Positions 1 through 64,000 of a stretch of DNA of 64,000 nt are shown piece by piece. The stretch is from Pseudoclavibacter caeni (GTDB lineage Bacteria; Actinomycetota; Actinomycetes; Actinomycetales; Microbacteriaceae). The stretch covers positions 124,001-188,000 of the forward strand of contig NZ_WBKA01000003.1 of the NCBI RefSeq assembly GCF_008831125.1. Reading direction: 5' to 3'. Under the pieces are notes generated by a model. It saw only the letters and a program-made list of their open reading frames with translations. It searched no databases and had not been told where the DNA came from. A program made the translations under genes and the position numbers. Position 1 is the first letter of the stretch, and each line of letters begins with the position of its first letter.

Positions 1-290
1 TCCGAATCAGGATACGCGAACAGGTCGCTGAAGTCGACCTCGTCGGCCCACTCGAGCGGCTCGAGCGTGCGCGCCGAGGCCCCGGTGACCCGATACGAGA
101 GGTGCCCGGTGACGAGCACGCCCTCATGCATGGACTCGAGGCGCAGCTTCGCGGCGATGGGGCTGCCTTCCTCCACCCGGGCCAGACCGATCGCCAGATC
201 CGCCTCGGCCGGCAGAGTCAGCTCGACCGTGCGCATCTCGCCGGGGCGGCCAACGAGGTCATGAACGTTCACGAGGTAGGGATTCGGCAT
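1..290 (-). CDS. yceD: DUF177/YceD family protein, 3' end outside window
   Basis: Partial gene: the ATG is at 290 and the reading frame stays open to the left edge (96 codons visible, starting MPNPYLVNVHDLVGRPGEM). The N-terminal pattern and the E-x-V-x-V-x-G rich middle (LHEGVLVTGHLSYRV-like) fit DUF177/YceD, small proteins linked to 23S rRNA accumulation and usually encoded just before rpmF and rnc. In many Actinomycetota coaD sits immediately upstream; here coaD is about 4.8 kb away on the same strand with three genes between. A TATGCT -10 hexamer (302 to 297) ends six nt before the ATG, so the message is probably leaderless. Confidence 0.8.
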   Translation of the reverse strand, partial: MPNPYLVNVHDLVGRPGEMRTVELTLPAEADLAIGLARVEEGSPIAAKLRLESMHEGVLVTGHLSYRVTGASARTLEPLEWADEVDFSDLFAYPDS

Positions 291-296
291 GTCCCA

Positions 297-306
297 AGCA
301 TAGACT
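297..306. promoter_or_regulatory. Overlapping divergent -10 elements of yceD and the metE-like gene
   Basis: The two start codons (ATG at 290 on the minus strand, GTG at 314 on the plus strand) are separated by only 23 bp. On the minus strand TATGCT occupies 302-297; on the plus strand TAGACT occupies 301-306. Both lie 6 to 7 nt from their start codons, as expected for leaderless transcripts, and the hexamers share two bases. The -35 regions would lie inside the opposite coding sequences. Confidence 0.55.
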
Positions 307-313
307 GCCCGTC

Positions 314-1522
314 GTGCAACACAGCGACTCCTTCATCCAGACGACGACCGCGGGCAGCCTGCCCCGCACCGAGACCCTGATCGACGCTTACTCCCGTCGG
401 GTCGACGGCGAGGAGGTGCCCGACTTCGACCGCCTGCTCGCCGACGGCGTCGGCGAGGTCGTGGCCCACCAGCGCGAGGTGGGGCTCAGCATCCCCGGCG
501 ACGGCGAGTACGGAAAGTCGATGGCCTGCGCGGTCGACTACGGCGCCTGGTGGTCGTACATCTTCGACCGCGTCGACGGGCTCGAGATCGACGATCGCGG
601 CGACGCGTTCACCGCCGACGTGCAGTCCACCCCGGGACACATCCGGCTGACCGGCTTCGCTCACCGGCGCGACCGCACGGTCTTCGCCGACGCGTACGCC
701 GACCCGGAGAGCGGCATCTACACGAAGCCGAAGAAGCGCAACCCGTTCCCGAAGGCCTCCGGCCCGATCCACTACGTCGGACAGGGCCAGGTGGCCCGTG
801 ACCTCGCCAACTTCCGGGCCGCGCTGGACACCTCCGGCTACGATGACGGTTTCATCACCGCGCTCTCCCCCGGCTCGGCCGCCCGCATCACCAACGACCA
901 CTACGCCTCAGAGGAGGAGTTCATCTGGGCGTGGGCGGACGTGCTGCACGAAGAGTACAAGGCGATCCTCGACGCCGGGCTGACCCTGCAGATCGACGAC
1001 CCCTCGATCGCCGAGAACTTCGACCAGATCACCCCGGAGCCGAGCGTCGCTGATTACGTCGCGTTCACCCGCACCCGCATCGAGGCGCTCAACCACGCCC
1101 TCGAGGGGCTCGACCAGGATCGTGTGCGCCTGCACATCTGCTGGGGGTCATGGCACGGCCCGCACACTACCGACCTCGAGTTCCGGCACCTGATCGACCT
1201 GGTGCTCGAGGCGAACGTCGGCGGCTACAGCTTCGAGGCCGCCAACGCCCGCCACGAGCATGAGTGGACCGTCTGGCGCGATCACAGGCTGCCCGACGGC
1301 AAGATGATCCTGCCCGGTGTGGTCAGCCACGCCACGAACGTCGTGGAGCACCCCGAGCTCGTCGCCCAGCGCATCGAGCGGTTCGCCGGGCTCGTCGGCC
1401 GCGAGAACGTGATCGCCTCGACCGACTGCGGGCTGGGCGGGCGCGTCCACCCGCACATCGCCTGGGCGAAGCTCCAGTCGCTCGCCGAGGGCGCGCGGAT
1501 CGCCACCGAGCGGCTCTTCTGA
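314..1522 (+). CDS. MetE-C-like cobalamin-independent methionine synthase family protein
   Basis: A 402-residue single-domain protein of the UROD/MetE-like TIM-barrel superfamily. It carries the zinc-site pattern of the MetE C-terminal domain: H274 and C276 in RLHICWGSWHG and C372 in STDCGLGGRVHP. Full-length MetE is about 750 residues with two barrels, so this is the stand-alone C-terminal type, often annotated methionine synthase II but of uncertain substrate (methyl transfer to a thiol is the family chemistry). The GTG start is chosen because TAGACT ends 7 nt upstream. It stands alone, facing acs across a terminator; no methionine riboswitch is visible. Confidence 0.8.
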   Translation: MQHSDSFIQTTTAGSLPRTETLIDAYSRRVDGEEVPDFDRLLADGVGEVVAHQREVGLSIPGDGEYGKSMACAVDYGAWWSYIFDRVDGLEIDDRGDAFTADVQSTPGHIRLTGFAHRRDRTVFADAYADPESGIYTKPKKRNPFPKASGPIHYVGQGQVARDLANFRAALDTSGYDDGFITALSPGSAARITNDHYASEEEFIWAWADVLHEEYKAILDAGLTLQIDDPSIAENFDQITPEPSVADYVAFTRTRIEALNHALEGLDQDRVRLHICWGSWHGPHTTDLEFRHLIDLVLEANVGGYSFEAANARHEHEWTVWRDHRLPDGKMILPGVVSHATNVVEHPELVAQRIERFAGLVGRENVIASTDCGLGGRVHPHIAWAKLQSLAEGARIATERLF

Positions 1523-1611
1523 CCGCTCGCCCCGGCATCGATCCCTGAGCGCACGCCCGACCTCGAGCTCTCCGCCCGTGGCCGAGCCGTCGCCTGCGCA
1601 TCGGCCGGCAC

Positions 1612-1657
1612 ACAGGCGAGGGGGACGCGGGTTCACGCCCGCATCCCCTTCGCCTGT
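1612..1657. terminator. Bidirectional terminator hairpin between metE-like gene and acs
   Basis: ACAGGCGA at 1612 pairs with TCGCCTGT ending at 1657, continuing inward with G/C-rich pairs to a loop near TTCACG; the stem is about 18-20 bp with small mismatches. It sits between two convergent genes, 90 nt after one stop and 20 nt after the other. Confidence 0.75.
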
Positions 1658-1676
1658 CCCCGCACCCTGTCACCAC

Positions 1677-3689
1677 TCACCCGTCGGCGGCGATGATCCC
1701 CCGGATCGTGTCGATCACGGACGGGTCGGAGACGGTCGTCAGGTCCCCCACCTCCGCACCTGATGCGAGCGCGGCGAGCACCCGTCGGATGATCTTGCCC
1801 GACCGGGTCTTCGGCAGATCGGGCACCACGTGCACGGCCTTCGGGCGGGCGATCGCGCCGATCGTCGCGGCGACGTGCGCACGCAGCTCGGCCGGAGCGT
1901 CCTGCAGCTCGACCAGGTGCTGGTTGCGCTTGAGCACCACGAACGCGACGACCGCCTGCCCGGTGTCCGGGTCCGGCGCGCCGACCACGGCCGCCTCGGC
2001 GACCGCGTGGTGGGCGACGAGGGCCGACTCGATCTCTGCGGTGGAGAGCCGGTGGCCGGAGACGTTCATCACGTCATCGACGCGGCCGAGCAGCCACAGG
2101 TCGCCATCCTCGTCGAGACGGGCGCCGTCACCGGCGAAGTACCGGTCGCCGAACACCGACCAGTACGTGTCGCGGTAGCGCTGCTCGTCGTCCCACACGC
2201 CCCGCAGCATCGACGGCCACGGCCGGTCGGCGACGAGCAGACCTCCCTCGCCGGCTGGAACGGGCCGGCCGCTGTCGTCGACGACCGCGAGACTCACCCC
2301 GGGCACGGGACGCTGGGCACTGCCGGGCTTGAGCGTGGTCACCCCGGGCAGCGGCGAGGCCATGATCGCCCCGGTCTCGGTCTGCCACCACGTGTCGACG
2401 ATGGGCGCCCGGCCGCCGCCGATGATCTCGCGGTACCACAGCCACGCCTCCGGGTTGATCGGCTCGCCCACGCTGCCGAGCACGCGGAGACTGCTCAGGT
2501 CATGCCCCTGCGGCACCTGGCGGCCGACCTTCATCGCGGCGCGGATGGCGGTCGGGGCGGTGTACAGGATGGTCACGCCGTACCGCTCGACGATGCGCCA
2601 CCACCGGCTCCAGTCGGGAGTGTCCGGGGTACCCTCGTACATGACCTGGGTGGCGGCGTTGACGAGCGGCGCGTAGGCGAGATACGTGTGCCCGGTGATC
2701 CAGCCGACGTCGGCGGTGCACCAGTAGACATCGGTGTCGGGCTTCAGGTCGAACACCGTGCGGTGGGTGAACGCCGCCTGTGCCAGATACCCGCCGGTGG
2801 TGTGCAGCACGCCCTTCGGTCGTCCCGTGGTGCCGGACGTGTACAGGATGAACAGCGGATGCTCGGCGGGCAGCGCCGGCGCCTCGTGCATCGGCGAGGC
2901 GAACGGCACCTCCTCATGCCACCACAGGTCGCGGCCCTCCACCCAGTCGATCTCGTTGCGGCCGCGGCGCACGACGAGCACGTGCTCGACCGACGACGGC
3001 CGGTCGGGATGCAGGGCGAGTGCCCGGTCGACGGTGGGCTTGAGCGGTGAGACCCGCCCCTTGCGGAACCCGCCGTCGGCGGTGATGACGAGCCGGGCCC
3101 CGGCGTCGTCGATGCGGGCGCGCAGACTCTCGGCGCTGAATCCCCCGAAGACGACGGAGTGGACGGCGCCGATACGGGCGCAGGCGAGCATCGCGGCGAC
3201 CGTCTCCGGGATCATCGGCATGTGGATGGCGACCCGGTCGCCGGCCCGGATGCCGAGCCCCTCGAGCACGTTCGCCAGCCGCTTCACCGTGTCGAGCAGC
3301 TCGCCGTAGGTGACGGCCCGGGTGTCGCCGGGCTCGCCCTCCCAGTGAATGGCGACGCGGTCGCCGAGACCGGCGGCGACGTGACGGTCGAGCGCATTCT
3401 CGCACGCGTTCAGCTCGCCGTCGGAGAACCACTCGGCGTGGGGCGGCCGCCAGTCGAGCACGCGGGTGAACGGCCGGCGCCAGGCGAGGGTGCGGGCCTG
3501 CTCAGCCCAGAACGCCTCGAAGTCGGCGGCCTGCGCGTAGATCTCCCCATGCACGTTCGTCTGCGCGCGGAACGCCTGGGTGGGTGCGTACTCGTGCGCC
3601 TCCGGCAGGTGATGACTCTCGATGACCCCGTGCTGGTCGGTGATGGCCGGACGGGTGATCTGCACCGTCCGTGCGGTGGGTTCGGTCAT
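1677..3689 (-). CDS. acs: Acetyl-CoA synthetase (AMP-forming)
   Basis: Activates acetate to acetyl-CoA through acetyl-AMP in the cytoplasm. The 670-residue length matches Acs. Visible motifs: Acs N-terminal segment 50-110, ATP-binding loop YTSGTTGRPKG at 283-293, CTADVGWITGHTY at 324-336, substrate/ATP motif DTWWQTETG at 432-440 (the paired Trp is typical of acetate- rather than propionate-specific enzymes), and PKTRSGK at 626-632 whose last Lys is the regulatory acetylation site in the family. ATG at 3689 follows GAGGAGGGCAC. With poxB (21.4 kb), this gives a possible acetate-forming and acetate-using pair in the window. Confidence 0.95.
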   Translation of the reverse strand: MTEPTARTVQITRPAITDQHGVIESHHLPEAHEYAPTQAFRAQTNVHGEIYAQAADFEAFWAEQARTLAWRRPFTRVLDWRPPHAEWFSDGELNACENALDRHVAAGLGDRVAIHWEGEPGDTRAVTYGELLDTVKRLANVLEGLGIRAGDRVAIHMPMIPETVAAMLACARIGAVHSVVFGGFSAESLRARIDDAGARLVITADGGFRKGRVSPLKPTVDRALALHPDRPSSVEHVLVVRRGRNEIDWVEGRDLWWHEEVPFASPMHEAPALPAEHPLFILYTSGTTGRPKGVLHTTGGYLAQAAFTHRTVFDLKPDTDVYWCTADVGWITGHTYLAYAPLVNAATQVMYEGTPDTPDWSRWWRIVERYGVTILYTAPTAIRAAMKVGRQVPQGHDLSSLRVLGSVGEPINPEAWLWYREIIGGGRAPIVDTWWQTETGAIMASPLPGVTTLKPGSAQRPVPGVSLAVVDDSGRPVPAGEGGLLVADRPWPSMLRGVWDDEQRYRDTYWSVFGDRYFAGDGARLDEDGDLWLLGRVDDVMNVSGHRLSTAEIESALVAHHAVAEAAVVGAPDPDTGQAVVAFVVLKRNQHLVELQDAPAELRAHVAATIGAIARPKAVHVVPDLPKTRSGKIIRRVLAALASGAEVGDLTTVSDPSVIDTIRGIIAADG

Positions 3690-3842
3690 GTGCCCTCCTC
3701 ATTGAGTGCGTCGCGCGGATGCGCGTGGTGGCGGTGCGGCGAGCGGCATCCGGCGGCGCCGTTGCCACCGGGTCCCATGGCCCGTCACATCGTGCGGCAA
3801 GCGTACCGCATGTGCGGCGGGCGTCCTGGCGCCGTCGCCCGG
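3690..3842 (-). promoter_or_regulatory. acs upstream region with small palindrome
   Basis: 153 bp between dinB and acs. On the minus strand TACGCT (3805-3800) can serve as -10. Directly upstream of it is the palindrome CCGCATGTGCGG at 3806-3817, and a half CRP/GlxR-like TGTGACGG lies near 3788-3781. The regulator cannot be named from this. Confidence 0.3.
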
Positions 3843-5081
3843 TCAGCGGGCCCCGGCGGCCGCGTCCCCGCCACGGAGGAGCCGGGCGGGGCGGACGGCC
3901 CCGGCGCCGAACCGCTCGGCCACCGCGTCCACCGCCCGGTCGGTCGCCTGCCACTCGACGTCGTCGCTCCACAGCGCGCCGGCGACGTCGCCGGTGAGCT
4001 GTTCGAGCCGCACCCCGATCAGCCGCACGGGCCGGTCGGCCATGCCGGACTGCTCGTACAGCCGCCAGGCGGTGGTGAAGACCGTCCGCCCGGTCTGGGT
4101 GGGCGCGACGAGTGTCTGCGAGCGGGTGACCGTGTGGAACGCGGCATCACGAACCTTGATCGCGACCGTGCGTCCGAGCACGCCGTGCCGCCGGGCGCGG
4201 GCGCAGGTGCGCTCGGCCAGGTCGAGCAGCGCCGCGCGCAGCTGGTCCGCGTCGGCCACGGGGTCGAGGTCGGCGGGGAACGTGCGCTCGTGCCCGATGG
4301 ACTTCTCCTCGCGGCGCGGGGTGACGGCCCGGCGGTCGCGCCCGTGGGCGAGGTCGATCAGGCGACGTCCCGCGGCGTCGCCGACGACCCGGGTGATCGT
4401 CTGCGGGGCCGTGGTGCGCACGTCGGCGACGGTGACGAGGCCGAGGCCGCGCAGGCGCTCCTGCGTGCGAGCGCCGACGCCGGGCAGCGCCCCGATCGGC
4501 AGCGGGTCGAGCAGCGCCCGGGTCTCGTCGCGGTTGACGACGAGCAGCCCGTCGGGCTTGGCCATGCCGCTGGCGAGCTTCGCGACGAACTTCGTGGTCG
4601 CGGCGCCGACCGAGCACACCAGCCCCGTCTCCACTCGCACCTCGGCGCGGATGCGGGCGCCGATCGCGCCGGCGGCGCCGAACAGGCGGGTGGCGCCGGA
4701 GACGTCCAGGAACGCCTCATCGACGCTGACCTGCTCGATGAGCGGGGTGAACCGTCCGAGGATCGCCATCACTGTGCGAGAGGCGTGCCCGTAACGCTCA
4801 TGGTGCGGCTCGATGACGACCGCCCGGGGGCACAGTCGGCGGGCCTGCGCGAGCGGCATGGCCGAGTGGACGCCGTGACGGCGGGCCTCGTACGTCGCGG
4901 TCGTCACGATGGAGCGGGGCCCGTCGTGGGCGACGATCACGGGGCGGCCCACGAGCTCGGGGCGGGCGAGCAGCTCGACGCTGGCGAAGAAGGCGTCCAT
5001 GTCGATGTGCAGGATGGTCGCGGTGCCGTCGTCGTGCGCCGGGTCGCTCACCCGGCGGTGCGAGCCGTCCTGCCTGCTCAT
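3843..5081 (-). CDS. dinB: DNA polymerase IV (Y-family)
   Basis: Translesion polymerase of 412 residues. The palm motif ILHIDMDAFFASVE at about 23-36 carries the first catalytic Asp pair, and SVDEAFLDVSG at about 118-128 the second Asp/Glu; then the thumb with helix-hairpin-helix (LPGVGARTQERLRGLG) and the little-finger domain with EKSIGHERTF. The ATG overlaps the coaD stop by 4 nt, so the two are translationally coupled. No actinobacterial LexA box (GAAC-N4-GTTC type) is visible in front of coaD, so SOS control is not evident. Confidence 0.95.
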   Translation of the reverse strand: MSRQDGSHRRVSDPAHDDGTATILHIDMDAFFASVELLARPELVGRPVIVAHDGPRSIVTTATYEARRHGVHSAMPLAQARRLCPRAVVIEPHHERYGHASRTVMAILGRFTPLIEQVSVDEAFLDVSGATRLFGAAGAIGARIRAEVRVETGLVCSVGAATTKFVAKLASGMAKPDGLLVVNRDETRALLDPLPIGALPGVGARTQERLRGLGLVTVADVRTTAPQTITRVVGDAAGRRLIDLAHGRDRRAVTPRREEKSIGHERTFPADLDPVADADQLRAALLDLAERTCARARRHGVLGRTVAIKVRDAAFHTVTRSQTLVAPTQTGRTVFTTAWRLYEQSGMADRPVRLIGVRLEQLTGDVAGALWSDDVEWQATDRAVDAVAERFGAGAVRPARLLRGGDAAAGAR

Positions 5082-5776
5082 GGTGCGGGGGTGCCCGGGT
5101 CGGGCTGGGCGGCGGTGGCGCTGGTGCCCAGAGGCGACGGGTCGGGGCTGGGCTGGGCCGTGCTCGACGTGGCTGGGGCCGGCGTGACGGTGCCGGCCAC
5201 CGCATCCCCCGGCCGCTCGCCGGGGCCGGGGACGCGTGGGATCGTCCCGGTGGGGAGGTGCGCGCCGACGCCGCGCGTGTCACGGTGGCCGATCATGCCC
5301 GCCTCGGAGTACGCGCGGACGACGGGACCCGGCACGTACGGGGAGATGTCGCCGCCGAAGCCCGCGAGCGTGCGCACGAGCGAACTCGAGACATGGGAGT
5401 GCTCCGGCTCGGGCAGCACGAAGACCGTCTCGACGGCGGCGAGGTTGCGGTTGACGATCGCCATCGGGGTCTCGTAGCTGACGTCCAGGTCGCCGCGGAT
5501 GCCTTTGACGAGCACATCGGCGCCGTGATCCGTGCAGTAGTCGACGAGCAGCCCTTCAGCGAGGGTGTCGACGGCCACCTGGTTCAGCCCGACCTCGTCG
5601 AGCGACGCCCGCAGCAGCTGGGCCCGACGATCGAGCGAGAACGCCGGGTTCTTCTTCGGATTGTGGACGACCAGCGCGATGACCTGGTCGAACATGCGGC
5701 TCGTCTTGGCGAACACGTCCATGTGCCCGCGGGTCACGGGGTCGAAGGAGCCGGGGCAGACGGCGATCGCGGTCAT
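5078..5776 (-). CDS. coaD: Phosphopantetheine adenylyltransferase with long C-terminal tail
   Basis: Catalyses transfer of AMP to 4'-phosphopantetheine, the penultimate step of CoA synthesis. PGSFDPVTRGHMDV at 8-21 holds the T/H-x-G-H nucleotidyl-transferase motif, followed by NRNLA and HVSSSLVR of the CoaD family. The family is about 160 residues; here 232, with residues from about 165 onward forming a Pro/Thr/Ala/Ser-rich, apparently disordered tail. The minus-strand TAGGCT hexamer ends 6 nt before the ATG (probable leaderless transcript). Overlaps dinB by 4 nt. Confidence 0.93.
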   Translation of the reverse strand: MTAIAVCPGSFDPVTRGHMDVFAKTSRMFDQVIALVVHNPKKNPAFSLDRRAQLLRASLDEVGLNQVAVDTLAEGLLVDYCTDHGADVLVKGIRGDLDVSYETPMAIVNRNLAAVETVFVLPEPEHSHVSSSLVRTLAGFGGDISPYVPGPVVRAYSEAGMIGHRDTRGVGAHLPTGTIPRVPGPGERPGDAVAGTVTPAPATSSTAQPSPDPSPLGTSATAAQPDPGTPAP

Positions 5777-5823
5777 GCGAACAGCCTATCCCCCCCCGTG
5801 GGCGACGCGGGGTGGGCCTCTGT

Positions 5824-5970
5824 CGTGGCGGTCGCGCACCCTGTTGCCGCGGTCGCGCACCCTGTCGTGACGGTCTCGTCCCCTGCCACAGCGGCGACTC
5901 ACACCGACGTGGCGATCTCCTCCCCTGTCCTGACGATCGCGTCTCCCCATGTCGGCTGCGTCCCCCGTCA
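5824..5970. repeat. Degenerate 21-bp tandem repeat, about seven units
   Basis: Units start at 5824, 5845, 5866, 5887, 5908, 5929 and 5950. The first two match at most positions (GTGGCGGTCGCGCACCCTGTT and its successor); later units keep the phase and share GCG/ACG-rT-C-C-CCTG-like columns. Read on the plus strand in one frame it gives heptapeptides such as VAVAHPV, AAVAHPV, VTVSSPA, VAISSPV, but no start, RBS or family supports a gene here. It fills the coaD-tetR gap (5777-6161), which otherwise shows nothing. Confidence 0.6.
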
Positions 5971-6161
5971 CGTGCGTTGGTCCGTCATGGCACCTTCATC
6001 AGAGGCGTTGCCACCGGCTCCGGGAGCGCGATGCTGCACAGGCCTCTGCACTCCACAGCGCGAAGACGCGCCGCTGCAGGCCGCTGAGGCGCGCAGCTCG
6101 GACTGCCGCTCGGGCCCGGCTCAGACAACGCTCGTCCCGGGCGGACCGCCGCTCACCCCGC

Positions 6162-6818
6162 TCAGGCCGCGTGCCGGGTCGGCGGGACGACGCCGAGGTG
6201 GGCGAGCATGAGGATCTGTCCGGAGACCTCCGCCAGCGTGTTGTCCGGGTGGAAGAGCAGCCAGTCGAGGCCGGCGACGGCGATCGCACCGAAGAGCCCG
6301 GCGCCGGCGAGCTCGCCGACGTGCGCCTCGATCGCCGCGACGTCAGCTCCGCCCTCCTCCGCCGAGATCTCGAGTGCGGCAGAGCGCAGGGCGTCCCGGT
6401 ATCGGACGATGAGCGAGGTGCGCACCGGGGCGAGCACCTGTCCCCACGGCCGGTCGGTGCGGAACACCTCGGCGGCCATGATGCGGGCGAGGTCCGGGTT
6501 GTCATGGAGCACCCGCAGTGTCGTCTCGGTCACGGCGCGCAGCCGGGCCCGGCCGGAGACGCCGTCCCCGGCGGCGCCGAGTGCGTCGTCCAGCCGCTGG
6601 AAGCCGGCCTGCAGCACCTCCTCGAAGATCGCGTCCTTCGAGGCGAAGTTGTAGTACAGGCTGCCCTTGGCGACCTGAGCGACCTCCGCGATCTCGTCCA
6701 TCGACGCACCGGTGATGCCCCGCCGCGCCGCGACCTCGACCGCGGCCTCGACGATGCGCTCGCGTGTGCGTGCGCCACGTCCGCCCGTTCTGGCGGATGT
6801 CGCCGCCTGCCTCGTCAT
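6162..6818 (-). CDS. TetR family transcriptional regulator
   Basis: 218 residues from the ATG at 6818 (MTRQAATSARTGG); an upstream in-frame start at 6917 is possible but adds a non-conserved Arg-rich stretch. N-terminal HTH: RERIVEAAVEVAARRGITGASMDEIAEVAQVAKGSLYYNFASKDAIFEEV, the canonical TetR helix-turn-helix ending in the SLYYNF recognition helix. The C-terminal half is a helical ligand domain. It is the last gene of the ATPase-yhgE-tetR set, so it most likely represses that promoter through the paired ACTGA-N4-TCAGT sites at 10634-10683 (inference). Confidence 0.9.
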   Translation of the reverse strand: MTRQAATSARTGGRGARTRERIVEAAVEVAARRGITGASMDEIAEVAQVAKGSLYYNFASKDAIFEEVLQAGFQRLDDALGAAGDGVSGRARLRAVTETTLRVLHDNPDLARIMAAEVFRTDRPWGQVLAPVRTSLIVRYRDALRSAALEISAEEGGADVAAIEAHVGELAGAGLFGAIAVAGLDWLLFHPDNTLAEVSGQILMLAHLGVVPPTRHAA

Positions 6819-7053
6819 CGCTCGCTTCCCCTCTGCCGCCGGTCTGCTCCGGCGGCGGTCGTCCACTTCGATCTTCCCACCGCACCTTGTTCCCCGGGTC
6901 GGGAGGAGCCTCGTCATCCCGGCCCGGAACGCGCCCGGGATGACACGCTCTCCCGAGCTGGGCGGAGTCTCCCCTCGCTCCGGCCTGGGCCGCGCCCCAC
7001 GTGCCCGGTGTCGCAGCGCGCCGCGGGATGCTCTCCGGGCACGCGGCCGGGGA

Positions 7054-9567
7054 TCAGATGGTGATCTCCGGGTGCAGCCGGCCGACGGTCCACACGCGCT
7101 GGGCCTGGGCGGCGATCGCGCTGATCAGCAGGCTGATCAGGAACAGGCCGCTCATGAACACCAGCGCGACCCAGAACCGGCCGTCGACGCCGCCACCGAT
7201 CAGCGGCCGCAATCCGTCGACGACGTAGCTGGCGGGCATGTACGGGTGGATCCACCAGAAGAACTTCGGCGTCGTCTCCACCGGGTATGTGCCGCCCGAG
7301 CTCGACAGCTGGAACATCAGCAGCACGAGCGCCACCACGCGACCCGGCGCGGAGCCGAAGACGATGATGAGCATCTGCTGGAACGTCAGGAACGCGAACG
7401 TCGTCAGCAGCACGAACAGCGCCATCGCGATCGGATGCGTCGGCCGCACCCCGATGCCCCAGACGAGCACGGCGAGCATGATGATGACCTGCCCGAGCCC
7501 GAGGACGCTGGCGGGCACGAACCCGTTGAGCACCGTCCGCAGGCCGGAGGCGCCCACCGCCAGCGGCCGGCTCGGCAGCGGCCGCAGGATCAGCCAGGTG
7601 ATCAGCGCGCCGACGAACGTGGCCAGGGCGATGAAGAACGGGGCGAAGCCCTCGCCGAAGCCCTGCACGGCGTTATGGGTCGTCTCGGCCAGCGACACGG
7701 CGTTGGCGATCGTCTCGGACATGCTCTGCGTCTGACCGTCGGAGTAGTCCGGGGCCTCGGCGGCGCCGTCGCTGACGGTGTCGCTGAACTCCTGCGTGCC
7801 GTCGGCGAGCTGGGTGGCCCCGTCGGAGGCCTGCTGGGCCCCGTCGGCGAGCTGGGCCGAGCCGGACTCGGCGCTCTCGGCGCCAGTGTTCAGCTGGTCG
7901 GCGCCGGAGGCGACCTGCGACGAGCCGTCGGAGAGCGTGCCGAGGCCGGCGACGAGCTGGTTGAGGTTCGTCGCCAGCGTGTCGCTGCCCGCGGCCAGCT
8001 GCGTGGTGCCGGAGGCCAGCTGGTTGATGCCGCCGAGCAGGGTGTCAGAGCTGGTGTCGGTCTTGGTGCCGAAGCTGGCGTTCAGCGTGGCCGCCCCGTT
8101 GCTCAGTGCGCACACGGTGTCGGTGAGCTTCGGTGTGCTACCGGCATTCTCTGCCGAGGAGACCGCGGCGGTGCAGGCCTCGGGGTCGGTGGCCTGAGAG
8201 CCGGTGGCTCGCTGCAGCGCAGCGGCGCCTTCGGCGAGCCCGTTGGCACCGTCCTTCAACGAGCTGGTCTGTCCGGGCTGGACGGTGGTGATCCCCGCAT
8301 CGGCCTGCTGCAGCGTTGCGATGGCGCTGTTCGCCTTCCCCGTCGCCTCGATCGCCTCGAGCAGGCTGATCTTGTTCGCCTGCGGGATCTCGGTGTCGGG
8401 AATCGTAACCAGCGCCGAGATCAGGTCAGACTGGTCGGACAGGCCAGACATGTCCTTGTTCGGCTCCACCGGGAAATCCGGATTCGTCGAGTGGATCTGC
8501 TTCCTCGCCTGCGTGATCGCCTCGTCGGCCTTCTGCAGATCCGGGTTGTCCTGCAGCGTCTTCCGCTGAGTCTCCAACGTCTCTGACAGCGTATTGACCC
8601 CCGAGCTGACTTTCGAGGCCCCGTCGGACAACTCCTGCGCCGCCTGCCAGACCGGCATGTTCGAGGCCTCGGTCGAGGCCTCGCCGTTCACCTTCTGGTT
8701 CAGCTGCGCCAGCCCCTGGCTCTCCGTCGACATCCCGCTCGCGAACGCAGTCGCCCCACTCTGCAGCGCAGCCACCCCGGAGCTGGCCTGTGCCGCTCCG
8801 CTGCTCAGCTGGCCCGCGCCGGCTGCGAGCTGCTGCGACCCGTTCTGCGCGGTCTGCGCGCCCTGCGCCACCTGCCCCGCGCCGTCCGCGAGCGAGGCGG
8901 TGCCGTCGGCCAGATCGCCGAGGCCCGCGGTGAGCGTGGTGGCGCCGTCGGCGAGCTGGGTGTTGCCATCCTTGAGCTGCTGGGCGCCGTCATTGACCTC
9001 GTCGGCCGCGTCGGCGGCGTCGCGGATGCCATCGCTGAGCTTGTTCACGCCCACGAGCACCTTGTCCGCCTGCTCCTGCGAGACGGTCTCGGCGAGCGTG
9101 TCGCGCACCTGCTTCATCGCCTGCTTGCCCAGTGTGTCGGCCAGGAAGCTGTTGGTGTCGTTGTAGTCGACCTCGATCTCGGCGGTCTGCGCGTCGGTGT
9201 CGAGCGAGGCGATCCGCTGCGAGAAGTCCTCGGGGATCGTCACGGCGAAGTAGTAGCCGCCGTTGCTCATGCCGTCCTGCGCGTCATCCGCGTCGGTGAG
9301 GTGCCAGTCGAGATCGCGGCGGTCGAGCAGTGTGTCGACCAGGTCGTCGCCGGCCGAGACCTCGGTGCCGTCGCTCGCGGTGGCGGCCTGATCCTCGTTG
9401 ACGAGAGCGACGGGCAGATCGCTCATGCGGTCGGTCGGCGCCCAGAACGCCCACAGGTACAGCGCCCCGTAGATCAGCGGGATGAACAGCAGCACGACGA
9501 GCGCGACCTTGGGCAGCCTGCCCCGGGTCATGCGCTTCAGCTCGGTGCCTGGCGAGAAGACGGACAT
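7054..9567 (-). CDS. YhgE/Pip family membrane protein
   Basis: 837 residues from the ATG at 9567, which follows AAGGAATCATCGAC. One N-terminal membrane helix (VALVVLLFIPLIYGALYLWAFW, about 20-41 but listed here only as its span), a long extracytoplasmic region of roughly 580 residues made of Ala/Asp/Gly/Gln-rich coiled repeats of the form QLADGAxxLxxG, then five to six C-terminal helices with the ABC-2-like PGRVVALVLLMFQLSS motif. The repeats match the X-heptad (pip/yhgE) pattern. Family members act in envelope integrity, lipid or antimicrobial export and phage reception; the exact substrate here is unknown. A partner ATPase is encoded 121 bp upstream. Confidence 0.9.
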   Translation of the reverse strand: MSVFSPGTELKRMTRGRLPKVALVVLLFIPLIYGALYLWAFWAPTDRMSDLPVALVNEDQAATASDGTEVSAGDDLVDTLLDRRDLDWHLTDADDAQDGMSNGGYYFAVTIPEDFSQRIASLDTDAQTAEIEVDYNDTNSFLADTLGKQAMKQVRDTLAETVSQEQADKVLVGVNKLSDGIRDAADAADEVNDGAQQLKDGNTQLADGATTLTAGLGDLADGTASLADGAGQVAQGAQTAQNGSQQLAAGAGQLSSGAAQASSGVAALQSGATAFASGMSTESQGLAQLNQKVNGEASTEASNMPVWQAAQELSDGASKVSSGVNTLSETLETQRKTLQDNPDLQKADEAITQARKQIHSTNPDFPVEPNKDMSGLSDQSDLISALVTIPDTEIPQANKISLLEAIEATGKANSAIATLQQADAGITTVQPGQTSSLKDGANGLAEGAAALQRATGSQATDPEACTAAVSSAENAGSTPKLTDTVCALSNGAATLNASFGTKTDTSSDTLLGGINQLASGTTQLAAGSDTLATNLNQLVAGLGTLSDGSSQVASGADQLNTGAESAESGSAQLADGAQQASDGATQLADGTQEFSDTVSDGAAEAPDYSDGQTQSMSETIANAVSLAETTHNAVQGFGEGFAPFFIALATFVGALITWLILRPLPSRPLAVGASGLRTVLNGFVPASVLGLGQVIIMLAVLVWGIGVRPTHPIAMALFVLLTTFAFLTFQQMLIIVFGSAPGRVVALVLLMFQLSSSGGTYPVETTPKFFWWIHPYMPASYVVDGLRPLIGGGVDGRFWVALVFMSGLFLISLLISAIAAQAQRVWTVGRLHPEITI

Positions 9568-9688
9568 GTCGATGATTCCTTGGGATTCGTGGGTTCTGCG
9601 AGTGTGATGAGGACGCTGCAACGGCCCCGCCCCGTACGGTCGCCGCGGCCTGGTGGCCGGCGCCGCTCCGGGGCTCCGGGCCCGCCGG

Positions 9689-10501
9689 CTACCCTTCCGT
9701 GTGCGACGGCAGGTGGACGGTGGTGGCGAGCCCTGCGGGGAACAGCTCGACGACGCCGGGATCGGCGCTGCCGACGATGACGGTCAGCCCGCCGGCGACC
9801 AGGGCGGCGAGCCGCTCGGCGACCGAACGGCGGTGCACCGGGTTCTTGATCGCGTCGAGGTCGTCCATGACAAGCACACGGGGACGCGACTCCAGCGCCA
9901 GCGCGATGCGCAGCAGGTGCTCCTGCCGCTCGCTGAGCGAGTGGTTGACCGTGCGCGCATGCGGCACCGGCACGTTCCCGAACACGGGGGCGAGCCGGGC
10001 ATGCACGTCCTCGTCGGTCAGTCGCGGGGCGAACGCGTACCAGGCGCTCTCGATGGCGATGCGCTCGCGCACCGAGTCGATGACGTCGACCGACCCCTCG
10101 AGGTCATCCATCCCGGCAAACCCGGCGATCGCACTCTGCCGTCGCAGCCCGGTGAGATCCTGCTTCGACGAGACGCCGAGGACACTCAGATCGCCGTGCC
10201 TCAGCCGCATCCGGCCGCTCAGCGCGAGCAGCAGTGAGGTGCGACCGCTGCCCCGCTCGCCAACGACGACGGTCACCGGCGTGGCGGACACCGCATCCAG
10301 CGGGCCGAACACCACCCCGCGGGGGCCGTGCACCTCCGCGCCGGCGATCCGCACGATCGACTCGCCCGCGGGGACGCCCGTGGCACCCGCCCGTGCGGAC
10401 GGCGCCGCGGAGCCGGGTGCCATCCCACTGCCGAGATCGACGACGACCGGGGCGCCGGTCGGCGCGGCGTGCGCTCCCGGTGCGGTCTGCGTGCTGCTCA
10501 T
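9689..10501 (-). CDS. ABC-type ATP-binding protein with altered catalytic motifs
   Basis: 270 residues from the ATG at 10501, which follows AAGGAGTCGCGAC. The first 50 residues are Pro/Ala/Gly-rich; the ATPase core starts near 50. Walker A reads GERGSGRTS at 81-89 with Arg in place of Lys, the signature is LSERQ (189-193) instead of LSGGQ, and Walker B is VLVMDDLD (209-216) with Asp where the catalytic Glu is usual. It is the likely cytoplasmic partner of the YhgE/Pip protein downstream. Whether it hydrolyses ATP is open. Transcribed from the TetR-type promoter at 10658-10686. Confidence 0.8.
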   Translation of the reverse strand: MSSTQTAPGAHAAPTGAPVVVDLGSGMAPGSAAPSARAGATGVPAGESIVRIAGAEVHGPRGVVFGPLDAVSATPVTVVVGERGSGRTSLLLALSGRMRLRHGDLSVLGVSSKQDLTGLRRQSAIAGFAGMDDLEGSVDVIDSVRERIAIESAWYAFAPRLTDEDVHARLAPVFGNVPVPHARTVNHSLSERQEHLLRIALALESRPRVLVMDDLDAIKNPVHRRSVAERLAALVAGGLTVIVGSADPGVVELFPAGLATTVHLPSHTEG

Positions 10502-10602
10502 GTCGCGACTCCTTCGAGATCCTGTCTTGTGTGGCCAGTGTCCGCTGTCCGCCCAGTCGATGCCCTGCACTCGTCACGGACGCCCTCCTCCGGACGACCA
10601 GT

Positions 10603-10623
10603 CAGTGCCCAGTGCCCAGTGCC
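10603..10623. repeat. Three tandem copies of CAGTGCC in the leader of the ATPase gene
   Basis: CAGTGCC repeats exactly at 10603, 10610 and 10617, followed by a fourth partial copy (CAGCATG) that runs into the downstream TetR-type operator. It lies in the roughly 150-nt untranslated leader. Function unknown. Confidence 0.6.
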
Positions 10624-10633
10624 CAGCATGCTG

Positions 10634-10686
10634 ACTGAACGGTCAGTACAACTGCTCAATGTAATCTGAACTGAACAGTCAGTCAA
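10634..10686 (-). promoter_or_regulatory. Promoter with two TetR-type operators for the ATPase-yhgE-tetR locus
   Basis: On the minus strand TTGACT (10686-10681), a 17-bp spacer and TACATT (10663-10658) form a good vegetative promoter. Two palindromes share the arms ACTGA/TCAGT with four central bases: 10634-10647 (centre ACGG) just after the expected transcription start, and 10670-10683 (centre ACAG) within the spacer and -35. Their centres are 36 bp apart. Binding by the TetR protein at 6162-6818 would block the promoter from both sides. Confidence 0.8.
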
Positions 10687-11108
10687 CTCATTCCCGAAGG
10701 AATGGCGTGCCCTGCGCCCTGGACCACCGACGACTCGCCCCGCTTCTGCCGTGGCAGCCAGCTCTGTCGCAGGCCGCCACTGCTGCTGGTCTCCGCTGCG
10801 GCGGCCGAACCCCATGGCTGCTGCGCTTCCCCTGACACGCCGACAGCCGCTCACGTCATCGGCCTCTCACGAACGTTCTGTCATCCGCCGTTTGGCGATT
10901 CGCACGCATGCCGTGCGCCCTGCCCGCATCCGTGCGCAGGACCCCGGCACAACCGGCATGCGTGCCCACGTTGGCGGGCAGACGACCGATCCTGCCGGCG
11001 GACCGAACGACCCGCACCCGGGCAGAGGGCGCATCCCAAGCCCGACAGAAGGTGTATCTGAAGTCAACGGTCGAGCCGCTGCGGATTATTCGAAACGAAC
11101 CGTACGGC
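10687..11108. other. Intergenic region without recognisable gene
   Basis: About 420 bp between the promoter above and the recG stop codon. Open frames here have no RBS or family signature. Only short palindromes are seen (GAACGTTC at 10871-10878, CCGTACGG near 11098). No convincing recG terminator was found. Confidence 0.5.
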
Positions 11109-13541
11109 TCAGGCCGCACCGAGATACCCCTCGTCGAGACCGGCGAGCACACGGGCGACCTCGGCGTCGAGGGCGGCCTGCGTCTCTGCCAGACGAGCGT
11201 GCCGCACCGGATGCTCAGACCGCACCTGACCGACACGAGTGGATGCGGTACCGGACGTCGAAGCAGCGTCACCGTCCGTGCCTGCACCGCCCGCAGGATC
11301 AGCACCCGCACCCGTGCCCCCACCCGAACCGGCACCTGCACCGGCCACAGCATCCGACCCCACCGCCGCGGCCTCGGCGCGCGCCACCAGATCGGCCACG
11401 TCATCGTGAGCCCACGTGATGATCCTGCGGTCGCGCACGACCTGCAGTGCGTGCAGATGTGACCGTCGCCCCGACTGCGAGGCGCCGAGCACGTCACCCT
11501 CATGTCGCAGACCGAGGTCCAGCTCGGCCAGCTCGAACCCGTCGTTCGTGGCGGCGACCGCCTCGACCCGAGCGCGTGCGGGCGAGCCCTCCTCGGCGTC
11601 CGTGACGAACAAGGCCAGCGAGGGATGCTCCCCGCGCCCAACCCGGCCGCGCAGCTGGTGCAGCTGGGCGACGCCGAGCCGATCGGCGTCGAGCACGAGT
11701 ATGATGCTCGCGTTGGGCACGTTCACGCCGACCTCGATGACGGTGGTCGCGACGAGCACATCGAGCCGGCGCTCAAGGTAGTCACGCATGATCCGCGCGC
11801 GCTCCTCGGCCTTCATCCGCCCGTGCAGCGCCGCGACGCGCAGGTGCGCGGTCGCCGGATTGTCCGCCAGCGTGTGCACCGCCGACTCGACCGTCCACCG
11901 ACCCGCCGGCCCGGCGGACGCCGCACCGGACCCGGCGGCACCCCGCCAAGCGGCATCCCTCGCAACGGTGCCCCTCACAGCGGCGCCCTCACCCGCCGCG
12001 TCCTCGTCGCCGATCGCGGGGACGACGACATACCCCTGGCGTCCCTTCGCGACCTCCTCGGCCAGCCGCTGCCAGGCGCGCTCGAGCCAGTGCGGCCGTT
12101 CCGCGGCTGGCACCACGAAGCTCGACACGGGCCGGCGGCCGGCGGGCAGCTCATGCAGCGAGGAGATGTCGAGGTCGCCGAACACCGTCATGGCGACCGT
12201 GCGCGGGATGGGCGTGGCGGTGAGCATGAGCACGTGCGGGCTGCCGGTGCCCTTCGCACGCAGCGCCTCCCGCTGCTCGACGCCGAAGCGGTGCTGCTCG
12301 TCGATGACGACGAGACCCAGATGCTCGAACTGGGTGGTGTCGCTCAGCAGCGCGTGGGTGCCGACCACCAGCCGTGCCTGGCCGGCGGCGACCGCGAGCG
12401 CCGCGTGCCGACGCTCCTTGGCCGGCAGGCTGCCGGTGATCAGCTGGGGCATGAGCCGCTGCCACAGCTCGTGGCCGAGCATCGCATGCAGGCTCGCGAT
12501 GTGCTGGGCAGCGAGCACCTCGGTGGGGGCGATGAGCACGGCCTGGGCCCCGGCGTCGGCGACCTGCAGCATCGCTCGCAGCGCCACGAGGGTCTTGCCG
12601 GAGCCCACCTCGCCCTGTAGCAGACGGTTCATCGGATGCGTGCCGGCGAGCTCGCGCGCGATCGTCTCACCGATCTCCCGCTGACCGTCGGTGAGTGGGA
12701 ACGGCAGGCCGTCGTCGAACCGGTCGAGCATGCCGCCCGGCACCCTCGGATACGCCTCGGCAGCGACGGATGCGATCGCCTGCCGCTGACGGTGCAGGGC
12801 GACCTGCAGCACGAACGCCTCCTCGTAGCGCAGCGTGCGCAGCCCGCGGTCGCGCTCGTCGTCGTCGGAGGGCCGGTGCACGGCCTCGAATGCGGCGGAG
12901 CGGCCGAGCAGGTCGCGGCGGTCGCGCAGACCGGCGGGCACGACCTCCGGCAGCGGCCCGAGCCCGTCGAGCACGATGCCGACCGCCTGGGCGATGCGCC
13001 AGCTGGGCAGGGATGCCGTGGCCGGGTAGATCGGAATCGGCCGGGTGGCCCAGTCGCCGGCGCGGCGGGCGGCCTCCGCATCGACGGGGGCGCCCGCGTC
13101 CTCGGGCGTCTCCGGGAAGAGCTCGTAGTCAGGGTGGGCCAGCTGCAGCGACCCGCGATAGGCGCTGATGCGGCCGGCGAACACACCGCGCCGGCCGGGT
13201 GCGAGCTCCTGGGCCCGCCACGGCTGGTTGAAGAACGTGAGCGTGACGAACCCGTGACCGTCGGTGATGCGCGCCTCGGTGATCGTGCCGCGCCGGGAGT
13301 GCATGCTTCGCTCGTGGGTCTCGACGACCTCGGCGACGATCGTCACCTGCGCCTCGAGCTGCAGGGAGTGGATCGGGGTGAGCTCGCCGCGGTGGGCGTA
13401 CCGCCGCGGCAGGTGCCACAGCAGGTCTCCGGCGGTGTGCAGGCCGAACGCGCGATGCAGGGCCTTCGCGGTCTTCGCCCCGAGCACGCGCTCGAGCGGC
13501 GCCGCAAGGGCGTCGGCAGGGCGTTCGGGTGCGGCGGGCAT
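11109..13541 (-). CDS. recG: ATP-dependent DNA helicase RecG
   Basis: 810 residues; remodels stalled replication forks and Holliday junctions. Wedge/OB region about 50-160 with the TFFNQPW motif; Walker A GEVGSGKT at 310-317; DEQHRFGVEQR (motif II region); LTATPIPRT (motif III); C-terminal helicase half with RGRVGRG (motif VI). Two low-complexity insertions stand out: an Ala/Gly-rich stretch before motif IV and a Gly/Ala/Ser/Thr-rich linker at about 730-769 just before the final helical segment. The TAGACT hexamer ends 6 nt before the ATG, suggesting a leaderless message. Confidence 0.96.
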   Translation of the reverse strand: MPAAPERPADALAAPLERVLGAKTAKALHRAFGLHTAGDLLWHLPRRYAHRGELTPIHSLQLEAQVTIVAEVVETHERSMHSRRGTITEARITDGHGFVTLTFFNQPWRAQELAPGRRGVFAGRISAYRGSLQLAHPDYELFPETPEDAGAPVDAEAARRAGDWATRPIPIYPATASLPSWRIAQAVGIVLDGLGPLPEVVPAGLRDRRDLLGRSAAFEAVHRPSDDDERDRGLRTLRYEEAFVLQVALHRQRQAIASVAAEAYPRVPGGMLDRFDDGLPFPLTDGQREIGETIARELAGTHPMNRLLQGEVGSGKTLVALRAMLQVADAGAQAVLIAPTEVLAAQHIASLHAMLGHELWQRLMPQLITGSLPAKERRHAALAVAAGQARLVVGTHALLSDTTQFEHLGLVVIDEQHRFGVEQREALRAKGTGSPHVLMLTATPIPRTVAMTVFGDLDISSLHELPAGRRPVSSFVVPAAERPHWLERAWQRLAEEVAKGRQGYVVVPAIGDEDAAGEGAAVRGTVARDAAWRGAAGSGAASAGPAGRWTVESAVHTLADNPATAHLRVAALHGRMKAEERARIMRDYLERRLDVLVATTVIEVGVNVPNASIILVLDADRLGVAQLHQLRGRVGRGEHPSLALFVTDAEEGSPARARVEAVAATNDGFELAELDLGLRHEGDVLGASQSGRRSHLHALQVVRDRRIITWAHDDVADLVARAEAAAVGSDAVAGAGAGSGGGTGAGADPAGGAGTDGDAASTSGTASTRVGQVRSEHPVRHARLAETQAALDAEVARVLAGLDEGYLGAA

Positions 13542-13643
13542 GCTCCAAGTCTAGGGGCGCCCGCCGACACCCCTCCGCCGAGACCAGCGGCGGCCTCACG
13601 TCGGCTCTGCTGTCGCCGACCGCCCGATGGCAGAATGGAGCCC

Positions 13644-14300
13644 ATGACCCGTCTGATCGCCGGCGACGCCGGCGGGCTCGCGCTGCGCACGCCCGACTCG
13701 CGCACCCGCCCCACCACCGAGCGCACGCGCGAGGCGATGTTCTCCCGCCTCGCCGCCCGGCTGGATCTCGAGGGCATGCACGTGCTCGACCTGTATGCGG
13801 GCTCGGCCGCACTGGGGCTCGAGGCCGTCTCCCGCGGCGCTGACGTGCTCGTCGCCGTCGAGCACGCGCGCCGGGCGGCGGCGGTCGCCCGCGCGAACGC
13901 GGCCGCGGTGACGGCGGCCTGCCGGGGACGCGCCGTGCGGTGCACGGTCGTCGAGCAGCCCGTGACCGCCTGGCTCACCTCACCGCCGGCGGACGACTTC
14001 GACCTCGTCCTGGTCGACCCGCCCTACGCCGTGCCCGGCGAGCGGCTGACCGACGAGCTGCGGATGCTGCTGCCCCACCTGGCGCCGCGGGCGGACGTGG
14101 TCGTCGAGCGCAGCGTCCGCTCCCCCGATCTCGTCTGGCCGGCGGAGTACGCCCCCGGGGAGCGACGCCGTTACGGCGAGACGGTGCTGTGGTTCGCCGA
14201 GGGCCCGGACTCCGACGCCCGACCCGGCACGGAGACGGCAGCGGACGCCGGCCGGGCATGCGGCGAAGACCACCCGCATGACGCGGAGCCGCCCCGATGA
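13644..14300 (+). CDS. rsmD: 16S rRNA (guanine-966-N2) methyltransferase
   Basis: 218 residues from the ATG at 13644 (MTRLIAGDAGG). SAM-binding motif I LDLYAGSAALGLEAVSRGA and the catalytic DPPY in LVLVDPPYAVPG identify RsmD, which methylates G966 during 30S assembly. The last 25-30 residues are a hydrophilic extension beyond the usual end. CAGAAT ends 7 nt before the ATG. The stop overlaps the next start by 4 nt (ATGA). Confidence 0.9.
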   Translation: MTRLIAGDAGGLALRTPDSRTRPTTERTREAMFSRLAARLDLEGMHVLDLYAGSAALGLEAVSRGADVLVAVEHARRAAAVARANAAAVTAACRGRAVRCTVVEQPVTAWLTSPPADDFDLVLVDPPYAVPGERLTDELRMLLPHLAPRADVVVERSVRSPDLVWPAEYAPGERRRYGETVLWFAEGPDSDARPGTETAADAGRACGEDHPHDAEPPR

Positions 14301-14797
14301 CCGCACCGTCGCAACCTGTCGCGGACCGTCACGGCGCGGGCCGTCGTGCCGCGGGCCATCGGACGATCGCCGCGCTGCTCGCGGTGTCGGCCGGGGCGGG
14401 ACTCGCCGCCTGCGCGCCGACGGTGTCGCTGCAGCCGGCCGAGGACGCCGCCTCCCCCGCCTGCGCCGCGATGTCGGCCCGACTGCCGGGAGCGGTCGCC
14501 GGTGCCGGCCGCCGCAGCACGAACGCCCAGGCCACCGGAGCCTGGGGCACCCCTGCGAGCGCGATCATCACCTGCGGGGTGTCGGCCCCGCTGGTCAGCT
14601 CGCAGACGTGCATCACGGTCGGTGACGTCGACTGGCTCGTCGATGACTCGTCCGCCCCGACCTACCGGTTCACCTCGTACGGTCGCGATCCCGCGGTGCA
14701 GCTCGTCGTCGACGGGGACGCGGTCAACGGCAACACGGTGCTCAACGATCTCGCGGACGCGGTGGGCGCGATCCCGGCGACGAGGCGGTGCACGTGA
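14297..14797 (+). CDS. DUF3515 family lipoprotein
   Basis: 166 residues. Basic N-terminus, hydrophobic segment about 23-37 and lipobox LAAC with Cys39, so probably anchored on the outer face of the membrane. The body carries the DUF3515 pattern (VDWLVDD, then a Cys-rich fold with C76-like, C88-like and the terminal Cys). DUF3515 genes lie next to ddl in many Actinomycetota; here they are convergent neighbours. Function unknown. Start overlaps rsmD by 4 nt. Confidence 0.8.
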   Translation: MTAPSQPVADRHGAGRRAAGHRTIAALLAVSAGAGLAACAPTVSLQPAEDAASPACAAMSARLPGAVAGAGRRSTNAQATGAWGTPASAIITCGVSAPLVSSQTCITVGDVDWLVDDSSAPTYRFTSYGRDPAVQLVVDGDAVNGNTVLNDLADAVGAIPATRRCT

Positions 14798-14857
14798 CGG
14801 CGGCGGCTCACCCGGCATCCCTGAGACGCACGCGCCGACCGGGCCGTCACCCCCCAC

Positions 14858-15946
14858 TCAGCGCAGCGGCTCGTGCTCCAGCGCCTGCTCGATCAGGTCG
14901 GTGATGAGCTCCCGATAGTGCAGGCCACTGGCCTCCCACAGCATCGGGAACATGGAGATCGGGGTGAACCCGGGGATCGTGTTGATCTCGTTGACCACGA
15001 CGCCATGCGCGGTGAGGAACACGTCGACCCGGGCGAGTCCCGAGCACTCCAGCGCCTCGAACGCGCGGCGGGCGACGTCGCGCAGCTCGGCGAGCTCGGC
15101 ATCGGTCACGTCGGCCGGGCACACCGTGCGGGCCGGGCTGTCGGCCAGGTATTTCGCGTCGAAGTCGTAGAACCCGTCGCCGTCGACGACGATCTCGCCG
15201 GCCACGGCGGAGACCCGCACCCCCGACCCGGAACGCGAGCCGAGCACGGCCATCTCGATCTCCCGGCCGTCCACCGCCGCCTCGACGAGTGCCTTGTCAT
15301 CCTCGGCGAACGCGACGCGCAGCGCCTCGTCCAGCTCCTCGGGCCGGGTGACCCGCGACACGCCGACGCTCGACCCGGCGCGGGCCGGTTTGACGAACAC
15401 CGGCCAGCCGAGTGGGGCGATGCGGTCGTCGATCGCGAGACGGTCGTCGTCGCGATGCACGACCGCGTACCGGCCGACGGCGATCCCCGCGGCGCCGAGC
15501 ACCGTCTTCGTGAACTCCTTGTCGGTGCCGAGTGCGGAGGCCATCACCCCGGAGCCGACGTACGGCAACCCGGACATCGCCAGCAGACCCTGGATCGTGC
15601 CATCCTCGCCGAACGGCCCGTGCAGCAGCGGCAGCACCACGTCGACCCGCCCGAGCGGGCGCAGCCCGCCCTCGGGTGTGACCGCGCGCAGCTCGTGCGA
15701 GCCGCCGCTGGGCCAGACCACCTCGGTGTCGGAGGGGGCGAGCTCCGGCAGCACGCCGTCAGCGAGCTGGAACCGGTCGGGGGCGTCCGGCTGCAGCACG
15801 AACCGGCCCCGGGCGGTGATGCCCACGGGCACGACGTCGTACCGGTCGCGATCGATCGCGCCGAGCACGCCGCCGGCGGTGGCCACGCTGATCGCGTGCT
15901 CGCTGGAGCGCCCGCCGAACACCACGGCGACCCTGGTCCTCGTCAT
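14858..15946 (-). CDS. ddl: D-alanine--D-alanine ligase
   Basis: 362 residues, ATP-grasp enzyme that joins two D-Ala for peptidoglycan precursors. N-terminal VVFGGRSSEHAISVATA, ATP-grasp core with VFVKPARAGSSVGVSRV, and C-terminal RVDVFLTAHGVVVNEINTIPGFTP (metal-binding Glu/Asn). Start overlaps the gpsA stop by 4 nt: last gene of the leuC-leuD-plsC-gpsA-ddl operon. Confidence 0.95.
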   Translation of the reverse strand: MTRTRVAVVFGGRSSEHAISVATAGGVLGAIDRDRYDVVPVGITARGRFVLQPDAPDRFQLADGVLPELAPSDTEVVWPSGGSHELRAVTPEGGLRPLGRVDVVLPLLHGPFGEDGTIQGLLAMSGLPYVGSGVMASALGTDKEFTKTVLGAAGIAVGRYAVVHRDDDRLAIDDRIAPLGWPVFVKPARAGSSVGVSRVTRPEELDEALRVAFAEDDKALVEAAVDGREIEMAVLGSRSGSGVRVSAVAGEIVVDGDGFYDFDAKYLADSPARTVCPADVTDAELAELRDVARRAFEALECSGLARVDVFLTAHGVVVNEINTIPGFTPISMFPMLWEASGLHYRELITDLIEQALEHEPLR

Positions 15947-16971
15947 CGCTGCCGTCCTCCTCCCGCCCTGGCGTCGGTCAGGACATCCTCGTTGCGCGGT
16001 GCGATGTGCACCGTGAGATCCGCTGGGTTCATTCTGCCTTCGAGCACGAGCGACACCTGCGAGACGATCGGCATGTCGACGCCGTGCTCGCGGGCGAGGT
16101 CGAGCACCGGGCGCACCGAGCCGATGCCCTCGGCCGTCTGCTGCATCCGCCGCACCACCTCGTCCAGCGGATGCCCCTCGCCGAGCAGGCGCCCGGCCGT
16201 GTGATTGCGCGAGAGGGTCGACTCGCAGGTGGCGATCAGGTCGCCGAGCCCGGCGAGGCCGGTCATCGTGTCAGGGTGACCGCCCAGCGCGACCGCGAAG
16301 CGGCTGATCTCGTCGAGGCCGCGGGTGATGATCGCCGCCTTCGTGTTCTCCCCGTAGCCGACCCCGCTGACGATGCCGACCGCGAGGGCGATGAGGTTCT
16401 TGAGCACGCCCCCGTACTCGGTGCCGATCACGTCGTCGTTGGCGAACGCGCTGAAGTAGCGGTTGGTGACGCAGGCGGCGATCCGCTCGGCCAGCGCGCC
16501 GTCGGCGCTCGCCACGGCGGCCGCGGCCGGCTGCTCGGCGGCGATCTCGCGGGCGATGTTCGGCCCGGAGAGCACGGCCACCCGCTCCGGCGCCCAGCCG
16601 AGCTCGCCGATGACGACCTCGCTCATGCGCAGCTGCGTGCCCCGTTCGAGCCCCTTGATCAGGCTCATGATCACCGCATCCCGCGGCAGCGCGTCGCGCA
16701 CCCCGGCGAGCACCGACCGCAGCCGCTGCGAGGGAACCGACAGGCACACCAGCTCGGCGCCGGCGAGCGCCCGGGCCGGGTCGGTCGTGGCGTGCAGGCT
16801 GGCCGGCAGCACCGTGCCCGGCAGGTAGTCGTCGTTGGCGTGGCGCACCTGGATGCCGGTGGCGATCTCGCGGCGACGGGCGAGCACGGTGGTCTCGCAC
16901 CCGGCGTCGGCGAGCACCTTCGCGAAGGTGGTGCCCCACGACCCCGCGCCGATCACGGCCGCCCGGGTCAT
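15943..16971 (-). CDS. gpsA: Glycerol-3-phosphate dehydrogenase (NAD(P)+)
   Basis: 342 residues from the ATG at 16971. The N-terminal Rossmann motif VIGAGSWGTTFAKVLA (5-20) binds NAD(P)H; the middle has SLIKGLE and LSGPNIAREIA; the C-terminal domain has VGYGENTKAAIITRGL with the catalytic Lys. Supplies sn-glycerol 3-phosphate for phospholipids. It overlaps plsC and ddl by 4 nt on each side, and its product is the substrate pool on which acyltransferases such as the neighbouring PlsC act. Confidence 0.95.
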   Translation of the reverse strand: MTRAAVIGAGSWGTTFAKVLADAGCETTVLARRREIATGIQVRHANDDYLPGTVLPASLHATTDPARALAGAELVCLSVPSQRLRSVLAGVRDALPRDAVIMSLIKGLERGTQLRMSEVVIGELGWAPERVAVLSGPNIAREIAAEQPAAAAVASADGALAERIAACVTNRYFSAFANDDVIGTEYGGVLKNLIALAVGIVSGVGYGENTKAAIITRGLDEISRFAVALGGHPDTMTGLAGLGDLIATCESTLSRNHTAGRLLGEGHPLDEVVRRMQQTAEGIGSVRPVLDLAREHGVDMPIVSQVSLVLEGRMNPADLTVHIAPRNEDVLTDARAGGGRQR

Positions 16972-17711
16972 CGTGCCCCCTCCGTGTCGGCGGTGGGGCG
17001 GTCGGGGCGCGGCCCGCGCAGCGTCTCGAGCAGTGCGGTGATCTCGCCCATGAGCTCGGCGGTCGCCCGCGCGTAGTCGGCGGAGTTGTGCAGATCCGCG
17101 TACCGCGACGCCGGGATCGGGTCGCCGACCTGGACGACGAACCGCTTGCGCGGCAGGATGTGCAGCCCCTTCCCATAGCGGGGCAGGATCTCCTGCGCGC
17201 CCCACTGGGCGACGGGCACGATCGGGCAGCCGGTCGCCTGTGCCAGCCGCACCGCCCCGCTCTTGCCGCGCATCGGCCACAGGTCGGGGTCGCGGGTGAG
17301 CGTGCCCTCGGGGTAGATCTGCACGGTCTGACCGCGTTCGAGCCACGCGCGGGCGTTGCGCAGCGAGTCACCGCCGTGGGCGTGCCGATCGACGGGGATC
17401 TGCTCGCCGTGCCGCATCACCCAGCCGACCACGGGGATGTGGAACAGCTGCTCCTTGGCCAGGAAGTGGGGCATGCGGCCGGCCTCCCACATGAAGCGAA
17501 TCATCAGCAGCGGGTCGAGCTTGGTGATGTGATTGGCCGCGAGGATGAACGGCCCGTCGGGCAGCCGGTCGACGTCGCGGAACTCGCTGCGCGCGAGCAC
17601 CTTGGTCAGCGGCACGACGACGGCGGCGACGCCCCGAGCCAGCGGGCCGAACTCGCTGCGGTCACGGCGGGCGGGCGACGAGGCGGGGGATGCGGGGGAA
17701 GGCTGGTTCAC
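16968..17711 (-). CDS. plsC: 1-acyl-sn-glycerol-3-phosphate acyltransferase (PlsC-like)
   Basis: 247 residues. HX4D motif in AANHITKLDPLL, EGTLTRD (third acyltransferase block) and the following VPVAQWGAQEI identify the LPLAT family. Makes phosphatidic acid at the membrane. It starts one nt after the leuD stop and overlaps gpsA by 4 nt. In many Micrococcales murA lies between leuD and plsC; here it is absent. Confidence 0.92.
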   Translation of the reverse strand: MNQPSPASPASSPARRDRSEFGPLARGVAAVVVPLTKVLARSEFRDVDRLPDGPFILAANHITKLDPLLMIRFMWEAGRMPHFLAKEQLFHIPVVGWVMRHGEQIPVDRHAHGGDSLRNARAWLERGQTVQIYPEGTLTRDPDLWPMRGKSGAVRLAQATGCPIVPVAQWGAQEILPRYGKGLHILPRKRFVVQVGDPIPASRYADLHNSADYARATAELMGEITALLETLRGPRPDRPTADTEGAR

Positions 17712-17712
17712 G

Positions 17713-18312
17713 TCACGACCTCGCCGACAGGGTGCGGGGCCGCCAGGCGGCCCGTCCGGCCTCGTAAGCGCTGATCGCGTCCTCGTGCTGCAGCGTCAGC
17801 GAGACGTCGTCGAGCCCCTCGAGCAGGCGATGCCGCACGTCGTCGTCGATCTGGAAGGAGAACTCCTCGTCGCCGACGATGAGCACCCGACGCTCGAGAT
17901 CGACGGTGCCCTCGCGGCCGGGGCGCTCGTCGACGAGCGCCCACACCCGCTCCACCTGCGTCTCGTCGAGCACGCCGGCGAGCAGACCCTGCTTGCCCGC
18001 GTTGCCGCGGAAGATGTCGCCGAATCGCGGCGAGAACACCGCGCGGAACCCGTAATCATGCAGCGCCCACACGGCGTGCTCGCGCGACGACCCCGTGCCG
18101 AAGTCGGGGCCGGCGACGAGGATGCGCGCCGGGGCGAACCGGGGATCGTTGAGCACGAAGTCGGGATCCTGCCGCCACCGCTCGAACAGCGCATCCTCGA
18201 AGCCGCTCTTCGTGACGCGCTTGAGGTATTTCGCGGGCAGGATCTGATCGGTGTCGACGTTCGAGCGATGCAGCGGCGCGATCACCGCGCTCATCGTCGT
18301 GAACCGCTCCAT
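17713..18312 (-). CDS. leuD: 3-isopropylmalate dehydratase small subunit
   Basis: 199 residues from the ATG at 18312. Aconitase swivel domain with [16 protein letters not shown] and [17 protein letters not shown]. Pairs with LeuC to isomerise isopropylmalate in leucine synthesis. The leuC TGA and leuD ATG share one base (TGATG). Confidence 0.96.
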
Positions 18313-19841
18313 CAGCGGGCCTCCTTCTCGGGGTTCGACGCGGACGCCGGGTGGAAGCCCCGACTGCCGACGAGCTCGACGGCGGTCATGCCGAGATCGG
18401 CCGGCGATGAGAGGGTGCCGCGCACCGCCGTGGCGGCGGCGACCAGCGGCGAGACCAGGTGGGTGCGGCCGCCGCGCCCCTGGCGTCCCTCGAAGTTGCG
18501 GTTCGAGGTCGATGCCGAGCGCTGGCCGGGCTGCAGCTGGTCGGGGTTCATGCCGAGGCACATCGAGCAGCCGGCGTGCCGCCACTCGGCGCCGAACGCC
18601 TCGAACACCCGGTCGAGGCCCTCCGCCTCGGCCTGAGCGCGCACCCGGGCCGAACCGGGCACGACCATGACGCGCACGCCGTCCGCCCGATGCCGGCCGG
18701 CCATGACCGAGGCGGCCTGGCGCAGATCCTCGATGCGGCCGTTCGTGCACGATCCGATGAACACCGTGTCGACGGCGATGTCACGCATCGGCGTGCCCGG
18801 CCGTAGGTCCATGTACTCGAGGGCACGGCGGGCCGTGGCCCGGTCGTTCTCGTCGGCGATCGCCTCGGGGTCGGGCACGGTCGCCGACAGCGGCACGCCC
18901 TGACCGGGGTTCGTGCCCCAGGTGACGAACGGCTCGAGCCGGTCGGCGTCGATGCGCACGACCCGGTCGAACTCCGCACCGTCATCGGTGTGCAGCGTGC
19001 GCCAGTAGGCGACCGCCGCATCCCAGTCCGCGCCGCGGGGGGCGTGCGGCCGCCCCTTGACGTATGCGAAGGTCGTCTCGTCGGGCGCGACCATGCCGGC
19101 CCGGGCGCCTGCCTCGATCGACATGTTGCAGATGGTCATGCGCCCCTCCATCGACAGGGCGCGGATGGCCGACCCACGGTATTCGATGATGTGCCCCTGG
19201 GCGCCGCCGGTGCCGATGCGGGCGATGACGGCGAGGATGATGTCCTTGGGCGTCACCCCCGGGCGCAGCGTGCCCTCGACCTCGACGGCCATCGTCTTGA
19301 ACGGTTTGAGCGCGAGGGTCTGCGTGGCGAGCACGTGCTCGACCTCGCTGGTGCCGATGCCCAGACCGATCGATCCAAACGCCCCATGGGTGGAGGTGTG
19401 CGAGTCGCCGCACACGATCGTCAGCCCCGGCATGGTCAGGCCCAGCTGGGGCCCGACGACGTGGACGATGCCCTGCTCGCGGTCGCCGAGCGAGTGCAGC
19501 CGGATGCCGAACTCCTTCGCGTTGCGGCGCAGGGTCTCGATCTGCAGCCGGCTGACGGGGTCGGCGATCGGCTGGTCGATGTGGTCGGTCGGGGTGTTGT
19601 GATCCTCGGTGGCGATCGTGAGGTCGGGGCGGCGGACGCGGCGGCCGCCCAGGCGCAGCCCGTCGAACGCCTGGGGACTGGTCACCTCGTGCAGCAGGTG
19701 CAGGTCGATGTACAGCAGGTCGGGCCCGCCGTTCTCGCCGCGACGGACGACGTGGGCATCCCAGAGCTTCTCGGCGAGGGTGCGGGGGCGATCGGCGAAC
19801 GCGGTTGCGGGTGCGTGCTGTGGTGCGTTGGTTGCGGACAT
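18312..19841 (-). CDS. leuC: 3-isopropylmalate dehydratase large subunit
   Basis: 509 residues. The three [4Fe-4S] ligands are visible in IGSCTNG and GCSMCLGM; catalytic region [13 protein letters not shown]. Acts with LeuD in the second step of leucine synthesis. First structural gene of the five-gene operon; preceded by a leucine-rich leader peptide and alternative hairpins, so amino-acid supply probably sets its expression. Start chosen at the ATG at 19841 behind AGAGGATC. Confidence 0.97.
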
Positions 19842-19908
19842 GATCCTCTGGGTGCCTCTCTCCTGTCGACGGCAGACCGTGGCGCGACTCCGCGGCGAGG
19901 CCGATCTG
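19842..19908 (-). promoter_or_regulatory. Leu attenuator: mutually exclusive RNA pairings before leuC
   Basis: On the minus strand CCGCGGCGAG (19930-19921, inside the leader peptide) is fully complementary to CTCGCCGCGG (19899-19890). Separately, CTCCTGTC (19920-19913, covering the Leu codons CTC CTG) is fully complementary to GACAGGAG (19867-19860), which belongs to a purine-rich stretch shortly before the leuC start. A ribosome waiting at the late Leu codons would free the purine-rich stretch; fast translation would let it be sequestered. Confidence 0.6.
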
Positions 19909-19959
19909 TCAGGACAGGAGCTCGCCGCGGCGACGAAGGAGGAGTCGACGGCAGTGCAT
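19909..19959 (-). CDS. leuL: Leucine leader peptide (16 aa)
   Basis: ATG at 19959, TGA at 19911-19909. Translation is [16 protein letters not shown]: five Leu in 16 residues, in the runs CTC CTC CTT and CTC CTG. The start lies 8 nt after TAGAAT (19973-19968), preceded by TG-N to give an extended -10, so the transcript would begin almost at the ATG. Leaderless leucine-rich leader peptides are known in front of actinobacterial leu genes; this one precedes leuCD. No homology search was possible. Confidence 0.7.
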
Positions 19960-20015
19960 GGTCTCTGATTCTACCACCGCCGGCGGCCGCCACTCAGACC
20001 GCCGGCCGCACCCGG

Positions 20016-21032
20016 TCACCGCTCCGCAGCACCCGGGTGCGGCAGGTCCTCACCGGCGGCCAGCCGGTCGCGGCGCACCTTGATCAGGCTGGCGACCGTG
20101 GCCACGCCCATGGACGCGACGATGACGACGAGCGAGGCGACCGTGCTGATGTCCGGCGCCCAGGCGATCGGCTCGCCGCCGTTGACGAACGGCAGCTCGT
20201 TGACGTGCATCGCGTGCAGCACGAGCTTGACGCCGATGAACCCGAGGATGAACGCGATGCCGTACTTGAGGTACTCGAGCTTGTCGAGCAGTCCGCCGAG
20301 CAGGAAGTACAGCTGGCGCAGCCCCATCAGGGCGAACACGTTCGTCGCGAACACGAGGAACGCGTTCTGGGTGATGCCGAAGATCGCCGGGATCGAGTCG
20401 AAGGCGAACAGCAGGTCGGTCGTGCCGATCGCGAGGAACACCATGAGCATGGGGGTCCAGTACCGCTGGCCGTCGATCGTGGTGCGCAGCCGGGAGCCGT
20501 CGAACTGGTCGGTCATGCGCACCCGGCGGCGCAGCATCCGGATGAAGCCGTTGTCCTCCCCCTCGCCCTCATCCTCAGACCCGAAGGCCTGCTTGATCGC
20601 CGTGTACACGAGGTAGGCGCCGAACAGGTAGAACACGAAGCTCCAGCGCTCGAGGATCTGCGCGCCGAGCAGGATGAACACGCCGCGCAGCGCCAGCGCG
20701 ACGAGGATGCCGAACATCAGCACCTCCTGCTGATACCTCCGCGGCACCCCGAAGCGCGACATGATGATCACGAACACGAACAGGTTGTCGATGCTCAGCG
20801 AGTACTCGGTGAGCCAGCCGGCGATGAACTCGCTGCCGTGGGTGGCGTCCCCGATGACGAACAGCACGCCGGCGAAGGCCAGGGCCAGCGCCACGTAGAA
20901 CCCGACCCACAAGCTCGCCTCCTTCATCGACGGCACGTGCGGGCGTTTGACGACGAGGAGGATGTCGAACACGAGCACGAGCAGCAGGGCGATCGTCGAG
21001 CCGATCTCGAAGGCGACGGGTAATGGCTGCAT
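20016..21032 (-). CDS. TerC/Alx family membrane protein
   Basis: 338 residues from the ATG at 21032 (MQPLPVAFEIGS), which follows AGAGGAATCCTTCG. Seven to nine membrane helices; family signatures EYSLSIDNLFVFVIIM (acidic Asp in the membrane) and FAFDSIPAIFGITQNAFLVFATNVFALMGLRQL seen as two blocks. An acidic cytoplasmic loop EDEGEGED separates the halves. TerC/Alx proteins are linked to manganese efflux and to metalation of exported enzymes. The manganese-riboswitch-like leader upstream agrees with that role. Confidence 0.9.
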   Translation of the reverse strand: MQPLPVAFEIGSTIALLLVLVFDILLVVKRPHVPSMKEASLWVGFYVALALAFAGVLFVIGDATHGSEFIAGWLTEYSLSIDNLFVFVIIMSRFGVPRRYQQEVLMFGILVALALRGVFILLGAQILERWSFVFYLFGAYLVYTAIKQAFGSEDEGEGEDNGFIRMLRRRVRMTDQFDGSRLRTTIDGQRYWTPMLMVFLAIGTTDLLFAFDSIPAIFGITQNAFLVFATNVFALMGLRQLYFLLGGLLDKLEYLKYGIAFILGFIGVKLVLHAMHVNELPFVNGGEPIAWAPDISTVASLVVIVASMGVATVASLIKVRRDRLAAGEDLPHPGAAER

Positions 21033-21069
21033 CGAAGGATTCCTCTCGAAGGGTCGGTGATCCGTCGGC

Positions 21070-21182
21070 GTCGCCGGCGGCCCGAAAGTCTCTCCCACGC
21101 GCCTGCAGCGCGCACCCGGACCGGCCGGAGGAATCCGACGTACTGACGACCGCGGGCTGGCGGGATACTCCCCTTCGCTGAG
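21070..21182 (-). promoter_or_regulatory. Probable yybP-ykoY (manganese) riboswitch of terC
   Basis: The terC leader (minus strand) begins after a TAGAGT -10 (21193-21188) and contains GAAGGGGAGTA near its 5' end, then GGTCGTCAGTACG, and GGAGAGACTTT near 21075-21090 region, the order of conserved blocks known from actinobacterial yybP-ykoY elements, which bind Mn2+ and often precede terC/alx genes. I could not run a covariance model, so this rests on motif recall and gene context. Confidence 0.6.
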
Positions 21183-21301
21183 GTGACACTCTAGCATCCC
21201 GCCGCCGCGTGACGTCGCGGCGCACTGGCCCGGGGTGACGCGCCGGACGGAGGCGTCTGGCGCACCAGTCGTGCACCAGTCGCATACATCTGTCGGGCAA
21301 A

Positions 21302-21332
21302 GTGGTCAGACCACACGACTTCTCCCTATAGT
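21302..21332 (+). promoter_or_regulatory. poxB promoter with FadR/GntR-like palindrome
   Basis: GTGGTC-A-GACCAC is a perfect palindrome at 21302-21314, close to the TGGTNNGACCA sites of FadR/LldR/PdhR-type GntR repressors. A TATAGT -10 lies at 21327-21332, so the palindrome covers the -35 position and would repress. The poxB ATG is 48 nt downstream. Confidence 0.6.
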
Positions 21333-21379
21333 CGGCCTCGGAGCAGGCCTCCCCGACCCGCCCGCTCCGAGGAGGCACC

Positions 21380-23107
21380 ATGACCACCGTCGCCCAGAAC
21401 ATGATCGAGATGCTGCACCACAACGGGGTGCGACGCGTCTACGGACTCGCCGGCGACTCGCTCAACGGCGTCACCGACGCCATCCGCCGCGACGGCCGCA
21501 TCCGCTGGGTGCAAGTGCGCCACGAGGAGTCGGCCGCATACGCCGCCGGCGCCGAGGCGCAGATCACCGGCGAGATCGCCGTGTGCGCGGGCTCGTGCGG
21601 CCCAGGCAACCTGCATCTGATCAACGGCCTGTTCGACGCGAACCGCTCGCGCGTGCCCGTGCTCGCGATCGCCGCGCACATCCCCAGCGAGGAGATCGGC
21701 AGCGGCTACTTCCAGGAGACACACCCGCAGGAACTGTTCCGGGAGTGCAGCGTGTACGCCGAGCTCGTCTCCTCCCCCGCCCAGATGCCCCGGCTGCTGG
21801 AGATCGCGATGCGCGAGGCCATCGAGCGCCGTGGCGTCGCCGTGCTCGTCATCCCCGGGGACGTCGCCCTCGCCGAGGCCGTCGATGACCGCGTCGCCAC
21901 GGTGACGCGAGCGCATCCGGTGATCCGCCCGTCCGACGACGAGCTCGCCCGAACCGCCGACGTGCTCAACGGGGCCCGGCGGGTGACGATCCTGGCCGGA
22001 GCCGGCGTGCAGGGCGCGCACGACGAGCTGATCCGCCTGGCCGACACGCTCGCCGCGCCGATCGTGCACGCCCTGCGCGGCAAGGAGTTCATCGAGTACG
22101 ACAACCCGTTCGACGTGGGCATGACGGGCCTGCTCGGCTTCGCCTCGGGGTACCGGGCGATCGACGCGGCCGACGTGCTGCTCGTGCTCGGCACCGACTT
22201 CCCGTACCAGCAGTTCTATCCGAAGGACGCCACGATCATCCAGGTGGACGTGCGCGGCGAGCAGATCGGCCGGCGCACCCCGGTGGACATCGGCCTCGTC
22301 GGCGACACCGGCGACACGATCCGGGCGCTGCTGCCGCTGCTTCACCGTCACACCGACCGCGCTCATCTCGAGGACTCCCGCCGCCACTACGCCCGCACGC
22401 GCGAGCGGCTCGACGATCTGGCCCAGCCCGGCCGGCGCGACGAGGGCCCGCTGCATCCGCAGCATGTCACGCGAGTGCTCGACGAGCTCGCGGACGACGA
22501 CGCGGTGTTCCTGCCCGACGTCGGCTCGCCGGTGGTGTGGGCCGCCCGCTACCTGACCATGAACGGCCGACGCCGGCTGATCGGCTCGTTCACGCACGGG
22601 TCGATGGCCAATGCGATCCCGCAGGCGATCGGCGTGCAGAGCGCTGCCCCGGACCGGCAGGTGATCACGCTCAGCGGCGACGGCGGGCTGACGATGCTGC
22701 TCGGCGACCTGCTGACGCTGAATCAAGAGCGGCTGCCGGTGAAGGTCGTCGTGTTCGACAACAGCTCGCTGAACTTCGTGGAACTCGAGATGAAGGCGGC
22801 CGGCTTCGTCAACTTCGGCACGGGCATGACGAACCCGGACTTCGCGCAGCTCGCCGAGGGCGCCGGCATCCTCGGCCTGCGTGTGGACCGGCCGAGCCAA
22901 CTGCGCCCCGCACTCGAGGCGGCGCTGCAGCACGACGGCCCCGCCCTGGTCGACGTGGTCACCACCCGGCAGGAGCTCTCGATGCCGCCGGCGATCGAGG
23001 CGAAGCAGGTGAAGGGCTTCGCGCTGTACGCGCTGCGCACGGTGATGTCCGGCCGCGGTGACGAGCTGCTCGATCTGACGCGCACGAACTGGCGTCAGCT
23101 GTTCTGA
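21380..23107 (+). CDS. poxB: Pyruvate dehydrogenase (quinone), pyruvate oxidase type
   Basis: 575 residues, thiamine-diphosphate and FAD flavoenzyme at the inner membrane that turns pyruvate into acetate and CO2 and feeds electrons to quinone. N-terminal VYGLAGDSLNGV and the ThDP Glu in VRHEESAAYAAG (near 50); central FAD-binding domain; C-terminal ThDP/Mg motif LSGDGGLTMLLGDLLTLNQ continuing to NNSSLN-like NSSLNFVE. RBS GAGGAGG 5 nt before ATG. Acetate produced could be recovered by Acs (1677-3689). Confidence 0.93.
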   Translation: MTTVAQNMIEMLHHNGVRRVYGLAGDSLNGVTDAIRRDGRIRWVQVRHEESAAYAAGAEAQITGEIAVCAGSCGPGNLHLINGLFDANRSRVPVLAIAAHIPSEEIGSGYFQETHPQELFRECSVYAELVSSPAQMPRLLEIAMREAIERRGVAVLVIPGDVALAEAVDDRVATVTRAHPVIRPSDDELARTADVLNGARRVTILAGAGVQGAHDELIRLADTLAAPIVHALRGKEFIEYDNPFDVGMTGLLGFASGYRAIDAADVLLVLGTDFPYQQFYPKDATIIQVDVRGEQIGRRTPVDIGLVGDTGDTIRALLPLLHRHTDRAHLEDSRRHYARTRERLDDLAQPGRRDEGPLHPQHVTRVLDELADDDAVFLPDVGSPVVWAARYLTMNGRRRLIGSFTHGSMANAIPQAIGVQSAAPDRQVITLSGDGGLTMLLGDLLTLNQERLPVKVVVFDNSSLNFVELEMKAAGFVNFGTGMTNPDFAQLAEGAGILGLRVDRPSQLRPALEAALQHDGPALVDVVTTRQELSMPPAIEAKQVKGFALYALRTVMSGRGDELLDLTRTNWRQLF

Positions 23108-23157
23108 GCCAGCCCGGGCCCGGGCGGTTCGAGCCCGACGCACTCACACGCACACGA

Positions 23158-23192
23158 CGAGGGCCCCGCCGGTTCACCCGGTGGGGCCCTCG
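23158..23192. terminator. Bidirectional terminator between poxB and the DctA-type carrier
   Basis: A 15-bp stem: CGAGGGCCCC (from 23158) pairs with GGGGCCCTCG (to 23192), continued inward by one G-T wobble and CCGG/CCGG around the loop TTCAC. It lies between two convergent genes. Confidence 0.85.
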
Positions 23193-23228
23193 CTCATGCC
23201 GCGACCGAGGTCACGGCAGCAGCAGGCG

Positions 23229-24563
23229 TCACTCGCCGCCCTCGAACCTCGCCTCGTCGAAAGGCAGCTCGCCGGCGAGCACCTTGGTGACGCGGTCGCG
23301 GTCGACCTCCTTCGTCCAGGTGCCCACGAGCAGCGTGGCGATCGCGTTGCCGGCGAAGTTCGTCAGCGCGCGGGCCTCGGACATGAACCGGTCGATGCCG
23401 AGCACGATGCTGGTGCCCTGGGCCAGATCGGGGCGCGCGGCCTGCAGACCGGCGGTCAGCGTCGCGATGCCGGCACCGGAGACCCCCGCCGCGCCCTTCG
23501 AGGCGATCATCATGAACAGCAGCAGGCCGATCTGCTCGCCGATGCTCATGGGCGTGCCCATCGCGTCCGCGATGAACAGCGACGACATGGTCAGGTAGAT
23601 GGCCGTGCCGTCGAGGTTGAACGAGTAGCCGGTCGGCACAGTGATGCCCACCACGGCCTTGTCGACACCGATGTGCTCCATCTTGGCGATCAGCCGCGGC
23701 AGCGCGGTCTCGGAAGAGCTCGTCGCGAGGATCAGCAGGAACTCCTTGCCGAGGTATCCCAGGAACTTGAACACGTTGACGCGGGTGAAGGCGTACAGGA
23801 TCGCGCCGAGCACGAGGAACACGAACAGGGCGCAGGTGATGTAGAAGCCGACCATGACGGCGATGAGACTGCCGAGGCCGCCCCAGCCGGTCGCACCGAT
23901 GAGCGCGGCCATGCCGCCGAAGGCGCCGATCGGGGCGACCCACATGATCATGTTCAGGATGCGGAAGACGATCTTCTGCAGATACTCGACGACCTTCAGC
24001 ACCGGCTGCGCCTTCTCGCCCATGCCCTGCACGGCGAAGCCGACGAGCAGCGCGACGAACAGACCCGAGATGACCTCGCCGTCGGTGAACGGGGCGAAGA
24101 GACTGTCCGGGATGATGCCGAGCACGAAGTCCTGGATCGTGCCGGTGTCACTCGATGCGCTGCTCGAGCCGCTGTTGAGCATCTCGCCAATGTCGAGACC
24201 CTCGCCGGGCTTGATAATGTTGCCGACGGTCAGGCCGATCACCAGTGCGACGAACGACATGATGATGAAGTACAGCAGCGCGAGACCGCCGATCTTGCCG
24301 ACCGTGGCCGCCTTGGCGATCGAGCCGATGCCCAGCACGATCGTGGTGAAGATGATCGGCACGATGAGCATCTTGATCAGGTTGACGAACCCGGTCGCGA
24401 GGATCTTCAGGCTGACGGCCTGGTGCGGGAAGATGAAGCCGAAGATCACGCCGAGCACCGCCGCGGCGATGACCAGCGCGTAGAGCCAGAAACTCGATCG
24501 CTTCTTCTTGGGCGTCGTGGATGATGGCGCGGGGGATGCTGAGGTCACTGCTGAGCTCGCCAT
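23229..24563 (-). CDS. Dicarboxylate/amino acid:cation symporter (DAACS family)
   Basis: 444 residues, eight helices plus re-entrant hairpins. HP1 serine-rich motif ATSSSETALPRL and TM7 motif PTGYSFNLDGTAIYLTMSS identify the DctA/GltP family; the SGAGIATLTAG region is HP2. It takes up C4-dicarboxylates or glutamate/aspartate with H+ or Na+; the substrate cannot be fixed by eye. Start at the ATG at 24563 behind AAGGACAGCA. Confidence 0.9.
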   Translation of the reverse strand: MASSAVTSASPAPSSTTPKKKRSSFWLYALVIAAAVLGVIFGFIFPHQAVSLKILATGFVNLIKMLIVPIIFTTIVLGIGSIAKAATVGKIGGLALLYFIIMSFVALVIGLTVGNIIKPGEGLDIGEMLNSGSSSASSDTGTIQDFVLGIIPDSLFAPFTDGEVISGLFVALLVGFAVQGMGEKAQPVLKVVEYLQKIVFRILNMIMWVAPIGAFGGMAALIGATGWGGLGSLIAVMVGFYITCALFVFLVLGAILYAFTRVNVFKFLGYLGKEFLLILATSSSETALPRLIAKMEHIGVDKAVVGITVPTGYSFNLDGTAIYLTMSSLFIADAMGTPMSIGEQIGLLLFMMIASKGAAGVSGAGIATLTAGLQAARPDLAQGTSIVLGIDRFMSEARALTNFAGNAIATLLVGTWTKEVDRDRVTKVLAGELPFDEARFEGGE

Positions 24564-24652
24564 TGCTGTCCTTCTTCATCGAAGTGGTGCGTTTTCGGGA
24601 TGGCGCCCGTCGCATGACGGCCGGTCCCGGCAGCACTGCGGCGAACTGCTGG

Positions 24653-24681
24653 ATTATAGCGCCGAGTCGCGTCTGACGCAA
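24653..24681 (-). promoter_or_regulatory. Vegetative promoter of the DAACS symporter
   Basis: On the minus strand TTGCGT (24681-24676), a 17-bp spacer and a perfect TATAAT (24658-24653), about 90 nt upstream of the start codon. The leader in between shows no clear element. Confidence 0.7.
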
Positions 24682-24800
24682 GTCGAAGTCGTACGCGCTG
24701 CGCGGTCATCCCGCCGGCACCGGTCGACGACGCCCCGGCCACGTCGTACATCCCCCGCCCAGTCACGTCCTCCCTCGCCCAGCCGTGCGGCGAGACCGTG

Positions 24801-26276
24801 CTACTGCAGCGACGAGGTCAGCCGGCAGAGGTTGTCGGCGATCGTCTGCGGCACCGACCGCTGCCGCCACTCCTCCATGGTCAGCTGCGTGCTGTTCGCC
24901 CGGTAGTCCTTCGCGATGCGCTCCAGCGCGTCGGCGGGACCCTCCCCGTACAGCAGCACCGTGACCTCCATGTTCAGCGTGAACGAGCGCATGTCCATGT
25001 TGCTCGACCCCAGCGCCGAGACGAGCTGGTCGACGACGACGTACTTCGTGTGCAGCAGGTTCGGCGCCCGGTACCGCCAGATGTGCACGCCCATGCGCAG
25101 CAGCTGCTCGTAGTACGAGCTCTGCGCATGCTGCACGAGGAACTGGTCGGCGATCTCCGACACGTACAGGTCCACCCGCACCCCGCGCGCCGTGATGTTC
25201 GTCAGCGCGTACAGCATCGCCTCGTTGGGCACGAAGTAAGGGCTGACGATCTGCACCGACGTGCGCGCGTGGTACAGCAGGGCGAGGAACATCTTGAGAT
25301 TCGACTCGTTCGCGTACCCGGGCCCGCTGGCGACGATCTGGCAGTGCACCGGCCCGCGCAGCTCGTGGACGTCACGCGCGAAGCGCTCGGTGAGCGTCTC
25401 CTCGAGCACCTCCTCGCCGCACTCGATGAACCAGTCCGTGGCGAACACCGCGTCGAGCTCGGCGACGGCCGGCCCGTCGAACCGGGCCATGAGATCCACC
25501 CAGTGCATGCCGCGGCGGATCGCCTTGCGCTTGTGGTAGCTCGGGTGGATGAGGTTGAGGGATCCCGTATAGCCGATCTCGCCGTCGATCGTGACGATCT
25601 TGCGATGGTTGCGCAGATCGGGACGCTGGAACCGGCCCCGCAGCGGCTCCAGCGGCAGCATGTACGTCCAGTCGGCCCCCGTCGCCTCCAGCTCGCGGCG
25701 GGTGCGCCGGAACCCCGCCGTGCGCCGGGAGGCCCAGAAGTCGATGAGCACCCGCACCTTCACCCCGCGGGCGACGGCCCGCTGCAGCGCCGCGAACAGG
25801 GGCGCCGTCGTCTCGTCGTACGCGAGGATGTAGAACTGCACGTGCACGCGATGGCGGGCGCGGTCGATGTCGTCGACCATGCGCGCGAACGCCTCGGCTG
25901 CGTCCTCGTGGATGTGGACGTGGTTGCCGCCGACGAGAGGCATGCCGCTCAGTCGCTGGTTGAGCTCGATGACCTCGGTGAACCAGTCGGGCGCGCCGAC
26001 GAGCCCGGTCTCCACGTGCAACGACGGGGAGCGGCCGCCGATGCGTCGGGCGGCGAGCTCCTGCTTGAGCCGCCGCTCGCGCGGCAGGTGGTTCGTGCCG
26101 ATGACGAGGAACAGCAGGATGCCCACGAACGGCAGGAACGAGATCGTCAGCAGCCAGGCCGTGCCTGACGCCGGCGTGCGGTTGCGGGGCACCACGAGCA
26201 GGGCGATGACGCGGATGACGACGTCGAGCGCCATCAGGCCGAGCAGCACCCAGCCGGAGACGCCGAGCGTGGCCAT
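24801..26276 (-). CDS. cls: Cardiolipin synthase (PLD type)
   Basis: 491 residues. Two N-terminal membrane helices (about 8-30 and 41-60), then two phospholipase D domains with HKD motifs H224-x-K226...D231 and H409-x-K411...D416. Joins phosphatidylglycerol units into cardiolipin. The ATG at 26276 is preferred because GGAG lies 6 nt upstream; a GTG at 26282 overlapping the aroQ stop is the alternative. Translationally coupled to the chorismate mutase gene. Confidence 0.94.
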   Translation of the reverse strand: MATLGVSGWVLLGLMALDVVIRVIALLVVPRNRTPASGTAWLLTISFLPFVGILLFLVIGTNHLPRERRLKQELAARRIGGRSPSLHVETGLVGAPDWFTEVIELNQRLSGMPLVGGNHVHIHEDAAEAFARMVDDIDRARHRVHVQFYILAYDETTAPLFAALQRAVARGVKVRVLIDFWASRRTAGFRRTRRELEATGADWTYMLPLEPLRGRFQRPDLRNHRKIVTIDGEIGYTGSLNLIHPSYHKRKAIRRGMHWVDLMARFDGPAVAELDAVFATDWFIECGEEVLEETLTERFARDVHELRGPVHCQIVASGPGYANESNLKMFLALLYHARTSVQIVSPYFVPNEAMLYALTNITARGVRVDLYVSEIADQFLVQHAQSSYYEQLLRMGVHIWRYRAPNLLHTKYVVVDQLVSALGSSNMDMRSFTLNMEVTVLLYGEGPADALERIAKDYRANSTQLTMEEWRQRSVPQTIADNLCRLTSSLQ

Positions 26277-26278
26277 GA

Positions 26279-26587
26279 TCACTCCGTCTGCTGCGACGCG
26301 GCGGCGATGTGGTGGTGGATCACCTCGGCGATGATGAAGCTGAGGAACTTCTCGGCGAACTCCGGGTCGAGGTTCGACTCCACGGCGAGCGCCTTCAGCC
26401 GGGCGATCTGCTCCCGCTCGCGAGCCTTGTCCGATGCGGGCAGACCGAGCTGGGCCTTCAGCTCGCCGACCTCCTTGGTGCACTTGAACCGCTCGGCGAG
26501 GATGTGCACCAAGGCCGCATCGAAATTGTCGATGCTCTCGCGCAGCTGCAGCAGTCGCTCAGGGATCTCCACCTCGTCTTGGGCCAT
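26279..26587 (-). CDS. Chorismate mutase, AroQ class
   Basis: 102-residue all-helical protein. R-x3-D-x2-D-x2-L pattern in LRESIDNFDAALVHILAERF, then KVGELKAQ-like EVGELKAQLGLPASDKAREREQ, matching the AroQ active site (Arg, Lys, Arg, Glu/Gln). Converts chorismate to prephenate for Phe/Tyr synthesis. TAGAAT ends 6 nt before the ATG (leaderless). Pairing with cls appears incidental. Confidence 0.9.
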   Translation of the reverse strand: MAQDEVEIPERLLQLRESIDNFDAALVHILAERFKCTKEVGELKAQLGLPASDKAREREQIARLKALAVESNLDPEFAEKFLSFIIAEVIHHHIAAASQQTE

Positions 26588-26972
26588 GGGGTCATTCTAG
26601 CCGGCCCCGACGGCCACCAGCCCTCCGCTCTCCCGACACGGCCCGGCGGCGGGTCGCGTCGGGCGGCGCCCCGCCGCCCGGGCATGATCGCGCGGACCGG
26701 CAGGCGGTGAGACGACGCCCCTCTTCCCTCCCCGCCGAGCCCGGTGCTACGGTGTGAGGCGTCGGCCCGGACGGCACGACGTGGCCAAGAACCCGGCCGT
26801 CGCGCGTCCTCTGCCCGCCTCTCCTCCCCGCCGAGGACGCGCTGGCGGCCCTCGCCCCTTCACGGCGGGCCGATGCACCGACCGATGACCGGGGAGATCC
26901 CGCCGGGACGGCCGGGCTCGCGGACGGCGATCGCCGTCCGCATCCGTCTCTTCTCACAGGAGCAGCATCACC
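26588..26972 (+). other. Structured leader of the BASS carrier gene
   Basis: 385 bp between divergent genes. TACGGT near 26749 may be the plus-strand -10, leaving about 210 nt of leader. It holds CGCGTCCTC/GAGGACGCG (9-bp stem around 26803-26835) and, at 26920-26941, a perfect 22-bp palindrome beginning GCGGACGGCGA. RBS CAGGAGCAGC lies before the ATG. I recognise no known riboswitch core (no TPP, SAM or cobalamin boxes). Confidence 0.45.
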
Positions 26973-27986
26973 ATGGCCTCCATCGAGCGTTTCGGCGCCT
27001 GGCTGACGAAATGGTTCACCGCGATCGTCCTCGCCTGGACGGTCTTCAACTATTTGGTCCCCGGCACGAGCCTGTGGGCGAAGTCGTACACCGGCTACTT
27101 GCTCGGCATCGTCCTGTTCGGCATGGGGCTGACCCTGACCGTCCACGATTTCGCGCGCATCATCAGGATGCCGATCGGGGTCATCCTCGGCACCGTCGCC
27201 CATTTCGTGATCATGCCGCTGATCGCCGTCCTCCTCTGCTGGGTGTTCCGGCTCGATGGCGCGCTGGCCGTCGGCGTGATCCTCGTGGGCAGCTGCCCGT
27301 CGGGCACGTCCTCCAACGTCATGTCCTTCCTCTCCCGCGGCGACGTGGCCCTGGACGTGTCGATCGGCCTGCTCTCGACCCTGCTCGCCCCGGTGATGAT
27401 CCCGCTGATCATGCAGACCCTCGCGAGCCAGTACGTCGAGATCCCCACGAAGCAGCTGTTCCTCAGCGCGCTCGAGGTGGTGCTCGTCCCCATCGTCCTC
27501 GGCCTGGTCGTGCACGCCCTCCTCGGCGACCGCGTGGAGCGGGTCACACCGGTGCTGCCCGCCGTCTCGCAGATCGCGATCCTGCTCATCATCGGTGTCG
27601 TCGTCGCCGTGAACCACGACAAGCTGCTGTCCACGGACACGGCGCTGCTCCTCCCCGTGGTGATGCTGCACAACCTGCTCGGGTACCTGCTCGGCTGGCT
27701 GTTCAGCCGGATGATGTTCCGGGTGTACCCGATGGGCTTCGGCTACGCGCAGCAGAAGGCGATCACCTTCGAGGTCGGCATGCAGGACTCGGCGCTGGGC
27801 GCGACCCTCGCGCTCAAGGCGTTCGCCGCGACCCCGATCGCCGCGATCCCCTCGACGTTCTTCAGCGTCTGGCACAACATCTCCGGCTCGGTCCTCTCGT
27901 CGCTGTGGCGACGGCATGACGACCGCAACGGGATCGACCCGGCGACGGGCGTGATGTCTTCCTCTCCCGCGGCGGCGAAGGCCTGA
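26973..27986 (+). CDS. Bile acid:sodium symporter (BASS) family protein
   Basis: 337 residues, about nine or ten helices. Family motifs GSCPSGTSSNVMSFLSRGD (TM4 region, sodium site) and FEVGMQDSALG (TM9 crossover). Bacterial BASS members carry pantoate, pyruvate-type oxoacids or thiamine precursors rather than bile acids; the substrate here is unknown. The transcript leader is unusually structured. Confidence 0.88.
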   Translation: MASIERFGAWLTKWFTAIVLAWTVFNYLVPGTSLWAKSYTGYLLGIVLFGMGLTLTVHDFARIIRMPIGVILGTVAHFVIMPLIAVLLCWVFRLDGALAVGVILVGSCPSGTSSNVMSFLSRGDVALDVSIGLLSTLLAPVMIPLIMQTLASQYVEIPTKQLFLSALEVVLVPIVLGLVVHALLGDRVERVTPVLPAVSQIAILLIIGVVVAVNHDKLLSTDTALLLPVVMLHNLLGYLLGWLFSRMMFRVYPMGFGYAQQKAITFEVGMQDSALGATLALKAFAATPIAAIPSTFFSVWHNISGSVLSSLWRRHDDRNGIDPATGVMSSSPAAAKA

Positions 27987-28128
27987 GTCCATCGCCGGGG
28001 GCCGCGGCGACGGTGGCGCATCCGTGGTCGTCGCGTTCCACGGCCCCGCGGTTCACCCGGCATTGGTAGCATCAGCCCTGTCAGCGCCGAGTGGCCCTGA
28101 CCGCCACGTCGAGAAAGGCAGCGGCATC

Positions 28129-28647
28129 ATGGGGAAGAAGCACAGCAAGGCCGAGCAGGCCGCGACGGATGCGCTGAAGAAGGCGCGCAAGGCCGTCAAG
28201 GAGGCGCGGCGACTGGCCGACAGGGCTGACAAGTCCGCGCGGCGTGAGGCCCGCGAGCTCGAGCACACCCTGGAGCTGCTCGCCCAGCGAGCACAGGAAC
28301 GACTGAACACCCGGTCCACGGTCAGGACGCCCGAGGTCGCGACGCCGAAGGCGCCGGCCCCCGCAGGCGGAGCCGCGAAACGCGCTGCGGGGAAGGCGGC
28401 GAAGACGGACGCGGGCAGGAAGCGCGCGGGCACGAAGAGCGCAGGAGCCGCACACACCGCCGGGAGGACGAGCACCGGCGCCGCGAAACGGGCGAGGGGC
28501 GGAGCGACGAAGCCGGCGACACCGGCCGACCGCCCCGCGGACCTCTCCGCGCGCACCGTCGCCGAGCTGCGCGCCTTCGCCCGCGAGCGCGGGCTGGGCG
28601 GCTACTCGCAGATGACGAAGGCGCAGCTGATCGAGCTGCTCGGCTGA
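28129..28647 (+). CDS. Histone H1-like basic protein with C-terminal Rho-N/SAP-like domain
   Basis: 172 residues from the ATG at 28129. Residues 1-65 form a charged helix rich in Lys/Ala/Glu (likely coiled coil); 70-135 are Lys/Ala/Gly/Thr-rich and disordered, like histone H1 tails; the end (from about 138) reads LSARTVAELRAFARERGLGG...MTKAQLIELLG, a Rho N-terminal/SAP fold used for nucleic-acid binding. A nucleoid or RNA-binding role is inferred. A weak hairpin (28022-28043) separates it from the preceding gene. Confidence 0.75.
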   Translation: MGKKHSKAEQAATDALKKARKAVKEARRLADRADKSARREARELEHTLELLAQRAQERLNTRSTVRTPEVATPKAPAPAGGAAKRAAGKAAKTDAGRKRAGTKSAGAAHTAGRTSTGAAKRARGGATKPATPADRPADLSARTVAELRAFARERGLGGYSQMTKAQLIELLG

Positions 28648-28663
28648 CCGGCCCCGTCCCGGG

Positions 28664-29329
28664 TCAGCGGCGCAGCCGACGGCGGGCCAGCCAGTTGCCG
28701 AGCCCCTGGACGATCTGGACGATGAGCACGATGACGATGACCGTCGCCCACGTGATCGTCGGGTTCGCCTGACGGTAGCCGTACTGGATCGCATAGTTGC
28801 CGAGGCCGCCGGCGCCCACGACACCGGCGATGGCCGACATGTCGACGATCGCGACGAACGCGTACGTGTACCCCAGGATCAGCGCGCCGAGTCCCTCCGG
28901 GATGAGCACGGAGAAGATGATGCGCGGCAGGCCGGCACCCATCGCCCGGGCCGCCTCGATGACGCCCGGGTTGACCGTGACGAGATTCTGCTCGACCAGG
29001 CGGGCGATGCCGAACGTCGCGGCGAACACCATGGTGAACGTCGCCGCCTGGATGCCGATGCCGATGCCGATCACCGCTCTGGCGAGCGGCTGCAGCGCGG
29101 CGATGAGGATGACGAACGGGATCGGTCGGAAGAAGTTCACCAGCACGTTGAGCAGCTGGAAGACGAACCGGTTCTCCAGCAGGTTGCCGCGCCGGGTCAG
29201 ATACAGCAGCAGGCCGACGCCGAGGCCCAGCACGCCGCCGATCGCCAGCGCGATGACGACCATGTAGAGCGTCTGCCCGGTGCTCTCGATCAGGTCGGGG
29301 ATGATCTCTCCCCAGTCAGTGGTGCGCAT
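28664..29329 (-). CDS. metI: Methionine ABC transporter permease
   Basis: 221 residues, five membrane helices, with the permease EAA loop EAARAMGAGLPRIIFSVLIPEGLG that contacts MetN. The ATG at 29329 lies one base after the metN stop. Third gene of metQ-metN-metI. Confidence 0.93.
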   Translation of the reverse strand: MRTTDWGEIIPDLIESTGQTLYMVVIALAIGGVLGLGVGLLLYLTRRGNLLENRFVFQLLNVLVNFFRPIPFVILIAALQPLARAVIGIGIGIQAATFTMVFAATFGIARLVEQNLVTVNPGVIEAARAMGAGLPRIIFSVLIPEGLGALILGYTYAFVAIVDMSAIAGVVGAGGLGNYAIQYGYRQANPTITWATVIVIVLIVQIVQGLGNWLARRRLRR

Positions 29330-29330
29330 G

Positions 29331-30359
29331 TCAGGCGACCTCCTCGATGCACTCGTCCGCGGTGAGCTCGTCGACCGCACGGGTGACCGCGTCGGCGGGC
29401 CCGGTGAGCTCGTGGAGCAGATACCCGAACCCACGCCCCTGCACGGTGTTCACCCCGCCGTAGACGAGCTCGGCGCAGACGCCCTCGCGGCCGGCGACCC
29501 GTTCGACGAGCCCCTGCACGTCGTGATCATCGCGCACGCGCACGCTGAGCAGCCGTCCGGGGTGCAGCCGCCGCAGCTCCGCGAACTCCGCGTGCGGCGG
29601 CGTGGGCCGCACCAGCGTCCGCATGAACCGCCGGGTGACCGGCTGACGCGGGTCAGAGAGGACGCGGTAGACGTCACCCTGCTCGACGACCCGGCCGTGC
29701 TCCATGACGACGACCTGGTCGGCGAGGGCGCGCACCACGTCCATCTCGTGGGTGATGACGACCATGGTGACGCCGAGCTCGTCGTTGACACGGCGCAGCA
29801 GCTCCAGCACGTCCTGGGTCGTCTCGGGGTCGAGCGCGCTCGTCGCCTCGTCGGCGAGCAGCACACTCGGCGAGGTGGCCAGCGCGCGGGCGATGCCCAC
29901 CCGCTGCTTCTGCCCGCCGGAGAGCTGGTCGGGATGGTTGTCGGCACGGTCGGCGAGCCCGACGAAGTCGAGCAGCTCCCGCACCCGCTCCCGCCGACGC
30001 TCCGCCGGAATCCCGGCCAGGCGCAGCGGGAACTCCACGTTGCGGAAGACCGTCTTCGACTCCATCAGGTTGAACTGCTGAAAGATCATCCCGATGTCGC
30101 GTCGGGCTCGGCGCAGCTGCCGCTCGGGCAGCGCGCTGAGCTCCTGCCCGCGCACGACGACGCGGCCGGAGGTGACCGGCTCGAGGGCGTTGATCAGCCG
30201 CACGAGCGTGCTCTTGCCCGCCCCGGAGTAGCCGATGACCGCTGTGATGGTGCCCTCGGCGATCTCCACGGAGACGTCGTCGACGGCGGTGACGGGGTCA
30301 CCGCCCCGCCCCGGGGACGGATAGGCCTTGGAGACGTGCTCCAGCGTGATGATCGACAT
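29331..30359 (-). CDS. metN: Methionine ABC transporter ATP-binding protein
   Basis: 342 residues. Walker A GYSGAGKST, signature LSGGQKQR, Walker B VLLADEATSALD, then a C-terminal NIL regulatory domain (from about 260) that senses methionine in this family. Starts 208 bp after metQ; a hairpin in that gap may lower read-through. Confidence 0.95.
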   Translation of the reverse strand: MSIITLEHVSKAYPSPGRGGDPVTAVDDVSVEIAEGTITAVIGYSGAGKSTLVRLINALEPVTSGRVVVRGQELSALPERQLRRARRDIGMIFQQFNLMESKTVFRNVEFPLRLAGIPAERRRERVRELLDFVGLADRADNHPDQLSGGQKQRVGIARALATSPSVLLADEATSALDPETTQDVLELLRRVNDELGVTMVVITHEMDVVRALADQVVVMEHGRVVEQGDVYRVLSDPRQPVTRRFMRTLVRPTPPHAEFAELRRLHPGRLLSVRVRDDHDVQGLVERVAGREGVCAELVYGGVNTVQGRGFGYLLHELTGPADAVTRAVDELTADECIEEVA

Positions 30360-30495
30360 CCCGTTTCCTCTCTTCTGCTCCCCGGCCCGCCCTCATGTGC
30401 GCCGGCGGTCATGACCGGCCACGACCGCACGTCGTGTTCGCTGTCGCCGCGGTCGACCTCCTCGTCGCTGCGACGCTCCCGTCCTCGCACGGCAC

Positions 30496-30523
30496 GAGGG
30501 GCGACGCTGCGGCGCCGCCCCTC
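30496..30523 (-). terminator. Hairpin between metQ and metN
   Basis: GAGGGGCG (30496-30503) pairs with CGCCCCTC (30516-30523), loop 12 nt, no T-run. It could stabilise the metQ message 3' end or partly terminate, giving more binding protein than ATPase. Confidence 0.4.
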
Positions 30524-30567
30524 GACCCTGCCACACATCGACCGCGGATGCCGATGCGTGAGCCCGA

Positions 30568-31476
30568 TCAGTGCTGCGAGCGGATCTGATCCTCGGTGGT
30601 GGCGAGCAGCTGCTGCAGCTCGTCGGCCGGAGTCTTCAGCAGCGTGGCGGTGTTCCCGCTGGCCTCCTGCAGGCCGTCCTGCACCGACTGGGTGTCCTGG
30701 AAGATGCTCACCAGACGGTTGTAGGTCTCGTCGTCCTTGTCCTCGGCGCGTGAGACCCAGACGTTGATGTACGGCTTCGCGCTCTCGCTGTCGGCGTCAG
30801 ACTGCGCGAGCGGCTGCTGGCCGACGAGTCCGGCGTTCTTCAGGAAGTCGTTGTTGACGACGGCGCCGGCGATGTCGTCGAGGCTGTTGGCGGTCTGGTC
30901 GGCCGACAGCTCCGTCACCTTGACCTTCGAGGCGCCCTCATCGACGTCGCGGGTGTCGGTCACCGCCGTCCAGTCTCCCCTGAGCGTGATCAGCCCGGCG
31001 TCCTGCAGCACGCCGAGCGCACGGGCGCGGTTCGTCTCGTCCGCGGGGACGGCGACGGTCGCGCCCTCCGGGATCTGGTCGACCGACTGGTACTGCTTCG
31101 AGTACAGGCCGAGCGGGTAGATCGCGGTCGCGCCGATCGGGGTGAGGTCCTGGTCGTTCTGCACGTTGTAGTTGGCCAGGTAGATGATGTGCTGGAACTC
31201 ATTGAGGTCCAGCTCGCCCTCGGCGAGCGCCGGGTTCGGCTGCGTGTACTCGGTGAAGTCGATGATGTCGACGCTGATGCCAGCGTCCTTCGCCGCGTCC
31301 TCGAACGCCGGCCACTGCGGATCGCTCGCGCCGACGACGCCGATGCGCACGGGATTGCCCTCGCTGCCCTTCTCCGCGTCGGACTGCCCCGATCCGCTCG
31401 CGCAGCCGGTGAGCAGGGCGCCGATGAGCGGCACGCCGACGGCCAGTCCGATGAGCTTCCTCTTCGAGATCTTCAT
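30568..31476 (-). CDS. metQ: Methionine-binding lipoprotein (NlpA/MetQ family)
   Basis: 302 residues from the ATG at 31476. Signal segment with lipobox LLTGC (Cys25). MetQ fold with DFTEYTQPNPALAEGELDLNEFQH split over the ligand site, and IPLGLYSKQ-like YPLGLYSKQY. Delivers methionine to MetNI. Spacing to metN suggests one operon with an internal hairpin. Confidence 0.93.
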   Translation of the reverse strand: MKISKRKLIGLAVGVPLIGALLTGCASGSGQSDAEKGSEGNPVRIGVVGASDPQWPAFEDAAKDAGISVDIIDFTEYTQPNPALAEGELDLNEFQHIIYLANYNVQNDQDLTPIGATAIYPLGLYSKQYQSVDQIPEGATVAVPADETNRARALGVLQDAGLITLRGDWTAVTDTRDVDEGASKVKVTELSADQTANSLDDIAGAVVNNDFLKNAGLVGQQPLAQSDADSESAKPYINVWVSRAEDKDDETYNRLVSIFQDTQSVQDGLQEASGNTATLLKTPADELQQLLATTEDQIRSQH

Positions 31477-31787
31477 GATGGGTCCCCTTTCGCTGTCACC
31501 TGCGTCGCCGCTGCGGGGGTTCCGCGGCGGGACAACGTGCCCCATCGTGCCAGCCCGGCGGCCCCCGATGCCAGTCGGGACGTCATCCGCGGTAACAGCG
31601 CGAGGCGCTGAAGGCGGTCTTCCTCCTCGACCGCTGCCCGAGAGCACTCCTGCGACGCACGCGTGCCGACCCCGCCGGGTCACCGCCCCGCAGCGCGGCC
31701 GCGGCCCCACGCGCCTCGGCATCGATTCCGCGCCACCGGGCCCGAATCACCCTATCCTTGTCTGGTACACCACTGAAGGAAGCCTGC
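31477..31787. other. metQ-sufS divergent intergenic region
   Basis: 311 bp serving as promoter space for metQ (minus) and sufS (plus). On the minus strand CGCCGC/GCGGCG forms a small hairpin near 31500-31525. No riboswitch core could be confirmed. A TATCCT hexamer near 31750 may be the sufS -10. Confidence 0.4.
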
Positions 31788-33098
31788 ATGTCACATCACG
31801 ACGCGCCCGGCGACGACGCCACGCCTCTCTCCCCGACCGAGGTCTCGCGCATCCGCAACGATTTCCCCATCCTCGACCGTCGCATCGGCGACCGGCCGCT
31901 CGTGTACCTCGACTCCAGCGCGACCGGCCAGCGGCCGATCAGCGTGCTGGACGCGGTGCAGGAGTTCGACGAGATGCGCAACGCCGCCGTGCACCGTGGC
32001 GCCCACACGCTCGCCGGCGAGTCGACCGAGCTGTTCGAGGCGGCCCGCCACCGGGTCGCGGCGTTCGTCGGCGCCGATGACGACGAGATCGCCTGGACGA
32101 AGAACGCCACCGAGGCGCTCAACGTCGTCGCGTACGGCTTCATCAACGCCACCGCCGGCCGCGGCGGCGAGGCCGCCCGCCGGTTCGCGCTGCGCCCGGG
32201 CGACGAGATCGTGATCACCGAGATGGAGCACCACGCGAACCTGGTGCCCTGGCAGGAGGTCGCCGCGCACACCGGCGCGACGCTGCGGTGGATCCCGCTG
32301 ACCGACGAGGGCGAGCTGGACCTCGCCGCGGCACGCGACCTGATCGGCGAGCGCACCCGCGTGCTCGCGTTCACCCACGTGTCGAACGTGCTCGGCACGA
32401 TCAACCCGGTCGCCGAGCTCGTGCGGCTCGGCCGCGCGGCGGGCGCGGTCGTCGTGCTCGACGCCTGCCAGTCGGCCCCGCACCTGCCGCTCGACCTGCA
32501 CGCGCTCGACGTCGACTTCGCCGCGTTCAGCGGGCACAAGATGCTCGGCCCCACCGGCATCGGCGCACTGTACGGGCGCCGCGAGATGTTCGACGCCCTG
32601 CCACCGTTCATCACAGGCGGGTCGATGATCCAGACCGTGACGATGGAGCGCACCGACTTCATGCCGGCCCCCACCCGCTTCGAGGCGGGCACGCAGCCGG
32701 TCGCCCAGGCGGTCGGGCTCGGCGCCGCCGTCGACTACCTGCAGCACATCGGGATGGCGCGCATCGCCGCGTGGGAGCACCGGCTCGGCCAGCGGCTCGC
32801 CCGGGGTGTCACCGAGATCCCGGGGGTGCGGCTGCTCGGCCCTCGGCCAGGGGTGGCGCGCGCGGGCATGGCCGCCGTGGACGTGGCCGGCGTGCACGCC
32901 CACGACGTCGGCCAGTTCCTCGACGACCGCGGCATCGCCGTGCGCGTCGGTCACCACTGCGCGCAGCCGCTGCACCGCCGCTTCGGCGTCACCGCCTCGA
33001 CCCGGGCGAGCGTGTACCTGTACAGCACCGAGGCCGAGGTGGACGCGTTCCTGAACGCGCTCGCCGACGTGCGCGGGTTCTTCGGGGTCGCGCGATGA
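31788..33098 (+). CDS. sufS: Cysteine desulfurase, SufS type
   Basis: 436 residues from the ATG at 31788 (RBS AAGGAAG). PLP Lys251 in SGHKMLGPTG; persulfide Cys391 in RVGHHCAQPLHRR. Takes sulfur from cysteine for Fe-S cluster assembly. The next gene encodes the acceptor SufU and overlaps by 4 nt. No sufBCD is in the window, so this pair may serve those elsewhere. Confidence 0.95.
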   Translation: MSHHDAPGDDATPLSPTEVSRIRNDFPILDRRIGDRPLVYLDSSATGQRPISVLDAVQEFDEMRNAAVHRGAHTLAGESTELFEAARHRVAAFVGADDDEIAWTKNATEALNVVAYGFINATAGRGGEAARRFALRPGDEIVITEMEHHANLVPWQEVAAHTGATLRWIPLTDEGELDLAAARDLIGERTRVLAFTHVSNVLGTINPVAELVRLGRAAGAVVVLDACQSAPHLPLDLHALDVDFAAFSGHKMLGPTGIGALYGRREMFDALPPFITGGSMIQTVTMERTDFMPAPTRFEAGTQPVAQAVGLGAAVDYLQHIGMARIAAWEHRLGQRLARGVTEIPGVRLLGPRPGVARAGMAAVDVAGVHAHDVGQFLDDRGIAVRVGHHCAQPLHRRFGVTASTRASVYLYSTEAEVDAFLNALADVRGFFGVAR

Positions 33099-33541
33099 GC
33101 GGGCTGCAGGATCTCTACCAGACGGTCATCCTCGAGGAGGCCAGGGAGCGCCGCGGCGGCGACCGCTACGGCGAGGGAGGCTGGTCGGGGCACTCCCACC
33201 AGGTCAACCCCACCTGCGGCGACGAGCTGACGCTCGGCGTGCGGCTCGACGATGACGGCAGGATCGCCGCGATCGGCTGGGAGGGGGACGGCTGCTCGAT
33301 CTCGATGGCGAGCGCCTCCCTGATGACCGACCTGCTCGAGGGACGCACCGTCGCCGAGGCGCTCGAGCTCATCGCGGAGTTCCGGCGGGTGATGCACTCC
33401 CGCGGCGCCGAGGAGCCGGACCCGGAGCGGTTCGGCGACGCCGTCGCGCTGGGCGGGGTGAGTCGATATGTGATGCGGGTCAAGTGCGCGATGCTCGGCT
33501 GGGTGGCGCTGGAGGACGCACTGCACAGGGCTGAGGCCTGA
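33095..33541 (+). CDS. sufU: SufU-type Fe-S assembly sulfurtransferase
   Basis: 148 residues. The zinc/sulfur site of SufU is complete: Cys41 with Asp43 in NPTCGD, Cys67 in GDGCSIS, Cys131 in VKCAMLGW. In Gram-positive bacteria SufU accepts sulfur from SufS. ATG overlaps the sufS stop (ATGA). Confidence 0.95.
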   Translation: MSGLQDLYQTVILEEARERRGGDRYGEGGWSGHSHQVNPTCGDELTLGVRLDDDGRIAAIGWEGDGCSISMASASLMTDLLEGRTVAEALELIAEFRRVMHSRGAEEPDPERFGDAVALGGVSRYVMRVKCAMLGWVALEDALHRAEA

Positions 33542-34195
33542 ATGGACGCGGACGCGATCATCCGCATCGTCTACCTGGTCGGCATCAGCTCCTTCGCCGT
33601 CAGCGGCGTGCTCGCCGCCGCGCGGGTGGAGCTCGACTTCTTCGGCGCCCTGCTCGTCGGCCTGCTGTGCGCGGTGGGCGGCGGGACACTGCGCGAGACA
33701 CTGCTCGGCAACACCCCGGTGTACTGGATGCACGACCAGGTCATCCTGCCCACCGTGCTCACCGTGGCCACGACGGCGTTCGTGATCGTGCGGTTCGTCG
33801 CGATCCCCCGCTGGCTGCTCGAGATGACTGACATCGCGGGGCTCGCGATCGTCTCGGTCATCGGGGCGAAGGCCGCGATCGCGGCGGACGCGACCCCACT
33901 GGCCGTCTGGATCGTCGCGGTGCTCACCGGGGTCACCGGCGAGATCATCCGCGACCTGCTCGTCGCGCAGTCGCCGCCGGTGCTGCTCGTGCGCGAGATC
34001 TACGCGGCCGCGTCGTTCGTCGGCGCGGTCGTCTACTGGGCGCTGCACGTGACCGGCGCGGGCGACCTGACCGCGACCGCCGTCGCGGTGCTCACGATCG
34101 CCGTGATCCGGGTGGTGGCGATCTGGCGGGGCTGGAGCCTGCCGAAGGCCCGGCTGCGCGTGCAGCCGCACACTTCGATCGCCGACGAGCTCTGA
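33542..34195 (+). CDS. TRIC-type cation channel family protein (UPF0126)
   Basis: 217 residues, seven helices arranged as two similar halves, each with a glycine-rich kink: AVGGGTLRETLLG near 45 and GVTGEIIRDLL near 135, as in YadS/TRIC proteins. The ATG directly abuts the sufU stop with no gap, so it probably is co-transcribed. A link between Fe-S assembly and this channel is not established. Confidence 0.85.
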   Translation: MDADAIIRIVYLVGISSFAVSGVLAAARVELDFFGALLVGLLCAVGGGTLRETLLGNTPVYWMHDQVILPTVLTVATTAFVIVRFVAIPRWLLEMTDIAGLAIVSVIGAKAAIAADATPLAVWIVAVLTGVTGEIIRDLLVAQSPPVLLVREIYAAASFVGAVVYWALHVTGAGDLTATAVAVLTIAVIRVVAIWRGWSLPKARLRVQPHTSIADEL

Positions 34196-34324
34196 GCTCG
34201 GGAGCCCGACCGCCGGCGCATGGTCTCCTCATGTCCCCGGTCCGGGCGGCCCGGGCTGCGGCACACATGTCACGACGCGGACGAGGCGACGGCCGGGTAT
34301 CCGTGCAGGCCCCGTGCAGACGAT

Positions 34325-34358
34325 GGACGGCGCCGCACCCCGGGGTGCGGCGCCGTCC
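34325..34358. terminator. 34-bp perfect palindrome, bidirectional terminator
   Basis: Two exact 17-nt arms (first arm begins GGACGGCGCCGCACC) with no spacer, lying between convergent genes, 130 nt after one and 20 nt after the other. Hairpin loop would be the central CCGG bases. Best read as a shared terminator. Confidence 0.8.
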
Positions 34359-34377
34359 GGTCAGCGCGTTCTGACGA

Positions 34378-34746
34378 TCACCTCACGTCGAGCAGGTCGA
34401 TCACGAAGATCAGGGTCTGTCCGGCGAGCGGATGCCCGCTGCCGGCCGGCCCGTAGGCGAGGTGCGGCGGCACCACGAGCTGCCGGCGCCCGCCGACCCG
34501 CATGCCGGGGATGCCCATCTGCCACCCCTTGATCAGCCCGCGCAGCGGGAACGTGATCGACTCGCCGCGGCTCCAGGAGGAGTCGAACTCCTCGCCGGAC
34601 TCCCACCCCACGCCGAGGTAGTGCACCTCGACGGTGGCACCGGGCGTGGCCTCCGCGCCGTCGCCGACGACGAGGTCCTCGATGTCGAGCGCGTCCGGGG
34701 CGGGCCCGCTGGGGAAGTCGATCTCTGGTCTGGTCAGTTCGGTCAT
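34378..34746 (-). CDS. FKBP-type peptidyl-prolyl cis-trans isomerase
   Basis: 122 residues, single cytoplasmic FKBP domain without signal peptide: VEVHYLGVGWESGEEFDSSW, ITFPLRGLIKGW and RRQLVVPPHLAYG cover the binding pocket. Start at the ATG at 34746 because TAGGCT ends 7 nt upstream (leaderless). Confidence 0.93.
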   Translation of the reverse strand: MTELTRPEIDFPSGPAPDALDIEDLVVGDGAEATPGATVEVHYLGVGWESGEEFDSSWSRGESITFPLRGLIKGWQMGIPGMRVGGRRQLVVPPHLAYGPAGSGHPLAGQTLIFVIDLLDVR

Positions 34747-34756
34747 GACGGCCAGC

Positions 34757-36355
34757 CTACCGGTCGTGGCGGTCAGCGGCATCGTCCGCGTGGCGCTCCG
34801 CGGCGTCCGCCTCGGCCTCGGCGAGATCCTCGGCGTACAGCCCGGGGTCCGCGGTCTCGGCGATCTCGTCGGCGGCCGCGGCCCCGAGGTCGACCTGCTC
34901 GGCGGCCGCGCTCCGGTGCTGCCGGCGCTGCACGATGACCCCGGCGACGACGGAGACGCCGGCGACCACGAGGCTCAGGTACAGCTGCACGCGGATCTCG
35001 GGGTCGCGGTTGAACGTCATGTACACGAGCAGGGCGACGAGGCTGATGATGACGAGCCAGGTGATCCATGGGAAGCCCCACATGCGGATCGTGCCCCGGT
35101 CACGGCCGGGCACGATACCCTGGGCGGCCAGCATCTTCCGGCTGCGCAGCTCCGAGACGGCGATCACGAGCCACACGAAGATGGCGACCGCGCCGGTGGA
35201 GTTCACCAGCAGGTTGAACACGGCCTTCGGCATCGCGTAGTTGAGCACCACGGAGATGAGGCCGACGCTGGCCGAGGCGAGGATCGCGACGTACGGTGTG
35301 TTGTGGCCGTTCACCCGGCGGAAGCTGCGCGGGGCCTCGCCGCGGCCGGCCAGCGAGAACGCCATGCGGGAAGCGGTGTACAGCGACGCGTTCAGGGTGG
35401 AGAGCATGGCGGTCAGCACCACGATGTCCATGATCGTATCGGTGCCCGGGATGCCCACGTAGGTCAGCGCGCTCACGAAGGGGCTCACACCCACCTCGAC
35501 GGCGCTGTGCGGCAGCAGCAGCACGATGATCGCGATCGAGCCGATGTAGAACAGCATGATGCGCCACACCACGGTGTTGACGGCCTTGCGGACGGCGTGG
35601 GCCGGGTTCTCCGACTCGCCGGCGGCGACCGTGGCCACCTCGGCGCCGAACATGGAGAAGATCACGGGCAGCAGCGCGATGAACACGCCCTCGATGCCGT
35701 TGGGCAGCAGCCCGCCCTCGGCGGCGTAGTCGACGCCCTGGTGCTCACTGGGGATGACGTGGGCGAGCAACAGCACGCCGAAGACGATGAACAGCGAGAT
35801 CGCGACGATCTTGATGCCGGCGAACCAGAACTCCATCTCGCCGAAGCTCTTGACCGACACGAGGTTCAGGCCGAGGAAGAAGAGCGTGAGCACGAGCGCC
35901 GGCACCCACTGGGGCATGTCGACGTACTTCGTGATGATCCTCGAGGCCGCGGTGGCCTCCACGCCCACGGTCACGACCCAGAACCACCAGTACAGCCAGC
36001 CGATCGACAGCCCCGCCCAGGGGCCGATGAACTTCGTGGCGTAGGCGGAGAACGACCCGGTGTCCGGGCTCGCCGAGGCCATCTCGCCGAGCATCCGCAT
36101 GACGAGCACGATGACGACGCCGGCGAGACCGTACGAGATGAGCACGCCGGGTCCGGCGGCCTCGATCGCGCTGCTGGACGCGACGAGCAGCCCGGCGCCG
36201 ATGATGCCGCCGAGTGCGATCATCGACAGGTGGCGGGGCTTGAGCGTGTGCGCGAGCCGCGGGGCCTCCTCCGAGGTGTGATCGCGGGCGCCGACGGTGA
36301 ACACCGTCTCGGTCGGGGGCGCGCTCTTCGACGCGTCGGGCTTCGAGCTGGACAT
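34757..36355 (-). CDS. gabP: GABA/amino acid permease (APC superfamily)
   Basis: 532 residues, twelve helices, with the amino-acid-permease hallmark MIALGGIIGAGLLVASSSAI near 50-70 and EMASASPDTGSF. A hydrophilic, acidic C-terminal tail of about 50 residues follows. ATG at 36355 behind GAGGAGTCCC. GABA as substrate is inferred from the neighbouring gabT and its PucR-type regulator. Confidence 0.85.
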   Translation of the reverse strand: MSSSKPDASKSAPPTETVFTVGARDHTSEEAPRLAHTLKPRHLSMIALGGIIGAGLLVASSSAIEAAGPGVLISYGLAGVVIVLVMRMLGEMASASPDTGSFSAYATKFIGPWAGLSIGWLYWWFWVVTVGVEATAASRIITKYVDMPQWVPALVLTLFFLGLNLVSVKSFGEMEFWFAGIKIVAISLFIVFGVLLLAHVIPSEHQGVDYAAEGGLLPNGIEGVFIALLPVIFSMFGAEVATVAAGESENPAHAVRKAVNTVVWRIMLFYIGSIAIIVLLLPHSAVEVGVSPFVSALTYVGIPGTDTIMDIVVLTAMLSTLNASLYTASRMAFSLAGRGEAPRSFRRVNGHNTPYVAILASASVGLISVVLNYAMPKAVFNLLVNSTGAVAIFVWLVIAVSELRSRKMLAAQGIVPGRDRGTIRMWGFPWITWLVIISLVALLVYMTFNRDPEIRVQLYLSLVVAGVSVVAGVIVQRRQHRSAAAEQVDLGAAAADEIAETADPGLYAEDLAEAEADAAERHADDAADRHDR

Positions 36356-36607
36356 GGGACTCCTCACTGGGTCGTCTCCCGGTCATGACGCCGCCATGGC
36401 GTCGCCGCGGGAGCGGTTCGACGGTCGCGGGCACCGGCCGGACGCTATGGCCGCCACGGGGTCGCCGCGCACGCGAGTGGACGCGCCGGGGACGCGATCT
36501 CGCAGGTCACCGGGTTCGGGAGGGCAGGTCATGCCATCCTCGAACGAGGCGATCGGCGCCAGCCTAGGCCCATGTGGTGTGAACGCCGTGTTTCCGACCA
36601 TGGCCGA

Positions 36608-36635
36608 ACGGGCCATTCCATGGACGGAATGTCCA
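36608..36635. promoter_or_regulatory. Inverted repeat upstream of gabP
   Basis: GGCCATTCC at 36611-36619 and GGAATGTCC at 36626-36634 are inverted with one mismatch around a 6-nt centre; the inner CATTCC/GGAATG (36614-36631) is exact. The half-site GGACATTC also occurs at 38334-38341 over the pucR -35. Candidate operator of PucR for gabP. Confidence 0.5.
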
Positions 36636-36748
36636 CTCCGGGGGTCTCCCGTGCGCCTGCGCCCGCAGATGGGGTGGGAAGGTCTCAGCCGGATGACGCC
36701 GCCCCGGAACCGAGTCACTCGGCCGCCCGGACCGCACCCGCACGGAGA

Positions 36749-36787
36749 ACGGGCCCGGTGCGGGAGTCCACTCCGCACCGGGCCCGT
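36749..36787 (-). terminator. Terminator of gabT
   Basis: A perfect 15-bp stem (ACGGGCCCGGTGCGG at 36749-36763 and its complement ending at 36787) with a 9-nt loop, 57 nt beyond the gabT stop. The remaining part of the 36356-36843 gap holds the gabP upstream region and no gene. Confidence 0.8.
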
Positions 36788-36843
36788 GTGTGGTGACGCG
36801 GTCGGTCAGCCCAGACCGGACCATCCGCGCCAGGTCGTTCCGG

Positions 36844-38190
36844 TCAGTTCGCCTTGAAGCCGTCGGCGATGATCGCCAGCCCCTGCTCCAGCAGCTCGTC
36901 GGAGATGACGAGCGGTGTGAGGAAGCGGATCACGTTGCCGTAGGTGCCCGCGGTGAGCACGACGACGCCGTGCTTGTGCGCGTAGTCGGCGACCTTCGCG
37001 GTCAGCTCCGCGTCCGGCTCCCTTGTCGCCGGGTCGACGATCTCGATGGCCTGCATGGCGCCGCGCCCGCGCACCTCGCCGACGCGCGGATCCGCCTGCT
37101 GCAGCTCCGTCATCCGCTTGGTGATGATCTCGCCGATGTGCAGGGCCTGCGACGCGAGGTCCTCGCGCACGACCTTGTCGAGCGTGGCCGCCGAGGCCGC
37201 CACCGCGGCCGGGTTGCCACCGTAGGTGCCGCCGATGCCGCCGGCCTGCGGGTGGTCCATGATCTCGGCGCGGCCGGTCACGGCCGACAGCGGCAGGCCA
37301 CCGCCGATCGCCTTGGCCGTGGTGACCAGGTCGGCCACGACACCCTCGTACTCCATGGCGAACATGCGCCCGGTGCGGGCGATGCCCGCCTGCACCTCGT
37401 CGGCGATGAACAGCACGTCGTTCTCGTGGGCCCACTGCACGAGGGCGGGGATGTAGCCCTCGGCCGGCACGATGAAGCCGCCCTCGCCCTGGATGGGCTC
37501 GAGCAGGATCGCGGCGACGGAGTCGGCGCCGATCTGCGTCTCGATCATCGAGATCGTGCGCTTCGCGGCCTCCGGGCCGGTGAGCCCGTCACGGTAGGGG
37601 TACGAGCCCGGCACGCGGTACAGCTCGTTGGCGAACGGCCCGAAGTGCCGCTTGTAGGGCATCGCCTTGGCGGTGAGGCCCATGGTGAGGTTCGTGCGGC
37701 CGTGGAACGCGTGGTCGAAGGCGACGATGGCGTCCTTGCCGGTGTAGTTGCGGGCGAACTTCACGGCGTTCTCGACGGCCTCGGAGCCCGAGTTGAACAG
37801 CGCGGTGCGCTTCTCGAAGTCACCGGGGGTCAGCTTGTTGAGCCGCTCGCAGACCTCGACGTATCCCTCGTACGGCACGGTGGCGAACGAGGTGTGGGTG
37901 AACTGGGCGACCTGCTTCTGGACGGCCTCCACGACCTCCGGGGCCGAGTTGCCGACGCCGGTGACGGCGATGCCGGAGGCGAAGTCGATGAGGCTGTTGC
38001 CGTCGACGTCGACGATCACGCCGCCGCCCGCGGCGACCGCGTACGCCGGGAGCATCACGCCCACACCGGCGCTGACCGCGGCCTCCTTGCGTGCCTGCAG
38101 GGCGCGGGACTTCGGGCCGGGGATCTCGGTGACGAGGTTCAGCCGCTGCGGCAGCGACGGGCCGCCGACGGGGATGCTCTGATCAGTCAT
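36844..38190 (-). CDS. gabT: 4-aminobutyrate--2-oxoglutarate transaminase
   Basis: 448 residues from the ATG at 38190 (GAGGAGAGACACC upstream). Class-III aminotransferase: FNSGSEAVENAVKFAR, AFHGRTNLTMGLT, DEVQAGIARTGRMFA and the PLP lysine in TTAKAIGGGLPLSAV. Moves the amino group of GABA to 2-oxoglutarate. No succinate-semialdehyde dehydrogenase gene is seen nearby. Divergent from pucR. Confidence 0.92.
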   Translation of the reverse strand: MTDQSIPVGGPSLPQRLNLVTEIPGPKSRALQARKEAAVSAGVGVMLPAYAVAAGGGVIVDVDGNSLIDFASGIAVTGVGNSAPEVVEAVQKQVAQFTHTSFATVPYEGYVEVCERLNKLTPGDFEKRTALFNSGSEAVENAVKFARNYTGKDAIVAFDHAFHGRTNLTMGLTAKAMPYKRHFGPFANELYRVPGSYPYRDGLTGPEAAKRTISMIETQIGADSVAAILLEPIQGEGGFIVPAEGYIPALVQWAHENDVLFIADEVQAGIARTGRMFAMEYEGVVADLVTTAKAIGGGLPLSAVTGRAEIMDHPQAGGIGGTYGGNPAAVAASAATLDKVVREDLASQALHIGEIITKRMTELQQADPRVGEVRGRGAMQAIEIVDPATREPDAELTAKVADYAHKHGVVVLTAGTYGNVIRFLTPLVISDELLEQGLAIIADGFKAN

Positions 38191-38332
38191 GGTGTCTCTC
38201 CTCATGCGAACGATGACCGCCAGTCGGAGGCTGCAGGGAACGGGGCAGCCGGGCCTGGACGCGGGCGGGTGCGACGACGACTCGCCTGCACCGACAGTAC
38301 GGCGCCACACCACCTGGTTCGCATGTACCTGA

Positions 38333-38362
38333 GGGACATTCAGCGAAACCTGACTGTACAAT
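38333..38362 (+). promoter_or_regulatory. pucR promoter overlapping GGACATTC motif
   Basis: GGGACA (38333-38338), 18-bp spacer, TACAAT (38357-38362), then 6 nt to the ATG: a leaderless promoter. GGACATTC (38334-38341) overlaps the -35 and matches half of the gabP inverted repeat. Confidence 0.6.
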
Positions 38363-38368
38363 CTGGCC

Positions 38369-39889
38369 ATGTCTGTCTCGCTGCGCCGCCTCATCGGCAT
38401 GAAAGAGCTCGACCTGACCGTGATCGTCGGCGACGAGAGCGGCGAGGAGACCACTCGTCGGCTGGATGCACCGATCGACTGGGTCTACGCGTCCAGCCTC
38501 GTCGACCCGATGCGCTTCCTGCCCCCGAGCCAGCTGCTGCTCACCGACGGCGCGCAGTTCCAGGCCCGGGATTTCGACTTCGACGCCTATGTCTCCCGTC
38601 TGTGCGACGGGGAGCTGATCGGGCTGGGCCTCGGCACCGGGCTCACCTGGCGGGAGTGCCCGCCCGAGCTGGCGCACGCGTGCGCGGACCATCGGCTGCC
38701 GCTGGTGGAGATCCCCTACCACGTGCCGTTCATCAAAGTCATCCGCAGCGTCGACGATCTGCAGGAGCAGGAACGTCAGCAGCATGTGCGCTGGGGCCTC
38801 GACGCGCAGCGGGCGATCTCGCGGGCGGCGATGCGCTCCAGCGATCTCGGCGCGGTGCTCGACGAGCTCTCCAGCCAGCTCGGCTGCGGCGTGGCGGTCT
38901 TCGACGGCGCCGGCGAGCTGCGCGACGTCTCCCGGCAGACCCGGCTCGGCGAGACGCAGCTGCACGAGCTCTCCGGTGCCATCGACCGGCTGATCCGCAC
39001 GGGCACCCGCTCGGCCGCCCGTGTGGACGTCGACGGCAGCGAGTTCATCGTCCAGACGATCGGGGCGCCGCCGAGTGTGTCGGGCCTACTCGTCCTCAGC
39101 GGGGTGGGGCGACTCGACGGCGTGCAGCTCGACGTGGTGCAGTCCGTGCTCGCGTTCGCCGGGATCTCGCTGGAGTTCAATCGCATCCTGGCCCTGCAGC
39201 GCCACGCCGTGCGCGGCGGGGTGATCAGCGTCGCCGCGGCCGGGGACCTGCCCGCCGCGAACCGCATCGCCCGGCGCCTGTGGAACGAGCGGATCCCGAA
39301 CGAGGAGCGCGCCGTCATCCACGTCATCACCCCGCCGGAGCCCCTCGTCGGACAGCTCGATCGTCTGCAGCGCACCCCCGGTGTGTTCTGGGGGATGCTG
39401 GACGACCGCGCCGTCATCGTGGCGGCCCGCCCCCGGCTCACCGAGGCGGTGAGCCTGTGCCGCTCGCACGCGGTGCGCGCAGGGGTCTCGCGGACGAGCG
39501 CCGCGCTTCCGCTCGGCCGGCTCGTCGACGAGGCACGGCAGGTGGCCGAGACGACCGTCGCCCCCGAGGTGGTGCGCTACGAGGCGGTCGCCGACTCCGG
39601 CTGGCACAACCTGCTGCGTGGGTCGATGCTCTCCGTGATCGCCGCGCAGCTGCTCGCCCCGCTCGACGAGCGCAGCCGGGCCGAGGGCGCGCAGCTGCGC
39701 GAGACCCTGCGGGTGTGGCTGCAGACGAACGGCCAGGCGGAGGCCACCGCACAGCGACTCGGCGTGCACCGGCACACGGTGCGCAACCGGATCGCCAGGG
39801 CGGCGACGCTGCTGGACATGGATCTGGACAGCTTCGAGAACCGCACGAAGATCTGGCTAGCCCTCAATGCGATCGACGACCAGCGCTGA
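38369..39889 (+). CDS. PucR family transcriptional regulator
   Basis: 506 residues. N-terminal PucR domain about 1-125, a central GAF-like/CdaR-like region, and the C-terminal HTH TAQRLGVHRHTVRNRIARAATLLDMDL (about 465-492) typical of PucR/CdaR. Such regulators activate GABA or purine use. Divergent from gabT and near gabP, so probably the GABA regulator (inference). Confidence 0.9.
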   Translation: MSVSLRRLIGMKELDLTVIVGDESGEETTRRLDAPIDWVYASSLVDPMRFLPPSQLLLTDGAQFQARDFDFDAYVSRLCDGELIGLGLGTGLTWRECPPELAHACADHRLPLVEIPYHVPFIKVIRSVDDLQEQERQQHVRWGLDAQRAISRAAMRSSDLGAVLDELSSQLGCGVAVFDGAGELRDVSRQTRLGETQLHELSGAIDRLIRTGTRSAARVDVDGSEFIVQTIGAPPSVSGLLVLSGVGRLDGVQLDVVQSVLAFAGISLEFNRILALQRHAVRGGVISVAAAGDLPAANRIARRLWNERIPNEERAVIHVITPPEPLVGQLDRLQRTPGVFWGMLDDRAVIVAARPRLTEAVSLCRSHAVRAGVSRTSAALPLGRLVDEARQVAETTVAPEVVRYEAVADSGWHNLLRGSMLSVIAAQLLAPLDERSRAEGAQLRETLRVWLQTNGQAEATAQRLGVHRHTVRNRIARAATLLDMDLDSFENRTKIWLALNAIDDQR

Positions 39890-39892
39890 CGG

Positions 39893-40939
39893 TCAGCGCT
39901 CGGCCGCTGCGAGGCCGCCGTCGGCGCCGGAGCGCGCCCTCCCCGGCTCGGACAGTGTGATGGCGCCGGTGCGGGGCCGCGGGTCGACGACCATGATCGG
40001 CGCGGTCACCGGCTGCATCCCCGGCACCTCGTCCGCCGCCGGGACATGCACCGTGGCCAGACGACGGTGCGTGCGCACCCCGGAGACCGCGAGCAGCGCG
40101 AGCGCCACGACGATCGGCGCGAACACGAGCAGCTGGGTCGGTGCCGGCCGCTCGCCGAGCACCAGGGCCGCGAGGAGCACGAGCACCGGCTCCAGATAGC
40201 TCAGCAGCCCGAACAGGGTGAGGGTCAGCCGGCCGCTGGCGAGGATGTAGCTGAGCATCGCCACGCCACTGAGCACGCCGAGCCCGACGAACGCCCACCA
40301 CTCGGGGGTGCCGACGGCGGCGAGCACCGCGAGCACCGGCCTCTGCGCCACGAGGGCGGCCCCCGCGGGCAGCAGCAGGAGCACCTCGAGCCAGAACACG
40401 GCGATCCCGTCCAGTCGGAACCAGCGGCGCACGGCGAAGTACGCCGGATACCCGAGTCCCACCAGCGCGGTCGGCCAGGCGAGGCTGCGGGTGGCGATGA
40501 CGTCGGCGATGACGCCGACGGTCGCCAGCACGATGGCGGCGATCTGCCAGCCGTCGAGCTCGTCGTGGAACACGAGCCGCCCGATCCCCACCACCACGAG
40601 CGGCATCAGGAAGTAGCCGAGGGAGACGTCGAGGGCGTGTCCGTGCATCGGCCCCCACATGAACACCCACAGCTGCAGCGCCATCATCCCCGCGCACCCC
40701 AGCAGCACCGCGATGAGCGCCGGCCGGGCGGCGAGCCGACGCAGGATCACGCCCACCTCGTCCCAGGTGCGGGTGAGCGTGAAGGCGAGCGCGACGACGA
40801 GCACGACCCAGACGACCCGCCATGCGGTCACCTGCTCGGCCGTCAGCCCGGTGAGCATCCCCGCCAGCAGCGAGATGCCGCCGAAGAGCACGGATGCGGT
40901 GAGCGACGCGATGACGCCGATGGTGCTGTTCCCGCGCAC
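39893..40939 (-). CDS. rarD: RarD-type EamA transporter
   Basis: 348 residues from a GTG at 40939 (GGGAGG 9 nt upstream). Ten helices of two EamA halves; ALDVSLGYFLMPLVVVGIGRLVFHDEL is split here as the RarD-typical ASLGYFINPL-like block near 95-115. C-terminal 45 residues are cytoplasmic and Pro-rich. Substrate unknown. Ends 3 bp from the convergent pucR. Confidence 0.8.
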   Translation of the reverse strand: MRGNSTIGVIASLTASVLFGGISLLAGMLTGLTAEQVTAWRVVWVVLVVALAFTLTRTWDEVGVILRRLAARPALIAVLLGCAGMMALQLWVFMWGPMHGHALDVSLGYFLMPLVVVGIGRLVFHDELDGWQIAAIVLATVGVIADVIATRSLAWPTALVGLGYPAYFAVRRWFRLDGIAVFWLEVLLLLPAGAALVAQRPVLAVLAAVGTPEWWAFVGLGVLSGVAMLSYILASGRLTLTLFGLLSYLEPVLVLLAALVLGERPAPTQLLVFAPIVVALALLAVSGVRTHRRLATVHVPAADEVPGMQPVTAPIMVVDPRPRTGAITLSEPGRARSGADGGLAAAER

Positions 40940-41067
40940 GGTGAAAGACCTCCCACGGGCCTCGATGAGTGCCGCCTTCCGTGCCGTGCGAGGCGGCGGA
41001 CGACGGTCGGCGCACTGCGCGCCTGAGCCTTCCGGAGGCGACTGTCCCCAGCGGCACGTGAGCGATC

Positions 41068-41096
41068 GTAACACCGCTGTAACACGGCGGAAACAC
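41068..41096. promoter_or_regulatory. Three 11-bp direct repeats (MtrA-like box)
   Basis: GTAACAC at 41068, GTAACAC at 41079 and GAAACAC at 41090, exactly one helical turn apart. MtrA, an actinobacterial OmpR-type regulator, binds GTAAC-N6-GTAAC sites of this spacing. Lies between divergent rarD and the ion channel gene, about 55 bp before the latter's -10 (TAGATT, 41150-41155). Confidence 0.5.
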
Positions 41097-41161
41097 CACC
41101 CCCCGCTGTGCGGCTTCGATCGTCGTCCGACCGCCGCTCCCCACGCGGGTAGATTGGGCGG

Positions 41162-41938
41162 ATGACGCTCGAACGCTGGCACCGGCTCACCGTCTGGCCG
41201 CTCGTCGTGGGCGCCGTGGCCTTTCTCGCGGCCTACGCGTGGGAGGTGCTCGGTGACCCGCACGGAGCGGCGGACACAGTGCCGTCAATCGTCATGAACG
41301 TCGCCTGGGCGCTGTTCATCGCCGACTACCTGGTCTCGCTGTGGCTCGCACGCCCCCGGGGACACTGGTTCCTCACCCACCTGTTCGATCTCGCCCTGGT
41401 CGTGCTGCCCGTCCTCCAGCCGCTGCGGCTCGTGCGGCCGCTCCTGCTGCTGCGCGCGCTGCAGGCCTCCGTCGGCCGCACGCTGCGCGGCCGCATCATC
41501 GCCTACGCGGCCACCGGCGTGCTCATGATGGTCCTCGTCGGCTCGCTGGCCATCCTCGACGCGGAGCGCGAGGCGCCGGGCTCGTCGATCCAGACGTTCC
41601 CCAACGCCGTGTGGTGGACGTGCGTGACGATCACGACCGTCGGCTACGGCGACCTCGCCCCGGCCACGTTCGACGGCCGGCTGATCGCGATCGGGCTGAT
41701 GGCCGGCGGCATCATCCTCATCGGCGTCGTCACCGGCACCCTCGCCTCCTGGATCATCGACCGGGTGCGCGAGTCGGACGAGGCGCACCAGGCGGCGACG
41801 CGGGCGCAGATCCGCGAGCTGGAGGGGCGCATCGACCGGCTGCTGACCGTCCAGGAGCGGATGGCGGAGCGACTCGACCACGCCGAGCGACGCGCCGCGC
41901 AGCCCTCCGGCCACGCCGGAGAGGCCGCTCGGGACTGA
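41162..41938 (+). CDS. Voltage-gated-like potassium channel protein
   Basis: 258 residues, six helices: S1-S4 (S4-like LRLVRPLLLLRALQ), S5, a pore loop with selectivity filter TTVGYGD (GYG at 161-163), S6, then a C-terminal coiled coil (about 205-245). One subunit of a tetrameric K+ channel. TAGATT ends 6 nt before ATG (leaderless). Confidence 0.9.
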   Translation: MTLERWHRLTVWPLVVGAVAFLAAYAWEVLGDPHGAADTVPSIVMNVAWALFIADYLVSLWLARPRGHWFLTHLFDLALVVLPVLQPLRLVRPLLLLRALQASVGRTLRGRIIAYAATGVLMMVLVGSLAILDAEREAPGSSIQTFPNAVWWTCVTITTVGYGDLAPATFDGRLIAIGLMAGGIILIGVVTGTLASWIIDRVRESDEAHQAATRAQIRELEGRIDRLLTVQERMAERLDHAERRAAQPSGHAGEAARD

Positions 41939-42075
41939 TCGCGGCGGTCTCCGCCCGTCCGACGCTGGCACGGGCGACGATGATCATCCGGCCGGCGTGT
42001 GACGGCGAGCGCGCCCGGCCCCGCGGGGCGGGACCGCCCGGACGTGCTGGGCTGGCGCGCCCCGGACACGAAGAA

Positions 42076-42103
42076 GGCCTCGTGCTCGGTGGAGCACGAG
42101 GCC
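42076..42103 (-). terminator. Terminator of tRNA-Glu
   Basis: GGCCTCGTGCTC (42076-42087) pairs perfectly with GAGCACGAGGCC (42092-42103), loop of 4; on the minus strand it is followed by TTCTTC and lies 3 nt beyond the CCA end of the tRNA. Confidence 0.85.
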
Positions 42104-42106
42104 GGT

Positions 42107-42182
42107 TGGTGACCCCAGCGGGATTTGAACCCGCGTTACCGCCGTGAGAGGGCGATGTCCTAGGCCGCTAGACGATGGGGCC
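42107..42182 (-). tRNA. tRNA-Glu (anticodon CTC), CCA encoded
   Basis: Minus strand begins GGCCCCATCGTCTAGCGG; acceptor GGCCCCA pairs with TGGGGTC (one G-U), anticodon stem CGCC/GGCG around loop CTCTCAC, T-arm GCGGG-TTCAAAT-CCCGC. CCA occupies 42109-42107. Confidence 0.95.
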
Positions 42183-42280
42183 GCGACGAACGCAACTCAT
42201 TGAGTATGACACAGGAGCACCACAGACAGGCAATCCGGGGTGGGATCTCGGGCGTGTCGCACCTCTCCGGTCGCCGCGGC

Positions 42281-42559
42281 TCAGTCGCCGCGGCCCTTCA
42301 GACCGTACAGCCGCACGAGCTCCTCGATCGCCTGCTCGCGCTCCTCTCCCCCGGCCTGCAGCATGTGCGGCACATGGGTGCGCAGGTGATTCTCGACGAG
42401 CAGAGAGTTGAGCGAGGCCAGCGAGCGCTGCACGGCGAGAGACTGCGTGACGATGTCGACGCAGTAGTCCTCCTGCTCGATCTGCCGCTCGATCGCGCGC
42501 AGCTGCCCCTCCAGGATCCGCACCCGGTGCAGCGCGCGCCGCTTGATGTCCTCGATCAT
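42281..42559 (-). CDS. CsoR/RcnR family metal- or sulfur-sensing repressor
   Basis: 92-residue helical protein of DUF156. The effector positions are Cys33 (EDYCVDI), His58 and His62 (NHLRTHV). CsoR (copper) has Cys-His-Cys and CstR Cys-Cys, so the Cys-His-His set is closer to RcnR-like nickel/cobalt or FrmR-like aldehyde sensors. No cognate exporter is adjacent; a CsoR-type box occurs before the TDT gene at 55.1 kb. TAGGAT ends 6 nt before the ATG (leaderless). Confidence 0.85.
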   Translation of the reverse strand: MIEDIKRRALHRVRILEGQLRAIERQIEQEDYCVDIVTQSLAVQRSLASLNSLLVENHLRTHVPHMLQAGGEEREQAIEELVRLYGLKGRGD

Positions 42560-42615
42560 GGTCTCATCCTAGGCGGGCGCCTCCCGAGCGGAGTCGCTCC
42601 ATCGCGAGACCCCGG

Positions 42616-43488
42616 CTAGCGCCCGCTGAGCACGGGCACCCGCTCTGGCAGCGCGCACAGGGGCTGATCGCCGTGCCGGCCGCGCAGATGCCGTAGCCCG
42701 TGCAGCGACGGGTAGATCATGTACAGCACCGCCTGCGGCACCGTCTCGAGGTGCCGGTTGCACCGGTGGGCGCGATAGGTGCGCCGGAACCGCTGGACGT
42801 AGTCGCTGTAGTCTCGGAACCGCGCGTCGAGCCGACGAGCCGAGATCCCGCAGACCATGTTCGGCTCGTAGCCGACGAACAAGTGGTGCTCGGCCAGGTG
42901 GATCGACAGGTCGATGTCCTCATGGAAGAGGTCGTCCTCGTCCTGGCAGACCTCGTCGCGGATGTCCCGCCAGGCGCTCGCCCGCAGAGCCATGTTGCTG
43001 CCGAAGACGAACCGGTACTCACGGTTAAGTCGCATCAGCAGCTTCCGCAGTCGATCGTCGGCCTTCAGCCCGAAGCGGCGGAAGGGCATGTCGTAGTACA
43101 TGACCGGGCCGGTCAGTGCGTCGATGTGCTGGTCGCGGAAGCGATGCCGCACGTGCCGGGCCCACTCCGGAGCGAGCAGCGAGTCGGCGTCAATGCGGCC
43201 GATCACCTCTCCGCGGGCCGCGTCAAACCCGGCGTCTCGAGTGGGGATGACCCCCTGCCGCGCATTCTGGGCGATCAGGCGCACCGAGGCGTCCGGGTGC
43301 TCGCGCTGGAAGCGGCGCACGATGGCGGCGGTGTCATCGGTGCTGCTGTTGTCGACGACGATGATCTCGTCGATCGGCTGCGTCTGCTCGGTCGCCGCGG
43401 TGAGGCAGGCGGCGATGCGCTCCTCTTCGTTGTACGCGGGAATGACGAGCGACACACTCGGAAGCCTGTCAGCAACCTCAACGGTCAC
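42616..43488 (-). CDS. Family 2 glycosyltransferase
   Basis: 290 residues from a GTG at 43488 (AAAGGAC upstream). GT-A fold: VSLVIPAYNEEERI at the N-terminus, VDNSSTDDT, and metal-binding DAD in GRIDADSLL near 95-100; acceptor region DEDDLFHEDIDLS. No membrane helices. Transfers a sugar from a nucleotide donor to an unknown envelope acceptor; no other glycan genes nearby. Confidence 0.85.
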   Translation of the reverse strand: MTVEVADRLPSVSLVIPAYNEEERIAACLTAATEQTQPIDEIIVVDNSSTDDTAAIVRRFQREHPDASVRLIAQNARQGVIPTRDAGFDAARGEVIGRIDADSLLAPEWARHVRHRFRDQHIDALTGPVMYYDMPFRRFGLKADDRLRKLLMRLNREYRFVFGSNMALRASAWRDIRDEVCQDEDDLFHEDIDLSIHLAEHHLFVGYEPNMVCGISARRLDARFRDYSDYVQRFRRTYRAHRCNRHLETVPQAVLYMIYPSLHGLRHLRGRHGDQPLCALPERVPVLSGR

Positions 43489-43865
43489 GGATAGTCCTTT
43501 CGATCAGTCGCCTCCCACCATAGACCGACATCCGGCGCGCGCACGGGGCCCCACCCCCGCTTCGCAACGCAATCGTGACCTCCGATCGAGCGCGCCCGCC
43601 ACCGTGACGCACCCCACCGCGCGACGTGCAGCCACCCTCGGCCCGGGATGTGTTCGGATAGCCGCACCATCGAGACATCCCGCCCGAACGACGATGATGC
43701 CCCGCTCGAACGGCATCCCGACGGTGGTGTGACCCCCGGACGCGGTTCTACAGTGGCCCGGATCGACGCAGCGCGCCCGGGATCGGATGCCCCCGACAGC
43801 GACGACGAACGCCTGCCCCCGAGCCGATCGGGCTCGCGGTCGCACTTCATCCGAGAGGAGACCCG
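43489..43865. other. Intergenic region between divergent GT and VIT genes
   Basis: 377 bp. TATGGT on the minus strand near 43518 may be the GT -10; TACAGT near 43750 may be the plus-strand -10 of the VIT gene. GGGATGT (43645-43651) and ACATCCC (43675-43681) form an inverted pair 23 nt apart. No gene seen. Confidence 0.4.
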
Positions 43866-44600
43866 ATGTCCCAGCACGTGACGGTCGACCCGGCCGACCC
43901 GCACACCTACGACCACACGCACGCGAACGTGAGCGGCGGCTGGCTGCGCGCCTCCGTGTTCGGCGCGATGGACGGGCTGGTGTCGAACATCGGCCTGGTC
44001 ACCGGGATCGGCGCAGCGGGGGCATCGAACCACGTGGTGCTGCTGACCGGCGTCAGCGGCCTGCTCTCAGGCGCGTTCTCGATGGCGCTCGGCGAGTTCA
44101 CCTCGGTGCGGTCGCAGAACGAGCAGCTGGACAAGGAGGTCGCCGTCGAGATCGCCGCCCAGCGTCGCAATCCCGCCGGCGAGCAGGCGGAGCTCGCCCA
44201 CGAGTTCCAGCAGATGGGCATGAGCGAGCAGACCGCCCGCCAGGCCGTCGCCGAGATCCACGGCTCAGGCGTCTCGACTCGCACCGTCCACATCCATCTC
44301 ACGCAGGAGCTCGGCATCGACCCGGACGAGCGCCCCTCACCCGTGGCCGCAGGCATGCTGTCGTTCCTGTTCTTCTCGATGGGGGCGATCGTGCCGATCC
44401 TCCCTTATCTGCTCGGCGTGGGGACGCTGTGGACCGGCCTCGCCGCCGGCTGCGTCGGCCTGCTGGTCGCCGGCGGTCTCGCCGCGAAGGTCTCAGGGCG
44501 CGGCTGGCTGCGCGGAGCGGTGCGCCAGCTGCTGCTCGGCATGATCGCCGTCGGGGTGACCTACATCGTCGGCGCGCTCATCGGCGTCGAGACCGCCTGA
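43866..44600 (+). CDS. VIT1/CCC1 family metal transporter
   Basis: 244 residues, five helices; SVFGAMDGLVSNIGLVTG and GAFSMALGEFTSVRSQNE are VIT signatures, with the cytoplasmic three-helix metal-binding insert (about 75-145). Family members move Fe2+ or Mn2+ out of the cytoplasm by H+ exchange. RBS GAGAGGAG. The 3' end overlaps the convergent gene by 40 bp. Confidence 0.88.
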   Translation: MSQHVTVDPADPHTYDHTHANVSGGWLRASVFGAMDGLVSNIGLVTGIGAAGASNHVVLLTGVSGLLSGAFSMALGEFTSVRSQNEQLDKEVAVEIAAQRRNPAGEQAELAHEFQQMGMSEQTARQAVAEIHGSGVSTRTVHIHLTQELGIDPDERPSPVAAGMLSFLFFSMGAIVPILPYLLGVGTLWTGLAAGCVGLLVAGGLAAKVSGRGWLRGAVRQLLLGMIAVGVTYIVGALIGVETA

Positions 44601-45640
44601 CCCATCCCGCCGACCACAGCCCGCGCCCTCCCGATCGCATCCAGCATCCGCCGTCGCAGCGTGTTCGCCCGATCGGCGAACGCCTGCTGCCGCTCGGCGA
44701 ACTCGCGCCGCCCGGCCACGGTCTCCACCGCCACCGGCTCGAGCCCGAACTGGCGCACGTCGTACGGCGAGGCCTGCATGTCGAGGTCGCGAAGCTCTCG
44801 AGCCAGCGCGAACGTGTCGAGCAGCAGCTCGCCCGGGACGATCGGGCCGAGCTTCATCGCCCACTTGTAGAGATCCATGTTCGCGTGCAGGCAGCCCGGT
44901 TGCTCGAGCTCGGGCTGGGCCGCCCGAGTCGGCTGCAGTGCGTTCCGCGGCCGGGCCGCAGGGGTGAAGAACCGGAACGCGTCATAGTGCGAGCAGACGA
45001 TATGGCTGCGCTCGACGACCCGATCGGTCTCCGCATGCCCCAGCCGCAGCGGCAGCCGGGTGTGCCGCTGCTGTGCCTGATCGAGCCCATAGACCATCGC
45101 CCACTCGTGCAGGCACGAGCAGCCGAGCCGGGGCGGCCGGGCGAGCGTGCGGGCGAGCAGCCCGGCGATGAAGTCGATCGCGTCGCCGCGGTGCGCGAGC
45201 CAGCCGGCCACGTCCACGCGCACGTCCCCGTTCGCGTCCGTGCGGTACCAGCGCCAGCCGGCCTGCGGTGCACCCGCGGCGTCCTTGAGCACGACCCCCG
45301 CGCCCGGGTGCCATCGCCGCAGCAGCGACGGCCGGTACGAGTAGTAGGTGAACAGGAAGTCCTCCACCTCGTCACGCTCGCCCGTCGCACGACGCGCCCG
45401 CCACCCGGCGGTCATCGCGTCGGCGCGCTCACGGTGTGCCCGGGCCCGGGCCTGCCAGACCGCGGCAGGCAGCCGGATCTCGTCGAACCGCGTGCGCGGC
45501 GTGACGATCTGGTGTGCTTCGGCCGTGGCACCGGCCGAAGGGGGCGTCACGCCGGTCACCCGGCCCCTCGTCGACGACGGGAGCACGGCCCGGCCCGCAT
45601 GGGCCGAGGAGGACCGGTCAGGACGCTGCGGAGTGGACAC
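44561..45640 (-). CDS. Conserved actinobacterial protein, annotated elsewhere as 3-methyladenine DNA glycosylase
   Basis: 359 residues from a GTG at 45640 (TAGGAT ends 6 nt upstream). Cytoplasmic. Recognisable blocks: FLFTYYSYRPSLLRRWHPG, CSCLHEWAMVYGLDQAQ, CSHYDAFRFFTPAARP and GCLHANMDLYKWAMKLGP. I know these from a family carried under the glycosylase name, but no HhH-GPD or AAG/TAG fold motif is visible, so the function should be treated as unproven. Confidence 0.7.
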   Translation of the reverse strand: MSTPQRPDRSSSAHAGRAVLPSSTRGRVTGVTPPSAGATAEAHQIVTPRTRFDEIRLPAAVWQARARAHRERADAMTAGWRARRATGERDEVEDFLFTYYSYRPSLLRRWHPGAGVVLKDAAGAPQAGWRWYRTDANGDVRVDVAGWLAHRGDAIDFIAGLLARTLARPPRLGCSCLHEWAMVYGLDQAQQRHTRLPLRLGHAETDRVVERSHIVCSHYDAFRFFTPAARPRNALQPTRAAQPELEQPGCLHANMDLYKWAMKLGPIVPGELLLDTFALARELRDLDMQASPYDVRQFGLEPVAVETVAGRREFAERQQAFADRANTLRRRMLDAIGRARAVVGGMGQAVSTPMSAPTM

Positions 45641-45758
45641 GCGGTCATCCTAGCCGGGCGGCCACGGCGGCGACACGCATGAGTTGTGCTCAGCCGCGGA
45701 ATGGCCTATCGTTGTTTCTTGGTTCAGCGATCACGGCGACGCGGTCGATGGCACCCTT

Positions 45759-45830
45759 TGGGGTATGGTGTAATTGGCAACACGACGGTTTCTGGTACCG
45801 TTATTCTTGGTTCGAGTCCAGGTACCCCAG
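45759..45830 (+). tRNA. tRNA-Gln (anticodon CTG)
   Basis: Begins TGGGGTATGGTGTAATTGG; acceptor TGGGGTA pairs with TACCCCA, anticodon loop TTCTGGT between ACGGT-type arms gives CTG, T-arm CTTGG-TTCGAGT-CCAGG, discriminator G. CCA is not encoded. Confidence 0.95.
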
Positions 45831-45873
45831 CAGCAGGGCTGTTCAGGAAGCGGCCCGTCTCATGTTCTTGAAA

Positions 45874-45905
45874 CCCCGGTGAGCGGATGTTCCCGGGGCC
45901 TTTTC
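45874..45905 (+). terminator. Terminator of tRNA-Gln
   Basis: CCCCGG (45874-45879) pairs with CCGGGG (45893-45898), followed by CC and TTTT, 43 nt after the tRNA. Confidence 0.7.
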
Positions 45906-45998
45906 ATGTCTGGAACGCGCCGCCGGTGGGGCCAACGGCGGGTCTGCTGCGGCTTTGGTCGACTTGAGGATTGCCTGGCTTTCGGGCCGTGCAGGAGG

Positions 45999-46241
45999 AT
46001 GTTGATCCTGCCGAGGAATCATTTCAGCGATGAGTTCGAGCGGGACGCCGTGGGGCTTGTCGAGTCGGGGATCCCGCAGAAGCAGGTGTGCGCGGATTCG
46101 AGTGTCTCGACGTCTGCTTTGCAGGCCTGGGGTGAAGCCCAGCTGGCAGCTCACAGCCTGCCCACCAGTGGTGGTGACCCCGAGGCCACGAGAGCGAACG
46201 CGCAAACGTTGAAGCGAATCCGCGAGCTGGATGAGAACTGA
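45999..46241 (+). pseudogene. IS3-family transposase OrfA, truncated
   Basis: ATG at 45999 after CAGGAGG. The 80 codons give PRNHFSDEFERDAVGLVESG and GVSTSALQAW-like HTH segments of IS3-type OrfA, then end early at TGA right after LKRIRELDEN. The missing continuation (LLQAAAYLSQANLR) is found in another frame at about 46245-46290, so a small indel has broken the gene. Confidence 0.8.
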
Positions 46242-46533
46242 GGTCTTGCTCCAGGCGGCAGCGTACCTCTCGCAGGCGAACCTGAGACGCCCAGAATGAT
46301 CTACCCGCTCCTCCAAGAACTGGCCGCGACCGGTACCCGTGTGTGTTCGGGTGCCGGTCGCGGTGACGCGCCGGGCGCTGAGAATCACGGAACAGGGCTA
46401 CCGCCAATGGCTGGCATCACCGGTGCCACGGCAGGACTGGGACGACGCCCACCCGGCCAACGCCGCATACGACGTGCACGCCGACGATCCGTGAGTGCAG
46501 GTACCGGCTGATCGCCGACGAGCTCGCAGCCGC

Positions 46534-46561
46534 CGGGCATCGGGCATCGGGCATCGGGCAT
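46534..46561. repeat. Four tandem copies of CGGGCAT
   Basis: Exact 7-bp units at 46534, 46541, 46548 and 46555, inside the OrfB remnant. Three extra units equal 21 bp and give an in-frame duplication (RASGIGH before RASERH), so it looks like slippage within the dead transposase. Confidence 0.75.
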
Positions 46562-46784
46562 CGGAGCGGCATATCTGGCGGATGTGCAGCCAAGCACGGG
46601 ATCCACTCCGTCACCGTGGGCAGAGGCAAGCGCAACGGGTCGTGCTGCAGCAGGCCCGGACGAGCACGAGCAGGCCGCCGGCGCACGCCGAGAACACGAG
46701 GAACAGCACCCCGCTCACGACGACCCCGCCGACGGCAGAGAACACGAACAGCTCACCGGGTGTCATGAACACCCTGTATGCGAA

Positions 46785-47261
46785 CTACTCGCGGGTGGTG
46801 AACTGCATCCCCGACGCGGCGGCCAGCGTGTTCACGAACGACGTCTCCGTCTCCGGGTCAAGCCACACGATCCGACCCGTCGGCCGCTCGTCATCAGTGA
46901 ACGGCTCATAATGGGTAGTCGTCAGCACCAGATCCACCGGCCCGTCATAGTGGCCGCCGACCGGCTGATCCTTCGGCGTCAGCAGGAACAGACGGTCATC
47001 CTCTGACAGTCCCTCCTGCGCCCCGTCACTGGCGAGCTCCAACAGGGTGATCCCCTGCATGGTGCTCGCATGATCCTCGGCATACGACACCCGGGCCTCA
47101 AGGGCGTCGGTGTCGTCACCGGCGTCCTCATACCCCTCGATGATCCCGCCGATCAGCTCGGCGATCGTGTCCGCACGGATCTCCGACCCGTCAGCAAGCC
47201 TCAGCTCGAACGGACGATGTGCAGCCGTGGAAGCCTGTCCGGCCTCCAGGAACTCCCTCAT
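46785..47261 (-). CDS. Hypothetical acidic protein
   Basis: 158 residues from the ATG at 47261, which has a strong RBS (GAGGAGAGGAG). No signal peptide, membrane helix or motif that I recognise. Strongly acidic (many Asp/Glu, e.g. GYEDAGDDTDALEA), predicted mixed alpha/beta from its pattern, with a C-terminal block GRIVWLDPETETSF. Lies alone in the accessory patch between a dead IS and a kinase remnant, so it may be a survivor of an acquired segment. Function unknown. Confidence 0.6.
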   Translation of the reverse strand: MREFLEAGQASTAAHRPFELRLADGSEIRADTIAELIGGIIEGYEDAGDDTDALEARVSYAEDHASTMQGITLLELASDGAQEGLSEDDRLFLLTPKDQPVGGHYDGPVDLVLTTTHYEPFTDDERPTGRIVWLDPETETSFVNTLAAASGMQFTTRE

Positions 47262-47597
47262 GGGGTCTCCTCTCCTCATCATGGCAGGGCGGAATGCCCC
47301 ACCCGACCTGTGCGCGGCAGACAGCCGCATACCAATACACATCGGTATCAACCGGTGTTGCGGCGGGCGATGACATTCACCACCACACCGGCGGGCACAC
47401 CGACACCGACAGCACCGACAGCCATCACCAGCCCCGCACCGACACCCGTCCGGGCGAGCGTGCCACCGACCGGTGTTGCCCCCGACCGAACCGGTCGGGT
47501 CGGCCATGATCAGGCCGCCCCGTCACCCTGCACGCCGGCGTCGACACCCACGACAAACGTCGCCCGGGCCGCAGCGAACTCCGCCCCGCGACCGTCT
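47262..47597. other. Low-information spacer in the accessory patch
   Basis: About 335 bp, rich in CACC/GACA-type triplets (plus-strand frame reads TTTPAGTPTPTAPT-like). ACCGGTGTTGC occurs twice (near 47350 and 47471). No start/RBS/family evidence for a gene. Confidence 0.4.
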
Positions 47598-47783
47598 GCG
47601 TCACCGACACCACATGCTCACCATCCCCCAGTGCGGCAGACGCATCCGCATGGTCGTGCCCGTCGGCCCCGTGTTGACGACGGCGACGTCACGCCCGTGA
47701 CGCGTGGCGATCTCGCGGACGAGAGCGAGGCCGATACCGAATCCGCCGTGGCCGCGGCTCGCCTCGCCGGAGGCATGGGCGAA
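47598..47783 (-). pseudogene. Histidine kinase C-terminal remnant
   Basis: On the minus strand the frame 47783-47598 reads FAHASGEASRGHGGFGIGL, then ALVREIATRHGRDVAVVN and GPTGTTMRMRLP, ending at TGA. GHGGFGIGLALVREIA is the G2 box of HATPase_c domains and GTTMRMRLP the usual kinase end. Upstream a stop codon and a loose GLRLALD (N-box-like) piece remain. There is no start, so it is a truncated leftover of a two-component sensor. Confidence 0.7.
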
Positions 47784-47926
47784 CTAGCCGTCGAGGGCGA
47801 GGCGCAGTCCAGCACGACCAACTGTCGGCCTCGCTCTGTGTGCTGCGGACGACATGCACCAAGCCTTTCAGAATATGCTGGAGAGGCCATCATGGAGAAG
47901 GCGCACGTCCAACACGAGGAGCAGTC

Positions 47927-48313
47927 ATGACTCTCGCAGGCCTCCTGCTCGCCGGGCTGGCAGCGCTGATCCACCTCTACATCTTCTATCTGGAGTCGGT
48001 CGCGTGGACCGGGGCGAAGGCGCAGGCCACGTTTGGCATCTCGCCTGAAGAGGCCGAGGCGACGAAGAGCCTCGCCTTCAACCAGGGGTTCTACAACCTG
48101 TTCCTGGCACTCATCGTCGCTGCTGGCATCGTCTTCTTCGCTGCGGGCTCGACAGCGATCGGGGCCGCCCTGACCTTCGCCGGTGCCGGGTCGATGGCTG
48201 CCGCGGCACTCGTGCTCTTCGCCTCCAGCCCCGACAAACGCGGTGCTGCGCTGAAGCAGGGGCTGCTGCCCCTGCTCGGCGTCAGCGTTCTGGCCCTCGG
48301 CCTCTCCATCTGA
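47927..48313 (+). CDS. DUF1304 family small membrane protein
   Basis: 128 residues from the ATG at 47927 (GAGGAGCAGTC upstream). Four membrane helices; YIFYLESVAWTGAKAQATFGIS and NQGFYNLFLALI are DUF1304 signatures. Function unknown. A 12-codon in-frame-shifted ORF (MEKAHVQHEEQS, 47892-47930) overlaps its start by 4 nt and may be chance or a coupling peptide. Confidence 0.85.
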   Translation: MTLAGLLLAGLAALIHLYIFYLESVAWTGAKAQATFGISPEEAEATKSLAFNQGFYNLFLALIVAAGIVFFAAGSTAIGAALTFAGAGSMAAAALVLFASSPDKRGAALKQGLLPLLGVSVLALGLSI

Positions 48314-48725
48314 CACGCTTTCCGCCCTCACCGCACACGCATCCGAGACTGACACCTCAGACAGTCATGAGGCGACCGCCTGACCCGACATGGCCGTCTT
48401 TCTTCCCTGCCCTCTTGGTCTGCTGCCGTTCGGCGCTATGGCAGCGGGCGACTGCTGAGAGAGCAGGATCTGGCGGACACGGGAATTGCCGTGCGACGCC
48501 AGAGCAGTGGCTGACGCAAGAGCAGTAACTCCCGACCCGTGCTCTGGTGCGTCCGTTCACCTCGCCTTCCCCCGGCGTTCGCCCGCTTGTCCGGATCCGT
48601 CCACGGTGCTGTCGCGGCATCGCCATTTCCGCCTCTCAGAATCCAAGCTGTCCCCCGAACGCACATGCCGTGCGCGGCGGGGCGCTTCATCCCCACTGAG
48701 AAGAGAGAACAGGAAGAGAACGCCC
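48314..48725 (+). other. Upstream region of the phosphatase gene
   Basis: 412 bp with no gene. Holds the PHO box (48555-48587) and a possible -10 CAGAAT near 48636; the leader after it is about 80 nt. Confidence 0.5.
48555..48587 (+). promoter_or_regulatory. PHO box (PhoP direct repeats)
   Basis: Three heptamers at exact 11-bp steps: GTTCACC (48555), CTTCCCC (48566), GTTCGCC (48577). Actinobacterial PhoP binds GTTCACC repeats of 11 bp. Located 140 bp before an alkaline phosphatase start, which is the expected target. Confidence 0.7.
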
Positions 48726-50603
48726 ATGCACACCTCCTTGCTCCGCCAACGCCGGTCACTCATCGCGGCCACGGCGGTTGCGGTGATCACCGCAACCGCC
48801 GGGCTGGCGATGCCGGCCTACGCTGCCGACGACGATCTCACCCAGACCGGGGGAGCATCTCATCATCACAACCAGGATCAGACCGACGTGATCCGTCAGC
48901 CCATCGAGAATTCCGGGGCGAAGAACGTCATCCTGTTGATCGGTGATGGCATGGGCGATTCCGAGATCACCGTCGCGCGCGACTACGCCGAGGGCGCCGC
49001 CGGCAAGCTCGCAGGGATCGACGCACTGCCGCTGACCGGCCAATACACCACCTATTCGCTCAACAAAAGCAACGGCAAGCCCGACTACGTGACTGATTCG
49101 GCGGCGTCCGGCACCGGATGGGCCACCGGCACCAAGACCTACGACGGCGCCATCGGCGTCGACGTCAACGGCGAGGCGCACTCATCACTGCTGGAGATCG
49201 CCAAGGCGAACGGTCTCAAGACCGGCGATGTCTCGACCGCTGAGGTACAGGACGCCACACCGGCTGTGCAGATCTCGCACGTGTCCCAGCGCAAGTGCTA
49301 CGGCCCCGAGGCCACCAGCGCGAAGTGCCCCGAGAACGCCCTCGAGAACGGGGGTGCCGGGTCGATCAGCGAGCAGCTGCTCGACGTGCGCCCCGATGTG
49401 ACGCTCGCCGGCGGCTCGAAGACCTTCAACGAGAAGGCGAAGGCCGGGCCATGGAAAGACAAGACTCTGTTCGAGCAGGCTAAGGAGCGCGGCTACACCC
49501 TGGTCGATGATGCCGCCTCGCTTGACACCGTCACTGCCGCAGATCAGTCACAGCCGGTGCTCGGGCTGTTCGCTGAGGGCAATTTCCCCGTGCGGTACAA
49601 CACCATCGAGGCCACTGTCGGCGGCGGTAACGGCGAGGCTCAGCGCTGCACCGAGTCGAGCGACTACATGAGCGATCTCAGCCTCGACAAGCTCACTTCG
49701 AAGGCGATCAACCTGCTCAACCGGCCCGACAGTGACACAGGCTTCTTCCTGCAGGTGGAGGGCGCCTCGATTGACAAGCAGGATCATGCGGCGAACGCCT
49801 GCGGGCAGATCGGCGAGACCGTCGACCTCGACAATGCGGTGAAGACCGCGCTCGACTTCGCGAAGCAGGATGGCGACACGCTGGTGATCGCAACCGCGGA
49901 TCACGCGCACACCAGCCAGATCGTCGACGCCGCTCCCCCCGCCACGCTTTCGGTGCCGCTGCTGACCGCAGACGGGCAGAAGATGATCGTGGCGTATGGC
50001 ACCGCTGAGGAGGGTGGCTCACAACAGCACACCGGGACTCAGGTGCGCATCGCCGCCTACGGCCCCGGTGCGGCTAATGTCGTGGGTCTGAGCGATCAGA
50101 CTGACGTGTTCGACACCGTCAACAACACGCTGTCGACCAACCGCGACGTGTCCGCCCAGAGCGCGTCGGCATCAGCCAGCACCCAGGTCGATGGGGACAG
50201 CGTGGTCACGACCGGCGAGGGGTTCAGGGGTGACTGGACGGTCAACGCGAGGCTCGACGAAACCGACCTGGGGCAGGCCGATGTGATCGACGGATCGGTG
50301 AGCTTCACGGGTGCTGCTCCCACAGAGCCTGGCACCTATACCGTCACGCTGACCGGCAACCAGTCGGGCACGGTGAAGACCGCCACGTTCACCGTGGGGG
50401 CGGACGGCGCAGTCGCGGCGCCCACCGGCTCGAACGACAGCACGTCGCAGAGCAGCTCACTGCTTCCGGGCGGGCTGGCGTTGACCGGCCTTGCGGGCAT
50501 CGGCCTGCTGATCGCGGCACTGGCTGCGATCGCGCTGGGTGTGGCGCTGCTGGTGATGCGGCGACGCCGTCAGATCGCCGCTCAGTCAGGAGGCACTCTC
50601 TGA
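48726..50603 (+). CDS. phoA: Secreted alkaline phosphatase with cell-wall anchor tail
   Basis: 625 residues. Signal peptide 1-33 (cleavage after AYA). PhoA active site: Asp124-Ser125 in [10 protein letters not shown] (phosphorylated Ser), HVSQRKCYG with the phosphate-binding Arg, metal ligands in [38 protein letters not shown] and QQHTGTQVR. After the catalytic domain comes an Ig-like segment (about 470-565), then LALTG (584-588), a hydrophobic helix and RRRR tail: the LAXTG sorting pattern of class E sortases. Releases phosphate from organic esters outside the cell. Confidence 0.93.
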
Positions 50604-50831
50604 CTCATGCAGGATCCCCTGCCGGTCTCTGACCGAACGCATCGGGCATCGTCCGGCTCGACTGTCGCAGCGCTGCGGCACGAGTCGGGCGATGTCGGCG
50701 TCTCGGTCTGGTGGCAGCGCACACGTCATGACGGTGTCCAGGCGGATTCCTCATGAGACGCCGGCGCGCCCCGTCAGAGCGCACGCCCTCCCCGGGTCGC
50801 GAGCCGTTCGACATCCGGTCGTCTCTCCCCA

Positions 50832-51455
50832 TCACCCCACGTCGCCGAGCAGGCGATGCGGCCCGGGCCCCGCAGCGCCGAGCCTGTCGTCGGGGTTGAG
50901 CAGTCGGCAGGCGCGCATCGACAGACACCCGCACCCGATGCAGCCGACAAGGGCATTCTCCAGTCGTTCCAGCTCCATTCGGCGTGCTTCGAGCGCGGCC
51001 TTCCAGCGGGTGGACGCACGCCGCCAGTCCGCCTCGGTCGGCGGCCGGTCCATGGGGACGTCCCGCAGCGCGTCGGCCACGTCGGAGAGCGGGATGCCGA
51101 GACGCCGGGCGACCGAGACGATCGAGATCCGCCGAATCATGTGACGGGGGTAGCGACGCTGGTTGCCGGCCGTGCGCTCGGCGTGGATGAGTCCGATGCG
51201 CTCGTAGTAGTGCAGGGCCGAGACGGCGACCCCGGTGCGGCGGCTCACCTCGCCGACGGCGAGCAGACGGTCGGGGCCGGCAGCGACGTCCTCACGGGCC
51301 GAGTCGTCTGCGGCGTCCCCCGCTGCGTTCCCCGCAGATGCCGCGCTGTCGGAGTCTCTCGCATCGCCCGTACGGTCGCCATCCGCCACAGTCTGCGACT
51401 GACCGCGGCCCTCTGCGGCATCCTCTCGACCATGCTCGACCGGCATGTGACGCAC
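50832..51455 (-). CDS. soxR: Redox-sensitive regulator SoxR
   Basis: 207 residues from a GTG at 51455 (AGGAGG 8 nt upstream). About 60 extra acidic residues precede the MerR HTH (LAVGEVSRRTGVAVSALHYYERIGLI). The [2Fe-2S] ligands are Cys172, 175, 177 and 183 in CIGCGCLSMRAC. Diverges from the flavin reductase gene across a SoxR box with a 19-bp promoter spacer. Confidence 0.95.
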   Translation of the reverse strand: MRHMPVEHGREDAAEGRGQSQTVADGDRTGDARDSDSAASAGNAAGDAADDSAREDVAAGPDRLLAVGEVSRRTGVAVSALHYYERIGLIHAERTAGNQRRYPRHMIRRISIVSVARRLGIPLSDVADALRDVPMDRPPTEADWRRASTRWKAALEARRMELERLENALVGCIGCGCLSMRACRLLNPDDRLGAAGPGPHRLLGDVG

Positions 51456-51479
51456 TGTTGCAGCCTCCTGCTCATCATC

Positions 51480-51510
51480 TTGACCTCAAGTGGACTTGAG
51501 ATTCTATGGT
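51480..51510 (+). promoter_or_regulatory. SoxR-activated promoter
   Basis: TTGACC (51480-51485), 19-bp spacer, TATGGT (51505-51510). The spacer holds CCTCAAGTGGACTTGAGA (51484-51501), nearly identical to the consensus SoxR operator. MerR-family activators need such an over-long spacer. Drives the flavin reductase gene. Confidence 0.92.
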
Positions 51511-51547
51511 TGGTGAGCATGATCTCACAGCAGCGAGGAAGGCATCC

Positions 51548-52060
51548 ATGACCGAGTCCGTCGACACGTTCAAGCACGCGTTCCGTCACCATCCAGCAGG
51601 GGTCGCGGTCATCGCGGCCAACACCGACGAGGGCCCGGCCGGGCTCACCGCCTCGAGCGTGGCATCCGTGTCCATCTCACCGCTGGCCCTCGCCTTCTCC
51701 GTGACCAAGTCGGGCGGCTCGGCAGGTCGTGTGCTGGCCGCCGACACCTTCACCGTGAACCTGCTCGGCGAGAGACAGGCGGAGGTCGCCGAGGCTTTCG
51801 CACGGTCGGAGGCACCCCGGTTCACCCCCGAGCAGCACTGGGGCACGCTGCCCACGGGCGAGCCCGTGCTGCTGGAGGCGCCCTGGGGCCTGCGCGCCCG
51901 CGTCCTGCAGATCATCCCTGTCGGCGACTCGCGACTCGTCGCCGCCGAGGTGCTCGACGTGCGCCGAGGCCCCGACGTGCCGCCGCTGGTCTACCACGAC
52001 CGCCGGTTCCTCACCCTGCGCGGCGAGGACGCCCCGCGCACCACCCCGACCGCCGCCTGA
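51548..52060 (+). CDS. Flavin reductase family protein
   Basis: 170 residues from the ATG at 51548 (AGGAAGG upstream). FMN-binding split-barrel: HHPAGVAVIAANTDEGPAG, GLTASSVASVSISPLALAFS, NLLGERQ. Reduces or binds flavin with NAD(P)H. The SoxR promoter points to a role in redox-cycling stress. Followed after 37 bp by a second FMN-fold gene. Confidence 0.9.
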   Translation: MTESVDTFKHAFRHHPAGVAVIAANTDEGPAGLTASSVASVSISPLALAFSVTKSGGSAGRVLAADTFTVNLLGERQAEVAEAFARSEAPRFTPEQHWGTLPTGEPVLLEAPWGLRARVLQIIPVGDSRLVAAEVLDVRRGPDVPPLVYHDRRFLTLRGEDAPRTTPTAA

Positions 52061-52097
52061 GACTCCCCACCACCAACCGAGACAGAGAGGCACATCC

Positions 52098-52466
52098 ATG
52101 ACCGTCATCACGCCTGAGGCGAAGGCCGTCCTCGACGACAACCTGGCCATCCAGGCCACCGTCAACCCCGACGGCACGCCGGATATCGGCCCGAAGGGGT
52201 CGCTGCGCAGCTACGACGACACGCACATCATCTACAACGAGCGCACCGCCCGGCAGACGCTGAAGAACATCGAGAACGGCTCGAAGATCATCGTCGTCGC
52301 GATCGATCTGGCGAAGCACTCCGGCTACCGGTTCTTCGGCACCCCGCACCTGTTCGGCGAGGGCACCCCGGAATTCGCCAATGCGGAGCAGTGGGCCGCG
52401 GGCAACGGGCAGAAGGCCCCGAAGTACGCGGTGCTCATCGACGTGGAACGTGTGGACAAGCTCTGA
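52098..52466 (+). CDS. Pyridoxamine 5'-phosphate oxidase-like FMN-binding protein
   Basis: 122 residues, split-barrel fold: DNLAIQATVNPDGTPDIGPKGSL and ENGSKIIVVAIDLAKHSGYRFFGTP (shown in two blocks). RBS GAGAGAGGCACATCC. Probably co-transcribed with the flavin reductase under SoxR. Specific substrate unknown; such small proteins can reduce quinones or F420/FMN-linked substrates. Confidence 0.82.
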   Translation: MTVITPEAKAVLDDNLAIQATVNPDGTPDIGPKGSLRSYDDTHIIYNERTARQTLKNIENGSKIIVVAIDLAKHSGYRFFGTPHLFGEGTPEFANAEQWAAGNGQKAPKYAVLIDVERVDKL

Positions 52467-52764
52467 TCCCGCAGCACGTCTCGAGGCCCCGACCGCGAGC
52501 GCGCACACCCTGCGACGACCGCCACGTCTGCGCCACCTGCTGGCGCATCGGTGGCTTTCCTCGTGTCATGCGGCGCATTCGTGGTCGAGGTCTCGGCATG
52601 CCAGGTGCCGTGCGCTGCACCCGTCGACATCGGCCGGTCTGCTATGTTCCCGATACGGGACATCCTCTGTGCCACGTCGCGACGTCGCGATCGCGCCCTG
52701 ATCCTGCCAGAGCTGCGGACGGGCCCCGGTGAGCGTCCCCTGCCCAGACGACGAAGGAGTCACC

Positions 52765-53889
52765 GTGCATCCGAGCCCCGACGCCGTGCACACGCCCGCC
52801 GACCGTGTCCGCCGGCTGTTCGCCCACCCGATCGTGCAGGCGCCGATGGCCGGGGTGACCACGCCCGAGCTCGCGGCGGCCGTGTCGAACGCCGGCGGGC
52901 TCGGCTCACTGGGCATCGGCGGCGCCGACCCGGATCGCGCCCGGGAGGCGATCCGCGCCACCCGTGGGCTCACCGACCGTCCCTTCGCCGTCGGCTTCTT
53001 CACCCATGCCGAGCCCCAGCGGGACGCGGCGGTCGAGGCTGCCTGGCTCGAGCTGCTGGCCCCGGAGTTCACCCGGCTCGGCGCCGAGCCGCCCACGACC
53101 CTGCAGCCCATCTACCCGAGTGCTGCGGTCGACGATGCGAACACCGCACGGCTGGTGGATGCGCTGGTCGCCGAGCGCCCGGCCGCTGTGAGCTTCCATT
53201 TCGGTCTGCCCGCGCCCGGGGTGATCGATCACCTGCATGAGGCCGACATCGCGGTGCTCGTCACCGCGACCGACCTCGCCGAGGGACTCGCCGTGCAGCG
53301 TGCGGGCGCCGACGCGGTCGTCGCCCAGGGCGTCGAGGCCGGCGGCCATCGTGGAGTGTTCACCCCAGACCGGGACGAGCGCATCGGCACGCTGCCCCTG
53401 GTGCGACAGCTAGCCGCCCGCCTGCGCATCCCGGTCGTCGCCGCGGGCGGCATCAGCGACGGCGCGGGCATCGCCGCGGCCCTCGATCTCGGCGCCGCAG
53501 CCGCCCAGCTCGGCACCGCCTTCCTGCTCGCCCCGGAGGCGGCCACCGGCACCGCCTGGCGAGAGCGCATCCGGGCCGCCGCCGCGCATCCCGACACCGA
53601 CGCGGCCCACACCGCGATCACCCGGGCCGTCTCCGGCCGGCCCGCCCGTGGCCTGCCCGGCCGGCTCGCCAAGCTCGCGCGCGAGGGCGCCGAACGCGGC
53701 ATTCGCACCCCCGACTACCCGCTCGCCTACTCGGCGAGCAAAGCGCTCGCCCGGGCCGCGGCCGCGGCCGGAAGGCCCTCCGCCTTCGCCGCGCACTGGG
53801 CCGGGCAGGCGGTCGCCGAGACGCGTGAGCTACCGGCCGGCGAGCTCGTGCGCGTGCTCGTCGACGAGCTGCGGGGCGCCCGGGGCTGA
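52765..53889 (+). CDS. Nitronate monooxygenase family protein
   Basis: 374 residues from a GTG at 52765 (AAGGAG 5 nt upstream). FMN TIM-barrel: PIVQAPMAGVTTPELAAAVSNAGGLGSLG, VAQGVEAGGHRG with the catalytic His, and AAGGISDGAGIAAALDLGAAAAQLGTAF given as separate blocks. Oxidises alkyl nitronates or acts as enoyl reductase-like flavoenzyme. An inverted repeat (TCCCG/CGGGA at 52648-52660) lies in the 298-bp upstream gap, which holds no gene. Confidence 0.85.
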   Translation: MHPSPDAVHTPADRVRRLFAHPIVQAPMAGVTTPELAAAVSNAGGLGSLGIGGADPDRAREAIRATRGLTDRPFAVGFFTHAEPQRDAAVEAAWLELLAPEFTRLGAEPPTTLQPIYPSAAVDDANTARLVDALVAERPAAVSFHFGLPAPGVIDHLHEADIAVLVTATDLAEGLAVQRAGADAVVAQGVEAGGHRGVFTPDRDERIGTLPLVRQLAARLRIPVVAAGGISDGAGIAAALDLGAAAAQLGTAFLLAPEAATGTAWRERIRAAAAHPDTDAAHTAITRAVSGRPARGLPGRLAKLAREGAERGIRTPDYPLAYSASKALARAAAAAGRPSAFAAHWAGQAVAETRELPAGELVRVLVDELRGARG

Positions 53890-53905
53890 ACCGTCGGGCT
53901 GACCC

Positions 53906-55069
53906 TTACCCCGCCCAGATCGAGCGGTTCGCGACACCGACGATCGTGCGCACGAGGGTGACCGCCCACACCACGACGAGCAGCACGGCGCCCGACACCG
54001 CGATCGCGAGCAGTGCTGCCGAGCCGACGGCCTCGGAGATCTGCAGGCCGGCGATCGTCCATGCGGCGAGGGGGAACGTGAACCCCCACCAGGACAGCGC
54101 GAAGGGCAGCCGGTCGTACCCGCGCAGGATGACGATCACCGCGGCGACCGCCCACCAGGCGCCGAAGCCCCAGAACATGCCGCCGATCATCGCGGCGAGC
54201 CCCACCGCGTCCGCGCTCATCAGCCCCATGCGCTCGCTGGCCCGGGCCATGAGCAGCAGGTCGAGGCCGATGAGTCCGGCGGGGCCGAGCCCGATCGTGA
54301 GGGTCGGGGCGAGCGGGGCAGGCGGCAGCGGCGCGATGGCGCTGCGGACGACGAGGATCGCGGTGATCGCGAGGAACAGCGCGGCCCCGATGCCGAGCAT
54401 CACCCACGAGATCCCGAGCAGGTCGATGTCGAGCGCGTGGTCGCCCTCGCGCACGCCGATGAACGGGGAGAGCGCCGTGGGCACGATGATCGCGACGACC
54501 GGCGGGATGAACCAGGCGCCGGTGATCTGGCCGAGTCTGGTGTCGCCGCGGGCGAACACGCCGGTGAGGAACGCCCAGCCGAACACGAGGGCGAGCACGG
54601 CGCCGATCGCGGTGAGGGCGAGCACGGTGGGCCGGATGGCGGCCTCGGGCAGCAGCAGCGGCCCGACGCGTCCGAACGCCACGGCGAGCACGAGGACGGC
54701 GCCCGGCAGCGTCGCCGACATCCCGCCCTTGACCGGATGGGCGAGGTCGCGCAACGCCGCCCGCGGGTGGACGATCCAGCGGGCGGTGGCCGTGCCGATC
54801 ACGAGCACGCCGAGCACGAGCGAGAACAGGAAGACCACGATGCCGAACGGGCGGGTCAGCGCGGGGACGACACCCCGGCCGGCCAGCGCGACGCCCACCA
54901 CCGCGAGCGCGGCCGTCCCCATCACCGACGCGCCCCACCCGGGGGCGAACCCCTCGAGGGTGAAGCGCGGAGCGGGCGCGACCCCTGCTGCGGCGTGTGC
55001 AGCGGGCGCCGCCCCCGGTGCGACGGGATCGGCGGGCGTGGCAGACGTGGTCTCGGCTGGCTGTGACAT
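53906..55069 (-). CDS. TDT family (TehA/SSU1/SLAC1-like) transporter, copy 1
   Basis: 387 residues from the ATG at 55069. A 35-residue Ala/Pro-rich start, then ten helices; GWGASVMGTAAL and WWGFTFPLAAWTI mark the TDT fold. Members export sulfite, tellurite-related or C4-dicarboxylate anions. Its -10 is covered by a CsoR-type box. Converges on the nitronate monooxygenase gene with a 16-bp gap. Confidence 0.8.
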   Translation of the reverse strand: MSQPAETTSATPADPVAPGAAPAAHAAAGVAPAPRFTLEGFAPGWGASVMGTAALAVVGVALAGRGVVPALTRPFGIVVFLFSLVLGVLVIGTATARWIVHPRAALRDLAHPVKGGMSATLPGAVLVLAVAFGRVGPLLLPEAAIRPTVLALTAIGAVLALVFGWAFLTGVFARGDTRLGQITGAWFIPPVVAIIVPTALSPFIGVREGDHALDIDLLGISWVMLGIGAALFLAITAILVVRSAIAPLPPAPLAPTLTIGLGPAGLIGLDLLLMARASERMGLMSADAVGLAAMIGGMFWGFGAWWAVAAVIVILRGYDRLPFALSWWGFTFPLAAWTIAGLQISEAVGSAALLAIAVSGAVLLVVVWAVTLVRTIVGVANRSIWAG

Positions 55070-55078
55070 GGCGACCAC

Positions 55079-55098
55079 TTTATACCCCAGGGGGTAAA
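55079..55098 (-). promoter_or_regulatory. CsoR-family operator over the TDT promoter
   Basis: TATACCCC-AG-GGGGTAAA (55081-55098) is a near-perfect palindrome of the TACCCC-GGGGTA type bound by CsoR/CstR repressors. On the minus strand its end forms the -10 TATAAA (55084-55079), 9 nt before the ATG. The only CsoR-family gene in the window is at 42281-42559. Confidence 0.65.
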
Positions 55099-55271
55099 CT
55101 TGACGGTGCGGCTCCGCGCGACGCCAAGACCCTGCTCCGGCCGCTTCATCCCGGCTGCGACCACGGTCACAGCCCCGCCGGTCGCTCGCCGCGCTGCACG
55201 CATCGCCGCGACAGGATTCGCCGCAGCGGGCACGGGCCCCAGTACTCCACGTGTTCCCACCCGACCACGAC

Positions 55272-55448
55272 TTGCACCCGTTCTCTACATTCTGTAGAGT
55301 TTAGACAGCTCCTCGGAAGCGGCACACACCGCCCCGAAGCGCGGTAGACAACTGAACACTGGACGCACACGACCTCGAAAGCACACAGTTCCCGCTGCGA
55401 GGTCTGGGACGAGCGGCCGCCGGCATCACGTCGACGGCCGCTCGTCCC
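55272..55448 (+). ncRNA. Candidate small RNA with own promoter and terminator
   Basis: TTGCAC (55272-55277), 17-bp spacer and TAGAGT (55295-55300) form a promoter; a palindrome CTCTACA-TTC-TGTAGAG (55283-55299) sits on it as a possible operator. Transcription from about 55307 would meet CCTCG/CGAGG pairing and then a 14-bp perfect hairpin (GGGACGAGCGGCCG at 55406, complement to 55448). No open frame with start and RBS lies between. It may instead be an unusual leader for the next gene, but that gene has its own leaderless promoter. Confidence 0.45.
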
Positions 55449-55542
55449 GTGCTGGCGGCGCCCGACATCCCGCACACCCCGCCGCACCATCCCGCCACTC
55501 GCCGCCACCACATCCCCACCGCGCACCCCGTAGGCTGGAGCC

Positions 55543-56352
55543 ATGTGCGGACGCATCGTGCAGGCCTGTGGCCGCGTCGTCTTCGCCGCGGCCACCGGCG
55601 CCGACCGGTTCGTGGGCCGGGCCCCGACCCCGTCGTGGAACATCGCGCCGACCCAGTCGATGCTCGTCGCCGCGGACGACACCCGCGCGCCCGGCCGCGT
55701 CCTCGCCACCGCCCGCTGGTCGCTCGTGCCGCGCTGGTCGCGCACCGACCGGCTCACCTGGCCCACGTTCAACGCCCGGGCGGAGTCAGCGGCCGAGAAG
55801 CCGACGTACCGCGATGCCGTGCGGCACGCGCGCTGCGTCGTCCCCGTCGACGGGTACTACGAGTGGCAGCCGGCAGCAGCCGACAGCGCACCCCACCTCA
55901 TCCCCGCAGCACCCGACCCCGCAGCACCCGGCCGGCGGCGACGCCCGAGCCGAACTGCACGCGCACCCTGGCACGTCCACCGCGCCGACGGCACGCCGCT
56001 GCTGCTGGCCGGCCTGTACAGCTGGTGGTGCCCCGCCCCGGACACGCCGTGGACGCTCACCGCGACGATCCTCACGACGCAGGCGGACGCGTCCCTCGCC
56101 TGGCTGCACCCGCGCCAGCCGCTGCCGATCGCCAGCGACCAACTGGACGCCTGGCTCGCCCCGGATGCGGACGGCCCGGCCGAGCTGCGCCGCGCGGTGG
56201 CCGCCTCCCCCGGCCTCGCCCCCGAGCTCGCCGTGCACCGGGTCGCCCCGCTGCACGGGGACGGCCCCGGGCTCGTCGTCCCGGTGGACGGGGATGGCAC
56301 GGTCCCGGGCACGGACTCCGGCGTGACCGCGAGTCCCGCCGCACGGACCTGA
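55543..56352 (+). CDS. SOS response-associated peptidase (SRAP/HMCES-YedK family)
   Basis: 269 residues. Catalytic Cys2 (MCGRI), Asn33 in SWNIAPTQ, Asn77 in FNARAES, Glu107 in GYYEW, and the His in AVHRVAPLHG: complete set for covalent capture of abasic sites in single-stranded DNA. A Pro/Ala/Arg-rich insertion (about 109-145) interrupts the fold. TAGGCT ends 6 nt before ATG (leaderless); no LexA box seen. Confidence 0.93.
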   Translation: MCGRIVQACGRVVFAAATGADRFVGRAPTPSWNIAPTQSMLVAADDTRAPGRVLATARWSLVPRWSRTDRLTWPTFNARAESAAEKPTYRDAVRHARCVVPVDGYYEWQPAAADSAPHLIPAAPDPAAPGRRRRPSRTARAPWHVHRADGTPLLLAGLYSWWCPAPDTPWTLTATILTTQADASLAWLHPRQPLPIASDQLDAWLAPDADGPAELRRAVAASPGLAPELAVHRVAPLHGDGPGLVVPVDGDGTVPGTDSGVTASPAART

Positions 56353-56377
56353 CGTCGAACAGGCATACGATTGGTCC

Positions 56378-56794
56378 ATGCGTCTTCGAACCGCGACCGC
56401 CCTCACCCTCGCCCTGACCGGTGTCGCCGCCGGGCTCGCCGGCTGCAGCCCGGTCGAGCCGCCCGCCGACTGCCAGAGCGTGCCGCAGCAGATCGGCGAC
56501 GCGCTGCTCGCGAAGTCCACGAAGGACGGCACCACGATCGAGACGGCCGAGGCCATCCCCGCCCCCGACGACGCGGGCGACTATCTCGTCGCCGCCCGGT
56601 TGAAAGTGAGCTCCACCGACCAGAACGCGGTGTGGCTCGTCAACACCCTCGACGCCGACGAGGCCTCGACGCTGCAGGCGATCTCGGTCAACGCGGTCGC
56701 CCAGCAGAACTTCTCATGGCCCGGGCAGCTCGACGGCGAGCAGCTCGACATCAACCACCCGGGCGCACGCGACGCGCTGAAGTGCATCGCCTGA
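56378..56794 (+). CDS. Small lipoprotein of unknown function
   Basis: 138 residues. Signal peptide with lipobox LAGC (Cys23), then a compact domain with Cys32-like and the near-terminal Cys that may pair. Pattern ends in GQLDGEQLDINHPGARDALKC. No family recognised. TACGAT ends 6 nt before the ATG (leaderless). Confidence 0.75.
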   Translation: MRLRTATALTLALTGVAAGLAGCSPVEPPADCQSVPQQIGDALLAKSTKDGTTIETAEAIPAPDDAGDYLVAARLKVSSTDQNAVWLVNTLDADEASTLQAISVNAVAQQNFSWPGQLDGEQLDINHPGARDALKCIA

Positions 56795-56807
56795 GGCCTG
56801 CACCGCA

Positions 56808-56856
56808 GTCTCCGACAGTTGTCTCAGACGGATTGACACCGTCACCGCCGGACGCT
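56808..56856 (+). promoter_or_regulatory. MFS gene promoter with direct repeats
   Basis: GTCTCCGAC (56808-56816) and GTCTCAGAC (56821-56829) are direct repeats 13 bp apart, just upstream of TTGACA (56833-56838). CACGAT (18-bp spacer) ends 6 nt before the MFS ATG. Confidence 0.5.
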
Positions 56857-56868
56857 CACGATGCCTCC

Positions 56869-58233
56869 ATGACCGCCCCATTCACCAGCTCCGCGAGAGG
56901 CGGTCTCCCCACCGCCGTGCTCGCGATGAGCGCCGCCTTCCTCGTCTACGACCAGAGCACCGCGATCAACGTGCTGCTGCCTCCCCTGCAGCAGGAGTTC
57001 GCCGCCTCGCGCGCCGAACTCGAATGGGCCGTCAACGCGTACTCGCTGTCGTTCGCGGCCGTGATGCTCGGCGCCGGCGCGCTCGTCGACGTGTGGGGCG
57101 CACGCCGCGTGTTCCTCATCGGCATGGGCATCTTCGCCGTCTGCTGCGCCGGCTGCGCGGTGGCACCGACGATGCTGCTGCTCATCCTCGCGCTGCTGCT
57201 ACTCGGCATCGGCGCGGCCCTGCTGATCCCCAGCTCGCTCGTGCTGGCGACCGCGAGCGCAACCACCCCGCAGCAGCGCACGAAGAATGTGGCGATGTGG
57301 GCCTCCTCGGGCGGCATCGGCATGTCAGCGGGCCCGCTGCTCGGCGGCGCGCTGACCGAGATGGGCAGCTGGAAGCTGATGTTCTGGTTCCACGCCGCGA
57401 TCGCCGCGGTGTCGGCGCTCGCCGGCGCCCGGCTGCTGCCGACCGTGGCACGCGTGCCGCACCCGCTGGACGTGCCCGGCCAGATCGCCGCGACCCTCGC
57501 GTTCGGCGGCCTCGTCTTCGCCCTCGTGCAGAGCGCCGACCAGGGGCTCAGCCCGATGGTGCTCGGCGCGTTCGCGGTCGCCGTGGTCGGGGTGATCGCG
57601 TTCGTCGTGATCGAGAGCCGGGTCGCCGCCCCGCTGATGCCGCTGGCCGTGTGGCGCAACCGGGTGTTCCTCGGCGCCTCGCTGCAGGGCGCGCTGTGGA
57701 ACCTCGCGCTGTACGGGCTGCTGTTCGCGCTCGGTCTGCTGCTGCAGACGGGCATGAGCATGAGCGTGCTGCACAGCAGTCTGATGTTCCTGCCGCTGAC
57801 GATCGCAATCCTCGTCGGCAACCTGACCGTCTCGCGCATCACCGAGGCGATCGACCGAGTCGACCACCTGCTCGCGGGCGCGCAGACCGTGTTCGCGCTG
57901 TCGCTGCTGGGCCTCGCGTGGGCGGGATGGAGCCAGTCGATCTGGGGCATCATCGTCGCGATGATCCCGGCCGGCTTCGCCTCGGGCCTGCTCGTGCCGA
58001 CGATGACCACCCAGTCGCTGGCGACGGTGCCGCGCGAGCTGCACGGTGCTGCGTCGGCGGCGTTCAACACGCTGCGGCAGGTGGGCGGGTCGATCGGCGT
58101 GGCTGTGTTCGGCATCCTGCTCGGCAGCGAGCTGGACGCCGGGTTCGCCCGGTGCCTGATCGCCGCGGCCGCGGCCACGGTGGTCGCGGCCGTGCTCACC
58201 CCGCTCACGCAGCGGCCGCGCCGCGCGGCCTGA
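56869..58233 (+). CDS. MFS multidrug-type transporter (DHA2-like)
   Basis: 454 residues from the ATG at 56869; twelve to fourteen helices. Motif A is GALVDVWGARRVFLIGM; motif C-like GGIGMSAGPLLGGALTE marks an antiporter. Proton-driven export of drugs or metabolites; substrate unknown. No regulator gene adjoins. Confidence 0.88.
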   Translation: MTAPFTSSARGGLPTAVLAMSAAFLVYDQSTAINVLLPPLQQEFAASRAELEWAVNAYSLSFAAVMLGAGALVDVWGARRVFLIGMGIFAVCCAGCAVAPTMLLLILALLLLGIGAALLIPSSLVLATASATTPQQRTKNVAMWASSGGIGMSAGPLLGGALTEMGSWKLMFWFHAAIAAVSALAGARLLPTVARVPHPLDVPGQIAATLAFGGLVFALVQSADQGLSPMVLGAFAVAVVGVIAFVVIESRVAAPLMPLAVWRNRVFLGASLQGALWNLALYGLLFALGLLLQTGMSMSVLHSSLMFLPLTIAILVGNLTVSRITEAIDRVDHLLAGAQTVFALSLLGLAWAGWSQSIWGIIVAMIPAGFASGLLVPTMTTQSLATVPRELHGAASAAFNTLRQVGGSIGVAVFGILLGSELDAGFARCLIAAAAATVVAAVLTPLTQRPRRAA

Positions 58234-58236
58234 CGG

Positions 58237-59166
58237 TCAGTCCTCCGCCGTGGCGAACGCGCCACGTCCGGCCGTGGCGAGACTCGTGATGATCACGCCC
58301 GCGATGACGAGCGCCCCGCCGGCGAGCTCGGCGACGCCGACGGGCTGCCCGAGCAGCAGACCGATGACGACGACGAACACCGTGATGAGGTTCAGGTAGA
58401 TCGCCGACACCGACGAGGGCACGACGCTGCCGGCGAGGTTCCACAGCACGTACGACGCGACCGAGGGCAGCAGGGCGATCACGATGAGCCCGGTCATCGC
58501 CTCCCCCGAGGCGACGGGGAGCCCGTCGCCGCCGGCGATCGCGAACGGGGCGAGCAGCACGACCACGACCGCCGCCTGCACGGCCGTCGACGTGATCGGC
58601 CCGACCCCGGGCACCCGCCCGTAGATCGTGTACAGGCTCCACACGAGGATGGCAGCGAGCATGACGAGCTGGCCGGCGTTGAACCGCATCGACAGCAGCG
58701 TCGCCAGCGAGCCGTCCGTGAGCACGACCACCACGCCGACGAGGCTCAGCACGATGCCGGCCACGCCCCGCCCGGAGACCCGCTGGCCGGTGAGCACGAC
58801 CGACAGCAGCACCATGAGCGCCGGGTTCGCCGCGTTGACGAGCGAGGCGCCCACCGGCGTGGTGAACGCGAGCGCCGCGTACAGCAACAGGTTGTAGCCG
58901 GCGAGCCCCAGCAGCGACAGCACGACGAGCCGAGGCAGGCGCCGCCACACCGTCCGCCAGTCGGGATGCTCCATAACCTGCGCGAGCACGACGAGCGGCA
59001 CGAGGGCGATCGCCCACCGCCAGAATGTCAGCCCGACCGGGGTCATCTGCTCCAGCACCCGGGCGCTCAGCTGGTAGTGGACCGCCCAGAACAGCGTGGC
59101 GCCGATCATCGCCACCGAGGCGAGGACGCCACGGGCACGGGTGTTCACACGGTTCGTTCCAGACAC
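58237..59166 (-). CDS. EamA family transporter
   Basis: 309 residues from a GTG at 59166, chosen because TACAGT ends 6 nt upstream. Ten helices in two EamA halves, with LTFWRWAIALVPLVV and GASLVNAANPALMVLLS in the first, PSSVSAIYLNLITVF in the second. Exports metabolites such as amino acids or purines in this family; substrate unknown. Confidence 0.85.
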   Translation of the reverse strand: MSGTNRVNTRARGVLASVAMIGATLFWAVHYQLSARVLEQMTPVGLTFWRWAIALVPLVVLAQVMEHPDWRTVWRRLPRLVVLSLLGLAGYNLLLYAALAFTTPVGASLVNAANPALMVLLSVVLTGQRVSGRGVAGIVLSLVGVVVVLTDGSLATLLSMRFNAGQLVMLAAILVWSLYTIYGRVPGVGPITSTAVQAAVVVVLLAPFAIAGGDGLPVASGEAMTGLIVIALLPSVASYVLWNLAGSVVPSSVSAIYLNLITVFVVVIGLLLGQPVGVAELAGGALVIAGVIITSLATAGRGAFATAED

Positions 59167-59307
59167 ACGGTCACTGTAGTCCGACCCTCCGGCCGACCCG
59201 CCGATACCCGGGCCGCGCCGCCACCCGAGCCACCCGGGAAGGCGCCGCCCCACACCGCCCCACACCGATCGGAGGCAGCCCGCCGGCGAGCGCCACTCCC
59301 CGCGCCC

Positions 59308-60261
59308 CTACCGTGCGACGGCCAGCAGCGTCCGCGACAGCTCGGTCAGCGCCTCGCGTCGTCCCCGCCACACCGCGGTGATCGGCCGGCGCAGCCGGCG
59401 GCCCAGGATGCGCACCGGCACGAGCGCGCCCCGCTCGATGTCGCGCTCCACGACGAGCACGCTCAGCACGGCCGGCCCCGCGCCGGCGATGACCGCGCTG
59501 CGGATGGCGACCGACGACTCGAGCACCATCACCGGCGCCGCCAGCCCGCCGGGCAGCGCCCGCTCGAGGGTCTCGCGCGTGCCGGATCCCTCCTCGCGCA
59601 GCACGAGCGGGGTCGCTGCGAGCCGGGCCGGTTCGACCCCGCCCGCATGTGCCCAGGGATGCTCCGGCGGCACCACGAGCACGAGCTCGTCCCAGGCGAC
59701 GATCGCTCGCTCCAGCCCCTCCGCGCCGGCGAGCTCCCGGGCACGGGGGCGCGGGGTCTCGATGAAGCCGAGCTCGCACACGCCGTCGCCGGTGTACCGC
59801 ACGACGTCGCGGCTGTTCATGGGCAGCGCGCCGACGTCGGCGGTGTCGACGCCGAGGGCGCGGGCGCGGGCGAGCCAGCCGGGCAGCAGGAAGTCGACGA
59901 CCGTGCGGCTGGCGGCGATGCGCACGTGGTCGGGGCGAGCCTCTTCCCGCCGCCCCGTGGCGAGGGACGCGGTCGTCGCCGTCCAGCGTCCCGCCGCGGC
60001 GACGAGGTCGGTCGCCGCGCGCAGCAGGCGCACCCCCTCGGGCAGCAGGCGCGTGCCGGCGGGGATGCGGGCGGCGATGCGCACGCCGAGCGCACGCTCC
60101 AGCCGGGCGAGCCGGGCCGACGCCGCCTGCTGGGTGACGCCGAGGGCGGCGGCTGCGCCTGAGAGGGATCGCCCGCGGGCGAGGGCGACCAGCAGGCGGG
60201 CGTCGGCGAGGCCGGACGATGCGGCGCGGACGTCCCGCGGCTCGTGCTGCGACTCATTCAC
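59308..60261 (-). CDS. LysR family transcriptional regulator
   Basis: 317 residues from a GTG at 60261. HTH: LLVALARGRSLSGAAAALGVTQQAASARLARLERALG (about 22-58, split here by reading blocks); C-terminal substrate domain from about 110. Diverges from TDT copy 2; a T-N11-A-type palindrome lies between, so it likely controls that exporter. Confidence 0.9.
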   Translation of the reverse strand: MNESQHEPRDVRAASSGLADARLLVALARGRSLSGAAAALGVTQQAASARLARLERALGVRIAARIPAGTRLLPEGVRLLRAATDLVAAAGRWTATTASLATGRREEARPDHVRIAASRTVVDFLLPGWLARARALGVDTADVGALPMNSRDVVRYTGDGVCELGFIETPRPRARELAGAEGLERAIVAWDELVLVVPPEHPWAHAGGVEPARLAATPLVLREEGSGTRETLERALPGGLAAPVMVLESSVAIRSAVIAGAGPAVLSVLVVERDIERGALVPVRILGRRLRRPITAVWRGRREALTELSRTLLAVAR

Positions 60262-60316
60262 CGGCCCGGGCCTCGGCCCACCCACTGGTCCGCTCGCCCC
60301 CACCCGATCCCCTGTC

Positions 60317-60331
60317 ACAATATGAGATTGT
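60317..60331. promoter_or_regulatory. LysR-type operator between lysR-like gene and TDT copy 2
   Basis: ACAAT-ATGAG-ATTGT is an exact inverted repeat of the LysR T-N11-A class, about 55 bp from either start codon. Confidence 0.65.
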
Positions 60332-60384
60332 ATCCGACCGCCTGCCCGCTCGCCCCCGACGAGCTTCCGCGACACCATGACGGC

Positions 60385-61512
60385 ATGGCACATCTCTTCC
60401 AGGAGCTCGAGTCCCCGCGGGACATCGTCTCCAACATCACCCCGAACTGGTTCGCGAGCGTCATGGGCACCGGCATCGTCGGCAACGCCCTGGCCAATCT
60501 GCCCGGCAGCGGGTCGGTCGGCCACGCGATCGGCACGGCGGTGTGGGTGCTCGCCGCGGTCATGCTCGTGGTGCTCGTCGTCGCGACGATCGCCCACTGG
60601 GTGCTCTTCCCGCGCACCGCGGTCGGCCATCACCGCAACCCCGGCATGGTGAACTTCTACGGGGCCCCGCCCATGGCGATCATGACCGTCGGCAGCGGCG
60701 CGCTGTACTGCGGGCAGCCGCTGCTCGGCGCCGATCTCGCCTGGCACGTGAGCGCGGTGCTGTGGCTGATCGGCACGGTGCTCGGCCTGTACGCGGCGGG
60801 CTCGGTGCCCTACCTCGCCTTCACCCGGCTGAAGGTCGGCCCCGAGGACGCGTTCGGCGGCTGGCTGATGCCGCTGGTCCCGCCGATGGTCTCCGCGGCC
60901 GGGGCGGTGCCGCTGCTCGCACACCTGCAGGGGCGCGCCCCGGCCCAGGATCTGCTGATCGTGTCGTTCCTGCTTATGGGCGTTACCTTCTTCCCCGCCG
61001 TGATCATCATCGCGTTACTGTGGAACCGGCTCGTCGTCCACAAGGTGGGAGCCTCCGGCAAGGTGCCCACTCTGTGGATCGTGCTCGGCCCGCTCGGCCA
61101 GACCGCGACCGCGGCGATCGGGCTCTCCCAGCAGGGCTCCCACATGCTCACGGACGCGATGGCCGGCTCCGCCCTGGCGGTGCTCGGCCTCGCCTTCGGC
61201 ACGGTCGTGCTCGGGTTCGCGCTGCTGTGGGCGCTCGTCGTCGGACTCATCACGATCGGCACGGTGCGCGGCGGGATGCCGTTCAATCTGACCTGGTGGT
61301 CGTTCACCTTCCCCGTCGGCACGGTCACCACGGGCTTCGCCGGGGTGGCGAACGTCACCGGCTCCACGCTGATGACCGTGATCGCCTGGCTGTGGTTCGC
61401 GCTGCTCGCGTTCGCCTGGACGACGGTGGCCGTGCGCACGTTCCACGGCGCGATCATCCGCGGCTCGCTGCTCGCCCCGCCGCGACCGGCCGCCGCGACC
61501 CCCACGCGGTAG
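60385..61512 (+). CDS. TDT family (TehA/SSU1-like) transporter, copy 2
   Basis: 375 residues from the ATG at 60385 (an ATG at 60322 is possible). Ten helices; NWFASVMGTGIVGNAL and FGGWLMPLVPPMVSAAG are TDT signatures, closer to SSU1-type sulfite exporters than copy 1. Likely regulated by the divergent LysR protein. Ends 7 bp from the convergent TSUP gene. Confidence 0.85.
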   Translation: MAHLFQELESPRDIVSNITPNWFASVMGTGIVGNALANLPGSGSVGHAIGTAVWVLAAVMLVVLVVATIAHWVLFPRTAVGHHRNPGMVNFYGAPPMAIMTVGSGALYCGQPLLGADLAWHVSAVLWLIGTVLGLYAAGSVPYLAFTRLKVGPEDAFGGWLMPLVPPMVSAAGAVPLLAHLQGRAPAQDLLIVSFLLMGVTFFPAVIIIALLWNRLVVHKVGASGKVPTLWIVLGPLGQTATAAIGLSQQGSHMLTDAMAGSALAVLGLAFGTVVLGFALLWALVVGLITIGTVRGGMPFNLTWWSFTFPVGTVTTGFAGVANVTGSTLMTVIAWLWFALLAFAWTTVAVRTFHGAIIRGSLLAPPRPAAATPTR

Positions 61513-61519
61513 CCCACGC

Positions 61520-62266
61520 TCAGGCGATCCCGAGGATGCCCGCGATCCCCTTCGCCGCGGTGACCGCGCCTCCGGCGTAGCTGATGCCGAGCACCGCCCG
61601 CCGGGCGGCGAGGCCGGAGACCCGCTCGGCAACGCGTCCACCCGCGGCCACGCCGGCCAGCAGCGCACCGAGGATGCCTGCCCACACACCCCAGGGCAGG
61701 GCGACGAGGCGCCCCGGGTCTATGAGGTACTTCGTGAGGAACGAGGCGATCCCGGTGAACGCGAAGAACGGCTGCAGCGTGGCCGAGAAGCTGCGCTGCT
61801 CCCACTCGGAGAGCACCGCGTAGACCGTCATCGCCGGGCCACCGATGCCCGCCGCGGAGTTCATCACCCCGGCGGTCACCCCGGTGCCGATCACCCACCC
61901 GGGGCCGTGTGCGACGAACGAGGTGCGTCCGATCACCTGTGACACGGTGAGCGCGATGATGAGCGTCACGCCGATAATCCCCTCGAGCCACGGCGCCGCG
62001 AGCGCGTGGGCGATGAACGCGCCGGCGATGATGCCCGCGAGCGCGCTGGGCACGAAGCCGGCGAGCCGGCGCCAGTCCACGTGCCGCCAGACCCGACTGA
62101 GCACGAGCGACGCCGAGACGATCGCCGCGAGGTTGAGGATCATCACCCCGCTGTAGGGGCCGAGCAGCAGCACGATGAACGGCGAGACGACCAGCCCGAA
62201 GCCGAGGCCGGTGACCCGCTGGGCGAAGGCCCCGACGAACACGAGGACGATGAGCGCGGCGATCAC
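61520..62266 (-). CDS. TSUP (TauE/SafE) family sulfite/sulfonate exporter-like protein
   Basis: 248 residues from a GTG at 62266; TAGGCT ends 7 nt upstream. Seven to eight helices; two repeats containing GLGFGLVVSPFIVLLLGP and GVTAGVMNSAAGIGGPAM, the TSUP hallmark. Anion export at the membrane; beside a TDT exporter this suggests sulfur oxyanion handling (inference). Confidence 0.88.
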   Translation of the reverse strand: MIAALIVLVFVGAFAQRVTGLGFGLVVSPFIVLLLGPYSGVMILNLAAIVSASLVLSRVWRHVDWRRLAGFVPSALAGIIAGAFIAHALAAPWLEGIIGVTLIIALTVSQVIGRTSFVAHGPGWVIGTGVTAGVMNSAAGIGGPAMTVYAVLSEWEQRSFSATLQPFFAFTGIASFLTKYLIDPGRLVALPWGVWAGILGALLAGVAAGGRVAERVSGLAARRAVLGISYAGGAVTAAKGIAGILGIA

Positions 62267-62416
62267 GCGCGTGAGCCTACACCCCGCCGCTCCACCGGGT
62301 CGCGTCGCCCCGGCCGGCGGAGCGGCGGGAGCGGCCTGGAACAGCACCCCGGCGGCACGGGCCCGGCTCCGCCGCGCGACGCCCGGTCGGGCCGGGCCGC
62401 TGCTACGATCAGCGGC

Positions 62417-62767
62417 ATGATCGAGATGGACGCGGACGCCTTCGGCGACCTGGTCGACGACGTCTTCGACCGCATCCCGCAGTCCGTGCTCGACGAGCTC
62501 GACAACGTGGTGTTCCTCGTGGAGGACCGCCCCGCCGACGGGTCGCTCGACCTGCTCGGCGAGTACGACGGCCTGGCGCTCACCGAGCGCGATGACTACG
62601 GGATGGTCGATCTACCCGACCGCATCGTGCTCTACCGCGAGCCGCTGCTGTCGATCGTCGATGACGAGGACGCGCTGCGCGAGCAGGTGCACATCACCCT
62701 CGTGCACGAGATCGCCCACTACTTCGGCATCCCCGAGGGCCGGCTGCACGAGCTCGGCTGGGGCTGA
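62417..62767 (+). CDS. Small zincin-like metallopeptidase
   Basis: 116 residues. Zinc motif HEIAH (His97, Glu98, His101) in LVHEIAHYFGIPEGRLHELG, with the third ligand likely in the following HELG. Cytoplasmic, no signal. Family typically lies near alpha/beta hydrolase or regulator genes. TACGAT ends 7 nt before the ATG (leaderless). Confidence 0.85.
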   Translation: MIEMDADAFGDLVDDVFDRIPQSVLDELDNVVFLVEDRPADGSLDLLGEYDGLALTERDDYGMVDLPDRIVLYREPLLSIVDDEDALREQVHITLVHEIAHYFGIPEGRLHELGWG

Positions 62768-62840
62768 CCCGGCGGCCGGAGCCGGTCTGTGGCGATGACA
62801 TAATGGAGGCATAGCAGTCGACGACGACCGAGGAGGCCCG

Positions 62841-63797
62841 ATGTCCCGTTCATGGACGCTCGACCCGGAGTACGCGGCGGCGATCGCCGCCGACGATCTG
62901 CACGCATCCCTCGCCCCGGCCCATCTGCCCGTCGGCGACGTCGCGGGGCGCCGGCGCCGCGCCCTGGTCCGGCTGGGCCTCAACCGGCGCACCGGGGTCG
63001 GCGAGGGCGTGACGACGACCGACTATCGCATCCCCGTCACCGACGGCGAGATCCCGGCCCGGCTGTACACGCCGACGGACTGGACTGGCGGGTCACTCGG
63101 CCTGTACCTGCACGGCGGCGGCTGGTTCTTCGGCGAGCTCGACGACTTCGACGGTGCGATCGCCGATCTCGTGCGCCGCTCGGGGGTCGCGCTGCTCGCC
63201 CCGGCCTACCGGCTCGCCCCGGAGCACCCCTACCCCGTCCCGCTGGCGGACGCCTATGCCGCGCTGCTCTGGGCTGCGCACCACGGCGACGTGCTCGGCG
63301 CCGATCCGCGCCGGCTGTTCGTGATGGGCGAGAGCGCCGGCGGCGGTCTCGCGGCGGGCGTGGCCCTGCTCGGCCGGGACCGTGGCGGTCCGCAGCCGGC
63401 CGCGCAGATCCTCCTCGCGCCGATGCTCGACGATCGCACCGTGATCGCCGACGCGCGCATCGCCGAGCACGCCACGTGGACGTATGACGACAACATCACC
63501 GCCTGGCAGGCGCTGCTCGGCGCCGACGCCGCCGCGGACGAGCCCGCCTCCATGTACGCGACGCCCGGCCGGGCCGCGGATCTCGCCGGGCTGCCAGACG
63601 CCTTCATCGAGGTGAGCACGCTCGACGTGCTGCGCGACGAGGGCATCCGCCACGCCCAGCGGCTGCTCGCCGCCGGGGTGCAGACCGAGCTGCACGTCTA
63701 CCCGGGGCTGCCTCACCGCTGGGATCGGCTCGTGCCCGACATCGCCCTCTCCCGGCTCGCGATGGCGGCACGGGTGCGCGCGATGCAGGCGGTCTGA
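62841..63797 (+). CDS. Alpha/beta hydrolase, hormone-sensitive lipase family
   Basis: 318 residues. Oxyanion motif HGGGW, nucleophile Ser in GESAGGG (family usually GDSAGG), Asp in STLDVLRDEG and His in PGLPHRWD. Hydrolyses carboxylic esters. RBS GAGGAGG; CATAAT near 62800 may be its -10. Confidence 0.9.
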   Translation: MSRSWTLDPEYAAAIAADDLHASLAPAHLPVGDVAGRRRRALVRLGLNRRTGVGEGVTTTDYRIPVTDGEIPARLYTPTDWTGGSLGLYLHGGGWFFGELDDFDGAIADLVRRSGVALLAPAYRLAPEHPYPVPLADAYAALLWAAHHGDVLGADPRRLFVMGESAGGGLAAGVALLGRDRGGPQPAAQILLAPMLDDRTVIADARIAEHATWTYDDNITAWQALLGADAAADEPASMYATPGRAADLAGLPDAFIEVSTLDVLRDEGIRHAQRLLAAGVQTELHVYPGLPHRWDRLVPDIALSRLAMAARVRAMQAV

Positions 63798-63905
63798 CCG
63801 CCCGGATCCGGCGGAGCCGCCGCATCCCCGCGGCTCGCCCGGCTCGCGCGACGTCCGGGCGCCGGCGGGCGGAGACGTCCGTCCCCGTGTGCATCCCCGC
63901 CTCGG

Positions 63906-64000
63906 TCACATCCGGATGGGCCGGTCGCTGACGACCGACCGCATCACCAGGGTGGAGCGGATCCGCTCGATGCCGGGGATGTCGGCGATGCGCGTGTCGT
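63906..64000 (-). CDS. Lrp/AsnC family regulator, 5' part outside window
   Basis: Only the last 31 codons are inside the window (TGA at 63908-63906). They read DTRIADIPGIERIRSTLVMR then SVVSDRPIRM, matching the end of AsnC-type effector domains (PGV-x-R-x-x-S-x-V-x-R). The gene runs on past the right edge. Confidence 0.75.
   Translation of the reverse strand, partial: DTRIADIPGIERIRSTLVMRSVVSDRPIRM

Follow-up and report, generated by a model that had tools for sequence, protein, structure and literature searches.

The leuC leader region of Pseudoclavibacter caeni lies on the minus strand of the 64,000-nucleotide stretch of DNA analysed here (the window), in the segment 19842-19975 singled out by a first-pass annotation. 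It is likely that the LEU element of actinobacteria occurs here in a second copy, linked to leuC and predicted from its sequence to place leuCD under leucine control by stalling of the ribosome on a leader peptide. As part of the same explanation, and with the same confidence, this element is taken to hold the place of the regulator LtbR/NdgR at leuCD in many Microbacteriaceae. The LEU element was described 5′ of leuA in actinobacteria, in a text that mentions neither leuB nor leuCD (Seliverstov et al., 2005, PMC1262725), and no earlier report of leuC leaders was found in the literature searched, with Lopatovskaya 2010, Neshat 2014 and Craster 1999 lying outside that search.

The leuC leader and its pairings

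The leader precedes leuC (18312-19841, start at 19841; Aconitase PF00330, 3.5e-180), which is followed on the same minus strand by leuD (17713-18312), its start overlapping the leuC stop, plsC (16968-17711; Acyltransferase PF01553), gpsA (15943-16971) and ddl (14858-15946), the last reading as a D-Ala-D-Ala ligase with homologous ORFs that keep this order in relatives. In P. caeni plsC directly follows leuD (17711-17713), with most relatives having about 1.4 kb, probably murA, between the two. In the P. caeni genome the best murA-like match is on a different contig (G000:C7:75593-76885) and under the family cut-off. The sole above-threshold Rfam matches within the window are two tRNA genes (42110-42182 on the minus strand and 45759-45830 on the plus strand).

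The leader ORF (19959-19909, minus strand) reads ATG CAC TGC CGT CGA CTC CTC CTT CGT CGC CGC GGC GAG CTC CTG TCC TGA, such that the 16-codon peptide with five Leu codons reported in the first-pass annotation is present, and its placement close to the predicted transcription start agrees with a -10-like box, TAGAAT (19968-19973, minus strand), ending 8 nt 5′ of the leader ATG. Transcription and translation of the leader are inferred to be leaderless, starting from the mRNA 5′ end. The Streptomyces lividans leader LeuL1 (MRFGLLLLSCRGEGL), 5′ of leuA, is transcribed leaderless from an experimentally mapped start and is without a typical terminator (PMC8079986). It resembles the Microbacteriaceae leaders in being a leaderless Leu-rich peptide (pattern MRFGLLLLSCRGEGL against the consensus MLFGLLLLSCRDES) but stands before leuA and has a mapped start, that of the window leader being predicted. 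In the wider set of elements the distance from the start codon to the conserved hairpin stem, helix A, is 29, 26 or 32 nt in 89/93, with TANNNT close to the start codon in 91/93 and gaps of 6-8 nt between the two in 86/93, against a background of 0.8% at arbitrary start codons, the TANNNT and gap figures being somewhat inflated by a bonus for a -10 box when the uORF start was picked.

Leu codons 6-8 (CTC CTC CTT; 19936-19944, minus strand) are the counterpart of the Leu run conserved in these elements. CTT makes up 183/323 Leu-run codons (57%) against 110/3435 (3%) in the downstream genes, with a single position of the run being CTT in 92 of the 93 elements, which indicates selection on the nucleotides, through pairing or a rare codon, and not on the amino acid alone.

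The hairpin claimed in the first-pass annotation between CCGCGGCGAG (19921-19930) and CTCGCCGCGG (19890-19899) is a perfect 10-bp match on the minus strand, conserved in relatives with covariation as helix A. When the leader was codon-shuffled and the downstream sequence shuffled, perfect matches of at least 10 between the ORF and the downstream leader arose in 0.8% of trials and those of at least 8 in 9.6%, so that the 10-bp helix is above chance by itself and the 8-bp pairing also claimed, between CTCCTGTC (19913-19920, minus strand; Leu14-Leu15) and GACAGGAG (19867-19860), is not. The latter match is perfect in the window but lineage-specific, and as a conserved switch this stem was rejected, the loop pairing with the Shine-Dalgarno (SD) region no better than with swapped or shuffled partners over 93 elements. 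That stem was how the first-pass account paired Leu codons with the sequence ahead of leuC; in the conserved pairing of this kind the main run, at codons 6-8 in P. caeni, takes part and not codons 14-16. The purine stretch GGAGAGAGG (19855-19863, minus strand) can form a base stem with the Leu run (19942-19935) with one bulge (RNAduplex -12.0 kcal/mol), and in the minimum free energy fold of the window leader CUCCU (19944-19940) is paired with AGGAG (19864-19860). AGAGGA (19844-19849, minus strand) is, from its sequence, the probable leuC Shine-Dalgarno. A pseudoknot that the earlier account lacked emerged from the comparative analysis, joining CAGATCG (19902-19908) in the helix A loop to CGGTCTG (19873-19879), both on the minus strand. 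The fold energy of the single leader is ordinary (z = -0.09) and as such uninformative, and evidence was therefore drawn from relatives.

LEU elements in relatives

Leader, -10 box and hairpin are found together 5′ of leuC in 23/34 Microbacteriaceae genomes as a shared block of TANNNT, 6-7 nt, a start codon, a peptide with the consensus MLFGLLLLSCRDES, a GCCGCGACGAG...CTCGTCGCGG hairpin, a purine-rich site and the gene. A covariance model, R1, built from 22 of the Microbacteriaceae leuC leaders, identified two strong copies in the P. caeni genome, one at leuC (63 bits) and one at leuA (60 bits), the latter beginning 127 nt 5′ of a 597-aa LeuA. R1 matches 145/150 Microbacteriaceae genomes, often twice (leuA and leuC), with the extra copies read in family genomes having more than two strong matches standing before second leuA genes. 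The second leuA paralogs (L200-L205, L248, L253, L262) have a LEU element of their own with a CCACGGCGGG-type helix, and weak extra matches (L207, L208, L209) have no leu gene downstream. Across the class R1 matches 156/198 genomes, with hits outside Microbacteriaceae mostly single and, of those inspected, mostly at leuA. The element stands 5′ of leuC in 19 of 80 named leuC loci, all 19 in Microbacteriaceae (Leifsonia, Microbacterium, Agromyces, Cryobacterium, Glaciibacter, Leucobacter, Rathayibacter, Terrimesophilobacter and one further member), with no leuC copy found outside the family among these 80 loci and the genomes surveyed. Upstream of leuC in one relative (L040, G020) there is a decayed-looking LEU element with the 5′ arm intact and the 3′ arm and leader broken.

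The leucine leader with its helix A is thus conserved in close relatives, the point on which the first-pass annotation had staked its reading, and the covariation it had looked to is present in helix A. In an alignment of 99 elements that had been fitted to that helix, 99.2% of cells are paired with compensatory (two-sided) changes at five pairs, the covariation score being reached by 0/500 shuffles. In the pseudoknot, own partners pair better than swapped ones (z = 11.0), and the 99 sequences yield 63 different best helices, for example AACAGACC/GGTCTGTT, ACCGACC/GGTCGGT and CCCCGGC/GCCGGGG. The Leu run likewise pairs better with its own SD region than with swapped partners (z = 4.1 in the leuC set and 3.8 in the leuA set). 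The swap tests, for pseudoknot and Leu run alike, are uncorrected for phylogeny and use windows picked after the architecture was seen. A control pairing the Leu run with the region 3′ of helix A also outdid swapped partners in the leuC set and therefore sequence relatedness inflates the swap tests, the comparison with shuffled partners (-11.1 against -8.0 kcal/mol) being the firmer for this stem.

The window copy has in common with the published LEU element (PMC1262725) a Leu-run ORF, a hairpin with a pseudoknot and no evident terminator, and shares a profile with the leuA leaders, in that R1 built on leuC leaders recovers leuA copies. The base stem between the Leu run and the ribosome-binding region, part of the published element and seen across relatives, has a possible counterpart in the window copy. 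This copy differs in standing before leuC and not leuA, a matter of descriptive context and not of structure, in having its candidate base stem further from the start codon and in an extra Leu-Leu near the peptide end. Rfam 15 yielded no family above the gathering threshold for the copies tested, relaxed E-values giving implausible matches alone.

Mechanism and alternatives

In the proposed mechanism the leader would be translated from the extreme 5′ end of the mRNA. With ample leucine the ribosome would finish the leader and depart, allowing helix A, the pseudoknot and the base stem between the Leu run and the SD region to form, which would lower leuC translation. When leucyl-tRNA is scarce the ribosome would stall on the Leu run, masking it together with the helix A 5′ arm and freeing the leuC start region. 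Blocking the Leu run in silico raised mean SD accessibility in both sets, for leuC leaders from 0.35 to 0.49 (up in 37/49) and for leuA leaders from 0.33 to 0.43 (up in 34/44), average gains that are modest and come from a computation without pseudoknots. At P. caeni leuC the corresponding change was from 0.49 to 0.65. The pairing of the Leu run with the last 17-5 nt before the gene is 0.12 at P. caeni leuC versus 0.83 at the leuA copy, which reflects the placement of the base-stem partner (19864-19855) some 14-23 nt 5′ of the leuC ATG and thus 5′ of the probable SD, the separate AGAGGA being closer to the ATG. In these models, the leuC start of P. caeni may be blocked less strongly or less directly than that of leuA.

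The first-pass annotation described the region as a ribosome-mediated attenuator of leuCD, of which the leucine leader at leuCD, conserved in close relatives, has stood. No intrinsic terminator was found in the leuC leader, with no U run after helix A, and given this and the lack of an Rfam match translation control of leuC by ribosome stalling is favoured. Attenuation of transcription, in which translating the leader would determine if RNA polymerase halts ahead of leuC, whether at a hairpin or by way of Rho, is improbable though to be taken seriously: the leader ORF does carry regulatory codons, as leader-peptide attenuators such as trp leaders carry codons for the pathway product, and Rho-dependent versions have been proposed for terminator-less actinobacterial cys leaders (PMC1262725). 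However, the leuC leader has neither a terminator/antiterminator pair nor a terminator-like site that could be found, and the Leu run has its conserved pairing with the ribosome-binding region, as fits translation control, so that the latter is the likelier.

Somewhat less probable again is that the element is the binding site of a regulatory protein, proposed in 2005 as an ML1624-type helicase, with the Leu codons mattering only as RNA. Mutations in the Leu codons of S. coelicolor leuA are reported to have had effects inconsistent with classical attenuation, and a bound protein was proposed (PMC1262725), and both the compact conserved pseudoknot and the strong constraint on CTT are in keeping with it. 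Against this, leader codons vary with the operon. In six leuB-linked LEU-type elements of other actinobacterial families (L246, L251, L254, L257, L259 and L261, with L266-L270 being longer flanks) Val/Leu/Ile codons replace the Leu run (for example MRFVLILRCRDGA and MRSVFVLIDCRGEA), with an ilvE-type aminotransferase gene after leuB in the three cases checked, whereas those leuA leaders of these genomes that were read retain Leu runs. Leader codons thus seem, from sequence comparison, to track the amino acids that the operon produces, and the Val/Leu/Ile leaders at leuB-ilvE therefore support codon sensing; the leaderless start geometry is also retained, which likewise speaks against a protein site. 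A chance origin of both pairings and Leu codons in a GC-rich 5′ UTR, as the ordinary single-sequence fold energy and the frequency of 8-bp pairings in shuffles might suggest, is already refuted by conservation, covariation and the twin at leuA, and its probability is negligible.

Ribosome stalling on the leader, as preferred here, concerns leuC in the first place. The order leuC-leuD-(murA)-plsC-gpsA-ddl occurs in many families without an element at leuC, as gene-order comparison revealed, and, being wider than the LEU element, is not specific to leucine regulation. The further claim that lipid and cell-wall genes are tied to leucine supply is unsupported because the synteny reaches beyond the range of the element. 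Control of translation at leuC would not have to extend to the distal plsC, gpsA and ddl, although polarity may reach them.

LtbR/NdgR and the evolution of leuCD control

LtbR/NdgR is an IclR-type DNA-binding regulator, encoded adjacent to leuCD, that controls leuCD in other actinobacteria (PMC4340878). Its target, leuCD, is also the predicted target of the leader element in the window, but LtbR/NdgR is a DNA-binding protein and was detected in 0/36 Microbacteriaceae genomes at E<=1e-25, against 23/23 genomes in other families of the same order at that threshold. LtbR may have been lost only once and the element gained only once, their coincidence then amounting to one data point. A LeuC tree, weakly rooted and with one row mislabelled (L136, a duplicate of L026), requires 9 changes at most between gain and loss of the element and is compatible with one early gain followed by losses, a plausible history. 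A broader proposal, for and against which we judge the case about evenly balanced, is that the LEU element is a modular ribosome-stalling sensor that took over leuCD in Microbacteriaceae upon LtbR/NdgR loss and was re-coded to Val/Leu/Ile for leuB-ilvE elsewhere.

Known from computational work since 2005, the LEU element has had both leader attenuation and protein binding put forward as its mechanism and, matching no Rfam family in the searches run, would merit a family of its own. The leuC copy, in a family with no detected regulator, together with the re-coded leuB-ilvE leaders provides natural codon-swap comparisons that make the mechanism testable, and the leuC copies suggest that an RNA switch has replaced a transcription factor.
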